From the NCBI GenBank assembly GCA_903918755.1, contig CAIXFN010000081.1, positions 186,001-250,000 on the forward strand: a stretch of DNA of 64,000 nucleotides, read 5' to 3'. The stretch is from an uncultured Pedosphaera sp. (GTDB lineage: Bacteria; Verrucomicrobiota; Verrucomicrobiia; Limisphaerales; Pedosphaeraceae). The notes under the pieces are model-generated. The model made no database searches. It was not told where the DNA came from and saw only the letters and a program-made list of their open reading frames with translations. Positions 1 through 64,000 of the stretch are shown here, piece after piece. Position 1 is the stretch's first letter, and each line of letters starts with the position of its first letter. A program made the position numbers and the translations under genes.

Positions 1-569
1 ATCTGAATGCGCGCGGGGGATGCCTGGGGAAAGGTAAATCGCAGGATGCCCGCCCGGGCGGCCGCGGTCATTTCCGCCCGGATGCCGTAATCCTCCAGCG
101 TGACCGCATAATAGCCCGCCTGGGCAATTTCCGTCTCATGCCGGAAGCGGGATCGATAACCCACTTCCGCATCCTCGACTCCGCGACCGGTATGCAGCGG
201 CCCCGTCGTGGGCATGACCAGAAAGTTGCCAAAATCGCCGTGCCAGCCCACCCCGCTCATATGGGTGAAACTAAACCCTTCGATGGTGTGGTGGTGATAC
301 GAGTAGCCCGGTCCATTGTCCCCCCCGGTAATGGTATCCGGACTGAGTTGGACCAGGCCAAAAGGGGTGGCCGCACCCGGAAAAGTTTTGCCTTCGCCAA
401 ACTCGCGGCTGGTGCTGGCGCCAATCATCGGGTTGATGCAATCGACCAGCGGCTTCACCTCCGCCCGCAAAGGTTCGGACAAACCCCATCCGAGCAAGCC
501 CCCCGCCATCGCCACCACCGCCCGCAGGGAAACCTGCCGGGCACCCCACCGCAAACACAGTAAACTCAC
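1..569 (-). CDS. GH92-family alpha-mannosidase, N-terminal part (runs off the window)
   Basis: Only the first 189 codons are present. After a hydrophobic signal-like segment (roughly residues 12-32) the protein reads VDCINPMIGA, then FPGAATPFGLVQLSPDT, GYSYHHHTIEGFSFTHMSG and GDFGNFLVMPT. This is the typical start of GH92 exo-acting alpha-mannosidases, which are secreted and trim mannose from glycans. The start chosen is GTG at 569, because an in-frame stop (that of the upstream pseudopilin gene, 585-587) lies just before it and no ATG occurs between them. A later ATG inside the signal segment is also possible. The gene follows the pseudopilin gene after 15 nt, probably in the same transcript. 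No Shine-Dalgarno sequence is visible. The family call is firm; linkage specificity cannot be seen. Confidence 0.85.
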   Translation of the reverse strand, partial: MSLLCLRWGARQVSLRAVVAMAGGLLGWGLSEPLRAEVKPLVDCINPMIGASTSREFGEGKTFPGAATPFGLVQLSPDTITGGDNGPGYSYHHHTIEGFSFTHMSGVGWHGDFGNFLVMPTTGPLHTGRGVEDAEVGYRSRFRHETEIAQAGYYAVTLEDYGIRAEMTAAARAGILRFTFPQASPARIQ

Positions 570-584
570 GATAACGAAAGACAG

Positions 585-1424
585 TTAAAAGCGCGTGGGA
601 CGGTCGATCTTTGCGGAACTCTTGGACTGCAACCAGTCGATGTCCAAATTATTGGGGGAAGGAAAACCATACCCCTTGGGCAGGGTCGTCCGGTGATCCC
701 GCCATTTGTGAATTTCCGAGTGGCCATCCGCGAACGAGAAGCTGCCCGCGATATTGTGATACGTGGCTGGCACATCGGTGGTCTGCTTGCCGGGCATGTT
801 GTTCGGGTCATAGGTATCCATGTCCGTGGCAAAAAAGCCGTCGTTGATGCTCAAACCTTCGTCCAGGATTACAAACGTGTTCGATGGGCCGGGGCGCTTC
901 AGGTCGGAGGATTTCTGATACCCGAAATATCCCGGCGTCCAGTGGTTGCCACCGTTGCCATCCGAACCAATATAAGAATTCATGGAAACACTGCGGGCGC
1001 AACGCCGGCCGATGTAGGGGGCGACGGTGCATTTGCGGGGATCCCCCGGGCATTGATAAACCCCGACATTTTGCCCCAGATATTTTCCCAGCATCTCCTT
1101 CGGCAACCCGTTGTTCAAATCCAGAAAATTGGCGGGGTTGCCGGGGTCGGAAACGTCCCCGACCAACCAGGCCCGGGAATCGGGGAGAAATTCGTTAAAA
1201 TCACCAGAATAATTGATCCACGCCAGCGTGAGTTGCCGGGTGTTGTTCATGCACTGAATCCGTTGCGCGTTAATCTTGGCCTTGGCCAGGGCTGGCAGCA
1301 GCATCGCGGCCAGAATGGCAATGATCGCGATGACCACGAGCAATTCGATCAGCGTGAAACCACCGACGGCATGGTGCCTGGGATTTGGGCACAAAACTGG
1401 GCTGCAATTGCTTCTGTGATTCAT
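585..1424 (-). CDS. Prepilin-type N-terminal cleavage/methylation protein (H-X9-DG type)
   Basis: 279 residues. Residues 22-45 carry the class III signal [20 protein letters not shown], cleaved after Gly and methylated on Phe by prepilin peptidase, followed by LLPALAKAK, the usual amphipathic pilin helix of Verrucomicrobia and Planctomycetes. The globular part has the conserved MNNTRQL segment, QCPGDP and the C-terminal [19 protein letters not shown], an H-X9-DG-like tail. Such proteins are pseudopilin-like, and their secretion or pilus role is mostly untested. It is a paralogue of the protein at 7459-8262. A copy of the ATAGTTC-N4-GTGCCA motif lies 36 nt upstream. GH92 follows 15 nt downstream. 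Confidence 0.88.
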
Positions 1425-1460
1425 CAGGTCAGTTTACCATCCTCCGTTGCCCGAGGCAAC

Positions 1461-1477
1461 TGGCACGTTGGAACTAT
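1461..1477 (-). promoter_or_regulatory. Conserved motif ATAGTTC-N4-GTGCCA, copy 1
   Basis: The minus strand reads ATAGTTCCAACGTGCCA. All 13 fixed positions are shared with copies at 7402, 8302 and 9757. It ends 36 nt before the ATG of the pseudopilin gene, a distance suiting a promoter or activator site. Its role is inferred. Confidence 0.5.
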
Positions 1478-1530
1478 ATTCCAGAAATTGCCGGGCACCG
1501 CCCCGAATTCCGGGCACCTTTGGAGCCAAC

Positions 1531-1562
1531 AAAAAAGGGGCATCCGCTTGCGCGGATGCCCC
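1531..1562 (-). terminator. Rho-independent terminator of the LamG/Ig giant gene
   Basis: Perfect 11-bp inverted repeat (GGGGCATCCGC / GCGGATGCCCC) with a 4-nt loop at 1537-1562, followed on the minus strand by six T residues (1531-1536). It begins 20 nt after the stop codon of the gene at 1582-7227. Confidence 0.9.
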
Positions 1563-1581
1563 CTGTGGTAGATCGGACGGC

Positions 1582-4500
1582 TTATTGCATCTGGATGCGA
1601 TAGAACCGTTGACCCGTGGGCGCGACACTGGCCGGCACCGTGATCGGCAAGCCGGTCCCGTTGGTGGTGGTCAACGTGGTCCAGGCGCCGTTGGTGAGCG
1701 CGCCCTTGTACTGAATCACGTATTGCGGTCCGACCTGACTCGGGAATGTCAGGTTGATGGCGGAACCACCATACGTGGCGGTGATGGCAGGATTGCCCGC
1801 GATGGTAAGGTTTTGCACGCTGCTGGTCACGGAATGGAACCCGTCGTTCACAATCACGTCGTACTTACCGACGTTATCGGGTGACCGCATGCTGTTGATC
1901 GTCAGTGTCTGGCCGTTCTGGTTGGCGATGTTCGCGCTCTTCGCCAGGTTGATCCCGTTGAACCGCCATTGATAAGCCGTCGTTCCGGACGCGGCGGTCG
2001 AGGTGACCGTGATGTTGTGCGGCACCCCGATGGGCGCAGCCGCATTCGGGGCCAACGGGGTGATGGTGAACGTCGGCGGCTGGATGAGCGCCGCCGAACT
2101 GATGGTCGGGGTGACCCCGCTGCCATCGTCCACCGCGCAGGTCCAGGTGCCATAGCTGCCCGTGCCCAACGGCGCGAAGTTGATCGTCGCCGTGGTCTTG
2201 CCACTCTGGCTGCTGCCGTTCAGGTACCATTGGTAGTTCGTAATCCCGGTGCCGGTGGAGCCCACGACCACGGACAGATTGGTGGTCGCCGTCGAGGGGG
2301 CCACGATCAAGCTTTGCGGCTGCGTCGCAATCACCGGAGCACCCACCAGGTAGGCGGACAGGAACTTGCCTTCGATGGGCGGCAGGTTGGTGATGTCCAC
2401 CGTCCAGGCGCCATTGTCACCACTACCGTCATACGGCAGGTCTTGCGTGCCCAGATAGCGCCAACCCACGCGCATATAGTCGCCACCATTAATTTGATAC
2501 TGGATGGCTTGCAGGAAGTACGGATGACCCGCCTGCAGCAGGAAACTCCCCCAGGCAAAGGTCTCATTGAAGATCGCCCCACCGTTATAGGATTCTCCGA
2601 TATAACCGGCGCCGGCGGGGTCGGAACCGCCCTGATTGAAATACAACCGGGCCTTGTCGTCCGCGTTGATGAAGAACTGATAGTAACCCGTGTTGGTGGG
2701 GGTGACCCAGGCCGAAAGCACGCTCACGTAATTGGCCGCCTGGCCGGTGAACGCCGGGTTGTTGTTCAACGAGTAGTTGTAAGCGATGGCGTCCGAACTG
2801 AAGTTCGTCACCCCGCCGGTGGCTTGCGGAACATAGGGGAAGGCGGAGTTCGTGCCCGCGGCGACACCGTCAAAGCCGCCGCTGATTCCGTAGTAATAAT
2901 CATAGACCGCGCGCCCGGTCGAGAGCGGCGGCGTCTTGAGGGTGAAGGTCTGCCCGTTGGTCATGGTGTTGGGAACGGTGGCCTCGTCCTTCACGTTGTT
3001 GACCGCCAGGGTGTAGGTCGTGTTGGCCTGCAATCCGGACGTCACCAAACCCACGGTCTGATAAGCGCCGCCAAATTTGCTGTCCGCCGTCACATTGGCC
3101 AGCACCACGTTGGTCACCTGCACGCCCCCGCTGAGCGTGTAGTTCGCCGGGTTGGTCGCGCTTAAGGGATCGACTCGTTTGGAGAATTTGACCTCCACGA
3201 GGAACAGCGGCGCCGGCGTGCCGTTCGCCCCGGTTGCATTGGGCACCCCCACGTCATCCATGGCCCGCCCGACCACCATCGTGCTCTTGACCAGCGCGGC
3301 CGTGGCATAAGGCTTCACCGTGTCATTCGTGACCAGCAGGTAGAATACGATGGAGTTCGTCACGCCGCCCGGATTGAGCGGATTGGCCACCTGCAGGCTG
3401 TAGAGGCCGGTGTCGTTCGTCGTCAACTGGGTGATCAACAGCTTCGGACTGTAAACGCCCTGGCTGTCACCCGCCTGGTTGCCCACGCGGGGATAATGCG
3501 CCGTGCCGTCAAAGTTCAAGGTCGGCGACAGATTGGTCCCGTTGAGCTGCCATTGATAGGAGTTCGGGATGCCCAGCACCGCGCCGGCATTGATGGTGAA
3601 GGAGCTGCCCACGCCCTCCGTGGCCTGCTGACCGGCATACGCTGTGACCGCGCCAACGATCGGATTGGCGACACTCAAGGTGTAAACACCCACGCCACCC
3701 GCGTTGGCGGCAAACGTGCCCACCGAGGTGGACTGGTTGCCCACACTCAGGATATAGGTCCCGATTCCACCCGTGCCGGTGCCGTAACCGATGATGACCG
3801 GGTTGCCGGAACTGTTGTTGCCAGTAATCTTGTGTCCGATCGACAAGGGGAACGATGGCGTGGCGGTCACGGTGAGCACATTGCCGAACATCGAACCCGT
3901 GACGTTGAAGTTGGCCGGAACGCCGCTGATTTTCGTGCCCTGAAGAATGCCGGGAGCGTCCAGAACATTGCCGTTGGCCAGGGGGCCATAAGCCACGTTG
4001 GTCACCACGAAACTCGTGCCGTTGGTGATGTAGCCGGTCACCTTGGCGGCCGTGGGAGAGAAGGTGCTGCCGCTGGACTGCGTGACGAACGCGGTGTTCG
4101 TCCAGATCTGGGCGGTGTGGTTCGTGATGTCGGTGGCCGTCAGCGGGTAGTTATAGATGGCCACTTCGCTCAGGGCGCCGAACATGGGCAAGCCTCCCAG
4201 GTTGCGGTTACCCAGAATGAGGGGCGCGATCGTATTCTGGTTCCAACTGAATCCGGCATTGGGATCCAGGGAATAACCGGTGCCGTCCGTATATTCCAGG
4301 GAGCCGTTGATGTAGAGGGAAGTCAGGCTGTAAATGCCGGGCTGGGCATCCACGACCATCGCCACATGATACCAGGTATTCGTGATCGGGACAGTCACGC
4401 CGGAGCCGTTCACATTCTGCCCGACGCCCTGATTCACGTTGTTAAAGCGGCCGATCACCACCGTCCAATTGTTGATCGTGGTCTGGTTGAAACCAGTCGT

Positions 4501-7227
4501 GCCGAACCCGACATAAATGGAGGGACCGGCCTTGTTGTTACCCACGTTATACATGGAGGACATGACGCAGGAACTGGCGGTGTCACTGTCCAGGCGATAC
4601 CAGAATTCCCAGGTGAATTGACCGCTGATCGGATTCAATTCCGGATAATAGGGCACCTGCGCCTGCGAGAAGTCGCTGAGACCATTGGTCCCGAACATGC
4701 GGAGGGAACCCGTCGAACCGGCCACCGGGCCATTGGCCGGGTCATGCTGGTAACCGCCGGTGAGGATACCGTCATGGGTACCCGCCCAATCGAAGACCAC
4801 GTTGCCGCTGGCTTCATCCAGCGGCCAGTAGGCCACCGGGCCGCCGCCGGAGCTGCCAAAGACCTTGGACGCGTACCCAGTCGGGTTGATCACATTCAAC
4901 ACCACCGGGGCGCTGGTCACCGCCGCACCCACCGCCCCCTGGATTTTCACCGTGTAGCTGTAGGTGCCGACCGGGAGCGTGGTGACCGGGAAGCTATTGC
5001 TCGTGGCTCCGGGGAGGATCACATTGTTGGAGTACCATTGATAAGTGAAAGGCGCCAGACCCCCGGGCGTCACGCTGAGGTTTTGGACCTGAAAGCCGGC
5101 ATAGAGGTTCTTCGAAGGCGAGATTTGCACCACGCTGGCCGGATTGTTGGCCGACCCGTTTTGCAGCCGGTAATAGTGCGAGGAGATGGTGTTCGCGCTC
5201 AAGGCGGCGCCATAGATCGCCACCTCATCGATCGAACCGCGCCACATATTGTAGAAGTAACCGGTATTGTTGGCCGTGGTCACTCCACCATTGTTGCCGT
5301 TTTCCGGCGTCAAATCGCGGCGGCCGATCCAAATGGGCTGGAAGGCATCCGGCGGCGTGTTGCCGAGCCCGGCCATGACCTTCGTGCCCAGGCTCACGCC
5401 ATTGGCGTAGCAGGTCATGATGCCCAAGGTCGTGTCAAAAGTGATGGCAACATGGGTCTTCTTGCCCACCAGGCCACCGGGAACAATCCAGACCAGCGGC
5501 GTGGTCTGCACCGAGCTCTGGTAATAAATGTTGCCGAAAAAGTCCGCGCGGAACTGGTAGTAGTCGAACGTGCCGGGCACCGTGACCGAAGAGAGCCAGC
5601 AGGGTTGTTCCGCCGCCAACACAAATTTGGCGCTGGGGTCCATGTAGAGCACCGCTTCCACGGTTCCCTGGCCGCTCGGAAACTGGAACCCGGGGTTGTC
5701 GCCCTGGATTTGGGCATACCCGTAACCATTGGTCAGGGCATAACCACCAAAATAGCCCATGTTCGGGCTGTTCAGGGAAAGGGTCTGGCTGCCGGACGCC
5801 TTGCTGGAATCCCCATTCAGATAGCCGGCGCCCAAGATGGTGCCGTTGTGGTTGTGATCCACCACATTGATCAGGTTCGTCCCCGTGCTGCCGTCCATCG
5901 GGAAATAGGCCACCACGGAGGGTTCGGAGACCACCGCATTGGAATAGCCGATTGCCAGCGAGGCATTCGGAGCCACCACCGTCAGGATGGCGGCCGCGCT
6001 CGTCGTGATCCCGCCAGCGGAAGTCAGCTGGCAGTTGAATTGAGCGCTATTGTCACCGGCCGTCGCATTCGCCAGCACATAGGTATCCGTGGTGGCACCC
6101 GGAATCGCGACCCCGCCGCGCAACCATTGATAGGTGACGGTGGTGTCGGTGGCCGGAATCACGCGGAAAGGAGCGGAGCCGCCGGAATAAACTGTGATGC
6201 TCTGGGGATCCTGCACAATGCCGGGAGCTGTGCTCACCGTGGCGCTGCCGACCGCCGTGCGGCGGGTCAGCAGGTCATTGACCGTAAACTGGCCGGGATT
6301 GAAGGAGGACCAGCGCAATTCGGCCATGTAGCCGCGCAAGGTCTGCGCCCCACCGCCCAGCCCGACCCCGACATTGCCAGAGGCGTCCACCAGGCTGTGC
6401 GTGTAACCGGAATCCTGCACGCCGGCAAACCCCGGGGAACTGAATACATTGGTCTGATAAACGCGCCAGCTATTGGTCGCTGCGACCAGCACGCCGTTGG
6501 TATACCAGGCGACGGTGCCCGCGAGATCATCCCGCACCACCGCGAAATGCATCCAGGCGGCATTTGTCGGGGTCTTCACCAGGACGGGTGGCCCGATATA
6601 AAAGTCCATTGTATTGCCGTTGGTATCCACCACGTTCGGGGGGCAACTCGCTTGCAACCGCACGTAGGTGTTGCCGGGCTCCGCCGTGCCCACAGTGCTG
6701 CCATTCAGGATCGCGGCATTGGTGGTGTTCATGGACACCAGCATCACCCCCGATTGCGCATTGGGGCTGCGGTTGTTGCGATTCAAACCGGTGGAAAAGA
6801 TCGGCGCGGCGTAATTGGCGCCGTTGCCCGCCGGCAGATACCAGCATTCCACCACCCAATTCGCGTTGGTTTGGAAGAAATTTCCCCACGGGCTGGTGTT
6901 GGTCAGGGCGCCGACCGGCACCGGTTCTTCAAATTTGGTGCCTTGGTTGGCCCCGGAATTGGCGCCGACCCGCAGACTGTAGCCACTGTAGTATCCCTGG
7001 GGACCAAGCGGCCCCCCCACCGAGATGTTCCCCACCACCGGCTGGGTATTATTGGGCACTTCCCCATTGCCGGTGAAGCCGCTGGCAATCGGATGGTTGT
7101 TGCCGGAATCGTCGGCCCCGGGAATCTTGTAAGTATCAAATCGCTGCCACGAGTACGTGGTAATGTCCGCCGAGGCGGTCAGCAGCCCTGTAAACAGGGC
7201 GGCTGAGAGTAGGAATATTCTGCGCAT
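1582..7227 (-). CDS. Giant secreted LamG / Ig-like / PA14-type surface protein
   Basis: 1881 residues from the ATG at 7227, chosen because MRRIFLLSAALFTGLLTASA is a clean signal peptide; an upstream ATG at 7260 would add 11 polar residues. In order: LamG-like lectin fold (about 80-330), Ig-like repeat with YQWLRGG (340-425), second LamG with VVAYFPMDGSTG (440-690), Ig-like repeat (705-790), third LamG with GPVAYWPLDEASG (800-1070), Ig-like and Big_5-like segments (to about 1480), a PA14-like region with YYQFFINADDKARLYF (about 1490-1680), two more Ig-like repeats and a C-terminal module ending GQRFYRIQMQ. Such proteins are thought to bind glycans at the cell surface or outside the cell. The ligand is unknown. 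It has its own terminator, and a copy of the shared motif lies 174 nt upstream. Confidence 0.85.
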   Translation of the reverse strand: MRRIFLLSAALFTGLLTASADITTYSWQRFDTYKIPGADDSGNNHPIASGFTGNGEVPNNTQPVVGNISVGGPLGPQGYYSGYSLRVGANSGANQGTKFEEPVPVGALTNTSPWGNFFQTNANWVVECWYLPAGNGANYAAPIFSTGLNRNNRSPNAQSGVMLVSMNTTNAAILNGSTVGTAEPGNTYVRLQASCPPNVVDTNGNTMDFYIGPPVLVKTPTNAAWMHFAVVRDDLAGTVAWYTNGVLVAATNSWRVYQTNVFSSPGFAGVQDSGYTHSLVDASGNVGVGLGGGAQTLRGYMAELRWSSFNPGQFTVNDLLTRRTAVGSATVSTAPGIVQDPQSITVYSGGSAPFRVIPATDTTVTYQWLRGGVAIPGATTDTYVLANATAGDNSAQFNCQLTSAGGITTSAAAILTVVAPNASLAIGYSNAVVSEPSVVAYFPMDGSTGTNLINVVDHNHNGTILGAGYLNGDSSKASGSQTLSLNSPNMGYFGGYALTNGYGYAQIQGDNPGFQFPSGQGTVEAVLYMDPSAKFVLAAEQPCWLSSVTVPGTFDYYQFRADFFGNIYYQSSVQTTPLVWIVPGGLVGKKTHVAITFDTTLGIMTCYANGVSLGTKVMAGLGNTPPDAFQPIWIGRRDLTPENGNNGGVTTANNTGYFYNMWRGSIDEVAIYGAALSANTISSHYYRLQNGSANNPASVVQISPSKNLYAGFQVQNLSVTPGGLAPFTYQWYSNNVILPGATSNSFPVTTLPVGTYSYTVKIQGAVGAAVTSAPVVLNVINPTGYASKVFGSSGGGPVAYWPLDEASGNVVFDWAGTHDGILTGGYQHDPANGPVAGSTGSLRMFGTNGLSDFSQAQVPYYPELNPISGQFTWEFWYRLDSDTASSCVMSSMYNVGNNKAGPSIYVGFGTTGFNQTTINNWTVVIGRFNNVNQGVGQNVNGSGVTVPITNTWYHVAMVVDAQPGIYSLTSLYINGSLEYTDGTGYSLDPNAGFSWNQNTIAPLILGNRNLGGLPMFGALSEVAIYNYPLTATDITNHTAQIWTNTAFVTQSSGSTFSPTAAKVTGYITNGTSFVVTNVAYGPLANGNVLDAPGILQGTKISGVPANFNVTGSMFGNVLTVTATPSFPLSIGHKITGNNSSGNPVIIGYGTGTGGIGTYILSVGNQSTSVGTFAANAGGVGVYTLSVANPIVGAVTAYAGQQATEGVGSSFTINAGAVLGIPNSYQWQLNGTNLSPTLNFDGTAHYPRVGNQAGDSQGVYSPKLLITQLTTNDTGLYSLQVANPLNPGGVTNSIVFYLLVTNDTVKPYATAALVKSTMVVGRAMDDVGVPNATGANGTPAPLFLVEVKFSKRVDPLSATNPANYTLSGGVQVTNVVLANVTADSKFGGAYQTVGLVTSGLQANTTYTLAVNNVKDEATVPNTMTNGQTFTLKTPPLSTGRAVYDYYYGISGGFDGVAAGTNSAFPYVPQATGGVTNFSSDAIAYNYSLNNNPAFTGQAANYVSVLSAWVTPTNTGYYQFFINADDKARLYFNQGGSDPAGAGYIGESYNGGAIFNETFAWGSFLLQAGHPYFLQAIQYQINGGDYMRVGWRYLGTQDLPYDGSGDNGAWTVDITNLPPIEGKFLSAYLVGAPVIATQPQSLIVAPSTATTNLSVVVGSTGTGITNYQWYLNGSSQSGKTTATINFAPLGTGSYGTWTCAVDDGSGVTPTISSAALIQPPTFTITPLAPNAAAPIGVPHNITVTSTAASGTTAYQWRFNGINLAKSANIANQNGQTLTINSMRSPDNVGKYDVIVNDGFHSVTSSVQNLTIAGNPAITATYGGSAINLTFPSQVGPQYVIQYKGALTNGAWTTLTTTNGTGLPITVPASVAPTGQRFYRIQMQ

Positions 7228-7401
7228 AGATGGTTTTTGGGGTGGTTTCGGACGCTGCATCAGGTGGTGAAATGAGCCCCCGGCGGCCCGTTCAAAGGCG
7301 CCGATGCCTGCCCGTGGCGGCAGTTTACAGCGGCAGCCACGCCGTGGGTGTTCAAAATGGTCACATTTTTAATCCTAACCCGCGCGCCACAAGCCCGTAT
7401 A

Positions 7402-7418
7402 TGGCACCGGGGAACTAT
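7402..7418 (-). promoter_or_regulatory. Conserved motif ATAGTTC-N4-GTGCCA, copy 2
   Basis: The minus strand reads ATAGTTCCCCGGTGCCA. It lies in the 231-bp gap between the pseudopilin stop (7459) and the giant protein start (7227), 174 nt from the start. That is farther than the other copies and would imply a long leader or a more distant activator site. No other feature was recognised in the gap. Confidence 0.45.
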
Positions 7419-7458
7419 TTTGCCCGAACGCCCGGAGGCGGGTCCACGGCCCCATGGC

Positions 7459-8262
7459 TCATCGGGTGGCCCGGTCCGCCTTCGCCGTGGTCTTGGATTG
7501 CAACCAATCCACGTCCAGGTTGCCCGGCGAGGTGTTCACGAGGCTGCCCGACAAATTGAAATCGACACGCCATTTGTGAATCTCCGAGTGACCATCCGCA
7601 AAGGAAAAACTCCCGGCCCGGTTGTGGTACGTGGCTGGATTGTCGTTGAGGCGTTTCGCCGGCAGGTTTTGGGGATCGAATCCCCCCATGTCCACCAGGA
7701 AAAAGCTATCATTGATGCTCGGCCCCTCGTCCAGCAAAACCATGGTGTTGACCGGCCCCGGGCGCGTCAGGTCGGCGAGTTTTACGTAGCTGAGGAATTC
7801 CGTGATTCCCCGGGCTTTGAAGTACCCCCCAATATAACAATTCATGGAATAGCTCCGCGCCTCGGATCGCCCCAGAAATCCCGCCTGGGTGCTTTTGCGC
7901 GTGTCCCCCGGGCATTGGTAGATTTTGACATTCCCGCCCACGTAGGCCGTCAATGGATCATGGGCCAGGGTGTTGTAGCGGTCGATAAAGTCATCACTGG
8001 AGGGATCGCGCATGTCCGCCGTTGCCATCGCTCCCGCGTCCAGCACCACGTCCGCATTGTCCCCGGCCTGGACAAGCCAGGCCAGCGTGAGTTGCCGGGT
8101 GTTGTTCATGCAGCCAATGGCCTGGGCGCGGATTTTTGCTTTGGCCAGGACTGGCAGCAATAAAGCAGCCAGAATGCCGATGATGGCCACCACGACCAGG
8201 AGCTCGATCAAAGTGAACCCGCCACCCAACCGGTTTCGCCATGGCGGAAGTTGGTGGTGCAT
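7459..8262 (-). CDS. Prepilin-type N-terminal cleavage/methylation protein (H-X9-DG type)
   Basis: 267 residues from the ATG at 8262 ([20 protein letters not shown]); an upstream ATG at 8307 would overlap the end of the Sel1 gene and is less likely. The class III signal [20 protein letters not shown] is followed by [29 protein letters not shown], an [10 protein letters not shown] segment and [19 protein letters not shown]. Order and motifs match the 585-1424 protein closely, and both end near DVDWLQSK or DIDWLQSK, so they are paralogues. The gene sits between the Sel1 lipoprotein gene and the giant LamG gene. A motif copy lies 39 nt upstream of the chosen start. Confidence 0.88.
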
Positions 8263-8301
8263 CGTGGGGCCAACGCTGCCACAACCCCAACTGCGGTAAA
8301 A

Positions 8302-8318
8302 TGGCACGCGCGAACTAT
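8302..8318 (-). promoter_or_regulatory. Conserved motif ATAGTTC-N4-GTGCCA, copy 3
   Basis: The minus strand reads ATAGTTCGCGCGTGCCA, 39 nt before the pseudopilin ATG at 8262. The TAG inside the motif is also the stop codon of the Sel1 gene (8315-8317), so the element spans a gene end. Confidence 0.5.
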
Positions 8319-8986
8319 TTTCGCTTTATTTGCTCCGCCAATTGCTGGGCCAGCTTGATCGCCTGGTTGACTTGCTGCGGCGACATCTCCTTTTCGATCG
8401 TCGCCATGTTTTTGCGCGCCTCGGGATCACCGTTACCGGCGGCCAGGTTCCACCACGCGTGGGCCTGTTGCGGATCGCGAAAGCCCCCAAAACCATTGGC
8501 ATACATAAAGGCCAGCCGGGATTGCGCCAGGGGATAATTCTGCTCCGCCGCTTTCCGGAACCATTTTACGGCTTCCGCCTCGTCCTTGGGCACACCCTTG
8601 CCCTGGGCGTACAGCACCCCGAGATTCTGCTGGGCTTCGGGATTATTCAGGTCCGCCGCTTTCCGAAACCATTTGAGCGCTTCCGCATCATCCTGGGGCA
8701 CCCCCGACCCGCTGGCGTAGGCGCCGCCCAGATTGAACTGCGCCACGGCATGATTCTGGTCCGCCGCCTTGCGTAGCCATTGGACCGCCGCGGCCTGGTC
8801 CTTGGTCACGCCCTGGCCATCAATGTACCGGAAGGCCAGTTGACACTGCGCTTCCGCCTCGCCCTGTTCGGCGCGCGCCTTGGTGGCCTGAAACTTGTCC
8901 TGGGCGGGACTGGGAGGATCCCCGCAGCCGGCCAGACCTCCCGCCAACGACAACATTAGGCACCATTTGGAAAGGGTGGATTTCAT
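8315..8986 (-). CDS. Sel1-repeat lipoprotein
   Basis: 223 residues. The N-terminus has a lipoprotein signal with lipobox LAGC (Cys about residue 21). Four tandem Sel1-like (TPR-related) repeats of about 36 residues follow, recognisable by A-x-A-Q-x-x-L-x-x-x-Y, G-x-G-V-x-x-D and W-x-R/K-K-A-A. The last copy is diverged ([20 protein letters not shown]). Sel1 proteins are protein-protein scaffolds, often tied to signal transduction. The start overlaps the response regulator stop by 4 nt (ATGA), so the three genes kinase, regulator and Sel1 are translationally coupled. A scaffold or accessory role for this two-component system is a reasonable inference. Confidence 0.85.
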
Positions 8987-9813
8987 TTGGCGCCTCCCGG
9001 TTTGGGCTCCGCCTCCGTCCTCGTATCCCGAAAGCGCAGCAAGACATCGGTGCGGGACCGGACGTGCAATTTTTCGTAGATGTGCCGCAGATGGTTTTTC
9101 ACCGTGAAGACACTGATCGAAAGGCGGGCGGCGATGTCCTTGTTGGCAAAGCCCTGCAACAGCAAATCGAGGATTTCATTTTCGCGCCGGGAAAGTCCGT
9201 CATCAGGCACCCCCGCCGGGGCGGGTTCCTGAAAAGCGGCCACCACCTGGCGGGCAATTTCGCTGGACATGGGCGCCCCGCCGCGCCGGGCTTCATGGAT
9301 GGCCTCCAAAATCTCCTCCGGCCGGGCGCGCTTGAGCAGGTAACCGCAGGCCCCGGCGCGCAACGCTTTGAACAACGTGTCCGCATCGTTGTAAACCGTG
9401 AGCATGATGATCTGCAACTGGGGTAGTTGCTGGCGCAGGAGGGCGGCGCATTCAATGCCGGAGCGGTTCGGCAGATGAATATCCATCAGGATTACATCCG
9501 GGGGATTCCGGGGAATGATTTTCAGGGCCTCCTCGCCACTGCCGCAACTGGCCACACAACGAAAACCGGGGGAAAGTTCCAATAAACGCTCCAGGCTGCG
9601 GCGCAGGCCGGCATCATCCTCGACCAAGGCGATCCGAACCCCTGCGCCTGCGCCGCTCCCATGAGGCTGCACTTCGAGACTCGATTGTTTGGCTATCCCA
9701 GCAAGAGCAGTCACTTTACCGGTCCCGAGTTTACCGTCCGTCGGAACCTCGGACAATGGCACCTTGGAACTATTCGGCGATGATGGCGGGATGGGGCGGT
9801 CGGTTGGTTTCAT
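8983..9813 (-). CDS. NarL/FixJ-type response regulator (REC + LuxR HTH)
   Basis: 276 residues from the ATG at 9813, which overlaps the kinase stop by 4 nt. The receiver domain begins near residue 59 (VRIALVEDD) with phospho-acceptor Asp in VILMDIHLPN, Thr in IIMLTVYND and Lys in GYLLKRA. The LuxR/GerE HTH at about 205-265 includes LSRRENEILDLLLQGFANKD and SVFTVKNHLRHIYEKL. It is the partner of the propeller kinase next door. The first 58 residues are Pro/Ser-rich and unlike a normal receiver. An in-frame GTG at 9714 gives a shorter leader and lies 42 nt from a copy of the shared motif inside the present 5' end, so a second internal start is plausible. Confidence 0.9.
   Translation of the reverse strand: MKPTDRPIPPSSPNSSKVPLSEVPTDGKLGTGKVTALAGIAKQSSLEVQPHGSGAGAGVRIALVEDDAGLRRSLERLLELSPGFRCVASCGSGEEALKIIPRNPPDVILMDIHLPNRSGIECAALLRQQLPQLQIIMLTVYNDADTLFKALRAGACGYLLKRARPEEILEAIHEARRGGAPMSSEIARQVVAAFQEPAPAGVPDDGLSRRENEILDLLLQGFANKDIAARLSISVFTVKNHLRHIYEKLHVRSRTDVLLRFRDTRTEAEPKPGGAK
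9757..9773 (-). promoter_or_regulatory. Conserved motif ATAGTTC-N4-GTGCCA, copy 4 (inside the response regulator 5' end)
   Basis: The minus strand reads ATAGTTCCAAGGTGCCA. It lies within the first 19 codons of the long regulator reading frame and 42 nt before the in-frame GTG at 9714, similar to the 36- and 39-nt distances of copies 1 and 3. Confidence 0.45.
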
Positions 9814-12800
9814 GGGATTCCGGAAGTCAACGGCAGGTCAAAGCTCACCCGGGTGCCCTGCCCCGGCACGCTGGTCACAGTACACCGTCCGCCCAGGCGG
9901 GCGAGGCGCATTTGCATGTTGGTCAACCCATCCGCGCCTTCCCGCACCGGGCCAGGCGCAAAGCCACAGCCGTTGTCGGCGAGCGTCACCGTCAGATGCT
10001 GGGGTCCAGCCGCCACGGTCAACCGCAACTCCCTTGCCCCGGAATGGCGCAGCGTATTGTGTAAGGCTTCCTTGAAGGCGAGAAACAACTGATGCCGTTG
10101 CTCCGCGCTCACCGGGGCGTCCGGCAGCACCGGGGGCACTTCCAGCCGACAGGTGATCTCCGCGGGTAACAGCAGGTTTTGCGCAAATTGGCAGAGATAC
10201 CGGGCCAGCGAGGCGACGGTGTCGTTTTTCGGATTCACCGCCCACACGATTTCATCCAGGGCCGTCACCAGTTCCCGGGATCGCTGGTCGATCTCCTGCA
10301 ACATTCCCGCTGCTACTTCCGCCGCGACGGCGGGATTTTGGGCCATGGCGGAATTCAAACTGATCTGGGTCAGACCGGCGCCGAGATCATCGTGCAAGTC
10401 CTGGGCGATCCGCGTCCGCTCCCGCTCCGTGGCCTGGAGTAATTCCAGGTGCTCGATCTGGCGGCGATGGCGGCGGCGGATACCGGCGAGCACCCCGCCG
10501 CCCAACAGCCCAAAAGTCGCCAGCGGCCCCACCACCCGGAACCAGGCGGCCTCCCACCAGTACGGGGAGATCGTAAACAGCAGGGAAGCCCCGGTCTCAT
10601 TCCACAACCCATCGCCGTCGCAGGCCGTGACTTGAAAGTGGTAATCGCCGGGCGGCAACTGCGGATAAGGCGCCACGCGCTGCGCGCCCGCCTCCGTCCA
10701 TTCCCGCCCCTGCAACCGGTACCGAAAGCCGGTGCTCTCCGGCATCATCAGACCCAATGCCGTGAATTCAATATCCACCTGGCGTTGCCCGGGCGCCAAC
10801 TGCCAATATCCCTCGCCTCCCCGCCGGACCAGCGACGCCAGCGTTCCGGGGACCGGGGCCAATTCCCCCGCGCCATAGGCTGCCAAAGGCCGCCCATTCA
10901 CCGTCACCCGCTCAATGACCACGGGCGGAGGTTGGCGATTTTCCCGCAATTCCGGGGCGGCCACGCTGGCGAGGCCGGATTGCATTGCAAACCACAACCG
11001 GCCATCCCGGGCCTGCAAGGCTCCGGGCCAGAAATCATGACTGGCCTGCAGCCGGGGCAGTCCCTCATTCTGACCGTAGGCCACCGAACGCACGCGGGCA
11101 GCCCGCCCTTCCGCCACCTCCGCAAAATCCGCTTCCCGGACGTGAAATATCCCCCGGTTGCCGGCAAACCACAGCCGCCCCCTCCCATCCGGAATGATTT
11201 GGGAAATATAATCATCATGCAGCCCCTGTTCCTGCCGGAAATGGGTGAACCGCCCCGCGCGCAACCGGCCCACTCCCTCCCCCGCATAACCAATCCATAC
11301 ACTGCCATCGGCGGCGGCAAACAGGCAGCGGATGCCTGGATCGCCTGGCAACGTGCTGCGGGTGTCGAACGTCAACTCACCTTCGCGCACCCGGACTAAA
11401 ATTCCGCCGGAGGTCGCCGCCCAGCAGTTATGCGCCACATCGGAGGTGATCGCGACAATCGGTCCACTGCGCGGCGGCAGTTCATACGCCTGCATCCGTC
11501 CTTCCTGCCATCGCGTCAGGGTATGCTGCTGGGCATCCACGGATTCCGAGCCCACCCAAACCACCCCTGCGGGCGTCGTATGCAGCGCGCTCACCAGGTC
11601 GCCCCCTAAGCCGTTCACGCGGCTGACACTGTCCACCACCACTCCCGCCCGCCAGCGGAAAAGACCGCTATATTGCGTTCCGATCCAGACTCCGCCGGCC
11701 GGATCGGCCGCCACACACTGGGCGTAAGCGGAATACCAGCCTTGGTTCGTGGAAAGCGCGCTCCATCCTCCGTCCGCGCTCAGCGACACCACGCCATTCT
11801 GCGCGACGCTCCAGATCCGGCCTTCCGTGTCCTGGCAAACCGAGCGCACCCCCTCGAAGGGAATGGCCGGATCCGTGGCCAGCAATTCCACGACCCGGGG
11901 TTTGAGCTGGTTCAATCCCCCTCCCCGCGTGCCGACCCAGAAATTCCCCTCGCGATCCTCCAGAATGCTCAGGATTTCATGGTGCGACGTGATCACGGTC
12001 TCAAACCCCTTGCCGTCGTAACGGAACAAACCGGCCTCGCGGGTGCCAATCCACAATTGGCCCGCCCGGTCTTCAAACAGGACCGTCGGGTTCACCTCCT
12101 TGCCCCGCGCCGGCAATTCTCCCACCCGCACCGGCGGAGCTCCCTCCGAATATTTGTAAAGCTGTTTGCCGGTGCAGACCCAGATCCCGCCCGCCCGGCA
12201 GGGAACGATGCGCTGCCCGCGGAATTTCTCCAATTTTTGAAACAGACCAAATCGGTACACCCCCAACCAGCCACCTTGGGAGAACCATAACTGCCCGCGC
12301 TGATCCGTGGCCAACTGGCAGGTGCTGCCCCCCGGCAAACCGTCCTCCGCCGTGTAGGAGCGGATTTGGTGGTCCCGCAGGCGCACCACTTCCCCGCCGA
12401 TATAAGAAACCCAAAGCGAGCCTTCCGCATCGGCCACCATCATCCGCGCCTCGGCATTGGGCACCCCGCTTTCGCCGGTTACCGCGGAAATCCCTCCCGG
12501 CTCCACGCAAACCACGGAACGCCGATCCTTCGCCACCCACAACCGTCCGCGTTGATCAACAAAAATGGCCTGAATCAGGCTGGTGGGCGCCCCGGCCAGG
12601 GTGACGGGCGTGAATTGCCGGAACTGCAGGCCATCAAACCGCACCAAGCCCGCCTGGGTGGCCACCCACAGAAAACCATCCGGGGTCTGCTCCACCCCCA
12701 CCACGGTATTGTCGGGCAGGCCTTCATCCGATTGCCAGGCCCGGGCAAACCAGGGCGAATTGGTGGCGGCAGCCGGGGCGGAGGTGACCCACCCAAGCAG

Positions 12801-12839
12801 GATGACGGCCAGCCAGGTGAAAGTGAAGACTCGATGCAA
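9810..12839 (-). CDS. Two-component-propeller sensor histidine kinase (Y_Y_Y, HisKA_3)
   Basis: 1009 residues. A signal peptide (about 1-24) is followed by a large periplasmic sensor of beta-propeller repeats (about 30-640; repeated LWV/LWI-x-T and DGxLW motifs such as GEGNFWVGTRGGG-like blades). A Y_Y_Y domain (about 665-745, with FRYRLQGREW and LPPGDYHFQV) and one membrane helix (about 755-775) come next. The cytoplasmic part has a HisKA_3 H-box, ERTRIAQDLHDDLGAGLTQI, and a HATPase with N-box FKEALHNTLRHSG and G-box ADNGCGF. The layout resembles propeller kinases that sense polysaccharides or other extracellular signals in Bacteroidetes and Verrucomicrobia. Unlike the Bacteroides hybrid forms it lacks a fused receiver; the regulator is the next gene. 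The ligand cannot be told. Confidence 0.92.
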   Translation of the reverse strand: MHRVFTFTWLAVILLGWVTSAPAAATNSPWFARAWQSDEGLPDNTVVGVEQTPDGFLWVATQAGLVRFDGLQFRQFTPVTLAGAPTSLIQAIFVDQRGRLWVAKDRRSVVCVEPGGISAVTGESGVPNAEARMMVADAEGSLWVSYIGGEVVRLRDHQIRSYTAEDGLPGGSTCQLATDQRGQLWFSQGGWLGVYRFGLFQKLEKFRGQRIVPCRAGGIWVCTGKQLYKYSEGAPPVRVGELPARGKEVNPTVLFEDRAGQLWIGTREAGLFRYDGKGFETVITSHHEILSILEDREGNFWVGTRGGGLNQLKPRVVELLATDPAIPFEGVRSVCQDTEGRIWSVAQNGVVSLSADGGWSALSTNQGWYSAYAQCVAADPAGGVWIGTQYSGLFRWRAGVVVDSVSRVNGLGGDLVSALHTTPAGVVWVGSESVDAQQHTLTRWQEGRMQAYELPPRSGPIVAITSDVAHNCWAATSGGILVRVREGELTFDTRSTLPGDPGIRCLFAAADGSVWIGYAGEGVGRLRAGRFTHFRQEQGLHDDYISQIIPDGRGRLWFAGNRGIFHVREADFAEVAEGRAARVRSVAYGQNEGLPRLQASHDFWPGALQARDGRLWFAMQSGLASVAAPELRENRQPPPVVIERVTVNGRPLAAYGAGELAPVPGTLASLVRRGGEGYWQLAPGQRQVDIEFTALGLMMPESTGFRYRLQGREWTEAGAQRVAPYPQLPPGDYHFQVTACDGDGLWNETGASLLFTISPYWWEAAWFRVVGPLATFGLLGGGVLAGIRRRHRRQIEHLELLQATERERTRIAQDLHDDLGAGLTQISLNSAMAQNPAVAAEVAAGMLQEIDQRSRELVTALDEIVWAVNPKNDTVASLARYLCQFAQNLLLPAEITCRLEVPPVLPDAPVSAEQRHQLFLAFKEALHNTLRHSGARELRLTVAAGPQHLTVTLADNGCGFAPGPVREGADGLTNMQMRLARLGGRCTVTSVPGQGTRVSFDLPLTSGIP

Positions 12840-12971
12840 CAGTGGTCAACCAATAACGCTCCGCCGGTTGCACTGGCAAGTCTTTAGTGCCGCCCCCCGC
12901 CGGCGAATCATCTGGCGCTGCTTTCGCGTTGACTCCCGCGCGGCAATTGGAGGAGTTTAGTTCCGACATAT

Positions 12972-14525
12972 ATGGCAAAAATTGCGCGCGCACTCCTTTC
13001 TGTTTCCGACAAGGCCGGACTCCTGCCCCTGGCCCAGGCTCTCCACCACGCGGGAGTAGCCTTGATCTCCACCGGCGGGACGGCCAAAGCCTTGCGGGAA
13101 GGCGGACTGCCGGTCACCGACCTCAGCGCGCACACGGGTTTTCCGGAAATGATGGACGGCCGGGTCAAGACCTTGCATCCCAAAATTCACGGCGGTCTTC
13201 TCTATATCCGGGGCAACGCCGGCCATGAAGCCGCCGCCGCCGCCCACGACATCCCGCCCATCGATTTGGTGGTGGTCAACCTCTATCCTTTCGAGCAAAC
13301 CATCGCCCGACCCGGCGTGGCGTTGCACGAGGCCATCGAGAATATCGACATCGGCGGACCGTCCATGCTGCGAAGCGCCGCTAAAAACCATGCCAGTGTC
13401 ACCGTCGTCGTCGACCCGGCCGATTACGAGGAAGTTGCCCGCCAGGTGACCGCCACCGGCGACACCACCCCGGCTTATCGCCGGCGCCTCGCGGCGAAAG
13501 TTTTTGCCCGCACTGCCGCCTATGACGCCGCGATCGCCAACTATCTGGCCCAGGCGTTTGCCGAACCGGGGGAGAGCAAACTGCCGGCCATCTTGACGCT
13601 TCAGGAACCCAAGGCTCAGGCCCTGCGCTATGGCGAAAATCCCCACCAGGCGGCCGCCCTGTACGGGCGTTTTCACGAGTACTTCAAGCAGTGGCATGGC
13701 AAGGAACTCTCCTACAACAACATTCTCGACCTGACCGCCGCGGCCAGCCTGATGGGCGAATTCCAAGGTGACCGCCCCACGCTCGCCATTCTGAAGCACA
13801 CCAATCCCTGCGGCGTCGGCCAGGGTGCCAGCCTCCGGGAAGCCTGGGACAAGGCCTTCGCCACCGACAAACTGGCCCCTTTCGGCGGTATCATTGCGGT
13901 AAACCAGACTCTGGATCTGCCCTGCGCCGAGGCGATTGCGGAAATCTTTAGCGAAGTGATCGTTGCCCCGGCCTTCGCCCCCGACGCCCTGGCCTGGTTG
14001 CAAAAGAAAAAAAATCTCCGGTTATTGACCCTGCTAAAAGATCCCCGGAGCGCGCAACCGTGGGAAGTCCGCAGTGTGGGCGTGGATTCCTACCTCCTGC
14101 AGGAGCGGGATTTACACCTGGCTTTGCCTGCGGACTGGAAAATCGTCACCCGCCGGCAACCCACTGCTGCGGAAATGCAAGCGATGCAGTTCGGCTGGCG
14201 GGTGGTCAAACATCTCAAGTCCAACGCCATCCTTTACGCTGCCGCCGACCGCACCCTGGGCGTCGGGGCGGGCCAGATGAGTCGCGTTGACTCCAGTCGG
14301 ATCGCCGTTTGGAAAGCCGGGGAAGCCGGACTCGCACTGCCGGGCAGCGTCGTCTGCAGCGACGCCTTCTTTCCCTTCCCCGATGGCCTGATTGCCGCGG
14401 CGCAGGCTGGCGCCACGGCGGCCATTCAACCGGGTGGCTCCATGCGGGATGCCGAAGTGATTGCGGCGGCGGATCAGGCCAACCTCGCGATGGCCTTCAC
14501 CGGGATGCGGCACTTCCGCCACTAA
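12972..14525 (+). CDS. purH: Bifunctional AICAR formyltransferase / IMP cyclohydrolase
   Basis: 517 residues, close to the family length of about 520-530. It catalyses the last two steps of purine synthesis in the cytoplasm: formylation of AICAR with 10-formyl-THF, then ring closure to IMP. The N-terminal MGS-like cyclohydrolase part has [39 protein letters not shown]-type motifs and [17 protein letters not shown]. The transformylase part has [36 protein letters not shown] and the C-terminal [15 protein letters not shown]. It starts at an ATG 132 nt from the divergent kinase gene and ends directly against the convergent FHA gene. FolD in this window makes its cofactor precursor. Confidence 0.97.
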
Positions 14526-14915
14526 CTAGCGCATTAGCCGGTAGATCAGGAAGACCTGCGCGGCGGTAACGAGGACAACCAGGGCCCAAATCCAGGCCTC
14601 CCGCCAGCGCAGTTTCTTTTGCCGGGTTTCACCCAGCCAAAAGTGCAATTTCAGGCCGCCAATTTCAATGGCGTCGCCATTGCGCAGAAGCGCTTCCTCA
14701 AACGGCTGACCATTGAGCGCGGCCAGGGCGGGCGGGCGTGTCTGGAGGACGAAGCCTTCGCCCGGGACCAGGCTCAGTCGCAGATGTTCATCCCACACGC
14801 CCGGCTCCTCCAGTCGCAAATCCGCGTTCCGCGCCCGGCCGATATGAAATGGAAAATGGCGGGCCGCATAAACGCTGCCCGCCATTTTGCCGGAAATTAC
14901 TTGGAATTGAACCAT
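14526..14915 (-). CDS. FHA-domain protein with C-terminal membrane anchor
   Basis: 129 residues from the ATG at 14915, which overlaps the stop of the Wza-like gene (TGATG); a start at 14939 would intrude further. An FHA phosphothreonine-binding fold is suggested by FPFHIGRARNADLRLEEPGV (strand, GR, S/N region), VWDEHLRLSLVPGEGF, and LNGQPFEEALLRNGDAIEIGG. The usual Ser-x-x-His is replaced by DEHLRL, so phosphopeptide binding is not assured. A single membrane helix (about 108-127) ends the protein. It is the last gene of the exopolysaccharide cluster and is coupled to the export lipoprotein gene, which suggests a regulatory or assembly role near the tyrosine kinase. That link is inference. Confidence 0.72.
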   Translation of the reverse strand: MVQFQVISGKMAGSVYAARHFPFHIGRARNADLRLEEPGVWDEHLRLSLVPGEGFVLQTRPPALAALNGQPFEEALLRNGDAIEIGGLKLHFWLGETRQKKLRWREAWIWALVVLVTAAQVFLIYRLMR

Positions 14916-15556
14916 CAGAACCACCGCTTCTTCACCCAAACCTTGTCCCCGGGGAAGACGTCGAGATCAATCTCGGGATGTTCCAATGCTCTCGCGCAGT
15001 TCACGGTGATCTGCCGCCCGTTTGCCCGGGTGATCGTCACGCGGGATTTATTGGCGAAGTCCGTAAAGCCGCCGGCCGAGTCAATGGCCCGGAGCACCGT
15101 CATTTTGCTGAGATAGACGTAACGGTTGGGCTGCCGCACTTCGCCGCCAACGACGATAAAACGCTCCTGCGATTTGACCGTCGGGGTCATGTTGACATAA
15201 AACGTGGGGACGTACCGGGCGCGGATTTCCTTCTCAAACTCGCCAATCGTCTTACCCGCCGCTTGAAATGTCTGGTTCAGGATCAGAGTGACCGAACCAT
15301 CGTCCCGAATCTGGCAATCCACGGGCGGCACGGCAACCACCAAGTCATTGAAGGATACGATGAGTTTATCGTTCACCGCCAGCAGGTCACCACTTGCCGT
15401 GGCGCTGGGATGGGCAGGGACAGAATTCGTGCCGCCCGTGAAATCGCCCGGCATTTTGCCCGGCGGTGTCCCGGTCTCACAACCGGCCAACCCGGCTGCA
15501 ATCACCATGACCATCAGGCCCCGCAGTGCCGATCCCGCTAATTTTTTAAAGTCCAT
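14915..15556 (-). CDS. Polysaccharide export lipoprotein (Wza-like, Poly_export/SLBB)
   Basis: 213 residues. Lipoprotein signal with lipobox LAGC (about residue 25). The Poly_export domain follows (LLAVNDKLIVSFNDL, DDGSVTLILNQTFQAAGKT, IRARYVPTFYVNMT), then one SLBB-like repeat (FIVVGGEVRQPNRYVYLSKM, VLRAIDSAGGFTDFANKSRV, ending FPGDKVWVKKRW). It would form or line the periplasmic/outer-membrane channel that exports exopolysaccharide. It is shorter than E. coli Wza (about 380), with a single SLBB repeat, as is common in Verrucomicrobia and exosortase-type loci. It lies 33 nt after the Wzc-like kinase gene. Confidence 0.88.
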   Translation of the reverse strand: MDFKKLAGSALRGLMVMVIAAGLAGCETGTPPGKMPGDFTGGTNSVPAHPSATASGDLLAVNDKLIVSFNDLVVAVPPVDCQIRDDGSVTLILNQTFQAAGKTIGEFEKEIRARYVPTFYVNMTPTVKSQERFIVVGGEVRQPNRYVYLSKMTVLRAIDSAGGFTDFANKSRVTITRANGRQITVNCARALEHPEIDLDVFPGDKVWVKKRWF

Positions 15557-15589
15557 GCTACTAAAAAGACAATCCCGGTTGTGATCTGC

Positions 15590-17761
15590 TCAAAATTTCG
15601 ATTTGCCATCGGTACGGGGCTTCTCCGTGCCGGCCCCATTCTTCCCACCCGGCGACACCGGCTCGGAAGCTTCATTCTTCGAATAGTAATCGTGGTAGTA
15701 GCCACTGTAGTAATAGTAGCTCTCGTCCTGTGACATGTTGATGTTGTTCAACACGATGCCCATCAGATTTCCCCCGACCTTTTCGATCAATTGCTTGGCC
15801 CGGATGTTCATGGGCTGGGGATAGCGACGGTATTGGATCACTTGCAGGGTCATGTCCACTTCGCTGGCCAGGATGGAGGCGTCGCTCACCCCCATGATCG
15901 GCGGGGAATCGAAGAACACGAAATCATACCGTTGTTTCAGCTCCGTGATCAGGTTTTTCATCTGAGCGGAACTGAGAATCCCCAACGAACTGCTCGGCAG
16001 CTTACCGCTCGCCAGTAGGTCAAGGTTGCCAAGACCGGTCGTCTGGATCACTTCCTCCAGCGTATTCTGCTTCAACAGGTAATTGGTAAGCCCCAGGCTG
16101 TTGGTCACGTTGAGCAGTTTGTGCAGCGTGGGACGGCGCAAATCCGAATCCACCATCAGCACCCGCTGGCCGCTTTGCGCAAACACGGTCGCCAGATTAT
16201 ACACCGTGGTCGACTTGCCCTCACCGGCGCCCGCACTGACCACGGCAATGGTGTTCAGCTTGTCATCCTTACGGGAGAACAACAGGTTGGTACGCAAGAC
16301 CCGGTAAGCTTCGGCATGCGGACTCTCGGCGCCTTCTTCCATGAGGTAACCGACATTCTGGGGAATGACTCCCAAGACCGGGGCCTGCAAGGAGCGTTCC
16401 ACGTCGTCGATGGTCTTGACGCTGGTATCGAGATATTCAATGAAGAATGCCAGACCCACGCCCACCACCAGGCCGATGATGATTCCCAGCGCGATATTCA
16501 AAGTCCGGTTGGGCCGGACGGGCCGGGGATTCGGTTCGGCTTGCCCCACCAAAGTCACCATGTTGGATTTCGGGATAATGACATCAATCTTTTCCTGCAA
16601 GGTGCGCAGGGAAAGGACATCGCGGAATTTCTTCAGGCGATCAAGCTCCTGCTTCTGCCGAAAGTATTCGCGACTTTCCCGGGCCACCTTCATATCGTTG
16701 GAACGCGCGGAAGCCAATTTGAGTTCGGCGCCATCCACTGCGGCCTTCAAGGCCGCCACGTTTGCCTCCATCCCGATGAGAATTCCTTCCACCCGATCAT
16801 CGATCTTGCTGTCGATGTCCTTAACCATGTTCATCGTGCGAACCACATCGGGGTGCAATTCGCCAAGATCACTGCGCTGACTCACCAGTTTCGTCTGCGC
16901 TGTCAGGAGATCTTGCAAAAGCAGGTTGAGCAGTCCATCGGGGGCGGTCGTCGGAATGGCTTGCCGTAATTTTTTGCCCGGCAGCTTCTTCAACTCGGTG
17001 AGCGTCTTTTCGGATTGCAGAAATTTCATTTCCTGCTCGATCTTCAGGGAGTTGATGTGCATGACCGTCTGGGGCTCCATGCCCGGGGAAGGGCCGATGC
17101 TCTGCGGATCGCTATCCACAATCCCCGATTCCTGACGCAGGTTATCCACTACCTTCTCCAACCGGGCCACCTCGTTGCTCTGCTGCCGGATTTCATCCAG
17201 GAAGATCTTGATGCCGTTCTCAGTCAGGCGTTTGCGCTGATCCTGACGGTATTGGGCGTAACACTTGGCAATCTCGTTGGCAATCTCCGCCGCCTCGTCC
17301 TTGTTGTCACTATAAACACGAATCTCAATGAGGCTGGTATTGCGGGTGGGCCGTAATTCAATCTGGCGCCCCAAAATGGTCCGGGTGTCGCTCAATTTGA
17401 GCGGCGTCTCCATATTGAACTTCTTCGTCCACCTCGCCCCCAAACCAAGATTGTCAATCACCTGATCCAGCACCAGGGGGGACTGGATGATTTCGAATTC
17501 AGTCTGAATGAAGTAGGGGTCATAAACCCCGGAAATTTGTTGCCCCCCTCCCAGGCTGGCGACATCGGAAACATCGCGATCCACTTTGATCTTGGCAGTA
17601 CTGGCGAAGGACTCCGGCAGAATCATCGTCACCACCGTTGCGGTGATCACGACCAATAGAAAGACGGCAAGAATGACGGTTTTGCGAATCCGAATGATCC
17701 GCCAATAATCGAGAAAATGAAGTTTGATCTCGGGCGTTGGGGCCGTCTTTAAAGGTTCCAT
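15590..17761 (-). CDS. Wzc-like polysaccharide co-polymerase / tyrosine autokinase
   Basis: 723 residues from the ATG at 17761 (MEPLKTAPTPEIKLHFLDYW); the longer frame would start inside a hairpin. A Wzz domain with TM1 (about 30-50) is followed by a long coiled-coil periplasmic region (190-390) and TM2 (about 425-445) after PNPRPVRPNRTL. The cytoplasmic BY-kinase has Walker A SAGAGEGKSTT, Walker A' VLMVDSDLRRP, Walker B FVFFDSPP and a Tyr-rich cluster near the end (YYYYSGYYHDYY) as autophosphorylation site. It controls chain length and export of exopolysaccharide with the Wza-like protein downstream. A terminator-like hairpin lies directly before the start. Confidence 0.92.
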   Translation of the reverse strand: MEPLKTAPTPEIKLHFLDYWRIIRIRKTVILAVFLLVVITATVVTMILPESFASTAKIKVDRDVSDVASLGGGQQISGVYDPYFIQTEFEIIQSPLVLDQVIDNLGLGARWTKKFNMETPLKLSDTRTILGRQIELRPTRNTSLIEIRVYSDNKDEAAEIANEIAKCYAQYRQDQRKRLTENGIKIFLDEIRQQSNEVARLEKVVDNLRQESGIVDSDPQSIGPSPGMEPQTVMHINSLKIEQEMKFLQSEKTLTELKKLPGKKLRQAIPTTAPDGLLNLLLQDLLTAQTKLVSQRSDLGELHPDVVRTMNMVKDIDSKIDDRVEGILIGMEANVAALKAAVDGAELKLASARSNDMKVARESREYFRQKQELDRLKKFRDVLSLRTLQEKIDVIIPKSNMVTLVGQAEPNPRPVRPNRTLNIALGIIIGLVVGVGLAFFIEYLDTSVKTIDDVERSLQAPVLGVIPQNVGYLMEEGAESPHAEAYRVLRTNLLFSRKDDKLNTIAVVSAGAGEGKSTTVYNLATVFAQSGQRVLMVDSDLRRPTLHKLLNVTNSLGLTNYLLKQNTLEEVIQTTGLGNLDLLASGKLPSSSLGILSSAQMKNLITELKQRYDFVFFDSPPIMGVSDASILASEVDMTLQVIQYRRYPQPMNIRAKQLIEKVGGNLMGIVLNNINMSQDESYYYYSGYYHDYYSKNEASEPVSPGGKNGAGTEKPRTDGKSKF

Positions 17762-17765
17762 AGAC

Positions 17766-17802
17766 AAAAAAAAGGGGGCTAGATCATTGTTGGCCCAGCC
17801 CC
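17766..17802 (-). terminator. Terminator-like hairpin between the beta-barrel gene and the Wzc-like gene
   Basis: The minus strand reads a GGGGCT / AGCCCC stem (17775-17802) followed by a run of eight T (17766-17773), only 5 nt before the kinase ATG. It has the form of a weak intrinsic terminator inside the cluster, so it may attenuate expression of the downstream export genes. Confidence 0.55.
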
Positions 17803-17827
17803 GCAACTGCTGACACCGATATGGTGC

Positions 17828-19144
17828 TTAATAACTGGCCGTCAAACCCAAATACACGCGATTACGATCGAAGCTGCGTTGGGAAAGATCGGAGGCCAGG
17901 TTGTCGTAATTGTAACCCAATTCGCCGGTCAGGAATCGGTTGAACTGGTAGGTCAGGTTCAATCCCAAGAGCACAAATTGTTCGGTGTCGTTGCCAGTCA
18001 AGCCCCCTTTGAAATCGGAGCTTTGATACTGACCGCTCAGCGTGCCGGTCAACTTCGGCGTGATCTTTTGCGAGATGTTGGCGTAGAAGGTGGAGGACTC
18101 TTGATCCAACGTCAGATTGGAGAGCGAAGTGACCTGGTTAAGCGAATTGCCAACGAGGTCGGTCTGATTGCGGCGGTGCGTGAAACCGAGCATAACCGAA
18201 CCATCTTCCCGGTAATGCCAGGTGCTGCTGATATCCACATACGGCCCGAACGAGCTGGAGGCGGACGGATCATTGTAATAATCCGTATATTGCACACCCA
18301 CGCGCAACGAACCGCTCAATTCCTGCGTGAAATAATGATCCAACCCGGTGAATGCGTAATGGGAGTTGTTATTACGAATCTTGCTGGTGAACGGCACGCC
18401 GCCTTGAGAACCGATGGTTTCAGCGCTGGAGTAGGCGACATCGCCAAATTGGTAACCCAACACCGCCGTGGTCTCGCGGTTCACGACATACCGCGCGGTG
18501 AGCGTGGCGGTCTGTTCCATACGATCCAACGCACCCGACCGGGAAACCAAACCCGCCGCCTTGTCCGCCGCTGTCAGACGGCCGTAATCCTGCTGATAAT
18601 CATAGAGCGTATTGGCGTAGCCCACGATGAAGGAGAGCTCCTCATTCGCTTTGGCAGTCAAATTGACCGCCGCGCTGTTGCGCAGGTTGTTGCCATTCAC
18701 CCGGGTCTTCGCACTCAAGTCGGACGGATTGAGCAACTCGGGCTCTTGCGCGATCACGAACGAATCGGAGGCGTCCAGGGAAAAACGATCACTAATGCGG
18801 TGGCGAACCAGCAATTCAAAATCATGGCTGAAGTCCGCCTTGTGCTCGGGACGATCTTCGTAATACCGCATGTCGAAGAAATAGGAGGCCTTGACCGTGG
18901 TTTGCGGCAGATTCAGCGTCAAACCAATCGAAGGCTTTACTTCAAAGCCAAAACTGGAACGACGATCCGGGCCCGCGGGCGCGGTATTGTAGTTGTCATC
19001 GTAAAAACCCCGTAAAGTACCGGCCAAAGAGTAAGGCTTCGAATCCCCCGCGATCAGTTGGGCGGTGGAATTTTGAGCGTCGGCATTTTGGTAGCTTAAT
19101 GCTCCAAAAGCAACCAAACCGGCGGAAGCCAATGCTTTCTTCAT
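17828..19144 (-). CDS. Outer-membrane beta-barrel protein of the exopolysaccharide cluster
   Basis: 438 residues with a signal peptide (about 1-23, ending NADA). The rest is a series of alternating amphipathic strands with aromatic edges (GFYDDNYNTAP, YFFDMRYYEDRP, FSLDASDSFV, TLYDYQQDYG, TWHYREDGSVMLGFTHRR), ending RVYLGLTASY, a C-terminal aromatic suited to Bam-dependent insertion. It is like the barrel proteins that accompany Wza/Wzc genes in Planctomycetes and Verrucomicrobia and may form the outer-membrane exit for the polymer. It is the first gene after a strong promoter. No enzyme motif is seen. Confidence 0.8.
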   Translation of the reverse strand: MKKALASAGLVAFGALSYQNADAQNSTAQLIAGDSKPYSLAGTLRGFYDDNYNTAPAGPDRRSSFGFEVKPSIGLTLNLPQTTVKASYFFDMRYYEDRPEHKADFSHDFELLVRHRISDRFSLDASDSFVIAQEPELLNPSDLSAKTRVNGNNLRNSAAVNLTAKANEELSFIVGYANTLYDYQQDYGRLTAADKAAGLVSRSGALDRMEQTATLTARYVVNRETTAVLGYQFGDVAYSSAETIGSQGGVPFTSKIRNNNSHYAFTGLDHYFTQELSGSLRVGVQYTDYYNDPSASSSFGPYVDISSTWHYREDGSVMLGFTHRRNQTDLVGNSLNQVTSLSNLTLDQESSTFYANISQKITPKLTGTLSGQYQSSDFKGGLTGNDTEQFVLLGLNLTYQFNRFLTGELGYNYDNLASDLSQRSFDRNRVYLGLTASY

Positions 19145-19202
19145 AAATCAAGATTTAATTTTATGGATTTTCACGGTGCAATTCTGATCTTTAGGCACAA
19201 CA

Positions 19203-19232
19203 CTAATACCTGAGAACCAAAGCGCCTGTCAA
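19203..19232 (-). promoter_or_regulatory. Sigma-70-type promoter for the exopolysaccharide cluster
   Basis: The minus strand has a perfect -35 TTGACA (19227-19232), an 18-nt spacer and -10 TATTAG (19203-19208; 4 of 6). The predicted start near 19196 gives a leader of about 50 nt before the ATG at 19144. The remainder of the 287-bp gap (19145-19431) holds only T-rich stretches and no gene. Confidence 0.6.
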
Positions 19233-19431
19233 ATATTTCTTCCGGCTTTTTTTGCCAATGCGACACTTTTTTTACGCCTTTTATGGTCGCCACCCCATTC
19301 GCCAAATCGATCCCGCTTTCCAGCCGACCCGCATCCTGACGCAGGTCATTGCTTGGCCTGCAAGTCAGCTTTTGGGTCTCTGTTTGACTGTACCCCTAAA
19401 TTTCCGTTCAAATTTTTCTCCGCGAATCGGA

Positions 19432-20277
19432 TCAATGCGCTGGAATCGTCAAAGTTTGCCCAATTTGCATGTGCTTTGCGGACAGGTTCGGATTCGCCGC
19501 CAGGAGGGCGTCCATCGTGACCCCATGCTTGCTCGCAATCCGGGAGGGGATATCCCCCGCTTTCACCACGTAGGTTCGGGTGACCGGAGCTGTTGCTACC
19601 CGGTTCGTCTGCCCCACCCCGCTGGGCACCCCCACTGGCGGGGTGGGATTCCGGGAGGTATCCGGTCGACCGGGGACCGGCACTGCGGCCCCCCCGGGGA
19701 TCGGACGTCCGGGAACCGGAGCCACATAGGGAGCGGACGGAGCGGGGTTGGTCGCCACCAAATTCGCTGGCGGCACTCCGGGTGCGGCATGGCTGGCGGC
19801 ATAAGCCATCCATTGCGTCAACCTGGTCTTCAAATCCCGGTTTTCCGCCAGCGTGCGTTCATAATCCCGCTGTACCGCCGGTGTCAGCGGCAGGGCGGAG
19901 ATGGATTTGGCGATTTCCAATTTGCAGCCATTGATATGGGCTTTGACGACATCCGCATTGCTCGCGCGCGGGTTCAGGCGGAGGAATCGTTGATAATGAT
20001 AAATTGCCACCGCGGGATCGGCCACGGTTTCCTGGCTTTCATGCAGGATGGCCAGTTCATAATGCGCCCGGGAATTGTTGGGATTGACCTTGAGGGCCTC
20101 CTCAAACATCTCCACCGCTCCCTTGAAGTCCATCGATTTGGCCAGATTGCTTGCCCGCAAAAAATGGGGTTCCTTTTCCTCGTCCACCTGGCTGTCCGCC
20201 GAAGGGAAGCAACCGCTGAGTGTGAGTGCGAGCAAAACGAGCGTGGCCCCGTGCCAGGCCCGGCGAAAACTAGTCAT
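19432..20277 (-). CDS. TPR-like lipoprotein with C-terminal LysM domain
   Basis: 281 residues. Lipobox LSGC at about residues 20-23. TPR-like helices (about 38-105) include AVEMFEEALKVNPNNSRAHYELA and AIYHYQRFLRLNPRAS. A Pro-rich linker (about 165-230) is followed by a LysM domain (about 235-280: YVVKAGDIPSRIASKHGVTM, DALLAANPNLSAKHMQIGQTL). LysM binds peptidoglycan or GlcNAc polymers, so this is probably an outer-membrane lipoprotein that touches the cell wall and brings partners together. It lies upstream of the exopolysaccharide promoter and is transcribed the same way. Confidence 0.85.
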   Translation of the reverse strand: MTSFRRAWHGATLVLLALTLSGCFPSADSQVDEEKEPHFLRASNLAKSMDFKGAVEMFEEALKVNPNNSRAHYELAILHESQETVADPAVAIYHYQRFLRLNPRASNADVVKAHINGCKLEIAKSISALPLTPAVQRDYERTLAENRDLKTRLTQWMAYAASHAAPGVPPANLVATNPAPSAPYVAPVPGRPIPGGAAVPVPGRPDTSRNPTPPVGVPSGVGQTNRVATAPVTRTYVVKAGDIPSRIASKHGVTMDALLAANPNLSAKHMQIGQTLTIPAH

Positions 20278-20369
20278 GTCCTTAAAATAATCGAATCCTC
20301 TTCCCCGTGCAATCTTGCGTTACGATTCCACAATCCCCCGCTGCCCGCCGCGCCCTGGTCCCCCCCTTT

Positions 20370-21221
20370 TCACGCGGACGGCGGCCGCATTTCGTCGGGA
20401 CCGGGTGAACCATCCGGTCCGCCGTCCGGCTGGAAAGGATTGCTGCGGGCAGGAGCAGGCCGCGGCAGGAAGAGCGGGCTGAGCACCAGGTAGCCCCAGC
20501 CAACCACAAAATGAAGCACCACCATTCCCGCCAGCCGGATCAGGTCGAGCAAGCCCAACGTGTAGGCAAAAATTCCCACCGTGAGAAACAGCGCGCCCGG
20601 CAGCAAGGCGGCCGCCCCCAATCGCCAGCTTTGCCGCCAGCCCAGTTCGCGTCGCTGCAGCCAGAGGATGAGCTTGACGGGAATGGTATATAAGGTCGCC
20701 AGCACCGACCATGTCACCAGCAAGGACAAAACGGTCCCCACCCCGGCGATCACCATGAGCATCGGCTCCCATGCCCCCCAACGCGGCACCAATTCCGTCC
20801 GGTTGAACGGCATCCGACCAAGCGGATACTCCACGGGAACGTATCCCAGCAGGGCGATCAGGCGGAAATCCTGCCGGCCAAATTCGACCTGCAGGTGCGC
20901 CCCCTGGCCCAGCGAACCGCTATGGTTCATATCCAGCGCCAGACCAAGAAAACGGTTGGCTGCCAATTGGCGCGGGAGGTCCTCCGGTCCTTCCAGCCGT
21001 CCGGCTTGCAGGACCCCCTCGGAGGGCAGCGACCGGAGCGCGGCGCGGATGACCGGGAACCAAGCCTCCCGCAGGAACCACATGATGGCCACCGCGGCCA
21101 GCACCGCCACCACTAATTGCGCCAGCAAAAGCCGTCCTGGGCTGGCCCGGGCGAACATCGCCACACCATGCGGCGTGAGTGGTTCCCAGGCGGTTCCCCG
21201 CGGTTCAGCCGCGCGCTGCAT
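20370..21221 (-). CDS. Integral membrane protein of unknown function
   Basis: 283 residues. A first helix at about 30-52 (LLLAQLVVAVLAAVAIMWFL) is followed by an extracytoplasmic stretch (about 55-145) and three or four further helices (about 152-175, 200-222, 232-250) with a Pro-rich tail (PLFLPRPAPARSNPFQ). The topology resembles small YIP1- or DUF1189-like membrane proteins, but I do not recognise the family with confidence. It begins 5 nt after the stop of the DUF6941-like gene, so the two are probably co-transcribed. Confidence 0.65.
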   Translation of the reverse strand: MQRAAEPRGTAWEPLTPHGVAMFARASPGRLLLAQLVVAVLAAVAIMWFLREAWFPVIRAALRSLPSEGVLQAGRLEGPEDLPRQLAANRFLGLALDMNHSGSLGQGAHLQVEFGRQDFRLIALLGYVPVEYPLGRMPFNRTELVPRWGAWEPMLMVIAGVGTVLSLLVTWSVLATLYTIPVKLILWLQRRELGWRQSWRLGAAALLPGALFLTVGIFAYTLGLLDLIRLAGMVVLHFVVGWGYLVLSPLFLPRPAPARSNPFQPDGGPDGSPGPDEMRPPSA

Positions 21222-21226
21222 GGTCC

Positions 21227-21646
21227 TCAGGCTCCGGGCGGAGCGGCGGGCGGCGGCATCACCACCACGGGGATGGCATAACGCAGCTTCAAGACATCAT
21301 CCACCAATACCTCGATGTTGTAGAGTCCCGCCGCTTTGAATTCAAAAGAGGTCACCATCGTGGCCTTGGTGGCATTGATCACCTGCTGGTTCAACTCGAA
21401 TTTCCCCTCGTACTTGCGCAACACCGTGGTTTGGTCGGGCCCCACGATGCGCACACACTCGGTGAATTGGCCGAAGCCCGAAACCCAGCGGTTAAGAATC
21501 ACCATCCGGAAAACGGTGATCGGCACCTGGGGCAGGACGATTTGGTGGGCAATCCCCACCGCAATCAGGTTGCCATTGCTTTCCTGGCGCAGGTCTTCGC
21601 ACAACAGCGAGAATTGGAGATCGGGAAGAATTCGAACGGCTTGCAT
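21227..21646 (-). CDS. DUF6941-like small protein
   Basis: 139 residues without signal peptide or membrane helix. The N-terminus LLCEDLRQESNGNLIAVGI, the central beta-rich part (FTECVRIVGPDQTTVL) and the tail FKAAGLYNIEVLVDDVLKLRYAIPVVV resemble the DUF6941 family, a beta-sandwich protein of unknown role. The final PPPAAPPGA is a short Pro-rich end. It lies between folD (61 nt upstream) and the membrane protein (5 nt downstream). The family call is from memory of the motif and should be treated as likely, not certain. Confidence 0.6.
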   Translation of the reverse strand: MQAVRILPDLQFSLLCEDLRQESNGNLIAVGIAHQIVLPQVPITVFRMVILNRWVSGFGQFTECVRIVGPDQTTVLRKYEGKFELNQQVINATKATMVTSFEFKAAGLYNIEVLVDDVLKLRYAIPVVVMPPPAAPPGA

Positions 21647-21707
21647 GGAATATTGGGAATGGGGAATCGGTTTAACAGTTCGGGGTTTTATCGAAAAAAT
21701 GCTTGGC

Positions 21708-22592
21708 TCAGGGGCGCTGTTCGGCCGCCCGGACCGTGTTGCGCAGCAACAGCGCGATGGTCATGGGGCCGACCCCGCCCGGGTTCGGCGTGATGCGTCC
21801 GGCCACTGGCCGCACTGCCTCAAAATCAACATCCCCCACCAGCCGCGATCCGCTCTTGGCCCCGGCATCGGGGATGCGATTCACGCCCACATCAATCACG
21901 GTGGCACCGGGCTTGACCATCGCCGCCGTGACAAAGCGCGGCACGCCGAGGGCGGCGATCAGGATGTCCGCGCGGCGGCAGTGCGCGGCAATGTCCCGGG
22001 TGCGGGAATGGCAGAGGGTGACCGTGGCGTTGGCGTGGCGGGCTTTCTGGCACAAAATGGCCGCCATCGGTTTGCCGACAATGTTGCCGCGGCCCAGAAT
22101 CACGGCTTCCGCCCCGTCGATCGTCACTCCGGAACGCACCAGTAATTCCAACACCCCCGCCGGGGTGCATGGCATGAATCCGGTGGTGTCACCGAGCATT
22201 AATTTTCCCACGTTTACCGGATGAAACCCATCCACATCCTTGGTGGGCAGCACGCTGGCGTAGACCACGGCCTCATCGATGTGACGCGGCAAAGGGGCCT
22301 GCACCAGGATGCCGTCGATCCGCGCATCGGTGTTCAACCGGGCGAGCAAGGCGAGCAATTCAGCCTGGGTGGTGGTTTCCGGCAGAACCCGGGTTTCGGA
22401 AAAAATTCCCAATTGCGCGCAGGCCCGCTCCTTCATCCCCACATAAACTTTTGAAGCCGCATCCTCCCCCACGCGCACAAAGGCCAACCCGGGCTGGATC
22501 CCCCGTACCTGCAAGCTGACCATGCGTTGGGCGGTCTCGGCCTGGATCTGGCCGGCAATCGCGCGCCCGTCAATCAGAGTTCCCGTGGACAT
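21708..22592 (-). CDS. folD: Methylenetetrahydrofolate dehydrogenase / cyclohydrolase
   Basis: 294 residues, normal for the family. It interconverts 5,10-methylene-, methenyl- and 10-formyl-THF in the cytoplasm, supplying one-carbon units to purH. Tyr50 and Lys54 (SKVYVGMKERA) match the catalytic Tyr/Lys, and Asp121 lies in TKDVDGFHPVNVG. The Rossmann motif is GRGNIVGKP where most relatives have Ser before Asn; here Gly169 stands in its place. The C-terminal NPGGVGPMTIALLLRNT is typical. It follows the SH3 gene by 58 nt. Confidence 0.96.
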   Translation of the reverse strand: MSTGTLIDGRAIAGQIQAETAQRMVSLQVRGIQPGLAFVRVGEDAASKVYVGMKERACAQLGIFSETRVLPETTTQAELLALLARLNTDARIDGILVQAPLPRHIDEAVVYASVLPTKDVDGFHPVNVGKLMLGDTTGFMPCTPAGVLELLVRSGVTIDGAEAVILGRGNIVGKPMAAILCQKARHANATVTLCHSRTRDIAAHCRRADILIAALGVPRFVTAAMVKPGATVIDVGVNRIPDAGAKSGSRLVGDVDFEAVRPVAGRITPNPGGVGPMTIALLLRNTVRAAEQRP

Positions 22593-22650
22593 GGTTATGG
22601 CCCGTTTTTTCCCGCGCGCCTTATCCCTGCCACCCCGGCGCGCTTCCTAT

Positions 22651-23892
22651 TCACTGCACCACCTGGACTTTGTCCACCATGATCACCGGCGTGTTGGGCC
22701 AGCGTTCATCCAGTCCCTCTTCCCCGGTGACAATCACCGTGCGGCCTTTCATCTTCTTCCAGGAAACGTTCGTCTTCGTGCTGTATAAATAATTGATGAC
22801 TTTGCCGTTATCGAGGCTTTGCAGTTGATAATGGGTGGGCGCCTGGATGCTGACCGTGCCGCGCACAATGCCTTCGCGGGTTACAATCCGTTTTTCCGCC
22901 GGGGCTTCCGGGGCGGGCGTGGTGGCTTCCGGCAAGGCCGGCACTTCGTTGGTCGCCGCCGGCGTCGCCACGGGAACCGGAACTTCCACGGGTGGGGCAG
23001 CCGGTTTCGCTGTCTCGATTACCGGGGCGGGCGGCGGCACCACCACCGGCGGCGGATTGCTGACCGGCGGCGCGACGGGAGGCGGGGTTTGGGCCGTTTC
23101 AGCTGTGCTTGGTTTCGGGGTTTCCACTACCTGGACCAGCGGGGGAACCACCGGCGCCGGAGCGGCCTTGACCGGCTCCGCCACCGCCGTTTTCGGGGTG
23201 GGCACCGGCACCACGGGTTTAGACTCCACCGGCACCACGGAGGGATGGGCAGGTTCCCCAATCACCGGCTTGGGAGCCGCCACGGGCACCGCCACGAATT
23301 CGACCGGCTTCACCGGTTCCGGTTTGGGCTTCAACAAATGCGCGGCCACAAAGGCAAAACTTCCCGGCGGCGCTTCAATTTCCCGCCAATCTCCCTTGGT
23401 ACTGAGTTCTTTGATCGGATCGCCGCGGTGCAGCAAACCCGCCACACTATAGTTTTCCCCCGGGCCGGTACGGACATTTAATTTGGCCGGCAGCACGGCG
23501 CCATTGGTATCCACATAAAGCCGGTTCACCCAGACGTGGATCCCTTCCGGCAGGGCGATTTTCGCCCAGCGGGCAGGTTCATCCTGGCCGGGATGAATGG
23601 TGACCTCCTCCAACACCGTCACCGTATCCCCCCGCTTCAAGTGACCGATGGTTTCCCCATTGATATCCGGCTTGCCGCGCACCACCACCACCCGTTCACT
23701 GACCAGCACCGGCGTGTTCCGCGGTAATGGAACGACGGGCTTTCCTTCACTCGGGGTGGGCGCCGGCTTTTTGTCCGGTTTCGCGGCCGGGACCGTCTTG
23801 CCGCCCGCCGGGCTCGCGCCGTTGGTCGCGGTCTGCGCCGTGGCGTCCAGGGAAACCAGCATGGCCAGGATCAATCCGAATCGAATCTTCAT
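22651..23892 (-). CDS. Secreted SH3-domain protein with long Pro/Val/Ala-rich linker
   Basis: 413 residues from the ATG at 23892, chosen because MKIRFGLILAMLVSLDATAQ is a signal peptide; the frame continues upstream but there overlaps the pseudouridine synthase gene. Two bacterial SH3-like modules (about 55-125 with VVRGKPDINGETIGHLKRGDTV, and about 130-185 with LNVRTGPGENYSVAGLLHRGDPI) are followed by a repetitive linker (185-330; PVAAPKPV, VVPPPAPVIETAKPAAPP). A C-terminal domain (340-413) has GTVSIQAPTHYQLQSLDNGK and ends VIMVDKVQVV. SH3b modules usually bind cell wall or metals. The overall role is unknown. The gene begins 4 nt after the stop of the upstream gene. Confidence 0.75.
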   Translation of the reverse strand: MKIRFGLILAMLVSLDATAQTATNGASPAGGKTVPAAKPDKKPAPTPSEGKPVVPLPRNTPVLVSERVVVVRGKPDINGETIGHLKRGDTVTVLEEVTIHPGQDEPARWAKIALPEGIHVWVNRLYVDTNGAVLPAKLNVRTGPGENYSVAGLLHRGDPIKELSTKGDWREIEAPPGSFAFVAAHLLKPKPEPVKPVEFVAVPVAAPKPVIGEPAHPSVVPVESKPVVPVPTPKTAVAEPVKAAPAPVVPPLVQVVETPKPSTAETAQTPPPVAPPVSNPPPVVVPPPAPVIETAKPAAPPVEVPVPVATPAATNEVPALPEATTPAPEAPAEKRIVTREGIVRGTVSIQAPTHYQLQSLDNGKVINYLYSTKTNVSWKKMKGRTVIVTGEEGLDERWPNTPVIMVDKVQVVQ

Positions 23893-23896
23893 AAAA

Positions 23897-24604
23897 TCAT
23901 TTGGCGGGCAACAGCGACTTGACTTCCGTGGCGGAAAGCGATCGCCATTTGCCGGTGGGCAACTCGGCCAGTTTGATCCGGCCAATCTGGGTGCGGACCA
24001 ACCGGGTAACCGTGAGGCCCTGGGTCTCGAAAAGCCGCCTGACTTCGCGATTTTTGCCCTCCGCCATTTCCAACTCCACCACACTGGTGGAATTGTTGGC
24101 CGAAATAATCCAGGCCTTTTCGGCTTTCAGCATCTCCCCGTCATGGGCTACCCCGCGGGTGAAGCGTTGCAACATTTCCGGCTCCACCTTCCCTTCCACC
24201 ACGGCCACATAACGCTTGCGCACTCCGTAGCGCGGGTGCGTGAGTTGCAGGCTGAAGGAACCGTCGTTGGTCAGGAAAATCAAACCTTCGCTGTCATAAT
24301 CCAGCCGCCCCACGGAATACAGGTTCTGCCATTCCTTGGGGAGCAATTCGCCAATGGCGGCCCGGCCGGGCTCGGCGGCACGCGTACAGAGATAGCGCCG
24401 GGGCTTGTTCAGGGCGATATACAGCTTTTTCTTGGGGCGCACAGGCACCCCATCCAACGTGACCCGGTCCTCCTCCGGATCCACCTTGGAACCCAATTCG
24501 CGAACTTCCTTGCCATTGACGGCAACGCGCCCCGCGAGAATGATCTCCTCGCTGGCGCGGCGTGAAGCCACTCCGGCTTCGGCCAGATACTTTTGTAAGC
24601 GAAT
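23897..24604 (-). CDS. 16S/23S rRNA pseudouridine synthase (RsuA/RluB family), non-AUG start
   Basis: 235 residues if started at ATT (24602-24604). Homologues begin with an S4 RNA-binding domain reading RLQKYLAEAGVASRRASEEI; those first residues are encoded here, but the only start-like codons that include them are CTG (24608-24610) and ATT (24602-24604). An in-frame TGA lies further upstream. The first normal alternative, GTG at 24571, would remove the first 11 residues of the S4 domain. The catalytic part has the GRLDYDSEGLIFLTNDG motif with the essential Asp, KPRRYLCT, KRYVAVVEG, EGKNREVRRLFE and LVRTQIGRIKLAEL. The CTG overlaps the stop of the small basic protein gene, which suggests translational coupling. 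Confidence 0.88.
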   Translation of the reverse strand: MRLQKYLAEAGVASRRASEEIILAGRVAVNGKEVRELGSKVDPEEDRVTLDGVPVRPKKKLYIALNKPRRYLCTRAAEPGRAAIGELLPKEWQNLYSVGRLDYDSEGLIFLTNDGSFSLQLTHPRYGVRKRYVAVVEGKVEPEMLQRFTRGVAHDGEMLKAEKAWIISANNSTSVVELEMAEGKNREVRRLFETQGLTVTRLVRTQIGRIKLAELPTGKWRSLSATEVKSLLPAK

Positions 24605-24606
24605 GC

Positions 24607-24762
24607 TCAGGCCTCGGGTTTGGTCTTGCGCAGGCCGGTGATGCGGTCACCTTCTTTCCACTGGCCGCGTTTTTTCAGGAGCCCCACACGTTCAAACCGC
24701 TTCAGGACATTGCGTTTTCCACCGGTGGTGGCGATGGCGCGCAAACTGCGATGCTGTGACAT
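24607..24762 (-). CDS. Small basic protein (TIGR04137-like)
   Basis: 51 residues, ATG at 24762 and TGA at 24607-24609: begins MSQHRSLRAIATTGGKRNVL, continues KRFERVGLLKKRGQWKEGD and ends LRKTKPEA. This matches the short, highly conserved 'small basic protein' known from Verrucomicrobia, Planctomycetes and Chlamydiae, whose invariant parts are the MSxHxSL start, KRNVLKRFER and WKEGDxxxGL. Its function is unknown; size and charge suggest ribosome or nucleic acid binding. Its stop overlaps the start region of the rRNA pseudouridine synthase gene, which supports a link to ribosome or rRNA biology. Confidence 0.9.
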   Translation of the reverse strand: MSQHRSLRAIATTGGKRNVLKRFERVGLLKKRGQWKEGDRITGLRKTKPEA

Positions 24763-24936
24763 AAATTAAATTGTAAAAATGTTGCAATTCCGCCTTCGCA
24801 TGAAAGCGGACGGTGTTTGTAGCACGGGCGCTCCGCTTTTGCCAATGGTTTATTTGCAAACCTGATTTGGCTCCCTCGGCTGCCCGGTATTCCGGCCGGC
24901 CATCATGCACTAATATCGCCCTTCCCGCAGCGGGGG

Positions 24937-25377
24937 TTAATGGCCCGCCGGCTTGGCCGGCGGCCGCCAGGTGCCATCCGCCGTACCATCCGGACTGGCC
25001 AGCACTACCACGTATCCGTTCGGATCCCGGAGCCAAATCTCCCAATGATTGGGTCCGCCCTCGCCTTCCGGCGGATTCCGATGACGGGGCAGGACGATTT
25101 CAACCCCCATGCGTTCGGCTCGCCCGACCGCTGCCTCGAAGTCCTCGATTTCAAACCACAGCAGCACCCCGTTGCCGTAAGGTTTCAACTCCGGGTCACC
25201 GATCGGACCATGGTGATGATCGACCTGCCAATGGTGCAATTGCAGAATCAGTTTTCCCTCCGCCTCCAGGCGTTCGTAATTGGGTCCACCGTGGGCACTC
25301 TGGCAACCCAGCAGGCTCTGGTACCAGCGACTGGTTGCCTCGACATCGTTCGTGCAGATGAGTGGTTGTGGTCGCAT
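24937..25377 (-). CDS. VOC-superfamily (glyoxalase/bleomycin-resistance-like) protein
   Basis: 146 residues, one VOC fold: N-terminal PLICTNDVEATSRWYQSLLG, His-rich LHHWQVDHHHG, VLLWFEIEDFEAAVGRAERMG and C-terminal NHWEIWLRDPNGYVVVLASP with a metal-ligand Glu in the usual place. VOC proteins bind a divalent metal and act on varied small molecules, or sequester antibiotics. The substrate cannot be told. It stands alone between the pseudopilin gene and the small basic protein gene; the 174-bp gap to the latter holds no recognised feature. Confidence 0.85.
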   Translation of the reverse strand: MRPQPLICTNDVEATSRWYQSLLGCQSAHGGPNYERLEAEGKLILQLHHWQVDHHHGPIGDPELKPYGNGVLLWFEIEDFEAAVGRAERMGVEIVLPRHRNPPEGEGGPNHWEIWLRDPNGYVVVLASPDGTADGTWRPPAKPAGH

Positions 25378-25475
25378 TGCTTTTACCTGGAGCGGTTTCC
25401 GCCCCGGGAGCAGCCGAAAGCTTGGGCCAATTACCTTGCCCCGGGCCCCGAAGCCCGCGGCCGGCTTACCGGCTC

Positions 25476-25518
25476 AAAAAAAGGGGGGCGGGACATCGCA
25501 CCGATGTTCCCCGCCCCC
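25476..25518 (-). terminator. Rho-independent terminator after the third pseudopilin gene
   Basis: GC-rich inverted repeat at 25484-25518 (inner arms ACATCG/CGATGT, 3-nt loop, two single-base bulges), followed on the minus strand by seven T (25476-25482), 20 nt after the stop codon at 25538. Confidence 0.88.
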
Positions 25519-25537
25519 GCACCCCAAAAGAGTCAAC

Positions 25538-26296
25538 TCAGAACGCCGCCAGGTTGGTGCGGCCGAATTCGGTCACCGCCCACATGTTGATGGGCTTGAC
25601 GCATTCCCAATATTTCATGAAGCGCGCGCTGCCATCCGCCATGGCATAATTGGAACCACCGGAACCAGTTTGCAGCACGGGCGTCGCATGCCGCCCCTTC
25701 TCGATTTGATCGTTGTCATTGCCCAACCCTTCGTAAAGATCCATGTAGAACTGGGTGGACAACAGCGGAGTTACACTCCGCTTTTCCCCGAAGATAATGG
25801 TATCGGTCGGATAGAGAATATCCAACTCCCGCATGGCTAGGGGCGAGTTACCCCCCATGTAGGCGTTAAAGTTCGTGGGGTTGTTGATATAGAAAAAATC
25901 ATTCCACCCATTAATCATGTAGCTCCGGGCGGCGCAATCCGCCGGGTAATGCACCGGATCGACCTGGGCCGACTGCGGATGCGGGTCGCTCGCGCAAATC
26001 AGCACATTCGTGTTTTGATAGTCTTCATAGAGCGCCTGGGGCCAGCGCGCCACCGCGGAACGCAGCGGAAAGTGCCCGGTATTGTCATCCGCATACATCC
26101 GGGCGGACATTCCCAATTGGCGCATGTTATTGACACAGGAAATCCGGCGCCCGGCTTCCTTGGCCCGCGCCAGGGCCGGCAGCAACATACCGGCGAGAAT
26201 CGCTATGATGGCAATGACTACCAGCAATTCAATGAGCGTAAATGCCCGGCGCTGCCCGGCCCGCCATCCGGTGAAGTAAGATTTGGTCGCATTCAT
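25538..26296 (-). CDS. Prepilin-type N-terminal cleavage/methylation protein
   Basis: 252 residues from the ATG at 26296 ([20 protein letters not shown]); the open frame upstream lacks protein-like content. The class III signal is [20 protein letters not shown] followed by [15 protein letters not shown], with [15 protein letters not shown] and a C-terminal [14 protein letters not shown] in place of the H-X9-DG tail. It differs from the two paralogues near the left end, lacks their shared upstream motif, and is followed by its own strong terminator, so it looks like a single-gene unit divergent from fbp. Confidence 0.88.
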
Positions 26297-26483
26297 GGTT
26301 TCAATTTCCGCCGACGCCTTGATTCGTATCCCGTTTGTGGCGCGTCGTTCCGAATGTCTGACGCAGCCCCCCGCGGGAAAATTCAAAGCTCCCGCCTCCG
26401 CCCCGCGCCCGTCCACCGGTTTTCCCAATCGTTGCCAAATTCGATTTGCGCGTTTCCGGCAAGCACCCTAGATTCGTAGCCGA

Positions 26484-27479
26484 TTGAAAAACGCTGAAAA
26501 ACCATTTATCAAGACGGTTGAACGTCACTTCCTCGACCGGAAGGGCAACAACCCCCACGCCACCACCGAATTCTCCTGGCTGCTGTCCGGCATCACGCTG
26601 GCCACCAAGATTATTGCCTCGCAAATTCAGCGCGCGGGCCTGCTGGAGATCATGGGGGAAGCCGGCCGGGTCAATGTCCAGGGTGAGGAAGTCCAAAAGC
26701 TGGATGAGATCGCCAATGATACCCTCGTCCGCTGCCTTGGTTACCGCGGCAACGTCGGTCTGCTGGTTTCCGAGGAAGACGAGGAACCGCATGTGATCCA
26801 GGACGCCCCGGAAAGTGGCAAGTACACCGTCCTCTTTGACCCCTTGGACGGCTCCAGCAACATCAATGCGAACGTCAACATCGGCACGATTTTCTCCATC
26901 CTCCAGCGCGATCCCAAGTGCGATGCCAGCGATGTCATGGCCCGTGTGCTGCAACCCGGTTACAAGCAGGTCGCCGCCGGTTATGTGATTTATGGTGCCA
27001 GCACCGTCCTGGCTTATACCGCCGGCTATGGCGTCCACATGTTCACTCTGGACCCCTATATTGGAGCCTTCGTCCTGGCTCAGGAAAATGTCATGATGCC
27101 GACCGAAGGCAAGATTTACAGCGTCAACGAGGCCAATTCCCGGAAATTCCCCATTGGCTACCAAAAGTATCTGGATTGGGCCAAGACGGACGATGCCGGC
27201 TACAGCTCCCGTTACATCGGCTCCCTGGTCGCTGATTTCCACCGCACGCTCATCCGTGGCGGCGTGTTCTTTTATCCCCAGACCAAAAAATCACCGGAAG
27301 GCAAGCTGCGCTTGCTATACGAGGCTAATCCGCTGGCCTTTATGGCGGAACAAGCGGGCGGCGCAGCCAGCGACGGCACCCAACGCATTCTCGATAAGCA
27401 ACCCCACGCCATGCACGAGCGCACCCCGCTCATCATCGGCAGCAAAAACGAAGTCGAAAAAGTGCTGTCGTTTCTCTGA
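26484..27479 (+). CDS. fbp: Class I fructose-1,6-bisphosphatase
   Basis: 331 residues, usual for the family. It removes the 1-phosphate of fructose-1,6-bisphosphate in gluconeogenesis. Motifs: LVSEEDEEP and LFDPLDGSSNINANVNIGTI (metal and phosphate ligands), VYGVHM-type AGYGVHMFTLDP, YSVNEAN, RYIGSLVADFHRTLIRGGVFFYP and LLYEANPLAFMAEQAGG. The start is TTG at 26484 (MKNAEKPFIKTVERHFLDRK); no ATG or GTG lies nearby and the next Met is well inside the protein. Divergent from the pseudopilin gene; the 187-bp gap holds no clear promoter. Confidence 0.97.
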   Translation: MKNAEKPFIKTVERHFLDRKGNNPHATTEFSWLLSGITLATKIIASQIQRAGLLEIMGEAGRVNVQGEEVQKLDEIANDTLVRCLGYRGNVGLLVSEEDEEPHVIQDAPESGKYTVLFDPLDGSSNINANVNIGTIFSILQRDPKCDASDVMARVLQPGYKQVAAGYVIYGASTVLAYTAGYGVHMFTLDPYIGAFVLAQENVMMPTEGKIYSVNEANSRKFPIGYQKYLDWAKTDDAGYSSRYIGSLVADFHRTLIRGGVFFYPQTKKSPEGKLRLLYEANPLAFMAEQAGGAASDGTQRILDKQPHAMHERTPLIIGSKNEVEKVLSFL

Positions 27480-27497
27480 GGTCGGCCCGGGCCGGGT

Positions 27498-28805
27498 TCA
27501 CTTTTCCGCGTGGACCCGGATGCTGCCATTCTGATTATCCAGGCTGATCCGGGCCGCGCCGGACTCCGCCCCGGCAAACTGATCCGCTCCGCCGGACTTC
27601 ATCAGCACCGGAAAATCGGACTCCACATTCCCAAAACTCGTATGCGCGGTGATCGCCGGTTTCAGTTTGCCGGGCAGATGCACCGTCAGGTGGGCAAAAG
27701 AGGTTCGAGCGTCCACCCTGGCCAGTTCGGGAGAATTTGCCCGCAGAGTGATCGAGCCGTTCTGGTTGCGACACTTGAAATTGGTTCCGGTTCCTTCCAG
27801 GTCCATGGTCCCAAAGGAGGTTTCGGCCTGGATATCTCCCTGAATTTCCCGGGTACGGATTCCGCCATTTTGATTCGCCAGGACGGCGTTGCCCGTGACC
27901 GCGCTTACGGTGAGGGACGCGAATGAAGTGCTGATATCCGCTGGCCCCTGGATGCCCGAAACGGTCACCGGCCCGTTTTGATTCGCCGCTTTGATCCGTC
28001 CGTCGATGTCCTTGGCCGTCAGGGAGGCGAAAGAAGTCCGGGCCTGCGCCTCGCCTTTCACCCCCTCCAAAGTGATGGCACCGTTTTGGTTGCGCGCGTT
28101 CACGGCACCGGCAATCCCGGTGGCGCGCAAGTGGGCGAAACTCGTTTCCGCATCCACGGCCCCGTGCGCCTCACTCACTTCCAGACTGCCATTCTGGTTC
28201 TTGAGCCGGCTGGGCCCGGAATCTCGCACCGTCAGGGTCGCGAACGAATTATGGGCCTGCACCTCCCCGCGCACCCCGCGAATCGCCATCGGCCCAAACT
28301 CCCCATGCGCCTCCACCGGACCATCCACTCCCGCGATGGCAACCGCGCCAAAGCCATTGCGGACCTGGACGGCGCAGGTTTTGGGCACGTGAAATTCCAA
28401 ATCCGATTGGATCCGTTGATTACTCCGGCTGGAGGGGATCTTCACCACCGCATGGAGGGTGGTCCCGTTGGTTTCCAGCGTAAATTTGACTGCATCCGCG
28501 GTCGCCGTCGCCCGCTCCATCGATTTACCCCAGGCCTGTAGTTTCCACGTCCAACCCGGCTTGCTCCCCTCTTCCGCCACCACCACTTTCACCTCCCCAA
28601 ACCGGTTTTCCACCTCCAATTTGGCCATTTCCGCGGGGACATCTTCCACCCGGGTCCGGGTGACGGAATACGGGAGATTGCCGAGGTTCCCAAAGGAGGC
28701 AATTTGTACATTGCAGCCCGCGACCAACCCCAGCAGAACGCAGCCGGCCATGAAAGTTGCCGCCCGCCGCCACAGTATTGATTCCCCGCGCAGATTGGTC
28801 TTCAT
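27498..28805 (-). CDS. DUF4097-like lipoprotein with alternating beta repeats
   Basis: 435 residues from the ATG at 28805 (MKTNLRGESILWRRAATFMA); the longer frame is unsupported. Lipobox LVAGC near residue 31. From about residue 145 on, the chain is a ladder of short units in which NQNG and TSFA motifs alternate (for example TSFAHLRATGIAG then RNQNGAITLEGVKG), each ending in a Gly-rich turn. This suggests a right-handed beta-helix or solenoid, as in the DUF4097 'putative adhesin' families. It may be a surface structural or adhesive protein; there is no enzyme motif. It is convergent with fbp, 18 nt between the two stops. Confidence 0.8.
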   Translation of the reverse strand: MKTNLRGESILWRRAATFMAGCVLLGLVAGCNVQIASFGNLGNLPYSVTRTRVEDVPAEMAKLEVENRFGEVKVVVAEEGSKPGWTWKLQAWGKSMERATATADAVKFTLETNGTTLHAVVKIPSSRSNQRIQSDLEFHVPKTCAVQVRNGFGAVAIAGVDGPVEAHGEFGPMAIRGVRGEVQAHNSFATLTVRDSGPSRLKNQNGSLEVSEAHGAVDAETSFAHLRATGIAGAVNARNQNGAITLEGVKGEAQARTSFASLTAKDIDGRIKAANQNGPVTVSGIQGPADISTSFASLTVSAVTGNAVLANQNGGIRTREIQGDIQAETSFGTMDLEGTGTNFKCRNQNGSITLRANSPELARVDARTSFAHLTVHLPGKLKPAITAHTSFGNVESDFPVLMKSGGADQFAGAESGAARISLDNQNGSIRVHAEK

Positions 28806-28926
28806 AAATTTGCTCCGCCAAAGCCGGCCCCAGGCAGGTTTCGCCTGCCCGCGGCCAGCCAACCGAATTCACCGACTCTTGCCCTTATGACCCGCCTGAG
28901 TCGGAATTTGTTTCAAAAACCCGCGA

Positions 28927-29820
28927 CTATTTCGCCGCCGGGGGATTCCAAACCACGACCGCCGCCTCCGTCGGGAAGTTTTCCGGCACCGGAATCGTCA
29001 CTTTGCCGGTCGCCGCCCATTCTGTCCCGCGGTTCAGGGTGGTGACAAATCCCAGATCCTTCATGGACTCATCCGCATGCCCGAGGGTCGTGTGAAACAC
29101 CCGGCCCTTGCCATAATTGATCACCATCAACATCGGCTCATTTTCGTGCGTCACGTCGGACTGCGCCGTGGCCAGCACCGTGGTGTTTTCCGCCGGACCG
29201 CAAAGGGTCGCATACAATTCATCCTTCGCGTGCATCCACTTCGCCGGCAGGCCTTTCATAATCGGATGCTGGGTATCGCGGGTTTCCACCAGGAAGGAAA
29301 AATACTTGCCATGGGTGCCGTGCCCGCCCTTTTCCACCTTTTCCACTTTGCCATCCCGCCACAAAAGCATCGGACCCGACTTGTCCGAGCGGTTGCCCCA
29401 ACCACCCACCGCGATCATTTTGTTGTACTCCAGCCAACCGGGGAAGGAATTGTCCGCCGCATGCACCGAGACCAACCCGCCGCCCTTTCCGACATAATCT
29501 TCCAAGGCCTTTTTCGTGTCCGCGCCCCAGTCTTCCCCGTTGTAATTCGAAACAATCACCTCGTATTTGGAAAAATCCGGTTTGAAAGTGGCAACTTCCG
29601 GGCCCTTTCCCGGGCAGGTGGCCACGTCCACCGTGAACCGGCCGGAGCTCTCCATGGCCGCCTTCAGGATCGGTGTGGTGGTCCGCCAGGAATGGTTGTT
29701 CTGACCGTCCACGATCAGGGCCTTGAGTTTGGGGGCATCCGCCGCCCCGGCGAATTGCGGGACCGCCACACAACTCAACAGCACCGCGGTGAGACAAAGT
29801 TTCAAAAGGGGATGACGCAT
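28927..29820 (-). CDS. Secreted ThuA-domain protein
   Basis: 297 residues from the ATG at 29820 (MRHPLLKLCLTAVLLSCVAV, a signal peptide ending near FAGAA). The ThuA (trehalose-utilisation-like, class I glutamine-amidotransferase-like) fold shows LKALIVDGQNNHSWRTTTPI, YEVIVSNYNGEDW, YVGKGGGLVSVHAADNSFPG, HPIMKGLPAKWMHAKDELYA and GRVFHTTLGHADESM. ThuA proteins are abundant in Verrucomicrobia and Planctomycetes and are linked to polysaccharide breakdown, but the reaction is not settled. No neighbouring enzyme fixes the role. Confidence 0.88.
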   Translation of the reverse strand: MRHPLLKLCLTAVLLSCVAVPQFAGAADAPKLKALIVDGQNNHSWRTTTPILKAAMESSGRFTVDVATCPGKGPEVATFKPDFSKYEVIVSNYNGEDWGADTKKALEDYVGKGGGLVSVHAADNSFPGWLEYNKMIAVGGWGNRSDKSGPMLLWRDGKVEKVEKGGHGTHGKYFSFLVETRDTQHPIMKGLPAKWMHAKDELYATLCGPAENTTVLATAQSDVTHENEPMLMVINYGKGRVFHTTLGHADESMKDLGFVTTLNRGTEWAATGKVTIPVPENFPTEAAVVVWNPPAAK

Positions 29821-30346
29821 AAGCTTGGTTTGGAATTTGATTTGTTGGTCCTCATTTTGCGCACCCGCCCGCCCATTTCCAGCCAAATTTGACCTCGAAC
29901 CCCGGGACCGGACAAAAATCATCCGCCGGAACTATTTTTTCACCGATCCCCAACCGCCCTTCCTCTCCCCAACACCAAAGGTGTTGTGCCAGCTAGCCCA
30001 TGGTTGGCGCGAGGCACGAGCGCCTACCTTGGGTACACATCAATAAATTTCCCCAACCCGAAGCGGGTTGTGCCAAACTCTGCCCTGACACAAGCATCAA
30101 TATGCCGATGTCGTCGCGGACCTCCTGAATCGGGACGACCCGCGAACCGTCGACTCGCCCACTTCCCCCTCTATGTCATTCAAAATGGAGGAGATCCCCT
30201 GACCTGGCCTCACCGGCCCCTGGCCCCCCGATAATTCAACATGAGCAAACCGAGATAACGGAGAAATGGTTCTGTGTGTCTCTGTTAACTCTGTTAGCTC
30301 CTGTTCAAGGTTTTATTGTTCGCCCCGATTCTAAATGGCAATGAGC
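29821..30346. other. 526-bp gene-free stretch with repeats
   Basis: No supported gene. It contains a half-match to the ATAGTTC motif (minus strand, about 29929-29937), the hairpin direct repeat at 29967-30074, and a degenerate 9-10-nt tandem repeat (TCTGTTAAC / TCTGTTAGC / TCCTGTTC) at 30270-30308. The remainder shows no signal I can name. Confidence 0.6.
29967..30074. repeat. Dispersed hairpin repeat (two 24-nt units 84 nt apart)
   Basis: Units CCCCAACACCAAAGGTGTTG (29967 on) and CCCCAACCCGAAGCGGGTTG (30051 on), each continuing with TGCC, each a perfect hairpin (AACACC..GGTGTT, AACCCG..CGGGTT). The arms differ but the pairing is kept, so the structure is conserved rather than the sequence. 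The segment between (CCCATGGTTGGCGC...GCGCCTACCTTGGG) is itself inverted. It has the form of an intergenic repetitive extragenic element. Confidence 0.6.
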
Positions 30347-30985
30347 CTAAGTGAGCCGGGCCCGAAATGCCCGGCAGGCCGCGGCAATATCCGGCGCATT
30401 CAAAATCGCCGAAACCACGCAAATTCCCCGCGCCCCCGCCGCCACTACCTCATCCACGTTTCCCAGATGAATCCCGCCAATCGCGAACCACGGAATCCGC
30501 ACATTTTCCGCCGCCCACCGCACATAATCCAGCGTGACCGGCCGGGCCGTCGGCTTGGTGCCCGTCGCAAACACCGGTCCAATTGCAATATAAGCCGGCC
30601 CGGCCGCCAGCGCCCGCCGCGCCTGCTCCGGCGCATGCGTGCTCAACCCCAGCGCCGGGCCCGCACCGGGACCCACCAATTCCGCCACCTGCGTATGCCC
30701 CGCATCAAAGAAATCCTCCTGCCCCAAATGGCAAAACTCCACCCCCAATTCCCGGGCCACCTCCAAATGATCATTAATCACCAACGCAACCCCCGCCGCC
30801 CGGGTCACCGGCAAAATCTCCGCCGCCATCCGCCGCACCGCCTCCACCGTTTCACCCTTCGCCCGCAATTGAATCAAATCCGAGCCCCCCAGACACAACT
30901 CCCGCGCCACCTCCGCCGGCGCCCGCCCGTGCAGGTAGGCGGTATCCACAAAAGTATAAAGCCGACAGTCCGAAAGCAATTTCAC
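30347..30985 (-). CDS. thiE: Thiamine-phosphate synthase
   Basis: 212 residues. It joins HMP-pyrophosphate and THZ-phosphate to thiamine phosphate in the cytoplasm. A TIM-barrel with the family motifs is seen: DLIQLRAKGET (substrate-binding Gln/Arg/Lys), LVINDHLEVARELG, CHLGQEDF, LGLSTHAPEQARRAL, YIAIGPVFATGTKP and FAIGGIHLGNVDEVVAAGARGICVVSAI. It stands alone; no other thiamine gene and no TPP riboswitch is seen upstream. The 264-bp gap after its start holds a dispersed repeat. Confidence 0.95.
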   Translation of the reverse strand: MKLLSDCRLYTFVDTAYLHGRAPAEVARELCLGGSDLIQLRAKGETVEAVRRMAAEILPVTRAAGVALVINDHLEVARELGVEFCHLGQEDFFDAGHTQVAELVGPGAGPALGLSTHAPEQARRALAAGPAYIAIGPVFATGTKPTARPVTLDYVRWAAENVRIPWFAIGGIHLGNVDEVVAAGARGICVVSAILNAPDIAAACRAFRARLT

Positions 30986-31027
30986 CCCCGCAGACTAGCC
31001 CACCCAGCCCTCCCCTCCAAGCAGCTT

Positions 31028-31110
31028 TCCTGAGCCCCATTCGGGGCGCCAGGTCTATAGCCCCTGGCCAGCAAAGCAAACAAGCTCCGGAAGATCGCTG
31101 TGGTTGTGGC
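31028..31110. repeat. Dispersed repeat, copy 1 (upstream of the giant repeat protein)
   Basis: Starts TCCTGAGCCCCATTCGGGGC and continues GCCAGGTCTATAGCCCCTGGCCAG...AGCTCCGG. It contains hairpins GCCCCATTCGGGGC and CCAGG...CCTGG. The first 45 nt differ from copy 2 (37030) at four positions, in the same orientation. It is similar to the REP-like elements scattered in Limisphaerales genomes. Confidence 0.7.
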
Positions 31111-31249
31111 ATCCGCGGTTATGCGCCTGTGGGCTACTCCATAAGTAGTATGCTCCGGAGAACGATTCCGATGGCATCGGCCCCCAACCTGGGCGAATTT
31201 CTCCACCGCCAGCAGGATCATGATTGCATTCTAATTTGCCCAAAAACAA

Positions 31250-34200
31250 ATGACACCATTGCCCACCGCCGACCGTGCCGCCGACCGCTGGTCAAATGCC
31301 CGCCGCGTTCGCCGCGCCGCCATCGCCTGGCTGCCGATTTTTCTGCTGGCCGGAATGGCCACCCAGGTGCTTGGGGCAACTCGCACCTGGTCGGGCGCTT
31401 CCGCCGGGTCTTCGTTCTGGTCCGATCCGGCCAACTGGGTCGGCTCCGTGGCGCCCGCCACCGGGGACAGCCTCGTTTTCCCGGCCTCGGCCGCCCGCCT
31501 CAATAATGTGAACGATTATGCGGCGGGCACGGTCTTGGGATCCATTACCTTTACCGGCGCGGGGTACGCCTTGAGCGGTGCCAATACGCTCGCGCTGACC
31601 AATGGCATCAGCGCGAAAAACGCGACGCTGGCGAACCAAATCGGGTTCCCGCTGCAATTGAATGCCGCCCAAATATTCGCCACGACCGCGGCGGCCAATT
31701 CGCTCTCTTTTAACGGTTCAATCTCTCTGAATGGTTTTGACCTCACCTTCAACGTGCTGGGCGCCCTTAATGCTTCGGGTGGGATTACCGGTACCGGGAA
31801 TGTCAACAAGACCGGGAGCGGCTCGCTCACATTGTCCGGGGCGAATGCCTTTGGCGGCATCACCACGGTGCAGGCCGGCACCTTGTTCGTGCAGCATCCC
31901 CAGGCCCTGGGCGCCTCCGGTAGCGGCACCGTCGTGATTTCCGGAGCGCAGTTGGATATTAGTGGCGTGTCGGTGGCCAATGAATCTTTGGCGTTGAATG
32001 ACGGAGCCATTCTCAGTGTCGTGGCCACCGGATCGGGCACTTGGTCGGGTCCGATCGTTTTGAATGGCACCGTCAATTTCCAGGCGCAATCCGGGCATTC
32101 GTTGACGTGCAGTGGAGTCATCTCCGGTCCCGGTGGCCTGACGCTCAATGGCGGGACAATTTATCTGATAGGCGGCTCCGGCAACAGTTACCTGGGCACG
32201 ACCTTGGTGGCCTCCGGAACCGTGATGTTGAACAAATCGATTGGGACTTCGATTCCTTCGGGGCCGTTGATAATCGGCGACGGCGTGGGCGGACCTGGCA
32301 CCGCCGTGGTCCGGGAAGCCAACAGCTCGGATCTTGGTTCCATGGTGCCGATTACCATCAATCGCTCCGGGTTGCTGGACCTCAACGGCTTTTCCGATGT
32401 CTGTGGGGCGCTGACCCTCAACGGCGGCGGAGTGACCACAGGTTCGGGGAACCTGTCCTTGAATGGAAACTTGCTGGTGAATGGAAGTCCCACCAGTCAG
32501 TCCTACTTTTCCGGCAATCTCCACCTGACCTTAACCCCCGCGATTGACGTGGAAACCGTCACGAATGCCCTCGTCCCGGAATTCCTGCTGAACGCCAGCA
32601 TCAGCGGCAATTTCGGCTTCAACAAATCCGGATTGGGGACGCTGTCTCTGGCGGGCCTCAACAGCTTCACCGGCCCCGTGCAGGTAAACACCGGAACTTT
32701 GGCGGTGAACCACCCGCTCGCCTTGGGGGCGACGAATTCCGGCACCACGGTCAGTTCCAACGCAATCCTGCAAGTGAACGCCGCGGTTCCCGCCGAGCCC
32801 CTGACGCTCAATGATGGGGCCATTCTCAGTGTGGCCACCAACGTGACCGGCGGCAGTTGGGGCGGAACCATTGTTCTCAATGGCACCGCTGCCATTACGC
32901 CCGGGGTTGGCCAGTCGTTCACCAGCAGCGGGGTGATTTCCGGTTCCGGCGGACTTACCCTGCGCGGCGGAACCAATTACCTTTTCGGAGGCAGCGGCAA
33001 CACCTACGCCGGCACCACGTGGGTGGCTTCCGGCACCGTGATTTTGAACAAATCGGTGGGGACGGCGATTCCTTCCGGACCGCTGATTATTGGCGACGGC
33101 GTTGGCGGACCGGGCACCGCCGTGGTCCGGGAAGCCAACAGCTCGGATATCGGCTCCACGGTGCCGATTACCATCAATCGCTCCGGGTTGTTGGACCTCA
33201 CCGGCTTCTCCGATGTCTGTGGGGCGCTGACGCTCAACGGCGGCGGAGTGACCACAGGTTCGGGGAACCTGTCCCTGAGTGGCAACCTGCTCGTGAATGG
33301 AAGCCCCACCAGTCAGTCCTACTTTTCCGGCAATCTGCATCTGACCTTAACCCCCACGATCGACGTGGAAACCGTGGCCAATGCTCTCGTCCCGGAATTC
33401 CTGCTGAACGCCAGCATCAACGGCAATTTTGGCCTGACCAAAACCGGATTGGGCATGCTTTCGCTGGCTGGCCTTAGTACCTTCACCGGACCGGTGCAGG
33501 TGAATGCCGGAACTTTGGCGGTGAACCACCCGCTCGCCCTGGGGGCGACGAATTCCGGCACCACGGTCAGTTCCAACGCGATCCTGCAAGTGAACGCCAC
33601 CGTTCCCGCCGAACCGCTGACGCTCAATGATGGTGCCATTGTCACTGTGTCCACCAGCGTGACCGGCGGCAGTTGGGGCGGAACCATTGTTCTCAATGGA
33701 ACCGCTGCCCTTACCCCCGGGGTTGGCCAGTCATTCACCTGCAGCGGGCTGATTTCCGGTTCCGGCGGACTTACCCTGCGCGGCGGAACCAATTATCTGT
33801 TCGGGGGCAGCGGCAACACGTACGCCGGCACCACGTGGGTGGCTTCCGGCACCGTGATCATGAACAAAACGGTGGGGACGGCGATTCCTTCCGGTCCACT
33901 CATTATTGGCGACGGCGTTGGCGGACCGGGCACCGCCGTGGTCCGGGAAGCCAACAGCTCGGATATCGGCGCGACGGTGCCGATTAACATCAATCATTCC
34001 GGGTTGCTGGACCTCACCGGCTTCATGGATTTGTGTGGCTCGCTGACGTTGAATGGCGGCGGAATCACCACGGGTTCCGGAGCCTTGTCGCCCGGTGGCG
34101 GCATCTTGGTGAATGGGAGCACGAATTCGCAGTCCTTCATTTCGGGCAATTTGAATCTGCCCACCTCGCCGACCATCGATGTCGAAACGGTGAGCAACGC

Positions 34201-37012
34201 ACTGATCCCGGAGTTAAATCTTAACGCGACGACAAAGGGCGCACACGGCCTGACGAAAACCGGCCCGGGCACCCTGCTATTGGGCGGTACCAACAACTTC
34301 ACCGGTCCAGTGCAGGTGAATGCGGGAACGCTGGTGCTGGCAAACTCTACCGCGCTCGGCACCACCAATTTCGGCACCACGGTGAATGGCACGGCTATCC
34401 TCCAACTTAACGGGGTCAGTGTTACCAATATCGCCTTGAGCCTCAACGGCAACCATAACCACGGCCTGCTCGGTCCGGGAACCCTGACCGCTTCGGGTGG
34501 TTCGAATGCGTGGTCGGGTCCCATCACGCTGGTGGTTGATACGTCCATCTTCGTTCAGAACTCCAATGACGTCTTGAACCTGACCGGTTCCATCGGCGGA
34601 TCGGGCGGATTCGACCAGTGGGGTTTGGGCACGCTGATTTTGAGCGGTCCGACCCCCAACACCTATACCAATCTCACGCGGACGATGACCGGCTCGCTGC
34701 TGCTGGCCAAGACCGTGCCCAATGCGGCGATTCTCGGGCCGTTGTCACTCAGCGTCGGCGCTCCTCCCGGGATTGCCGCCAGCGCTCAAATGACCGGTCT
34801 CTTTCAGTTCGGCCCCGTCGCGCCCCTCACCGTTGGCGTCGGCGGGCGGTTTGACTTCAATGGTTTCTCGGGAAACATGGGCTCGCTCAATGGCGCGGGA
34901 AGCGTCTATTTGGAAGGCGCGACGCTGGGGGTTGGCAATGATCAGGCCGACTCCGCTTTTAGCGGTGGCCTTTTTGGCTCCGGCGGCCTCGACAAGTTCG
35001 GTGCGGGGAGGATGCGCCTCGCTGCGGGCAGCCTGATTCAAATTCCCGCCCTGACCGTGTGGAATGGCACCCTGGCAATGGATGCAACGGCTCCGACCAC
35101 GGCGGTTTACACAAAAGTCAACGGTGTTTTGAGCGGCAGTGGCACGGTCGGAAACCTGACGATTGACACGGGCGGCGTGGTGCAGCCAGGCGACCTGACG
35201 AAGCGCGGTACGTTAACTGTGAACGGCAATTTGGGCGCCAATTCGGCCGGTAGCTATGACTTCACGCTCAACGGACCAGTTCCCCAATTCAATTTCGGCA
35301 ACCTCTTGGTCCACGGGACAACCCACCTCGAGGGCAGATTGTCGATCGGGCTAGGCTTCCTGCCAACCGGCGGACAGCCGATCGATTTGATCCGGAACAG
35401 CACGCCCGTGTCGGGGACTTTTGCCGGGCTACCGGAAGGCGCCATCACCAACCTGAGCGGGTTGCCGTTCCAGATCAGTTACGTCGGCGGACCGGGCGGC
35501 CACGATGTGACGTTGACCGAGGTAAATCTCGGGGCCTCGGTCGCCGGACTTTCGTACCCGGGCGTCCGAGGCGCGACCAATCTGGCCCCCAATGATTGTC
35601 ACGACCTCTACCTGAGCGTGAGCAACAGCTCCGGCGCGCCGCTGACCAATCTGTTCGCCAGCTTGACCACAAGCAGTTCGGGCGTTGCGATCACGCAGCC
35701 CTACTCCGTGTATCCCACCATTCCCGCCGGCGGATTTGGGACCAATCTCACGCCCTTTCAGATTAGCCTGCTGCCGTCGTTCCTCTGCGGCCAGACGGTG
35801 CGCTACCAGTTGACTTTGTCCAACGCCACTTTCGGCCCGATGGAAATCTTCTCCGCCACGGCCCCCGGCGGCCAGTCGAACGGCGCGCCCGTCGAGTTTG
35901 CCAACCACAATGCCGCCACCCTGCCCGATGTTGGCACCACCGATATCCCGATCCTGGTAACCAATTTCAGCGGCATGGTCAGCGCCGTGACCGTGGCTTT
36001 GTTTGTGACGCACCCGTTTGACCAGGATTTGAGTTTTTACTTGATTGCGCCGAATGGAACCACGGTGCGCCTGGCCGGCAATGATGGTTCCAGTGGCCAT
36101 GATTTCGGGACTTTCTGCGGCACTAGCCAGCGCACCACCTTTTCTGACAGCGCCATCCTGTCAATCGACAACGGCCAGGCGCCATTTACCAATACCTACC
36201 GTCCGCAGCAACCACTCGCCGCCTTTTCGGGCATGTCCCCCGCGGCGGCCAATGGCCTCTGGACCCTGCGGATCGTGGATGGCTTTCCCGGCTCCGTCGG
36301 CGTATTTCGTTGCGCCGCGCTTTTTCTATCATCCGAAGTCTGTGGCACCGGGAGTGGCGCTTGCCTGCTGTGTCCCAACACCATCATCGCCGGAGCGTTG
36401 GACCCACTCAGCCCCACGCAAACCACCCTGACGCGTGTCGGGACCAACTCCATTTGCGGCTCCCTTCCGTTGTGCCCGGGTCCCGGCGAAAGTAATCAAT
36501 ACTATCAAGTCCATACGTTTCAAAACGGGCCGCAAGACGCCTGCATCACCGTCACTCTGCAGTCGTCGGCGGCGGATGTTTTCAGCGCGGCATATGCCCC
36601 TAATTTCAGCCCGACGGCGGTCTGCAGTGGTCTGATCGGCTTTTCCGGCGACAGCACGCTCAGTGGTTTCCTCACCAACGCGCCCTTCACCCGCACCTAT
36701 TCCTTCAATGTAACATCCAACGAGGTATTTGATGTGACGGTGAACGGCGTGGGCGGATCGTACGGACCCTATCAATTGAGCGTGACGGGCGGGAGTTGCG
36801 CGCCTTCCTTGCGCATCACTTCTGCGTCCTCAAGTAGGGTAGAACTCGACTGGCCGACCTCAGCTCCCGGCTACCGTTTGGAATTCAATTCCGGGCTGGC
36901 GGCCTCAAAATGGACCACGGTCACCAACCAACCCACCATCTTCGCCGGCCAATATTCCGTCACCAATGCCGCCACCGGCAGCGCCCGTTTCTTTCGTCTC
37001 TCCAAGCCCTGA
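31250..37012 (+). CDS. Giant autotransporter-associated beta-strand repeat protein with P-domain
   Basis: 1920 residues. Basic N-terminus, signal peptide (about 24-43, ending VLGA) and a TWSGASAGSSFWSDPANW start typical of PATR proteins. The body is built of repeats such as LTKTGLGMLSLAGLSTFTGP with VQVNAGTLAV, in three near-identical in-frame 272-residue units (816 bp). At about 1545-1695 lies a proprotein-convertase P-domain-like region (VTVALFVTHPFDQDLSFYLI, GNDGSSGHDFGTFCGT, NGLWTLRIVDGFPG). The last 60 residues end in GSARFFRLSKP, like the RFYR tail of the 1582-7227 protein. No C-terminal membrane barrel is seen, so secretion by another route is likely. Role unknown; adhesin or surface layer are options. 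Confidence 0.85.
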   Translation: MTPLPTADRAADRWSNARRVRRAAIAWLPIFLLAGMATQVLGATRTWSGASAGSSFWSDPANWVGSVAPATGDSLVFPASAARLNNVNDYAAGTVLGSITFTGAGYALSGANTLALTNGISAKNATLANQIGFPLQLNAAQIFATTAAANSLSFNGSISLNGFDLTFNVLGALNASGGITGTGNVNKTGSGSLTLSGANAFGGITTVQAGTLFVQHPQALGASGSGTVVISGAQLDISGVSVANESLALNDGAILSVVATGSGTWSGPIVLNGTVNFQAQSGHSLTCSGVISGPGGLTLNGGTIYLIGGSGNSYLGTTLVASGTVMLNKSIGTSIPSGPLIIGDGVGGPGTAVVREANSSDLGSMVPITINRSGLLDLNGFSDVCGALTLNGGGVTTGSGNLSLNGNLLVNGSPTSQSYFSGNLHLTLTPAIDVETVTNALVPEFLLNASISGNFGFNKSGLGTLSLAGLNSFTGPVQVNTGTLAVNHPLALGATNSGTTVSSNAILQVNAAVPAEPLTLNDGAILSVATNVTGGSWGGTIVLNGTAAITPGVGQSFTSSGVISGSGGLTLRGGTNYLFGGSGNTYAGTTWVASGTVILNKSVGTAIPSGPLIIGDGVGGPGTAVVREANSSDIGSTVPITINRSGLLDLTGFSDVCGALTLNGGGVTTGSGNLSLSGNLLVNGSPTSQSYFSGNLHLTLTPTIDVETVANALVPEFLLNASINGNFGLTKTGLGMLSLAGLSTFTGPVQVNAGTLAVNHPLALGATNSGTTVSSNAILQVNATVPAEPLTLNDGAIVTVSTSVTGGSWGGTIVLNGTAALTPGVGQSFTCSGLISGSGGLTLRGGTNYLFGGSGNTYAGTTWVASGTVIMNKTVGTAIPSGPLIIGDGVGGPGTAVVREANSSDIGATVPININHSGLLDLTGFMDLCGSLTLNGGGITTGSGALSPGGGILVNGSTNSQSFISGNLNLPTSPTIDVETVSNALIPELNLNATTKGAHGLTKTGPGTLLLGGTNNFTGPVQVNAGTLVLANSTALGTTNFGTTVNGTAILQLNGVSVTNIALSLNGNHNHGLLGPGTLTASGGSNAWSGPITLVVDTSIFVQNSNDVLNLTGSIGGSGGFDQWGLGTLILSGPTPNTYTNLTRTMTGSLLLAKTVPNAAILGPLSLSVGAPPGIAASAQMTGLFQFGPVAPLTVGVGGRFDFNGFSGNMGSLNGAGSVYLEGATLGVGNDQADSAFSGGLFGSGGLDKFGAGRMRLAAGSLIQIPALTVWNGTLAMDATAPTTAVYTKVNGVLSGSGTVGNLTIDTGGVVQPGDLTKRGTLTVNGNLGANSAGSYDFTLNGPVPQFNFGNLLVHGTTHLEGRLSIGLGFLPTGGQPIDLIRNSTPVSGTFAGLPEGAITNLSGLPFQISYVGGPGGHDVTLTEVNLGASVAGLSYPGVRGATNLAPNDCHDLYLSVSNSSGAPLTNLFASLTTSSSGVAITQPYSVYPTIPAGGFGTNLTPFQISLLPSFLCGQTVRYQLTLSNATFGPMEIFSATAPGGQSNGAPVEFANHNAATLPDVGTTDIPILVTNFSGMVSAVTVALFVTHPFDQDLSFYLIAPNGTTVRLAGNDGSSGHDFGTFCGTSQRTTFSDSAILSIDNGQAPFTNTYRPQQPLAAFSGMSPAAANGLWTLRIVDGFPGSVGVFRCAALFLSSEVCGTGSGACLLCPNTIIAGALDPLSPTQTTLTRVGTNSICGSLPLCPGPGESNQYYQVHTFQNGPQDACITVTLQSSAADVFSAAYAPNFSPTAVCSGLIGFSGDSTLSGFLTNAPFTRTYSFNVTSNEVFDVTVNGVGGSYGPYQLSVTGGSCAPSLRITSASSSRVELDWPTSAPGYRLEFNSGLAASKWTTVTNQPTIFAGQYSVTNAATGSARFFRLSKP
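31850..34297 (+). repeat. Tandem in-frame repeat, three units of 816 bp
   Basis: The same sequence recurs at an exact 816-bp offset. For example the CGTG of the NKS/NKT-coding segment lies at 32221, 33037 and 33853, and the GGCGACGGCG(T/G)(T/G)GGCGGAC segment recurs near 32277, 33093 and 33909. The distance is divisible by 3, so the frame is kept. Unit borders are approximate; a diverged fourth start is visible near 34300. Confidence 0.9.
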
Positions 37013-37029
37013 GCCAGGCGATCCACGCC

Positions 37030-37107
37030 TCCTGAGCCCCATTCGGGGCGCCATGTTTATAGCCCGTGGCCAGATAAGTACAAAAGCTCCGTAGGAGCGA
37101 CACATGT
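37030..37107. repeat. Dispersed repeat, copy 2 (downstream of the giant repeat protein)
   Basis: Same orientation as copy 1: TCCTGAGCCCCATTCGGGGC, then GCCATGTTTATAGCCCGTGGCCAG, with a complete GCTCCGTAGGAGC hairpin that is degenerate in copy 1. Begins 18 nt after the stop of the giant gene. Downstream, at 37236-37266, is a short degenerate repeat (CCTGTTCAT / CCTGTCAAT / CCTGTCCAT). Confidence 0.7.
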
Positions 37108-37295
37108 CCGGTGTTCGTTTCTATAGCGGGACCCAAATTCAACAAACTTCCGAAAACCCTCAGTTCCTCCTGTTCGGTTTTCCGCGAAACCCTGCCGCCC
37201 CTCTGGCTGAGCGTTTCCCCTCCCACTTCCCCCCTCCATCCTGTTCATCCTGTCAATCCTGTCCATTTTTTAGTCCCCCACCCACCGCCCCCCCT

Positions 37296-38336
37296 TCACC
37301 TCGTGTTACGTTCCAGCAACCGCCACAACCACGGCCAGCGCGGCACCCCGCGCACCAGTAACTCCGGCACCATCGGCATAAAAAGGACTTGCTGCAACCG
37401 CCACGCCCACGCCAACCGCCGCGCAAATCGCGCATCACAATCCCGCGCCACCGCTTGCCGCGCTTCGGTCCAACCCATCTCCCCCGCACTCCACGCCGCC
37501 AGCGGCCCTATCGCTACTTCGGCGGATTCAAACGCCATCGACATCCCGTTCCCCGTCACCGGCGGGATCATGGTGATGCTATCTCCCACCGAACATTCCT
37601 CCGTTTGCTCCGCCCGCCGGGGACGCAACGACAGCCCCGCGACGGAACAGAAGGAGGCCTCGTCAAAGCCCGCTCCCGCCAACCGTTCCCGGAGTTGCGA
37701 GCCATCCAGTCCGCGCAATGCCTCTTCCCACCGCACCGGCGCGGAGCCAGCTCCCGCCCGTCGCCGAAAGATGCCGCAAATATTCACTTCCCCCTGGCCG
37801 AGGGAGCTGATTCCCACATAACCACCGGGAGCCAGGTGCATTTCCAAATCCGCCTGGAGCGGAACATTCCGAGCGTGGATCTTCAGCCCCAACCACTGCC
37901 AGCGACCGCCCCCCGGCGCGAGCCGCCGTCCCGTGGCCCGCACCCAGCCTTCGGTCCCGACCCCATCACGCCACCGGTCCCCCTCCCGCAATTCCCCGCC
38001 GAGCCGGCGAAATTCCCGCGCCAGCACCGCGTCCAGCGCATACCGCGAAATCGCCAGTGCCGGCTCCGCCAGGGTTTGTGTGGGTGCCTGGGCGCGCGGC
38101 GAATGAAACCGGGTGGTCCGGGCGGTCACCGCCCCGGCCGCCATCACGGGTTGGAGCAAGCCCAATCGGACCAGCGTCTCCCGGCCCCGGCCGCTGATAA
38201 ATTCACCGCACACCCGGTGCCGCGGATAGCTGCCCGCCTCCCGGATCATCACCGGCACCCCCTGCTGCCGCAGCCCGATCCCGAGCGTCAAACCCGCCAA
38301 CCCACCACCCACGATCGTAATCGGTTTGCGGCTCAT
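37296..38336 (-). CDS. FAD-dependent oxidoreductase (geranylgeranyl-reductase/hydroxylase-like)
   Basis: 346 residues. N-terminal dinucleotide fold ITIVGGGLAGLTLGIGLRQQ, then HRVCGEFISGRGRETLVRLG, typical of geranylgeranyl-reductase-like flavoproteins, and the second FAD motif near VGDSITMIPPVTGNGMSMAF. The product would be a soluble flavoenzyme that oxidises, reduces or hydroxylates a lipid-like substrate. It is the third gene of a type III PKS, methyltransferase and flavoprotein set (4 nt after the methyltransferase), which points to tailoring of the polyketide, as SrsC does in the Streptomyces srs operon. The exact reaction is not shown by sequence. Confidence 0.85.
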   Translation of the reverse strand: MSRKPITIVGGGLAGLTLGIGLRQQGVPVMIREAGSYPRHRVCGEFISGRGRETLVRLGLLQPVMAAGAVTARTTRFHSPRAQAPTQTLAEPALAISRYALDAVLAREFRRLGGELREGDRWRDGVGTEGWVRATGRRLAPGGGRWQWLGLKIHARNVPLQADLEMHLAPGGYVGISSLGQGEVNICGIFRRRAGAGSAPVRWEEALRGLDGSQLRERLAGAGFDEASFCSVAGLSLRPRRAEQTEECSVGDSITMIPPVTGNGMSMAFESAEVAIGPLAAWSAGEMGWTEARQAVARDCDARFARRLAWAWRLQQVLFMPMVPELLVRGVPRWPWLWRLLERNTR

Positions 38337-38339
38337 GGC

Positions 38340-39038
38340 TCAAATCCCGTCTGCGCGCACCGCCACAAAAGCATGACTGAAAAGCCGCGCGCCCTCTTCC
38401 CGCAGCCGCCATTCCGGTCCCACCGGCCATAACCCCGACAACTCGGTCCCCACAAAACCGGCGCGCACACTGACCACTGCATCGTGCCGCGTCACGTCAT
38501 TGCAACCGATGCATCCCAGCAGACGGCTGGCCGCGAGGGCCACGGCCGAGCGCCGGGGTTCACAGACCGCCAGGAGCTTGGTCCGCCGCGCTGCCAGGGC
38601 CAAAAGCTCCGCCAGCGAACCCGGTTGAAAATGATGTAGGAACAAATTGGCCACGAGGATATCGGTCTGCGCCTCCGGCCGCTCCAGCCAGTCAAACACA
38701 TCGGCCGTAATCACTTCCACGGTCCAGCCGAGCGCTCCAAACGCCGCCCGCGTTTCCGGGCGCACCGCCTCCCGGCGATCCAGCAACCCCACGGACACTC
38801 CCGGCCAGCGGGGCGCCAACCGCCGTGCCAGTTCCAGCAGCAACCGCCCATCCCCCGCCCCCAACTCCACCACCCGCCGGGGTGGCCTCCCGGCCGTCGC
38901 GTCCCCAATCAAGCGACCAAGTATCCCCACATTGCCCATGATGCGATTGATGCGGGTCAAATCCCGGCGCGAACCGACCGCCCGCGGATCCTCCGCCGGC
39001 AGTTCATCCAGCCATTCCGGTTCCACCCGGCGTTTCAT
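38340..39038 (-). CDS. Class I SAM-dependent methyltransferase
   Basis: 232 residues from the ATG at 39038, which overlaps the polyketide synthase stop by 4 nt (ATGA). SAM-binding motif I is VVELGAGDGRLLLELARRL, with motif II-like acidic residue in VGLLDRRE, ITADVFDWL and the post-motif DILVANLFLHHFQPGSLAELL, as in class I methyltransferases acting on small molecules. The acceptor is probably the product of the adjacent type III polyketide synthase (O- or C-methylation). It is unrelated in fold to the membrane methyltransferases SrsB/BpsB of comparable operons. Confidence 0.85.
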   Translation of the reverse strand: MKRRVEPEWLDELPAEDPRAVGSRRDLTRINRIMGNVGILGRLIGDATAGRPPRRVVELGAGDGRLLLELARRLAPRWPGVSVGLLDRREAVRPETRAAFGALGWTVEVITADVFDWLERPEAQTDILVANLFLHHFQPGSLAELLALAARRTKLLAVCEPRRSAVALAASRLLGCIGCNDVTRHDAVVSVRAGFVGTELSGLWPVGPEWRLREEGARLFSHAFVAVRADGI

Positions 39039-40123
39039 TCCGCAGCCGCCCCCGCTTGATCCACCGCCAGGAGTGTCCCATGACAACTGAATCCCGCGCC
39101 AAAAGAACCCATCCACCAGGTCCCCGGCGGTGCGCCCCCCGCGAGGGCCCGCTCCAGGGCAAAGTAAACACAGGGGCTGCTGATATTGCCAAAATCCCGC
39201 AGCACCTCCGCGCTCCAACGGGTGTCCTCCGCGGACAGCCCAAAGCGTTCCTGCAACGCCAGCAAAACTTCGCGACCACCCGCGTGCCAGATCCAGGCCG
39301 CAATGTCCGCCTGCCGCAGTCCCGCCTCCGCCAGCATGCGCTCCACCAGGGCCCCCGAATGCCGGGCCGCCAATTCCGGCACTTCGGGACTGAGGATGTT
39401 CCGCAACATCCCGTGGCGTTGTTCAAACCGCAGCAATTCACGGTCCTCCGGCGCCAAAGCCGTCCCCGCCGCGCGCCATTCCACCCGCCGACCACTCGGG
39501 CCCGCCTCCGGGGCCAGCACTGCCGCGCCCGCGCCATCGCCGAACAGACACGCGCTGATCAATACTCCCGGGTCATCATCCAGGTACAGCGCCGCACTGC
39601 AAATCTCCACGCACACCGACAACACCCGGCGACAACGTCCCGCCGCGATCAGCGCTTCCCCCGTCCGCAGATTCGGCAACGCCGCGCCGCACCCCTGCCC
39701 CACCAGGTCCAAGCCCAGAACGTCCGCCCGCAAGCCCAGCAACTCACTCACATAACTCGTCAACCCCGGACAAAGATACCCTGTGCAAGTGCTGATGATG
39801 AGACCATCGATTTCCTCCGCCGCACAACCGGCCGACCGCAACGCCTTCCCTGCCGCCGCCGCCGCCAGGGCCGGCGCGTGCCGCGCAAATCGCGCGTGCA
39901 GGGTGTCCGGATCCAGGGCAAACACGTCGTGCAACGAGTCGAGGGACAAATGCCGTGACTCAATCCCATTCCCGCCCCCCAGCACCTTGCGCAAAATCGA
40001 CCGCGACCGCGCCGACAGCCCGGCAAACTGCGGCGCCGCCTGGAGCGCAACCCATCCCTCGCTTTGTTTGTAGCGATTGACCGGCACCGCGGTTCCCAGA
40101 CCTGTGATAAACATGGCGGACAA
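39035..40123 (-). CDS. Type III polyketide synthase (chalcone/stilbene synthase-like)
   Basis: 362 residues. Catalytic triad visible: Cys145 in GQGCGAALPN, His280 in WIWHAGG and Asn313 in DFGNISSP; thiolase-type N-terminal half with LIISTCTGYLCPGLT and C-terminal GSFGAGFSCHG. Homodimeric enzymes of this family extend an acyl-CoA starter with malonyl-CoA and cyclise it to resorcinols, pyrones or similar phenolics. Bacterial relatives next to a methyltransferase and a flavoprotein make methylated phenolic lipids. It is the first gene of a coupled three-gene operon. Starter length and ring type cannot be read from the sequence. Confidence 0.93.
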   Translation of the reverse strand: MSAMFITGLGTAVPVNRYKQSEGWVALQAAPQFAGLSARSRSILRKVLGGGNGIESRHLSLDSLHDVFALDPDTLHARFARHAPALAAAAAGKALRSAGCAAEEIDGLIISTCTGYLCPGLTSYVSELLGLRADVLGLDLVGQGCGAALPNLRTGEALIAAGRCRRVLSVCVEICSAALYLDDDPGVLISACLFGDGAGAAVLAPEAGPSGRRVEWRAAGTALAPEDRELLRFEQRHGMLRNILSPEVPELAARHSGALVERMLAEAGLRQADIAAWIWHAGGREVLLALQERFGLSAEDTRWSAEVLRDFGNISSPCVYFALERALAGGAPPGTWWMGSFGAGFSCHGTLLAVDQAGAAAE

Positions 40124-40316
40124 TAGTCTGCCCGGAACAGAAAAGCGATCAACTGCTTAGCCATGGGGGAAATCCCCCCCACCGTGAAATCTGAGTCAAC
40201 CATGCCAGCCGGGCTACTTTCCAGTCACCACCGTTCAGGCAATCCCCCAGTGGTGGTTCGAGCCGAGGCGAAGAACTCGTGAACAAAGAGGGATTTGCAC
40301 CATTCTCACCCGGCGC

Positions 40317-40345
40317 TTGGCATTAATAACGCATCGCGTTATTAT
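40317..40345 (+). promoter_or_regulatory. higA promoter with operator palindrome in the spacer
   Basis: -35 TTGGCA (40317-40322), 17-nt spacer, -10 TATTAT (40340-40345), each 5 of 6. A perfect palindrome TAATAACGC-ATC-GCGTTATTA (40324-40344) fills the spacer and overlaps the -10, the position expected for a self-repressing HigA-type antitoxin. The ATG is at 40368. The remaining 190 bp to the polyketide synthase gene hold no recognised gene. Confidence 0.75.
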
Positions 40346-40367
40346 ATGATCAGGATCATCACTGATC

Positions 40368-40652
40368 ATGAAAAGCGATTTATTGAGCAACATCACGCCG
40401 GGGGAAATCCTGGTCGAGGAGTTTCTCCGGCCCATGGATATCACCCAATACCGGCTGGCGAAAGACCTTGGCGTGCCGCCACGTCGCATCAACGAAATTG
40501 TCAAAGGCCAGCGGGCCATTACGGCGGACACCGCCCTGCGCCTGGGGCGCTATTTCCGCATGGCTCCCGAATTCTGGCTGAACCTGCAAACTCATTATGA
40601 TTTGGAGCGGGAACAGGAGCAACCAAATGAAGACGATCCATGCGGTTTATGA
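40368..40652 (+). CDS. higA: HigA-family addiction-module antitoxin (orphan)
   Basis: 94 residues. XRE-type HTH protein with the HigA signature: ITPGEILVEEFLRPMDITQY, RLAKDLGVPPRRINEIVKG, QRAITADTALRLGRYFRMAP and EFWLNLQTHYDL. It should bind the palindrome in its own promoter. In most loci the HigB toxin gene lies directly upstream in the same operon; here the promoter sits immediately before higA and no toxin frame is found in the preceding 244 bp or downstream. It is therefore an orphan antitoxin or part of a decayed module. Overlaps the next gene by 26 nt. Confidence 0.9.
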   Translation: MKSDLLSNITPGEILVEEFLRPMDITQYRLAKDLGVPPRRINEIVKGQRAITADTALRLGRYFRMAPEFWLNLQTHYDLEREQEQPNEDDPCGL

Positions 40653-40902
40653 GCACGGGGTATTTCGCCCTCTGGAGACCGTCGAACTGCCGGAGCGCGC
40701 GGAAGTGGAATTTGAGCCTCGCCCAGTGAGCGGGAAGCAAGAAACTTGGCGCGAATTGGACGGCCTTTACGCGATCCTGGTTAGCTCTACCATCTGGAGC
40801 AAAGACATCAAATCTTCTCCCGGACTTGTCCCAACGATTCCAGTCGTGACAGCCAATTGCCAAAATGAGGGCATTTGGCCCGCAAATTGTTCAGACCGAT
40901 AG
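40627..40902 (+). CDS. DUF104/AF2212-type antitoxin, 3' end replaced (chimeric)
   Basis: 91 residues from the ATG at 40627. The first 50 match the DUF104 antitoxin family (MKTIHAVYEHGVFRPLETVE, then LPERAEVEFEPR, ELDGLYAIL). Family members normally continue with a short charged tail such as RY-x-T-G-x-x-D-x-A-x-R-H-N-E. Here the reading frame runs instead into unrelated sequence that is antisense to the end of the DUF4276 gene (from 40808). The join near 40775-40807 looks like the edge of an insertion that removed the original 3' end. The translated tail is probably not functional. No PIN toxin gene is present. Confidence 0.6.
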   Translation: MKTIHAVYEHGVFRPLETVELPERAEVEFEPRPVSGKQETWRELDGLYAILVSSTIWSKDIKSSPGLVPTIPVVTANCQNEGIWPANCSDR

Positions 40903-41500
40903 CCGCTGCTGCTGGAGCGCCAACCCGTACTTTATTCCGTTCATAAATCGGGACATGACGAATAATTCGCTTGCTTGGGGCGGTCGTGGGTCCTTCATTA
41001 ATCTGTTCCGGGGCCAAGCCGTAAACCTCCTTGCTCAGCGCACTGATGCCCGAGGCGGAATTGGCAATGCGCCTCTCCAATTCGGCCAAATCGCAATAGA
41101 GCAAGGCTTCAAACTCGTGCAATTGGATAAAAGGAAAGAACCGTGGCTCGTTAAATTCAGCGAGCAAGGCATTTTCCAAAACATTAACGCGTTCAACCGG
41201 GTGCGATTTCTTGCCGGCTTCTACCCAGCCGGGAAATTGCGGGGGTAAAGCATACAAATCGACCATCGTGGTAAATCTTGCTTCCGCATTCCGGTCCTCC
41301 TTTATCAACCTACCTACGTCCCCGCGGATTTTTTCAAAGTCCAGAATTCCGCCGCGTTTGCCCAATTTACGATTCGTGACCACCACGCGGGAGCGAACTT
41401 CCACAGAATAACCGGCCAGATGTGGTTTCAATGCGCGGTCGGCAAATTCCTTTTCGGCCTGTCCCTCGACCGTTATGTAAAGCCGTATCCACTTACTCAC
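40808..41500 (-). CDS. DUF4276 family protein (TOPRIM-like nuclease candidate)
   Basis: 230 residues. It starts with RLYITVEGQAEKEFADRALK, in which the VEG-x-(A/T)-E-x-x-F acidic motif matches the TOPRIM-like DUF4276/DUF4435 group. TTMVDLYALPPQFPGW supplies the second acidic motif (D-x-Y), and FPFIQLHEFEALLYCDLAEL is the strongly conserved HEFEALLF block of DUF4276. The start overlaps the ATPase stop by 4 nt. In OLD- and PARIS-like defence systems an ABC-type ATPase works with a TOPRIM nuclease, fused or split; this pair has the split arrangement. Defence function is inferred. Confidence 0.85.
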   Translation of the reverse strand: MSKWIRLYITVEGQAEKEFADRALKPHLAGYSVEVRSRVVVTNRKLGKRGGILDFEKIRGDVGRLIKEDRNAEARFTTMVDLYALPPQFPGWVEAGKKSHPVERVNVLENALLAEFNEPRFFPFIQLHEFEALLYCDLAELERRIANSASGISALSKEVYGLAPEQINEGPTTAPSKRIIRHVPIYERNKVRVGAPAAAAIGLNNLRAKCPHFGNWLSRLESLGQVREKI

Positions 41501-42594
41501 GGCAGCCCCCCAAGTTCGTTCTTTTCCCAGAGTTGCCCCAAAGTGTATTCCTCTAACCAGTCTTTGAGCTTGGTCGCATTCTGGCGTTCAAAAAGGGTTT
41601 CACCATCGCGGTGATTGACCACAATTACTTGTTCAGGAGTCAACTCGTCGACCAAAAGCGAGGCTTGCGTGGAAACAATCAACTGCGCGCGCTGAGCGGC
41701 CTCATGAAGGAGACTGGCAAGTAACTTTATGGCGTACGGATGCAATCCTAACTCGGGCTCATCAATAACAATAGTTGCGGCTGGTTTTGGCTGGAGCAGC
41801 AACGTGGCCAAACAAATATAGCGTAAAGTCCCATCTGAAAGTTGGTGAGGATAGTATAATAAATCCGAATAACGATCTTTCCATAACAATTGTGTTTGGC
41901 CCGGAACAACCTCCTTGAGCACAAAAGCGCCAAAGAAGGGAGCCACCTGTCTCACGGTTTCTTCAATCTGGGCGAAGTGCTCGGGATTTGCGGCGCCCAT
42001 GCGCATCAAAAACGCGGCCAGATTGGCGGCGTTGCCCTGCAACACGTCGTTATCCACGATGTTGCACAAGCCCATGACCGGGGCGGAAGGTGAGGTGTCG
42101 TGAAAGTGGTAAACGCGCCAGTCTCGAATTGTCTCGTACACCCATTTCAGGGCCTGAATCTTCTGATAACGAGCGACATTACTTTCCTTGTGTCCACTGC
42201 CTCGGTCATTTTCAACCGCCCCATAATGTGGGCCATCGAACGGCGCCGATTCTTGCGCAAAAAAAAGCGAACGATCATCCGCGGCGCGGAGTGTGAATTT
42301 GTATTCGTTCTTTCCGAATTTCAATTGGGCCTTGAATTCGGGGGTCACTTTCATGCCGCGAAAAAGGAAAGCATCCGCGCGCCCGCGGGCACTGGTGTAA
42401 TTCTGCAGCCCCTTGTTGGGATCCATTAAATTACCAAGCAATTCAAAAAACCGGATAAAGTTGGTCTTGCCCGAGCCGTTAGCGCCGATCAGCACGTTGA
42501 GGCCCCTGCTCAAATCAAAATCCTTGAGTTCTCGGATGGACTTGTACCCCGACAGGGAAATTCGCTCTAATACTCGGCTTGTCTGGGCACCCAT
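41497..42594 (-). CDS. AAA/ABC-type ATPase (RecF/OLD-like) of a two-gene defence-type module
   Basis: 365 residues. Walker A GANGSGKTNFIRFFELLGNL near residue 37, then a D-loop region; an ABC-like signature YYPHQLSDGTLRYICLATLL and Walker B AATIVIDEPELGLHPYAIKL, followed by LIVSTQASLLVDELTPEQVI (H-loop region with Gln where His is common). This is the AAA_21 layout typical of OLD, RloA and PARIS AriA ATPases. It is operonic with the DUF4276 gene (4-nt overlap). Base composition is visibly lower in GC than the flanks, suggesting transfer. Confidence 0.87.
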   Translation of the reverse strand: MGAQTSRVLERISLSGYKSIRELKDFDLSRGLNVLIGANGSGKTNFIRFFELLGNLMDPNKGLQNYTSARGRADAFLFRGMKVTPEFKAQLKFGKNEYKFTLRAADDRSLFFAQESAPFDGPHYGAVENDRGSGHKESNVARYQKIQALKWVYETIRDWRVYHFHDTSPSAPVMGLCNIVDNDVLQGNAANLAAFLMRMGAANPEHFAQIEETVRQVAPFFGAFVLKEVVPGQTQLLWKDRYSDLLYYPHQLSDGTLRYICLATLLLQPKPAATIVIDEPELGLHPYAIKLLASLLHEAAQRAQLIVSTQASLLVDELTPEQVIVVNHRDGETLFERQNATKLKDWLEEYTLGQLWEKNELGGLP

Positions 42595-42598
42595 GGCT

Positions 42599-42784
42599 TC
42601 AGGTTAAGGATTCAAAATCGGTGGTGTCGAACATGTTCTGCGTCGCGTACCCTTGCGGGTGCTCTTGCCGAGCATTACAGATGTATGCGAGGAGGCTTCT
42701 CCGGGTGATCCATTTGTGGATCATGTCCGGATTGCCCCCGCGATGCGCCGCGACCTCGCCCATGGTTGACCAACGTTCTGGCAT
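42599..42784 (-). pseudogene. Degenerate excisionase-type HTH gene
   Basis: From a possible ATG at 42784 the frame reads MPERWSTMGEVAAHRGGNPD and then MIHKWITRRSLLAY. It resembles the excisionase/MerR-like HTH (ERWLSVEEIAAYLGV...IYKWIxxKGLPAH), but the rest (ICNARQEHPQGY onward) has lost the usual wing and GRLWKF segment. It lies 4 nt upstream of the ATPase start and may be a remnant of the gene that accompanied the module. Confidence 0.45.
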
Positions 42785-43440
42785 AATGGCCTTTTCCGAT
42801 GTCTCCCGCTCAAGACGAAACTCGCTGGGAGCCAACAATTTCAGTTTCGCAATTTATCAGAATTGGCCCGAAAGACCAGTGAAATTCCGGATGGATCGAC
42901 GCGGGCGTTCCCTGGAGAAATCGGCCGGCCAGAGCGGTGTCCAAGGAAAATCCGGCAGTCAAACCAGATTGGCAAGGGACGCGCAAGGCTGGTTCTTTTT
43001 AGCCCGAGGGAAACGGTATCTCTTTCGCAATTTAATTCACCCCGTGAAATAAATAGAAATTAGCTGCCCGAATGGTCTCAATCCAATTGGCACCATCCTC
43101 GGATCCATTCCCCTCACGCGCGTTGAACCCGGCATTCGACACCATTGTCCCATACTTGCCACTGTTGGGGAAATTCACGCTTAAATTCCTATGGTAGTAA
43201 TACGTTTCCCCGCCCCCCGTGGTAAACCCATAACGATGGTTGCATACCGTCACGGCAGAATCGTGCACCGGCTGCCCCTTGCGCGGTGGCAGCCGACCTG
43301 GCGCCTCGCCGCCGGCGGGGTGCCCAATTGATAAGCCCCGCCCCAATTTGCCCGGGGACCCTACCAAGGGCGCCCGGGCCGGCTCTTTGACATCTGAATC
43401 AGCGAGTAGTCGTCCACGACGGACTGCGACTGCACCCGGC

Positions 43441-43477
43441 AGGTGGGGGAAGCGCGCCCGCGCGCCTTCCCCCACCT
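43441..43477. repeat. Strong inverted repeat (hairpin)
   Basis: Perfect 12-bp arms AGGTGGGGGAAG (43441-43452) and CTTCCCCCACCT (43466-43477) around a 13-nt GC-only loop. No T run on either side, so not a normal terminator. It directly precedes the first 30-nt direct repeat. Confidence 0.7.
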
Positions 43478-43479
43478 TT

Positions 43480-43631
43480 GTCGCCTTTTAACAAACTTAA
43501 TCCAGTTTCGAGGGTGGAGCTTCCCTGCGCCAGCGAAACCCCGGCGCGAAGTGGTCATTTTTGAGCAGCAAAGGGTCTCGCGCTCCCGCGCGCCCCCCTT
43601 AGTCGCCCTTAAACAAACTTAATCCAGTTTC
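43480..43631. repeat. Pair of 30-nt direct repeats
   Basis: GTCGCCTTTTAACAAACTTA... (43480-43509) and GTCGCCCTTAAACAAACTTA... (43602-43631), both ending ATCCAGTTTC, 122 nt apart. The core TAATCCAGTTTCCCG occurs a third time at 43751-43765. Spacing is irregular and only two full copies exist. Confidence 0.75.
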
Positions 43632-43778
43632 CCGCTCTTGAGTCCATCATTCGCCAAGCCGAAACCTCACCAATACCTCCTGCATCGGTCCCATGAGTTC
43701 TATTGGTCCTATCGGTCCTATTCTCGTACGGTGTCCAGGCTCCGGACACCTAATCCAGTTTCCCGCCCCCAACCACGA

Positions 43779-46148
43779 CTAGCAACACCGGTTCACGCCC
43801 TGAAACCGCCGCTCGGTGACCTCCACATATAATTGTTCCCGGCTCGGTCCCGCGGCTTCCGCCACCGCCTGCCCCGCATGCTCCGAATGGCCGCATGTCG
43901 ACGCCACCGCCAGGCGTTGGGCCCGCTCCAATTGCGCCTCCCCCGAAAGTTCCCGAGCCAGACCAAATCCCAATGCCAGCAATCCCACCACCGGCACGGG
44001 CCGCGCTTCGGCCACCGCGTAACCCGGCAGCCAAACCGTGGGCGATTCCTGCAGGTTCACCCGCCCCCGACGCCGGAGCAACCCGACCCAAGCCCAAAGG
44101 CTCAGGGCCACGATGGCGGTAACCAGCACCAGGAAAAATCCGGTGACCACCGCATCCAGTTCCGCGTTGAAATGTTTGACGCGATTCGTATGCCAGGCCA
44201 CTTCCGCCGCTTGAACGGCCGCCGCAACTCCGCCCGACTGCGCGGCGGTAACGGCTGCTTGCAAAGCGGGTAAACCGTCGTCCAGGACCTTGGCGCCGGA
44301 CAGAAAACCAATGCGGGGATCCGCGTGGAAAATCTTTTCCAAGCCGGCCGTCATGGTCACCGTGAGCAGGACGAGCAAGGGACCGAGCGTCACCCAAGCC
44401 AGCATCGGCCGGCCCTTGGCCGGGGCCGGATCGCGCAACTGCATCTTGAGAATAACGGTGGTGGCCAGACAGAGTGCAATCGTCGCCAGCAGTTGATTGG
44501 CGATGCCAAAAATCGGCCAGAGCGAATTGATGCCACCCAGCGGATCCCGCACGCCCTGGATCAGGAAGTAACCCCAACCGCCCACAATCAACCCGCTCGC
44601 CAGCAGGTTGGCTCCGAAATTCCGGGTGTTGCCCAATGGCTTCCAAAACGTGCCCAACAAGTCCTGCACGAGGTAGCGTCCCACGCGTGTTCCAGCATCC
44701 ATCGTGGTGAGAATGAACAGCGCCTCGAACATGATGGCAAAGTGGTACCACAATCCCAGCCAGCGTCCGTGCGTGACCTGCGAAAAGATGTTGGCCATGC
44801 CCACCGCCAGGGTCGCCGCTCCCCCCGTCCGACCATACAGCGTTTTCTCATGCATCTCGTCAGCCAGGGCACTCATTTGCTCGGGCGTGACCTGGAAACC
44901 CGCCGCCTGCACCTTGGCCACGGTGTTCGCGGCAATCGCCGCCGGCGGGGCGCCGGTAGCCGGGACATTCATGCTGAGGTAAACCCCGGGTTCCAGTGTG
45001 CAGGCGGCAATCAGGGCCATGACGGCCACCAGGGATTCCAGGCACATCGCGCCATAACCCACCGGCCGCGCATAACTCTCCCGCGTCAGGATTTTGGGCG
45101 TGGTGCCGCTGGCAATCAGCGAATGGAAACCAGAGATGGAACCGCACGCGATCGTGATAAAGCAGAAGGGAAAGAGCTTGCCCGCAAACACCAAACCGGA
45201 GCCGTCGATGAATTTCGTGATGGCCGGCATCTTCAACGCCGGGAGGACCAGGAGCACCCCGATCGCCAGGGCCAGGATCGTGCCCAGTTTCATGAAAGTG
45301 CTCAGGTAGTCGCGCGGGGCCAGCAGCAACCACACCGGCAGCACGCTGGCGGCCACGCCATACCCGATGATACCCCAGGCGAGCTGCGGCGCGGTCAGCG
45401 TAAACAGCCCCGCCCAATGCGGGTCCCCATGGACGAACTGCCCGCCCCAGACCGCCAGCAGCAGCAGGACCACGCCAAGGACCGAGGCTTCCAACACCTT
45501 GCCGACCCGGACGTAGCGCAGATAACCGCCCATGAACATCGCAATGGGGATGGTGGCTCCCACTGTAAACACCCCCCAGGGACTCTCCGCCAGCGCTTTC
45601 ACCACCACCAATCCCAGCACCGCCAGCAGGATGATCATGATGGCCAGGATGGCGGTGACCGCGAACGCCCCCGCCACTGGATTAAGTTCCTCCTTCACCA
45701 TCTGCCCGAGCGACTTCCCATTCCGGCGCAATGAACAAAACAAAATGACGAAGTCCTGCACCGCCCCGCCTAGGACCACCCCGATCAGGATCCAGATCGC
45801 CCCCGGCAAATAACCAAACTGGGCGGCCAGCACCGGACCCACCAGCGGCCCCGGACCGGAGATGGCCGCGAAATGATGACCGAAGACGATGAACCGATTC
45901 GTTTTCACAAAATCCCGGCCATCATCGTTCACCTCACAGGGCGTGGCGCGGCGGTCATCCAGCATCAGCACCCGGACCGCAATCCACTTGGAATAAAACC
46001 GGTAGCCGATGGCATACGTGCAAACCGCGGCGATCAGTAGATAGGCGGAATTCACCGGAGCACCGCGCTCGATCGCGAGCACGGCATAGGCCCCCGCCCC
46101 GGCCAACGACAACAGCAGCCAGAGCAGGACGGAAATGGGCTTCTTCAT
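43779..46148 (-). CDS. cstA: CstA-family carbon starvation / pyruvate-peptide transporter
   Basis: 789 residues from the ATG at 46148 (MKKPISVLLWLLLSLAGAGA); the upstream ATG at 46223 lies inside the regulator gene. Many membrane helices carry the family motifs: YRFYSKWIAVRVLMLDDRRATP, DFVKTNRFIVFGHHFAAISG, GPGPLVGPVLAAQFGYLPGA, GGAVQDFVILFCSLRRNGKS and PFCFITIACGSISGFHSLIA. CstA/BtsT proteins import pyruvate or peptides under carbon limitation. The C-terminal 100 residues extend past the core. Preceded by an XRE-cupin regulator gene (4-nt gap), which probably controls it. Confidence 0.94.
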   Translation of the reverse strand: MKKPISVLLWLLLSLAGAGAYAVLAIERGAPVNSAYLLIAAVCTYAIGYRFYSKWIAVRVLMLDDRRATPCEVNDDGRDFVKTNRFIVFGHHFAAISGPGPLVGPVLAAQFGYLPGAIWILIGVVLGGAVQDFVILFCSLRRNGKSLGQMVKEELNPVAGAFAVTAILAIMIILLAVLGLVVVKALAESPWGVFTVGATIPIAMFMGGYLRYVRVGKVLEASVLGVVLLLLAVWGGQFVHGDPHWAGLFTLTAPQLAWGIIGYGVAASVLPVWLLLAPRDYLSTFMKLGTILALAIGVLLVLPALKMPAITKFIDGSGLVFAGKLFPFCFITIACGSISGFHSLIASGTTPKILTRESYARPVGYGAMCLESLVAVMALIAACTLEPGVYLSMNVPATGAPPAAIAANTVAKVQAAGFQVTPEQMSALADEMHEKTLYGRTGGAATLAVGMANIFSQVTHGRWLGLWYHFAIMFEALFILTTMDAGTRVGRYLVQDLLGTFWKPLGNTRNFGANLLASGLIVGGWGYFLIQGVRDPLGGINSLWPIFGIANQLLATIALCLATTVILKMQLRDPAPAKGRPMLAWVTLGPLLVLLTVTMTAGLEKIFHADPRIGFLSGAKVLDDGLPALQAAVTAAQSGGVAAAVQAAEVAWHTNRVKHFNAELDAVVTGFFLVLVTAIVALSLWAWVGLLRRRGRVNLQESPTVWLPGYAVAEARPVPVVGLLALGFGLARELSGEAQLERAQRLAVASTCGHSEHAGQAVAEAAGPSREQLYVEVTERRFQGVNRCC

Positions 46149-46152
46149 CGGC

Positions 46153-46770
46153 TTAGCGGTAAATGTCCACGAGCGACACCAGGGCCTCCCCCTTGCCGAT
46201 ATTAATGATGGCGTGCGGCACATCGGCGCGGTAGCTCACCGAGTCGCCGCGTTCCAGATCCTCGGCATCCTCCGCCGATTGCACCCGCACCCGGCCGCTT
46301 TGCACCGTCAGGAATTCGCGCGTCCCGGCGAAGTGCGGCGCACTCCGCAACGCCCCGCCTTCTTTGAGTTGCACCTCATAGAACTCGACATCTTTTTCGA
46401 GATTCAACGGCGAAAGCGTTCGGATCTGGCAATCCTGGTCCGACCGGTAATGGTACGCCCGGTCATTCGCCCGGATGACGACAATGGAGGACATGGCCCC
46501 CGGCGTTTCCACAAACTCCCCGAGGGACATGCCAAAAGCGCGCGCGATCCGGAACGCCACCGCCAGCGTGGGGTTGGCCTGGTTGCGCTCAATCTGGCTC
46601 AGCATCGAGCGGCTCACACCAGAGGCATTCGCCAGCGTGTCCAGCGACCAACCCCGCTCGGCGCGGAGATGTTTGAGCCGACGGCAAAGCTGCTCGCCCG
46701 CCCATTCCCCGGCGGGATGGGCTACCGGGGTCGCGGGGGGCGGGGTACGGGTTGTTTTCGAGGCGGGCAT
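46153..46770 (-). CDS. XRE-family regulator with cupin domain
   Basis: 205 residues. HTH_3 at about 32-88 (LRAERGWSLDTLANASGVSR, SMLSQIERNQANPTLAVAFR) and a C-terminal cupin at about 115-205 (HFAGTREFLTVQSGRVRVQS, GDSVSYRADVPHAIINIGKG). This is the SutR/PuuR-like type, in which the cupin binds a small effector. The Pro/Thr-rich first 25 residues are probably disordered. It is 4 nt upstream of cstA and in the same direction, so it likely regulates its own operon and the transporter. Effector unknown. Confidence 0.9.
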   Translation of the reverse strand: MPASKTTRTPPPATPVAHPAGEWAGEQLCRRLKHLRAERGWSLDTLANASGVSRSMLSQIERNQANPTLAVAFRIARAFGMSLGEFVETPGAMSSIVVIRANDRAYHYRSDQDCQIRTLSPLNLEKDVEFYEVQLKEGGALRSAPHFAGTREFLTVQSGRVRVQSAEDAEDLERGDSVSYRADVPHAIINIGKGEALVSLVDIYR

Positions 46771-46868
46771 ACGCTTTCGTTTAATATACCGGAAATTCTT
46801 CTTGCAAATTGTACGGCTTTGTATTTAGCTACCAGTGATTCTTCTGGAACTGTAGGATCACTGGCCTT

Positions 46869-46921
46869 CCGGCGACCCAAGCCGCCGGCACCGGAATCCT
46901 CCCGCAGTACCAATCTGCGGG
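46869..46921 (+). promoter_or_regulatory. Two leader hairpins before tdh
   Basis: Stems CCGGCG...CGCCGG (46869-46888) and CCCGCAG...CTGCGGG (46901-46921) occupy the last 70 nt before the tdh ATG at 46940. No T run and no known riboswitch core, so their role is open. The rest of the 169-bp gap holds nothing I recognise. Confidence 0.3.
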
Positions 46922-46939
46922 TGCGGTAAATGAATTTAT

Positions 46940-47965
46940 ATGAAAGCACTGGTTAAAAGCAAAGCAGAACCGGGATTGTGGTTGGCCGATGTGCCGGAAC
47001 CCGTCATCGGCCTCAACGACGTGCTCATCAAAGTGGACCGTACCGGCATCTGCGGCACGGACATCCACATTTACAAATGGGACGCCTGGGCGCGGAAAAC
47101 CATCCCGGTTCCCATGGTGGTGGGTCACGAATTCGTCGGCGAGATCGTCGCCGTCGGCTCCAACGTAAAGGACTTTTTCCCGGGTGAGATCGTCAGTGGC
47201 GAAGGCCACGTGGTCTGCGGCCGCTGCCGGAACTGCCTCGCCGGACGCCGCCACCTGTGCAAGGACACCCAGGGCATTGGCGTCAACCGCTCCGGCGCTT
47301 TCGCTGAGTACATCGCCCTGCCCATGACCAATGTCTGGCACCATAATGAGGGCATTGATCGCGATATCGCCTCGATTTTTGATCCCTTCGGCAATGCCGT
47401 CCACACCGCCCTGACCTTCCCGGTGCTCGGCGAGGATGTGCTGATCACCGGCGCCGGTCCCATCGGGATCATGGGCGCCGCCATCGCCCGGCATGCCGGG
47501 GCGCGCTTCGTGGTGATCACGGATGTGAATCCTTACCGGTTGGAACTGGCCCGCAAGATGAAAGTAACCCGCGCCGTGGATGTGCGCACCACCAGCCTGG
47601 CGGACGTGCAGAAGGAACTCGGTATGGCCGAAGGCTTTGACGTGGGCCTCGAGATGTCGGGCAACGCCGCCGCCTTCCGTGACATGATCGCGAACATGAG
47701 CCACGGCGGCAAAATCGCCATGTTGGGAATTCCTGAAAAGGAGATGGCCATCGACTGGAATGCCGTCGTGTTTAGCATGCTGACGATCAAGGGCATTTAC
47801 GGCCGCGAAATGTACGAAACCTGGTACAAAATGAGCGTCATGCTCCAGAGCGGCCTGGACATCAGCCCGGTGATCACCCACCGGTTCCACTATACCGAAT
47901 TCCAAAAAGGCTTTGACGCCATGCTTTCGGGCGAATCCGGCAAGGTGATTTTGAAGTGGAGCTAA
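46940..47965 (+). CDS. tdh: L-threonine 3-dehydrogenase
   Basis: 341 residues, the same length as E. coli Tdh. A zinc alcohol-dehydrogenase fold that oxidises threonine to 2-amino-3-ketobutyrate with NAD. Catalytic zinc site [17 protein letters not shown] and [12 protein letters not shown]; structural zinc Cys in [42 protein letters not shown] and the NAD motif [13 protein letters not shown]; ending VILKWS. Kbl, which uses its product, is two genes downstream in the same direction. First gene of a four-gene run with gaps of 13-21 nt. Confidence 0.96.
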
Positions 47966-47986
47966 ACACCCCGCCAAACCCCTCCC

Positions 47987-49450
47987 ATGGCCAATCCCCA
48001 TCTCCCCACCGTCCCGGCGCATCCGCCGGGTAAAACAATTGGCCGGGCTGCTCACCTTCCCCAGTCCGTTTCGGCTGGGGTGAGGTCGGGAGAGAGGAGT
48101 CACCACCGTTCCCCGCCGGGCGCGCACCTGGCGCTCCATTTGGAACGATCTCCTCTCCCCCGCCTCCTGGGTTTGACGGCCGCGCTGATCTTGCTTCTGG
48201 CCGCGCTGCTGCCGACCCGGAGCTCCGCGACCCCGGTGAGCATCCCCGCCTTCACTGCCTATCTCGATCCCGATTTTGAAAGCGCCCGGGTCTCCCAGCG
48301 CTCCGGCCTGACGGGTTGGCGTGACCCCCAGCAAAGTGTGCTCTGGTTCGGCCAGTTTGACGGCGCCGGCTCGATCACCTGTTCGGTCACCCTCCGCCTC
48401 AAGGCGGATGCGGTGAGCAAACTGCGACTCACCGTGGGCGGCACCTCCCATGACGCCGAAGTGAAGGGTGGCGGCGCGGAGCCAGTCACCGCTGCGTTTG
48501 GCGAATTTCCCATTCCGGGCGCGGGTTATCAAAAGTTCCAATTGCAGTCCCTGAACGCGGCCGGACAACCGTTCGGTGATCTCGAAGCGCTTGTGCTGGA
48601 CGGACCGTCCGCAGCAACGGCCCATTTCAATCTGAAACCTCGCCGCAATGCCGCCTCCGTCCATCTTGCCTATCCCGTCCCGGCGGGAACCAACGTCGCG
48701 GCTTTTTATTGCGAAATGACCGGGGTGGACGAACCGCTCTACACCTACTATATGGCCTGCGGCTGGCATCGCGGCTACTTCGGAATGCAAATTAACAGCC
48801 CCACCGAACGACGCATTATTTTCAGCGTGTGGGACAGCGGCAACGAAGGGGTCAGCCGCTCCCGGGTGGATCCCACCAATCGGGTTGCGCTGCTGGCCAA
48901 GGGCAATGGCGTGGAGGCCGGGGATTTCGGCAACGAAGGCACCGGCGGTCACAGCCATCTGGTCTTTAACTGGAAAACCGGTGAGCGCCAGCGCTTCCTC
49001 GTCACCGCGCAACCCACGAACGGCACTTACACCGTCTTTTCGGGTTACTATTTTCATCCTGAACAGAAATCCTGGATGCTGATCTCCAGTTGGCGCGCGC
49101 CACGGGATGGCGGCTGGCTGCATGGCCTCTACAGCTTCAGCGAGAATTTTGGCGGCGACAACGGCCACCTCCGCCGCAAAGCGCTTTACGGCAACCAATG
49201 GATCCGCACCCCCGCTGGTGAGTGGATTGAACTGTCTGGCGCCACCTTCAGCCATGATCCCACGGGTCGTTCTGATCGTCTGGACCGCTTCATGGGCGTG
49301 GAAAACGGACAATTCTTCCTGAGCCATGGCGGGTTCGGCCCCGGGTTTACCAAGTTTGGTGATTTGTTCCACCGTCCCGCCCTCGGCCAACCGCCGGCGG
49401 ATCTCGTGAATTTTGTCCCCCCGGCCGGCAACCCTTTCATCCCCAAATAA
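47987..49450 (+). CDS. Secreted DUF3472 protein (with DUF5077-like N-terminal part)
   Basis: 487 residues from the ATG at 47987. The signal peptide lies late, at about 60-82 ([20 protein letters not shown]), because the first 55 residues are encoded by a hairpin repeat; a TTG at 48173 could be the real start. A lectin-like beta domain (about 85-210; [20 protein letters not shown]) is followed by the DUF3472 domain (about 225-460) with [54 protein letters not shown] and [17 protein letters not shown]3472 proteins are extracellular and of unknown activity, often near glycan genes. It sits between tdh and kbl, an odd place for a secreted protein. Confidence 0.82.
48051..48160. repeat. Hairpin repeat inside the DUF3472 5' region
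   Basis: CTCACCTTCCCCAG...CTGGGGTGAG (48051-48084) forms a long stem, and GAGAGGAG (48092-48099) pairs with CTCCTCTC (48150-48157). It has the form of a dispersed intergenic element now read as codons 22-58 of the gene. Confidence 0.5.
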
Positions 49451-49463
49451 CCCCACCGTTATT

Positions 49464-50657
49464 ATGTTTGGCCCCCTGCAAGCGCATCTCACCGCCCAAC
49501 TCGCCGCCATCCGCGCGGCCGGTACTTACAAAACGGAACGCCGCATTCAATCGCCGCAGGGCGCCCATGTGCGCGTGGGGGACGGCGCACCTGTCATCAA
49601 CCTGTGTGCCAACAATTACCTCGGCCTGTCCCAACATCCCGAGGTCCGGGCGGCGGCCCACGCCGGCCTCGACCAATGGGGCTATGGGCTTTCGTCCGTC
49701 CGCTTCATTTGCGGCACCCAGACTCCCCACCAGGCGTTGGAACGTAAACTGAGCGAGTTCCTGGGCACCGAGGACACGATTCTCTACGGCTCCTGCTTTG
49801 ATGCCAACGGCGGATTATTCGAAACGCTCCTGGGTGAAGGCGATGCCATCATTTCCGACGAGTTAAATCACGCCAGCATCATCGATGGCGTGCGGCTCTG
49901 CAAAGCGGACCGTTACCGCTACAAAAACAACGACATGGCGGACCTCGAAGCAAAGCTCGTGGAAGCCCAGGGAGCCCGCTTCCGCCTAATCGCCACCGAC
50001 GGCGTGTTCTCCATGGACGGCTACATCGCCAACCTGCCGGCCATTTGCGATCTCGCGGAAAAGTATAACGCCATCGTCATGGTGGATGATTCCCACGCCG
50101 TGGGTTTCATGGGCAAACGCGGTCGCGGCACCCACGAATTCCACCAGGTCATGGGCCGCGTGGACATCCTCACCGGCACCCTGGGCAAGTCCCTCGGCGG
50201 CGCCAGTGGCGGCTACACCAGTGGCCGCAAGGAAATCATCGAATACTTGCGTCAGCGTTCCCGCCCTTACTTGTTCTCGAACAGCGTGCCGCCCGTTATT
50301 GTGGCCGCTTCCCTCAAAGCCCTCGATTTGCTCACCGCCTCCCCGGAATTGCGCGACCAACTCGAAGCCAATACCCGATTCTTCCGCGACGGCATGAGCC
50401 AGGTTGGTTACCGCTTGCTCCCTGGCGAACATCCCATCGTGCCCATCATGCTCGGCGACGCCGCCCTCGCGACCCGTGTGGCGGATGCCATGCTGGCCAA
50501 GGGCGTTTACGTCATCGGTTTCTCCTACCCCGTCGTCCCCCAGGGCAAGGCCCGCATCCGCACCCAGATTTCCGCCGCCCACACCCGGGAAGACCTGACT
50601 TTCGCGATCGCCAAGTTTGCCGAGGTCAAACAGGAATTGGGTATTCCCAGCGTTTGA
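49464..50657 (+). CDS. kbl: 2-amino-3-ketobutyrate CoA ligase (glycine C-acetyltransferase)
   Basis: 397 residues from the ATG at 49464 ([20 protein letters not shown]); E. coli Kbl has 398. A PLP enzyme of the alpha-oxoamine synthase family that splits 2-amino-3-ketobutyrate with CoA into glycine and acetyl-CoA. Motifs: [75 protein letters not shown] and the PLP-lysine motif [18 protein letters not shown]. It works with Tdh encoded upstream; the DUF3472 gene lies between (13 nt gap). Confidence 0.96.
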
Positions 50658-50676
50658 TCGGCACGACCGCATTTCT

Positions 50677-51960
50677 ATGAACGCCGTCGCCCGCTTCGTG
50701 ATCGCCTTCGCCCTGGGTCTCGCGCTGGGCTCTGCGCCAGCCGCTACCAATCCGGTCGCGTTACCCGCATCTGCGGGGGCGGCATCTTCCTTTTACGACA
50801 TGCACTTGGGCATGTTTGCCCACTACATGTACCCCGCCAAAAGTTACCAATACGGCGCGACGATTTGGGCCGACGGTTCCCCAATGCGAAGCCTGGATGA
50901 ACTCGCGGATAACCTGGATGCGGATGATCTGGTGGCCACCGCCAAGTTAATGCATGCCCAATACCTGATTTTCACCACGTCGCATGCGAACATGAACGTG
51001 TTGTTCCCCAGCGCAGTGATGCAAAAGTATTTGCCAGGTCACACCTCCAAACGCGATGTGCTGCGCGATATCATCCGGGCTGCCCAGGCACAAAAGATGC
51101 GCGTGGTGTGGTATATCCATCCCAGCGATGGCCACGATTTCAGCAAGGAAGACCAGGAACGGGTCGGCTACAATGACGGCGCCCCGTACCAGCGCTACAA
51201 TGATTTTTATAACGAATACGTGGCCGAACTCGTGGACCGCTATGGGAAGGACGTCTCCGGCTATTTCATGGATGGCGGAGTGCCGAAGCGGATTGTGGAT
51301 GGCGCCCGTCTGCGAACCACCATCCTGAGCCGCCAACCCGGCGCCTGGCTGATCCAGAACGGCGGCCTGAACCGCACGGTGAATGATTTTGGGGCGTATG
51401 AAACTCTGGAACCGCCTTATCGCGGGGCGAATTGGGCGGTCAACAAACCCATCACCGGGGAGTGGTGGGCGCTGACCAACTCGGTCATCCTGTGCCCGGA
51501 ACTGGCCTACCGCTACACGGTGCTGCAAGCCTCCCTCAAGGACCTCCAGGGTGGCGGCGTGGGTTGGTCTTTTGGCCCCCACCCGGGCGGTCATTGGGAA
51601 TTGGGCGTGCGCTCCTTTTGCGAGCGCCTGGGAATCCTGGTCGATAAGGCGGGACCTTCGCTCTTCGACACCCGCCCCAGCCAGTCCTTTGTCACCACCA
51701 ATCGCGCGCCCTTGATCGGTTTGGCCTATGTGGCCACCGAGTCGCGCGATGGGAAGAAAACCTATCTGCACGCCTTTCTTCCGCCCCAGACCCCCACCCT
51801 CGAATTGCCCGCACCCGCCAACGGCCATCGGTTTACCGCCGCTCATCTGCTTGCCAATCATCACCGGGTCGATCTCCAGGTAAACACCAACTCAATCCAC
51901 CTGACCCTCGGTCGTCATGACCGGTGGGACGACACGGATACGATCATCGTCCTGGAATAG
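50677..51960 (+). CDS. Secreted GH29-like (alpha-L-fucosidase-related) protein
   Basis: 427 residues from the ATG at 50677. Signal peptide (about 1-23). The N-terminal barrel motif FYDMHLGMFAHYMYPAKSYQ is like the KxGMFIHWG start of GH29 fucosidases, and DRYGKDVSGYFMDGG places an Asp where GH29 has its nucleophile. YLIFTTSHANMNVLFPSAVM and MRVVWYIHPSDGHDFSKE also fit the fold. It is shorter than classical fucosidases and several active-site blocks are diverged, so substrate and even activity are uncertain. Last gene of the tdh/kbl run (19-nt gap). Confidence 0.7.
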   Translation: MNAVARFVIAFALGLALGSAPAATNPVALPASAGAASSFYDMHLGMFAHYMYPAKSYQYGATIWADGSPMRSLDELADNLDADDLVATAKLMHAQYLIFTTSHANMNVLFPSAVMQKYLPGHTSKRDVLRDIIRAAQAQKMRVVWYIHPSDGHDFSKEDQERVGYNDGAPYQRYNDFYNEYVAELVDRYGKDVSGYFMDGGVPKRIVDGARLRTTILSRQPGAWLIQNGGLNRTVNDFGAYETLEPPYRGANWAVNKPITGEWWALTNSVILCPELAYRYTVLQASLKDLQGGGVGWSFGPHPGGHWELGVRSFCERLGILVDKAGPSLFDTRPSQSFVTTNRAPLIGLAYVATESRDGKKTYLHAFLPPQTPTLELPAPANGHRFTAAHLLANHHRVDLQVNTNSIHLTLGRHDRWDDTDTIIVLE

Positions 51961-52197
51961 CCGCCCCCAGTCCCGTTGCTCCAGCGATTGCCGCATTTTG
52001 CGCGGCATGGCTAATCCCGCGCACTTCCGCTGTCTGCCTTGGAACGCCTTTACCAAGGTCCCATCTCTCCGTCCTGCAGACTGATCGAGCGGATGGAGTG
52101 GAGTGATTTCCTGTTTTTGGCCTATATAAGGGTCCCGCGGGCGGAGTATCCAAAAGCTGGTTCCACCTGACACAGGACCGGATACCCCCCTCTTGGC

Positions 52198-54783
52198 ATG
52201 TCTCATGCTCTGGACGAACCTGATTCGTTCACATGCCGAATGGGCTCACAGAATCCAACCGTTGTCCACGGCTTCGGGCCCTGGAGTCGAATCGTGCGGC
52301 ACCCGGTCATTCTGCCCGTGGTGCTCGGCGCGGGGTTGGCCCTTTCGTTGCTGGCCTTTGCCGTGACTCGCGGCTGGGAGCAGGAAGCCACGGCCCGCAA
52401 AGCTGCGGAAATGGTCAGGGAACAGGCCGAGAATCTCCGCGTGGAAATGCTGCGCTCCATGGAAGTGCTCCATTCCATCGCGGCCTGGTATCAGGCGCAG
52501 GGGGCGATCAACCGGACCAACTTTCACGAATTCGTCGCCCCGGCCCTCACCCGGCAACCCGAACTCCGTGCGCTATCCTGGAACCCGCGCGTCCCCGCCG
52601 CGGATCGTGACCGGTTCGAAGCCGTTACCGCCGCCGATTCGCCCACCGGTTTTCAATTGCGGGAGTTGGACGCAACCGGCCAGCTCGTCCCGGCCACCCT
52701 CCGCGCGGAGTATGTGCCGGTTTGCTTCATTGAGCCCTCGTCCGGCAACGCGGACGCCCTCGGTTACGACTTGGCATCCGATGCCAGCCGGGGGCAATCC
52801 CTCGCCGCGGCACGGGATCGCGGGGTCCCGGTGGCTACCGCCGCCATCCGCCTGGCCCAGTCCACCGATCACCCCGCCGGACTGCTGGTATTACTCCCGG
52901 TTTACCGGGGTCCCATTCCCACCTCCGTGACCGAACGTCGCGACAGATTGGTCGGATTCGCCGTCGCCGTTTTTCGGGTGGCCGATCTCGTGGGCAACGC
53001 AGTGGCGGCTTTGGAATCCCGGGGTTTGGTGGCGCGCGTGTTGGATGAGGGGCCCTCCACGGGTTCATTGCTCTACGCCGGTGCGGCTTCAACCCCCGAG
53101 TGGCCGCATGGCTTCCCCGGCCACCAGGCGGAACTAGAGGTCGCGGGACGCAAGTGGACCATCGAATACGCCCCCACCGCCCGCTTTGAACCCGCGTTCG
53201 CCCGCAGCCAGTCGTGGCTGGTCCTGCTGGGCGGTTTAGCCCTGACCGGATTGCTCACAGTCCATCTTTATAGTGGGTGGCGCCGCACCGTGGAAGTCGC
53301 CGCCGCCAACGCGGCACTTCAGGAGGAAATCGCCGTGCGCCAGCAGGCCGAGGCTGCCGCGGCCGCGGCCAACCAGGCCAAGTCCGACTTCCTCGCGAGC
53401 ATGAGCCACGAGATCCGCACCCCCCTCAACGCCATCCTGGGATACACCCAGTTGATGCGCCACGACGGGGGCATTTCGGGCGAACAACGGGACGCCATCA
53501 ATGGCATCAATGCGAGCGGACGCCATCTACTGGGCTTGATCAACGAGATCCTGGACCTCTCCAAAATCGAAGCCGGCCGAATGGAACTGCACCCGGTGGA
53601 CTTTGATTTGGCCAGTTTGGGCCGCGGCTTGCAGGCCACGTTTCAACCCCTCTGCGCCCAGAAAAAGATCCGCTTCCGCCTGGTGTTGGAGACAACCGGC
53701 GCAGCCCATGTGCGGGGCGATGAAGGGAAACTTCGCCAGGTACTCATCAATCTGCTGGGGAACGCGGTCAAGTTCACCCAGGCGGGCGAAGTTTTCCTGC
53801 GTGGGGAACCCGGAGCGGATGGCCGCTGGCTCTTTGAAGTCATCGATACCGGACTTGGCATCCCGGAGTCCGAGCAGGAAGACATTTTCAAACCCTTCCA
53901 CCAAGGCAGCACCGCGGCGCATCAGGGCGGCACCGGCCTCGGGCTGGCCATCGCCCAGAAGCAGGTGGCCCTGTTGGGCGGGCAACTGTCCCTCCAATCG
54001 GAACGGGGAGTGGGTTCCCGGTTCTACTTCAGTATTCCCCTCCCTTGGTCCACCGCGCCGGAACCGGCGGCCGAAACCGCCGGGGCCAGACACTGGCTGC
54101 CCCTGGACCGGCCGGTGCGCGCCCTCGTGGTGGACGATCTCAAAGAGAATCGCGACATCCTTGCGGGCATGTTACGGCGATTGGGTTGCGAAGCGGTAGT
54201 GGCCGCGAGCGGGGCGGAGGCATTGCACTGCAGCCGCGCCCAGCCACCGCAAATTGTTTTCCTCGATCTGCTCATGCCCGGCATGGATGGCCTGGCCACG
54301 GCCACTGCCCTGCTCGCGAACCCGGCGCTGGGCAGCCCCAAAATCGTGGCGCAAAGCGCGGCCGAACTCTCCCGCTATCGCGACCTGGCCCGGCAGGCCG
54401 GTTGCGTGGATTTTCTGCCCAAGCCCATTTGTGCCGACCAGGTTCGGGAATGCTTGCGGCAGCATCTGGGGTTGGAGTTCCGGGTGGCGCCATCCGCGCC
54501 GGTCGCGACCGAAATCGCAACGCCGGAGGCATTCACCCTCCCCGAAACACTCGCCGCCCGGCTCACCCTGGCGGCCGAACTACATAGCACCACCGCTTTG
54601 AAATCCTGCCTGCTCGAACTCCGGCAACTGGGTCCGGCGGGCGGCGGACTCGCCGAGCAAATCCGCCAACTCATGCGCAGTTATGATATGGATGGCGTGC
54701 TCCAGCTGATTGTCCGCGCCCAGGAGGGCGTTCCTCCCGTCTCCTCCCCGCCCCATGAACACCTCACCTTGCACCCCTCCTGA
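52198..54783 (+). CDS. CHASE-domain hybrid sensor histidine kinase
   Basis: 861 residues. TM1 (about 37-58), periplasmic CHASE domain (about 75-290; INRTNFHEFVAPALTRQPEL, EYVPVCFIEPSSGNADALGY), TM2 (about 340-358). Then a short coiled coil, HisKA with SMSHEIRTPLNAILGYTQLM, HATPase with LINLLGNAVKFTQAGEV, DTGLGIPESEQEDIF and GTGLGLAIAQKQ, and a C-terminal receiver with LVVDDLKENRDIL and Asp in VFLDLLMPGMDG. It senses an outside ligand and passes phosphate on, most likely to the overlapping sigma-54 activator, though a tail of about 110 residues after the receiver is not a clear Hpt domain. A 237-bp gap without recognised sites precedes it. Confidence 0.93.
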   Translation: MSHALDEPDSFTCRMGSQNPTVVHGFGPWSRIVRHPVILPVVLGAGLALSLLAFAVTRGWEQEATARKAAEMVREQAENLRVEMLRSMEVLHSIAAWYQAQGAINRTNFHEFVAPALTRQPELRALSWNPRVPAADRDRFEAVTAADSPTGFQLRELDATGQLVPATLRAEYVPVCFIEPSSGNADALGYDLASDASRGQSLAAARDRGVPVATAAIRLAQSTDHPAGLLVLLPVYRGPIPTSVTERRDRLVGFAVAVFRVADLVGNAVAALESRGLVARVLDEGPSTGSLLYAGAASTPEWPHGFPGHQAELEVAGRKWTIEYAPTARFEPAFARSQSWLVLLGGLALTGLLTVHLYSGWRRTVEVAAANAALQEEIAVRQQAEAAAAAANQAKSDFLASMSHEIRTPLNAILGYTQLMRHDGGISGEQRDAINGINASGRHLLGLINEILDLSKIEAGRMELHPVDFDLASLGRGLQATFQPLCAQKKIRFRLVLETTGAAHVRGDEGKLRQVLINLLGNAVKFTQAGEVFLRGEPGADGRWLFEVIDTGLGIPESEQEDIFKPFHQGSTAAHQGGTGLGLAIAQKQVALLGGQLSLQSERGVGSRFYFSIPLPWSTAPEPAAETAGARHWLPLDRPVRALVVDDLKENRDILAGMLRRLGCEAVVAASGAEALHCSRAQPPQIVFLDLLMPGMDGLATATALLANPALGSPKIVAQSAAELSRYRDLARQAGCVDFLPKPICADQVRECLRQHLGLEFRVAPSAPVATEIATPEAFTLPETLAARLTLAAELHSTTALKSCLLELRQLGPAGGGLAEQIRQLMRSYDMDGVLQLIVRAQEGVPPVSSPPHEHLTLHPS

Positions 54784-56278
54784 GCCGGAAAAAATCCTGC
54801 TGGTGGATGATGTGCCCGCCAATCTGGCCGTCCTCACCGGGGCGTTGGAGCCCGAAGGTTTTGAAATCCTGGCGGTGGCCAATGGGCCGGACGCCTTGCG
54901 CGTCGCGGCCCGGGCGCGCCCGGCGCTGATCATGCTCGACGTGATGCTGCCCCGCATGGACGGGTTTGAAACCTGCCGACGCCTCAAGCAGATGGAGGCC
55001 ACCCGCGAAATCCCGGTCATTTTCATCACCGCCCGGAATGAGACCGAAAACATGGTGGCGGGCTTCGCGGCCGGGGGTGTTGACTACGTCATCAAACCCT
55101 TCGCCACGGCCGAGGTCATCAGCCGGGTCAACACCCACTTGCGCATCGGCCGCCTCACCCGGGAGTTGCGGGAAAAAAACCGCGTTCTGGAAACCCGCAC
55201 GGCCGAATTGACCGCCGAAATCGACAAACGCCGCCAGGCGGAATCCGCCCTCCAACACGCCGATGAAAAGCTCGCGGTTTTGTCGGACCTGGAAGCTTCG
55301 CGCTGGGCCGTCACCGGACTGGTGGGACGGAGTCCTTACCTCGAAAAAATCCTCGCCGACATCCGCCGCCTGCATCAATTTTCTGGCACCAGCGTCCTGA
55401 TCACTGGCGAAAGCGGCACCGGCAAGGAATTGATCGCCCGGGCGATCCACTTTGGCGGGGCGCGCGCCAAAGCGCCGTTTGTGCCGGTAAACTGCGTGGC
55501 CATCCCGGCCGAATTGGCGGAATCCATGCTGTTTGGCCACGTCAAAGGCGCGTTTACCGGGGCCATGACCGAGCGCAAAGGCCATTTTGAAACCGCCCAT
55601 GGCGGCACCCTCTTCCTGGATGAAATCGGCGATATGCCCCTGCCCTTGCAGGCCAAATTGCTCCGGGTACTGGAGGACGGCCGCGTGACTCCGGTGGGCG
55701 CTTCCGAGTCCCGACAGGTGGATGTACGCGTCATCGCCGCGACCAATGCCGATCTGGATGAGCGCATCGCCCGCGGTTCCTTTCGCCAGGATCTCTATTT
55801 CCGGCTGGCGCGGTATCTGGTGGCCACGCCCGCCCTGCGGGATCGGCCCGACGATGTCCCGCTGCTGCTCCAACATTTCCTCCATCACTTCGCCACGGAA
55901 ATGGGATTGAAGTCGCCGCAACTCAGCGCCGAGGCCCTCGCCGCGCTGCAAGCCCATCCCTTCCCGGGCAATGTCCGCGAATTGAAAAACATCGTGGAAC
56001 GCGCGCTGATCGAAAGTGGCGGGGAAACGATTCTACCAAGGCACCTGCACCTGCGACCCGCGCCCAGCCTCACCCCACCCGTCCGGGCGGCGGAACCACG
56101 GCTCCGGCCGGAAGCAGCGCCGCTCCCGTTGAACCTGGCCGAAGCCGAGGAGGTATTGATCCAGCGGGCCTTGCAGCAAACCGGCGGCAATATCGCCGAG
56201 GCCGCCCGCCTGCTGGGCATTCACCGCACGCGCATCTATCGCAAATTGGCGCAGGAAGAACCGGCGGTCGCGGATTGA
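54755..56278 (+). CDS. NtrC-type sigma-54-dependent response regulator
   Basis: 507 residues from the ATG at 54755, overlapping the kinase end by 29 nt. Receiver (about 10-125; ILLVDDVPANLAVL, Asp in IMLDVMLPRMDGFE), a coiled-coil linker (about 130-180), AAA+ domain (about 190-420) with Walker A GESGTGKELIARAI, the sigma-54 contact loop VKGAFTGAMTERKGHF, Walker B GGTLFLDEIGDMPLPLQAKL and the usual NVRELKNIVERALIE. A Fis-type HTH ends it (about 455-500; QQTGGNIAEAARLLGIHRTR). It would activate a -24/-12 promoter; exactly such a promoter lies 120 bp after its stop. Confidence 0.96.
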   Translation: MNTSPCTPPEPEKILLVDDVPANLAVLTGALEPEGFEILAVANGPDALRVAARARPALIMLDVMLPRMDGFETCRRLKQMEATREIPVIFITARNETENMVAGFAAGGVDYVIKPFATAEVISRVNTHLRIGRLTRELREKNRVLETRTAELTAEIDKRRQAESALQHADEKLAVLSDLEASRWAVTGLVGRSPYLEKILADIRRLHQFSGTSVLITGESGTGKELIARAIHFGGARAKAPFVPVNCVAIPAELAESMLFGHVKGAFTGAMTERKGHFETAHGGTLFLDEIGDMPLPLQAKLLRVLEDGRVTPVGASESRQVDVRVIAATNADLDERIARGSFRQDLYFRLARYLVATPALRDRPDDVPLLLQHFLHHFATEMGLKSPQLSAEALAALQAHPFPGNVRELKNIVERALIESGGETILPRHLHLRPAPSLTPPVRAAEPRLRPEAAPLPLNLAEAEEVLIQRALQQTGGNIAEAARLLGIHRTRIYRKLAQEEPAVAD

Positions 56279-56289
56279 CCCGGCCCATG

Positions 56290-56314
56290 TGTCGCAAGTG
56301 TTTCACCCGCGACA
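56290..56314 (+). promoter_or_regulatory. Upstream activator site (25-bp dyad)
   Basis: TGTCGC-AA-GTG-TTT-CAC-CC-GCGACA: outer and inner arms pair symmetrically about the central TTT. The centre is about 125 bp before the predicted start of transcription at 56427, the usual place for an enhancer-binding protein. The neighbouring NtrC-type regulator is the obvious candidate. Confidence 0.7.
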
Positions 56315-56400
56315 GTCGCAACACCGCCCGGACGCCGGCGGCGGACGGGGGAAACTACGCAAACTGTTGCCGCACTGTTCTTTGCATCTCCAGGAAAATC

Positions 56401-56415
56401 TGGCACGACGCCCGC
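56401..56415 (+). promoter_or_regulatory. Sigma-54 (-24/-12) promoter
   Basis: TGGCACG-ACGC-CCGC: perfect -24 element and the GC of the -12 element at exactly the required spacing (GG at 56402-56403, GC at 56414-56415). The -12 has CCGC for TTGC. It lies 43 nt before the porin-like gene start at 56458 and after the dyad at 56290. Confidence 0.78.
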
Positions 56416-56457
56416 TAATTACCGGGCAGTGTCGAGCCAACCTAATCAACCAAACCG

Positions 56458-57441
56458 ATGCAAATGAACTACCAATCCCCAACCATTCCCCCCGGATCCA
56501 AGAAACGCGCCGGCCTTGCGGTACTCGCCGCGGCGGTGTTCCCCCTGGCAGCCAGCTCCCTCCTGGCCGCCGATGCGCCCCCCCCGTCGCGCGTCAATGC
56601 GCTGGTCAACATTGAATTCGCCAATGAATATGTCACCCCACGCGGCATGATCGTGCGCGACCAGGGTCTGACGGTCCAGCCGCTGCTGCTCGGCTTTGTC
56701 AATGTTTACAAAGGCGACAGTTTTATCTCGGACGCCACCCTCGTCGGCGGCGTGTGGAACGACCTCGGGACCAAGGCCGTTTCCCAGCAGCCGCCCTATG
56801 GCAGCAAACCGGGCACCGTGTGGACGGAAATTGATCCGATCGCCGGCATCACCCTGGACTTCGCCAAACATTTCACCCTGGGTGTCACCTACACCGCGTT
56901 CGCCGAACAAATCCTCTCGATCGGCACCTCGCAGCACCTGGAAACCAAACTGTCTTTCAATGACAGCGATTATCTGAAGGAGTTCGCCTTGCATCCCTAT
57001 GTCAGCTTTTGGCAGGAACTCTCGGGCAAGGCCACCGACGCGCAAGTGCCCCAGGCGGTCTTCGGCAACTCGGCGGCGTCCGGCGGCCACCCCGCCCCCG
57101 GTTCCAGCTATTATTTCGAAGTGGGCATTGATCCCTCCTACACGCTCGAAAAATGCGGTGTGAAGTTGGAAGCGCCCCTCCGGGTGCTGTTGCCCAACGA
57201 ACGCTTCTACGGCAACTATTACGGGAAGTCCTCCACCGTCGGTCTGTTCGAGGTGGGCCTGAAAGCCAGCATGCCCCTGAAATTCATGCCGGAAGGTTAC
57301 GGCCATTGGAGCAGCCATGTCGGGTTTAAATACCTCTACTTCGTGGATGACAACCTTTACAACCTGAATACCTTCAACGCCCCCGGCAAGCCCACCCGCG
57401 ACAACTGGCAGGTTTACGCCGGCATCTCGACTTTCTTCTGA
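56458..57441 (+). CDS. Putative outer-membrane channel (TorF/porin-like beta-barrel)
   Basis: 327 residues. Long signal peptide (about 1-38, ending SSLLAAD). The mature part begins with short beta strands (VNALVNIEFANEYVTPRGMI) and continues with alternating amphipathic strands (TLGVTYTAFAEQIL, EFALHPYVSFWQEL, YYFEVGIDPSYTLEKCG, GHWSSHVGFKYLYFVDD), ending VYAGISTFF with a terminal Phe suited to outer-membrane insertion. It is the first gene behind the sigma-54 promoter and 34 nt ahead of the BMP binding-protein gene, so it probably lets the same substrate cross the outer membrane. Confidence 0.72.
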   Translation: MQMNYQSPTIPPGSKKRAGLAVLAAAVFPLAASSLLAADAPPPSRVNALVNIEFANEYVTPRGMIVRDQGLTVQPLLLGFVNVYKGDSFISDATLVGGVWNDLGTKAVSQQPPYGSKPGTVWTEIDPIAGITLDFAKHFTLGVTYTAFAEQILSIGTSQHLETKLSFNDSDYLKEFALHPYVSFWQELSGKATDAQVPQAVFGNSAASGGHPAPGSSYYFEVGIDPSYTLEKCGVKLEAPLRVLLPNERFYGNYYGKSSTVGLFEVGLKASMPLKFMPEGYGHWSSHVGFKYLYFVDDNLYNLNTFNAPGKPTRDNWQVYAGISTFF

Positions 57442-57475
57442 GTCCAGTCCCACCAATTTGATTGCCACTAATTCC

Positions 57476-58594
57476 ATGAAAAAACATTTCTCCTCTCTGC
57501 TGGGCGCGGTCCTGGCCACCGGCCTGCTGACTTCCGCCCCGGTCGCCTCCGCGGCCGACAAGGTAACCATGGGCTTCATCTACGTGGGGCCCAAGGATGA
57601 CTACGGGTACAACCAGGCTCATGCGGAAGGCTGCGCCGGGGTCCAAAAACTGCCCTGGGTGAAGGGCGTCGAGGAAGCCAGCGTGCCGGAAACCACCGCC
57701 GTCCAGGAAACCATGCGCAACATGATTGTGCAGGATGGCGCCACCGTGGTGTTCCCCACCTCGTTCGGCTATTTCGATCCGCACATCCTCAAACTGGCCA
57801 AGCAAAATCCGAAAATCCAGTTCCTGCACTGCGGCGGCATGTATACCGAGGGCAAGCATCCCAAGAACGTGGGCAGCTACTTCGGTTACATTGACGAAGC
57901 CGTTTACGTCGCCGGCATCGTGGCCGGGCACGAGACCAAGTCCGGCAAGCTCGGCTTCATCGCCGCCAAGCCCATTCCCCAGGTGCTGCGCAACATCAAC
58001 GCCTTCACCCTGGGGGCGCGCAGTGTGAATCCGAAGGCGACCGTCCAGGTCATCTTCACGGGCGACTGGTCGGTGCCGGTCAAGGAGGCGGAAGCCGCCA
58101 GCAGCCTGATCAACCAAGGCGTGGATGTCCTCACCTGCCATGTGGACAGCCCCAAAGTGATCTTGGAAACCGCCGAACGCCGCGGCATTTTCGTGTGCGG
58201 CTACCATGCGAACGGCAGCAAACTCGCCCCCAAGGGCTACCTGACCGGCGCGGAATGGAACTGGTCGAAGGTTTACACCGACTACGCTGAAATGGTGAAG
58301 GCGGGCAAGACGCTCGCCGCCGGGACCATTCCCCACCTCGTCCGGGGCGGCCTCAAGGAGGGCTTTGTGAAATGCTCGGATTACGGTCCCGCCGTCGGGG
58401 AAGCCGCCAAGAAGGACGCCGAAGCGGCCAAGGCGAAATTCATGGACGGCTCCATGGTGATCTTCAAGGGCCCCCTCAAAAACAACACTGGCGGGGATAT
58501 CCTGCCGGCCGGCCAGGAGTACAAACAGCAGGACATCGAATTGGAAAAGATGGGCTGGCTGGTGGAAGGCGTCCTCGGCAGCACCAAGAGCTGA
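57476..58594 (+). CDS. BMP-family ABC transporter substrate-binding protein
   Basis: 372 residues from the ATG at 57476 (MKKHFSSLLGAVLATGLLTS, signal peptide ending ASAAD; no lipobox). BMP/PnrA family motifs: MGFIYVGPKDDYGYNQAHAEG, VVFPTSFGYFDPHILKLAKQ, GSYFGYIDEAVYVAGIVAGH and VTCHVDSP-like VLTCHVDSPKVILETAERRG. Members bind purine nucleosides or related small molecules in the periplasm. The genes for two permeases and the ATPase follow. A long stem-loop separates it from the first permease gene. Confidence 0.93.
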   Translation: MKKHFSSLLGAVLATGLLTSAPVASAADKVTMGFIYVGPKDDYGYNQAHAEGCAGVQKLPWVKGVEEASVPETTAVQETMRNMIVQDGATVVFPTSFGYFDPHILKLAKQNPKIQFLHCGGMYTEGKHPKNVGSYFGYIDEAVYVAGIVAGHETKSGKLGFIAAKPIPQVLRNINAFTLGARSVNPKATVQVIFTGDWSVPVKEAEAASSLINQGVDVLTCHVDSPKVILETAERRGIFVCGYHANGSKLAPKGYLTGAEWNWSKVYTDYAEMVKAGKTLAAGTIPHLVRGGLKEGFVKCSDYGPAVGEAAKKDAEAAKAKFMDGSMVIFKGPLKNNTGGDILPAGQEYKQQDIELEKMGWLVEGVLGSTKS

Positions 58595-58632
58595 TCGCCT
58601 CTTTCTCGTGAACAAAACTTCGGCATGTCCGT

Positions 58633-58719
58633 CGTCGCCCGCGGGTGGCTGGGAGGATTGTTTGGTGAACCGCGCAGTTCCTCTGGCGATTCCCCGAACG
58701 AACCACCCCCGCGGCGACG
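58633..58719 (+). other. Intercistronic stem-loop
   Basis: CGTCGCC-CGCGGGTGG (58633-58648) can pair with CCACCCCCGCGGCGACG (58703-58719), about 15 pairs with small bulges and a loop of 54 nt. It lies between the binding-protein and permease genes, where such structures often raise the level of the binding-protein message. Confidence 0.5.
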
Positions 58720-58769
58720 GCGGCGGCCGTCCCGGTCCGCGATAACTTAGCGCCAACCATCAACCGCCC

Positions 58770-59879
58770 ATGTCCTCCACGCCTGAAGCCAAAGTAGCAG
58801 TCGCCACACCGGCCGCGGCCGCCGGCCGCCCCCCGCTCCCTTGGCGTCCGGCACTTGAGGGCGTGGTCATCCCGGTGGGTGCGGTCCTCGTGGCGCTCGC
58901 CCTGTTCGGCCTCTTTTGCTTCGTGCAAGGCCGCAACGCTTTTGCCGTGTTTGCCGCCATCAACAAGGCGGCGTTCGGTAGTTGGTATGCTTTTCAGAAC
59001 ACCCTCGTCCGCGCCGCGCCGCTGATGCTCACCGCCCTGGCGACGGCCCTGCCGGCGCGCTTGGGACTGGTCGTCATTGGCAATGAAGGGGCCCTGGTGA
59101 TGGGCGGACTGGCGGCCACCGTCGCCGGCCTGGCGGTCCAAACTGCCCCGTTGCTGGTGGTGCTGGGCGTGATGCTCGCAGCCGGAATGATTGGCGGCGG
59201 GCTCTGGCTCGCCATTGTGGGCGCGCTTTATTACCAGCGCGGGGTGAACGAAACCATCGCCAGCCTGCTGCTCAATTACATCGCCATCGCCCTGCTCAAT
59301 CATCTGGTCAACGGCCCGCTGCGCGACCCCTCCAGCCTCAACAAGCCTTCCAGCTTTCCCATTCCGGACGAAAAAATGCTGCCAGTGATCGGGTCCAGCA
59401 ATGTGCATTACGGCCTGTTTTTTGGGATTGCCGCCTGCCTGCTCGCCTGGGTCCTGATGGAGCACACGACGTTCGGGTTCAAGGTGCGCATGATCGGCGG
59501 CAATATCCGCGCCGCCCGCCTCGCCGGGCTCCCGGTGGCACTGTTGGGCATTATAACGTGCTTTCTTGCCGGGGCCGCCGCCGGGGCCGCCGGCATGGTC
59601 GAAGTGGCCGCCGTCCACGGACGCGCCAATGAATCCCTTGCGGCCGGTTACGGCTACGCGGGCATCCTGGTGGCCTTCGTCGCCCGCCATCGGGGATTGC
59701 CGATCATCCTGGTGGCCACCTTACTAGGCGGCATATTAGCCAGCGGCGGGATCCTCCAGCGCGAGTTCAAGCTACCGGATGCCACGATACTGGTGTTTCA
59801 AGGACTGGTATTCCTCGTGATTTTGTTCAGTGATTCGCTTTACGGCAAATTTGGATTCTTCAAGGAGGAACGCCGATGA
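58770..59879 (+). CDS. BMP-type ABC transporter permease (first)
   Basis: 369 residues, about 9-10 membrane helices after a polar N-terminus (1-28). Family motifs: RAAPLMLTALATALPARLGL, IGNEGALVMGGLAATVAGL, RGVNETIASLLLNYIAIALL (the coupling NE-x-I-x-x-L-x-x-N-Y-I motif) and FKVRMIGGNIRAARLAGLPV. This is the larger permease of YufP/BmpC type. It overlaps the second permease by 4 nt (ATGA) and lies 175 bp after the binding-protein gene. Confidence 0.93.
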   Translation: MSSTPEAKVAVATPAAAAGRPPLPWRPALEGVVIPVGAVLVALALFGLFCFVQGRNAFAVFAAINKAAFGSWYAFQNTLVRAAPLMLTALATALPARLGLVVIGNEGALVMGGLAATVAGLAVQTAPLLVVLGVMLAAGMIGGGLWLAIVGALYYQRGVNETIASLLLNYIAIALLNHLVNGPLRDPSSLNKPSSFPIPDEKMLPVIGSSNVHYGLFFGIAACLLAWVLMEHTTFGFKVRMIGGNIRAARLAGLPVALLGIITCFLAGAAAGAAGMVEVAAVHGRANESLAAGYGYAGILVAFVARHRGLPIILVATLLGGILASGGILQREFKLPDATILVFQGLVFLVILFSDSLYGKFGFFKEERR

Positions 59880-60802
59880 CCGGCACAGCAATGGGAGGGT
59901 GGGGAGTCGTGGTCGGGGTGCTGTCCGGCGCCGTGCGCGGCGGCACCCCGTTTCTTTTGGTCAGCCTCGGCGAGTGCCTGACGGAAAAAAGCGGGAAAAT
60001 CAATCTGGGCCTGGAGGGCGTGCTCCTCATGGGCGCCATGAGCGCGTACGCGTGCGCTTACAAAACCGGCAGTCCCTGGGTGGGCGTGGTTGCGGCCGCC
60101 CTGGCCGGAGCAATCCTGGGTGCCATCCATGCGTTGCTCATTTCCCGTCCCCGGGTGAATGACATCGCCGCGGGCATCGCGATGCTGATCTTCGGCAGCG
60201 GTTGCGCTTTTTACTTCGGCAAACCTTTCATTCAACCCAGCGCCCCGCAGTTGCCCGGGATCCCCCTGGGCGGATGGAGTGATGTGCCGCAAATCCAGGC
60301 CGCGCTCAAGATCAGTCCCCTGTTCATTTTCGGCGTGGCCATGGCGTTCGTCTTGCAGTGGTTTTTCCGCGGCACCCGCTGGGGCATGCAGGTGCGCGCC
60401 GTGGGCGACTCCCCCGCCGCCGCCCGCGCGTTGGGGATCAGCGTGCCCCGGACGCGCTTTTTTGCCATCGTCCTCGGCAGCGCCCTCGGCGGCATTGGCG
60501 GAGCCCACCTGTCCCTCTTTTACCCGGGCGCCTGGACGGAAGCTATTTCCAGCGGCCAGGGATTGATGGCCGTGGCGCTGGTGATCTTTGCCCGCTGGAA
60601 CCCCGTTCACTGCCTCTGGGCCTCGCTTTTGTTTGGCGGAGCCCAGGCCGTCGGCCCCTCGCTCCAGGCGGTGGGCATCAGCACGGGTTATTACCTGTGG
60701 AACGCCTCCCCGTACGTGTTGACGTTGCTCGTCATGCTGTTCACATGCTCCACCAAACGCACCCTCGCCGGCGCCCCGGGCGCCCTGGGAGCCAGTTCCT
60801 GA
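59876..60802 (+). CDS. BMP-type ABC transporter permease (second)
   Basis: 308 residues, about 8 membrane helices. The motifs GTPFLLVSLGECLTEKSGKI, NLGLEGVLLMGAMSAYA, RPRVNDIAAGIAMLIFGSG and MQVRAVGDSPAAARALGISV match the smaller permease (YufQ/BmpD type). Directly coupled to the first permease gene and 12 nt ahead of the first cysteine hydrolase gene. Together they form the heterodimeric membrane channel of the importer. Confidence 0.93.
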   Translation: MTGTAMGGWGVVVGVLSGAVRGGTPFLLVSLGECLTEKSGKINLGLEGVLLMGAMSAYACAYKTGSPWVGVVAAALAGAILGAIHALLISRPRVNDIAAGIAMLIFGSGCAFYFGKPFIQPSAPQLPGIPLGGWSDVPQIQAALKISPLFIFGVAMAFVLQWFFRGTRWGMQVRAVGDSPAAARALGISVPRTRFFAIVLGSALGGIGGAHLSLFYPGAWTEAISSGQGLMAVALVIFARWNPVHCLWASLLFGGAQAVGPSLQAVGISTGYYLWNASPYVLTLLVMLFTCSTKRTLAGAPGALGASS

Positions 60803-60814
60803 ACTACTGATTTT

Positions 60815-61495
60815 ATGCCCCGACACATTACCGCCGATCCCTATCCTTGGCCCTACAACGGTGATCTCCGACCGGACAACACCGCGGTGGTGGTCATCGA
60901 CATGCAAACCGATTTTTGCGGGCCGGGCGGCTACGTGGACAAGATGGGCTATGACTTGTCGCTGACCCGGGCGCCCATCGGGCCGATTCAAAAGGTGCTC
61001 ACGGCGGCGCGGGTCAGCGGTTGTCATATCATCCACACCCGCGAAGGGCACCGACCGGACCTCGCCGACCTGCCGGCCAACAAACGCTGGCGCAGTCAGC
61101 GCATCGGAGCCGGCATCGGCGATCCCGGTCCCTGCGGCAAAATCCTGATCCGGGGCGAAGCCGGTTGGGAGATCATCCCGGAACTCGCCCCGCTCCCGGG
61201 TGAGCCGATCATCGACAAGCCGGGCAAGGGGTCCTTCTACGCTACGGACCTCGATCTGCTCCTGCGGCGCGCCGGGATCGTCAACCTCGTGCTGACCGGA
61301 ATCACGACCGATGTCTGCGTGCACACCACCATGCGCGAGGCCAACGATCGCGGTTACGAATGCCTCATCTTGAGCGATTGCACCGGCGCCACGGACGCGG
61401 GCAATCACGTCGCCGCCCTGAAAATGGTCAAGATGCAGGGCGGAGTCTTTGGCGCGGTGGCGGACTCCACCGCGTTCGTCCAGGCCATGGCATGA
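60815..61495 (+). CDS. Isochorismatase-like cysteine amidohydrolase 1
   Basis: 226 residues. Catalytic triad Asp29 ([10 protein letters not shown]), Lys138 ([10 protein letters not shown]) and Cys168 ([19 protein letters not shown]). The long insertion [19 protein letters not shown] and [16 protein letters not shown] is shared with its paralogue at 63039. The superfamily includes biuret hydrolase, triuret hydrolase, ureidoacrylate (RutB) and N-carbamoylsarcosine amidohydrolases, which free ammonia or carbamate from amides. Its place between the importer permease and ATPase genes implies that it acts on the imported compound. It overlaps the ATPase gene by 4 nt. Confidence 0.9.
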
Positions 61496-63033
61496 ACGTC
61501 GCCACCCCAATCGCCCGTCCCGACCACCCGCTCCCGCTGGAGTTGGTCAACGTCACCAAACGATTCGGCTCGTTTGTGGCCAACGACGCGATTTCCCTCA
61601 AAATCCCGCCCGGCACCTGCCATGCCCTGATTGGCGAAAACGGGGCCGGCAAGAGTACCCTCGTCAAGTGCATCATGGGATTTCACGTGGCGGAAGAAGG
61701 GGACATCATCATCGGCGGCCGTTCGCGGGATATCCGCAGCCCCTACGACGCGTATCAATTTGGCATCGGCATGGTTTACCAGCACTTCACGCTGGTGCCG
61801 GCAATGACAGTGGCGGAAAACCTGGTGTTGAGCCGCCCGGATACCCCGGCATTCATCGACTGGAAGTTTGAACTCGCCCGGTTGCAGGAGTTCATGCGCA
61901 CCGCGCCCTTTGCGGTGGACCTGAACACACCCGCCTCGCAACTGGCGGCCGGCCAAAAACAGAAGGTCGAAATCCTCAAGCAACTGTATTTGCAAAGCCG
62001 GATTCTCATCCTGGATGAACCCACCTCCGTGCTCACCCCGGCGGAAGCGGACGAAGTGCTGGGGCTCATCAAGCAGAAGGTCACCGCGGGCGAGTTGAGC
62101 GTCCTGCTCATTACCCACAAGTTTCGCGAAGTGTTCGGCTTCTGTGACGAAGTCACTGTGCTGCGTCGCGGCAAACTGGCGGGTGCCGGCAAGGTGAAGG
62201 ATCTCAGTGCGGACGACATGGCCGCGATGATGATGGGCGGCCAGCGCGAGGCCAAACTGGTGGCCAAATCCGTCCGCCCCCGCGGCCCCGCCGCGCTGGA
62301 GCTGAAGAACCTCTGCGCGAACAAGGACAGTGGGGTGCCCGCGATCGCGGGGGTGAATCTCACCGTCCACGAGGGCGAAGTGGTGGGCATCGCCGGCGTC
62401 TCCGGCAACGGCCAGCGCGAGTTGGTGGAAGTCATCGCCGGCCAGCGGCCCGCGACGAGCGGGGCAGTTTCGGTCCATGGCGAGCCTTATGGCGCGAGTC
62501 GCCGGGAAGCCTTTGAACATAAGGTGTTCCTGCTCCCGGAGGAACCGTTGCGCAACGGCTGCGTGCCGGCCATGAGCGTGGCGGAGAACATCGCTTTTCG
62601 TTGTTTCGACCGACATCCGCTGACCAAGCTGCGGACGCTGGTCAGTCGCGCCGCCATCCGTAATCTGGCGCAGGGATTGATCACCCGTTTTGCGGTCAAG
62701 ACTCGTTCCACCGAAACCCCCATCGGGGACCTCTCGGGGGGCAATGTCCAGCGGGCCGTGCTGGCCCGCGAGCTGGGGCCGGGCACCGCCCGCGTGCTGG
62801 TGACCGCCAATCCCTGCTTTGGTCTCGATTTCGCCGCCGTGGAGACCATCCACGGCCTGCTCACCGAAGCGCGGAACCGGGGGGTGGCGGTGCTGCTCGT
62901 CAGCGAAGACCTGGATGAACTGCTGGCGCTGGCGGACCGGCTGATCGTGATTTCGCACGGGGAGTTGGTCTATGAAACCACGCCCGCGGAGGCGGACATC
63001 AAAACCATCGGCCATCAAATGGCCGGCCACTGA
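61492..63033 (+). CDS. BMP-type ABC transporter ATP-binding protein (two ABC domains)
   Basis: 513 residues from the ATG at 61492 (4-nt overlap with the hydrolase). First ABC: Walker [21 protein letters not shown], signature [16 protein letters not shown], Walker [21 protein letters not shown]. Second ABC: degenerate Walker [15 protein letters not shown], signature [19 protein letters not shown], Walker B with Asn-Pro-x-Phe-Gly-Leu-Asp. This is the RbsA/YufO-like fused ATPase of BMP importers; the degenerate second site is normal for the family. It provides energy for the two permeases. 5 nt before the second hydrolase gene. Confidence 0.94.
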
Positions 63034-63038
63034 AGCCC

Positions 63039-63722
63039 ATGAACCCGACGCAAACCCTGACCGTACCGGCGGAACCCTACGGTTTTGACTTCAACCCCGC
63101 CACCTGCGCGCTGCTGCTCATCGACATGCAGCGCGACTTTTTGGAGCCGGGCGGATTTGGCGAATTGCTGGGTAACGACGTCAGTCAACTGCGCCGGACG
63201 ATTGCCCCCAACCAGCGACTGCTGGCAGGCTGGCGCAGCCTGGGCGCCTTGGTCATCCACACCCGGGAAGGGCACCGGCCGGACCTCGCGGACTTACCCG
63301 ACACGAAGCGCCGGCGTGGTCGCGGTGCCCGCGGGATTGGCGATCCGGGACCGATGGGACGGATCCTGGTCCGGGGCGAAGCGGGCCATGACCTGATTCC
63401 CGAGCTTTATCCGATGGCCGGCGAACCGGTAATCGACAAACCCGGCAAAGGGGCCTTCTGGGCGACCGATCTGCATGCAATCCTCCAGAACCGCGGCATA
63501 AAGCAACTGATTGTTACCGGCGTGACCACCGAGGTGTGCGTCCATACGACGGTCCGGGAAGCCAATGACCGCGGCTACGATTGCCTGGTGCCGTCGGACT
63601 GTGTCGGTTCGTATTTTCCGGAATTTCAGGAAATGGGTTTGCGCATGCTCAAGGCGCAGGGAGGCATTTTCGGCTGGGTGTCGGATTCGGAGAGGGTTTT
63701 GAGCACGCTGGCCGGCCGCTGA
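63039..63722 (+). CDS. Isochorismatase-like cysteine amidohydrolase 2
   Basis: 227 residues. Triad Asp29 (LLIDMQRDF), Lys137 (VIDKPGKGAF) and Cys167 ([20 protein letters not shown]). It is close to the 60815 protein throughout (shared [40 protein letters not shown]), so the two arose by duplication and probably act on related compounds or successive steps. 49 nt before the next, partial gene. Confidence 0.9.
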   Translation: MNPTQTLTVPAEPYGFDFNPATCALLLIDMQRDFLEPGGFGELLGNDVSQLRRTIAPNQRLLAGWRSLGALVIHTREGHRPDLADLPDTKRRRGRGARGIGDPGPMGRILVRGEAGHDLIPELYPMAGEPVIDKPGKGAFWATDLHAILQNRGIKQLIVTGVTTEVCVHTTVREANDRGYDCLVPSDCVGSYFPEFQEMGLRMLKAQGGIFGWVSDSERVLSTLAGR

Positions 63723-63771
63723 GCGGTCGGTCGGCTATCTGAGGTCCACCAAGCAACCAAGTCCATCCACT

Positions 63772-64000
63772 ATGACTGCAACCACGAAACCAAAAATCTG
63801 GGTCCCCGGGGATTGGAACGCCTTCTTTGGCTTTGGCACGAACATTCTGGTCAATCTACTCACGCTCACGGGGCTGTTGCGCTTCGTGCTCAAAATGCCG
63901 GATTCGCTGGTCTTTGGCCGCATTCTTCCTGCCACGGGCCTCATGCTTTGTCTTTCCACCATTTATTATGCGTGGCTGGCGTATCGCCTGGCGGAAAAAA
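63772..64000 (+). CDS. N-terminal part of a probable NCS2/AGZA-like permease (runs off the window)
   Basis: 76 codons are present: MTATTKPKIWVPGDWNAFFG, then NILVNLLTLTGLLRFVLKMP, LVFGRILPATGLMLCLSTIY and YAWLAYRLAEK. The GDWNAFFGFGTN-x-L start and the first two helices resemble putative permeases of the xanthine/uracil (AGZA) type seen beside amidohydrolase genes. No stop is reached. It is in line with the operon and would add a second import route. The family call is tentative because only the start is visible. Confidence 0.55.
   Translation, partial: MTATTKPKIWVPGDWNAFFGFGTNILVNLLTLTGLLRFVLKMPDSLVFGRILPATGLMLCLSTIYYAWLAYRLAEK

Follow-up and report, generated by a model that had tools for sequence, protein, structure and literature searches.

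The combination of a type III polyketide synthase (PKS), a methyltransferase (MT) and an FAD flavoprotein is already known from the cyanobacterial hid operon, from an operon of planctomycetes and from the srs operon of Streptomyces. The srsABC genes encode a PKS, a methyltransferase and a flavoprotein for methylated phenolic lipids, and the srs methyltransferase is a membrane-bound enzyme of another family (isoprenylcysteine-type). The hidABC genes form the hierridin operon of Cyanobium (PMC8086630, PMC10896814); a variant with the order hidC>hidA>hidB is known from cyanobacteria as well (PMC8086630). The planctomycetal operon is a tight trio in the order MT-FAD-PKS. Planctomycetal PKSs produced in C. 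glutamicum yielded pentadecyl- and heptadecylresorcinols; when the MT and FAD proteins of G. maris were co-expressed, one methyl group was added, probably on carbon, and the role of the FAD protein was left open (PMC10896814, Milke et al. 2024). Two Lacipirellula PKSs in that study cluster with no characterised enzyme. In the Verrucomicrobiota, a type III PKS cluster has already been reported by antiSMASH (PMC9865893), and we found no report of its product in the literature.

The window, by which we mean the whole stretch of 64,000 nucleotides analysed here, covers bases 186001–250000 of contig 81 in a 7.2 Mb genome whose relatives are Pedosphaera/Limisphaerales records of the Verrucomicrobiota. 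It holds the gene set of the hid and planctomycetal operons, with an MT, an FAD oxidoreductase and a type III PKS together. The three genes run on the minus strand from 40123 to 37296 in the order PKS-MT-FAD (Table 1), and the open reading frames bear out the three-gene operon that an earlier, sequence-only reading had placed at 37296–40123. That reading was also right that the MT start (39038) overlaps the PKS stop (39035) in an ATGA. The gap between the MT stop and the flavoprotein start is 3 nt (38337–38339) and not 4 nt as it had stated. At the level of sequence, the three genes are arranged as a single transcription unit. The PKS is likelier to start at ATG 40114 than at the listed TTG 40123, because its homologues begin with MFITGLG; from the ATG the protein has 359 residues and the catalytic residues become C142/H277/N310. 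The PKS gene gives the only PF00195 match in the source genome. No gene for an acyl-CoA ligase, an acyl carrier protein (ACP) or a ketosynthase adjoins the operon there.

Table 1. Coordinates of the operon genes and of the neighbouring genes discussed in the text (positions in the window).
Feature	Position	Strand	Remarks
Type III PKS-like synthase	39035..40123	minus	362 aa from TTG 40123; catalytic C145/H280/N313; FGAGF replaces GFGPG
Likelier PKS start codon ATG	40112..40114	minus	MFITGLG..., as in homologues
Class I SAM methyltransferase	38340..39038	minus	232 aa; motif I VVELGAGDGRLL; PF13649, 34 bits, cut-off 27
FAD flavoprotein, PHBH/halogenase/GGR superfamily	37296..38336	minus	346 aa; GGGLAG, PRHRVCGEF, ATGRR and PPVTGNGMSMAFESAE motifs
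1920-aa repeat protein	31250-37012	plus	PATR autotransporter repeats + P-domain; between operon and ThiE
ThiE (thiamine phosphate synthase)	30347..30985	minus	genome's only copy

A close PKS homologue (at least 49% identity) was found in 25 of the 57 relatives searched with the PKS. When the 25 loci of order relatives were fetched, 22 had PKS-MT-FAD on one strand; the remaining three had no detectable partner genes, and one of these lies at a contig end. The same arrangement recurs in 75 of 80 named loci in a species collection, Betaproteobacteria and Nitrospirota among them, and PKS identities across the two sets are 53–79%. The operon is not due to chance, since genes, order and strand agree in both sets. 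Across the order, 75 of 196 genomes carry the flavoprotein gene, as do 44 of the 111 good ones. Other Verrucomicrobiia carry the PKS gene last, as MT-FAD-PKS (22/29 loci, PKS identity 43–50%). Records titled Betaproteobacteria, Rhodanobacteraceae, Lysobacter and Nitrospirota again have PKS-MT-FAD, with PKS identities of 60–66% and a longer flavoprotein of about 400 residues that is about 26% identical to that of the window. The titles of such records can be wrong where they come from metagenome bins; the Caballeronia copy comes from a complete plasmid, where the order is PKS-MT-FAD-ACP-ketosynthase. The proteobacterial copies are sporadic, as none was found in 298 other Pseudomonadota genomes drawn evenly. 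The trio is thus co-conserved across three phyla. This strong conservation supports the sequence-only reading in treating the genes as one operon of a PKS with two tailoring enzymes, a reading that a gene set lacking conservation would have undermined.

The PKS matches PF00195 with 52.9 bits and PF02797 with 41.5 bits (cut-off 27 each), with partial coverage of both models, and its best 60 sequence matches in the PDB are all type III PKSs. The structure model has a pLDDT of 85, and its top 50 Foldseek matches are likewise all type III PKSs (TM 0.82–0.88, 21–28% identity). The modelled fold is that of a type III PKS. The catalytic residues C145, H280 and N313 were correctly read earlier, and they are invariant in 44 members of the clade. 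The triad alone is not diagnostic of a type III PKS, because FabH (KAS III) has the same one.

The C-terminal signature loop GFGPG is absent from the window PKS, which has FGAGF instead. At the loop site, all 44 members of the window clade have Ala, whereas each of the 25 canonical sequences with coverage there has Pro. At a position that is Glu in most canonical enzymes, members of the window clade carry His or Phe, with a single Tyr. A site-by-site comparison showed that a CTGY-CPG motif also marks the clade. Asn242 is invariant, with Arg at 241 in 40 of the 44 members; both lie near the F265 gate of CHS by alignment, a placement that depends on the alignment within a variable loop. C205, a residue lining the acyl tunnel of PKS18, corresponds to a Cys (C175) in the window PKS, and T197 of CHS corresponds to an Ala. 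These two residues suggest a roomy pocket that would fit an alkyl chain. PKS18 of M. tuberculosis (1ted) has the fold, the triad and the tunnel Cys in common with the window PKS at about 28% identity, and differs from it in having a GFGPG-type loop (FGPG). To our knowledge, PKS18 has no MT or flavoprotein partner.

In two maximum-likelihood trees, the window PKS groups with its class-wide relatives and with the proteobacterial and nitrospirotal copies, apart from DpgA, RppA, PKS11, BcsA, PKS18 and the algal and plant enzymes. The tree rooted with a single FabH had a long branch on the root and gave the separation a support of 89/77; it was repeated with four FabH outgroups, and the canonical clade (DpgA, RppA, PKS11, PKS18 and CHS-type enzymes) then excluded the window PKS with a support of 100/100. 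The references sampled from plasmid searches were DpgA, BcsA, Deinococcus, Psychrobacter, Novosphingobium and Paenibacillus sequences; no cyanobacterial or planctomycetal PKS was among the plasmid-search matches listed, and the trees were built without HidC, the G. maris PKS and other planctomycetal PKSs. By sequence, the window PKS belongs to a lineage that has no characterised member among everything sampled. The PKS phylogeny that the sequence-only reading had proposed as a check therefore gave a separate lineage lacking GFGPG, and the grouping with an enzyme of known product that would have spoken against that reading did not appear among the enzymes sampled. We think it possible, and put it forward tentatively, that this is a deep type III PKS-like lineage outside all characterised ones, recognisable by CTGYxCPG, LRN and FGAGF and served by an MT and a DG-less flavoprotein dedicated to it. 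Such a lineage would make a lipid class not yet described, would be widespread in Verrucomicrobiota and would have passed to Proteobacteria and Nitrospirota.

A lone PKS-like sequence from the same phylum (L163 2955–4046, from genome G116) has FGAGM at the loop and an unstable place, at the base of the window clade or on the FabH side depending on the tree. Judged by these features, it is a possible intermediate.

The loop and the root position also bear on what kind of condensation the enzyme performs. A synthase that functions like KAS III (FabH, PqsD, DarB) would join two acyl partners in one condensation and would not be iterative. The FGAGF loop and the missing Glu match FGAGLTWG of FabH rather than GFGPG, the FabH-rooted trees put the window clade outside all canonical type III PKSs, and the NCBI name of a relative is '3-oxoacyl-ACP synthase III C-terminal domain-containing protein'. 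On the other side, the H-x-GG and GN(I/L/M)SS motifs are those of type III PKSs, as are the two Pfam domains and the fold, and the window PKS scores 88 bits with the FabH model, below the 157 bits of its match to the DpgA model. We regard a KAS III-like function as unlikely, though it deserves to be kept in mind.

Of the known operons, hidABC of cyanobacteria and the MT-FAD-PKS operon of planctomycetes are the nearest, and srs is not. The srs analogy drawn in the sequence-only reading holds for the shared logic of PKS, MT and flavoprotein, and for its remark that the srs MT is of another type; it does not hold as the closest comparison, since hidABC and the planctomycetal operon are closer and have known alkylresorcinol products (PMC10896814, PMC8086630). 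The window MT is a soluble class I enzyme in contrast to the membrane MT of srs, and SrsA, which is placed in the PKS10/11 clade (PMC8086630), is not near the window PKS. The hid operons share all three gene types with the window, and the hidC>hidA>hidB variant matches its gene order. The planctomycetal operon has the same tight trio, and it also belongs to PVC bacteria (PMC10896814); its MT-FAD-PKS order differs from that of the window and the order relatives and is found in the class-wide relatives.

From this likeness the locus might be taken for one more ordinary operon of the hidABC/planctomycetal family, acquired by descent or by transfer, that makes hierridin-type O-methylated hydroxy-alkylresorcinols. 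The gene types speak for it, as do the MT-FAD-PKS order that class-wide relatives have in common with hidABC and planctomycetes (PMC10896814) and the hidC>hidA>hidB order (PMC8086630). The synthase itself argues against it. In published trees HidC groups with ArsB/C, PKS18 and eukaryotic enzymes (PMC8086630, Larsen et al.), so its place is within the canonical clade, from which the window PKS is excluded. The PKS of Stieleria maiorica, read from a published deletion primer, ends in IEAALIG with the canonical Glu in place of the His or Phe of the window clade; the planctomycetal PKS thus appears canonical, and the window PKS with its FGAGF loop is of another lineage. A tree in which the window clade joins the canonical group containing other PKSs linked to MT and FAD genes (Deinococcus, Psychrobacter, Novosphingobium and Verrucomicrobiota copies, taken as a proxy for the HidC clade) was rejected with a p-AU of 6e-11, a value that is optimistic because the group was named after the tree had been seen. 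Based on the published HidC placement and the S. maiorica primer, which are both indirect, we lean to the view that the window PKS is not a member of the HidC clade. With HidC compared by its published placement only, the window PKS appears on sequence grounds to lie outside the clade of the known hid and planctomycetal synthases, and ordinary membership in that family seems to us quite unlikely.

A DpgA-like enzyme, which would use no fatty starter and build a small dihydroxyphenyl acid by condensing malonyl-CoA units, is very improbable: DpgA (NF042429) is the best NCBIfam model for the PKS, but the match of 157 bits is far below the cut-off of 425 and generic, as other type III PKSs tested score 116–175 bits and a true DpgA 644, so the identity was rejected; dpgB, dpgC and dpgD are also absent beside the PKS gene, and DpgA falls in the canonical clade.

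Canonical type III PKSs also travel with an MT and an FAD protein on plasmids of Deinococcus (L145 2998–5979), Paenibacillus (L148 2959–6280) and Psychrobacter (L146 2989–5812), and FGPG is present in the Deinococcus and Psychrobacter enzymes. The trio has therefore formed on more than one PKS lineage. With two or more separate synthase lineages carrying it, a product predicted from gene content alone, such as 'hierridin-like', can be misleading.

The MT has no close curated model (best NCBIfam match 59 bits, cut-off 243). Its N-terminal motif EPEWLDELPxxDPRAxxSRRDLxRIN recurs in the proteobacterial copies. The family is too broad for O- and C-methylation to be separated from the MT sequence. 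The flavoprotein matches PF01494 with 38 bits (cut-off 22). It had been described as geranylgeranyl-reductase-like (GGR), a description that is weak: TIGR02032 gives 62.5 bits against a cut-off of 158.8 over residues 8–125 only, and the best solved matches of its structure model are flavin (aromatic) hydroxylases and halogenases, with a GGR-like protein at rank 30. The matches include 3-hydroxybenzoate 6-hydroxylase, PqsL, Bmp2 and squalene epoxidase, all remote in fold (TM about 0.6–0.78, 14–21% identity). The flavoprotein resembles phenol hydroxylases but is missing the PHBH-type DG motif, which serves NAD(P)H and FAD; ATGRR or ATGKK stands at that place in the aligned homologues. The halogenase motif WxWxIP is absent from the sequence and from the homologue alignment. 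We infer an oxidising enzyme that is fed by another reductase; a double-bond reductase is possible.

We put the chance slightly better than even that the three enzymes form a pathway to a modified lipid of aromatic or pyrone type. The proposal builds on what the analysis shows, namely gene identity, operon structure, conservation, the PKS fold and the separate PKS lineage. For the substrates, the number of extensions, the mode of cyclisation, the methyl position and the flavoprotein reaction, we infer the following steps. The PKS would load an acyl starter on C145, probably a long-chain fatty acyl-CoA or acyl-ACP, carry out two or three extensions with malonyl-CoA, and release an alkylresorcinol or alkylpyrone after cyclisation. 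The MT would then methylate the ring on O or C, and the flavoprotein would oxidise it by hydroxylation toward a hydroquinone or quinone, with electrons presumably supplied by another reductase because the DG motif is missing. By analogy, our best guess for the product is a methylated, oxidised alkylresorcinol or alkylpyrone. The analogy is one of gene content only, because the PKS lies outside the clade of characterised synthases sampled and lacks GFGPG. The methylated phenolic or quinone lipid proposed in the sequence-only reading is reasonable as a product class, and the addition 'not yet known in this phylum' was too strong for clusters, given the one found by antiSMASH (PMC9865893).

ACP and beta-ketoacyl-ACP synthase genes adjoin the PKS gene on the Novosphingobium plasmid pLA3 (L147 2236–5879) and the Caballeronia plasmid pSBC2-3 (L141 8004–12711). 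Such neighbours hint at a dedicated acyl-ACP starter, and those beside the Caballeronia trio are consistent with an acyl starter.

The Limisphaerales/Pedosphaera group is known mostly from soil and fresh-water metagenomes, and the trio is a small, clean target for its first polyketide-lipid product. The missing GFGPG loop offers a natural test of the role of this loop in chain length and cyclisation.

When a further gene conserved with the trio was sought, ThiE alone came up. It lies immediately downstream of the flavoprotein gene in 18 related loci; in the window, the two are separated by the 5.8-kb autotransporter-like gene, which therefore seems to have been inserted in the window lineage. 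ThiE is probably a housekeeping neighbour and not a member of the pathway. Elsewhere in the window, overlapping reading frames on the minus strand (40808–42594) encode a DUF4276 protein and an AAA_21 ATPase; together they match the two components of HEC-01, a candidate anti-phage system, at 221 bits (B) and 435 bits (A). The carbon starvation protein CstA is encoded at 43779–46223, also on the minus strand (PF02554, 764 bits).
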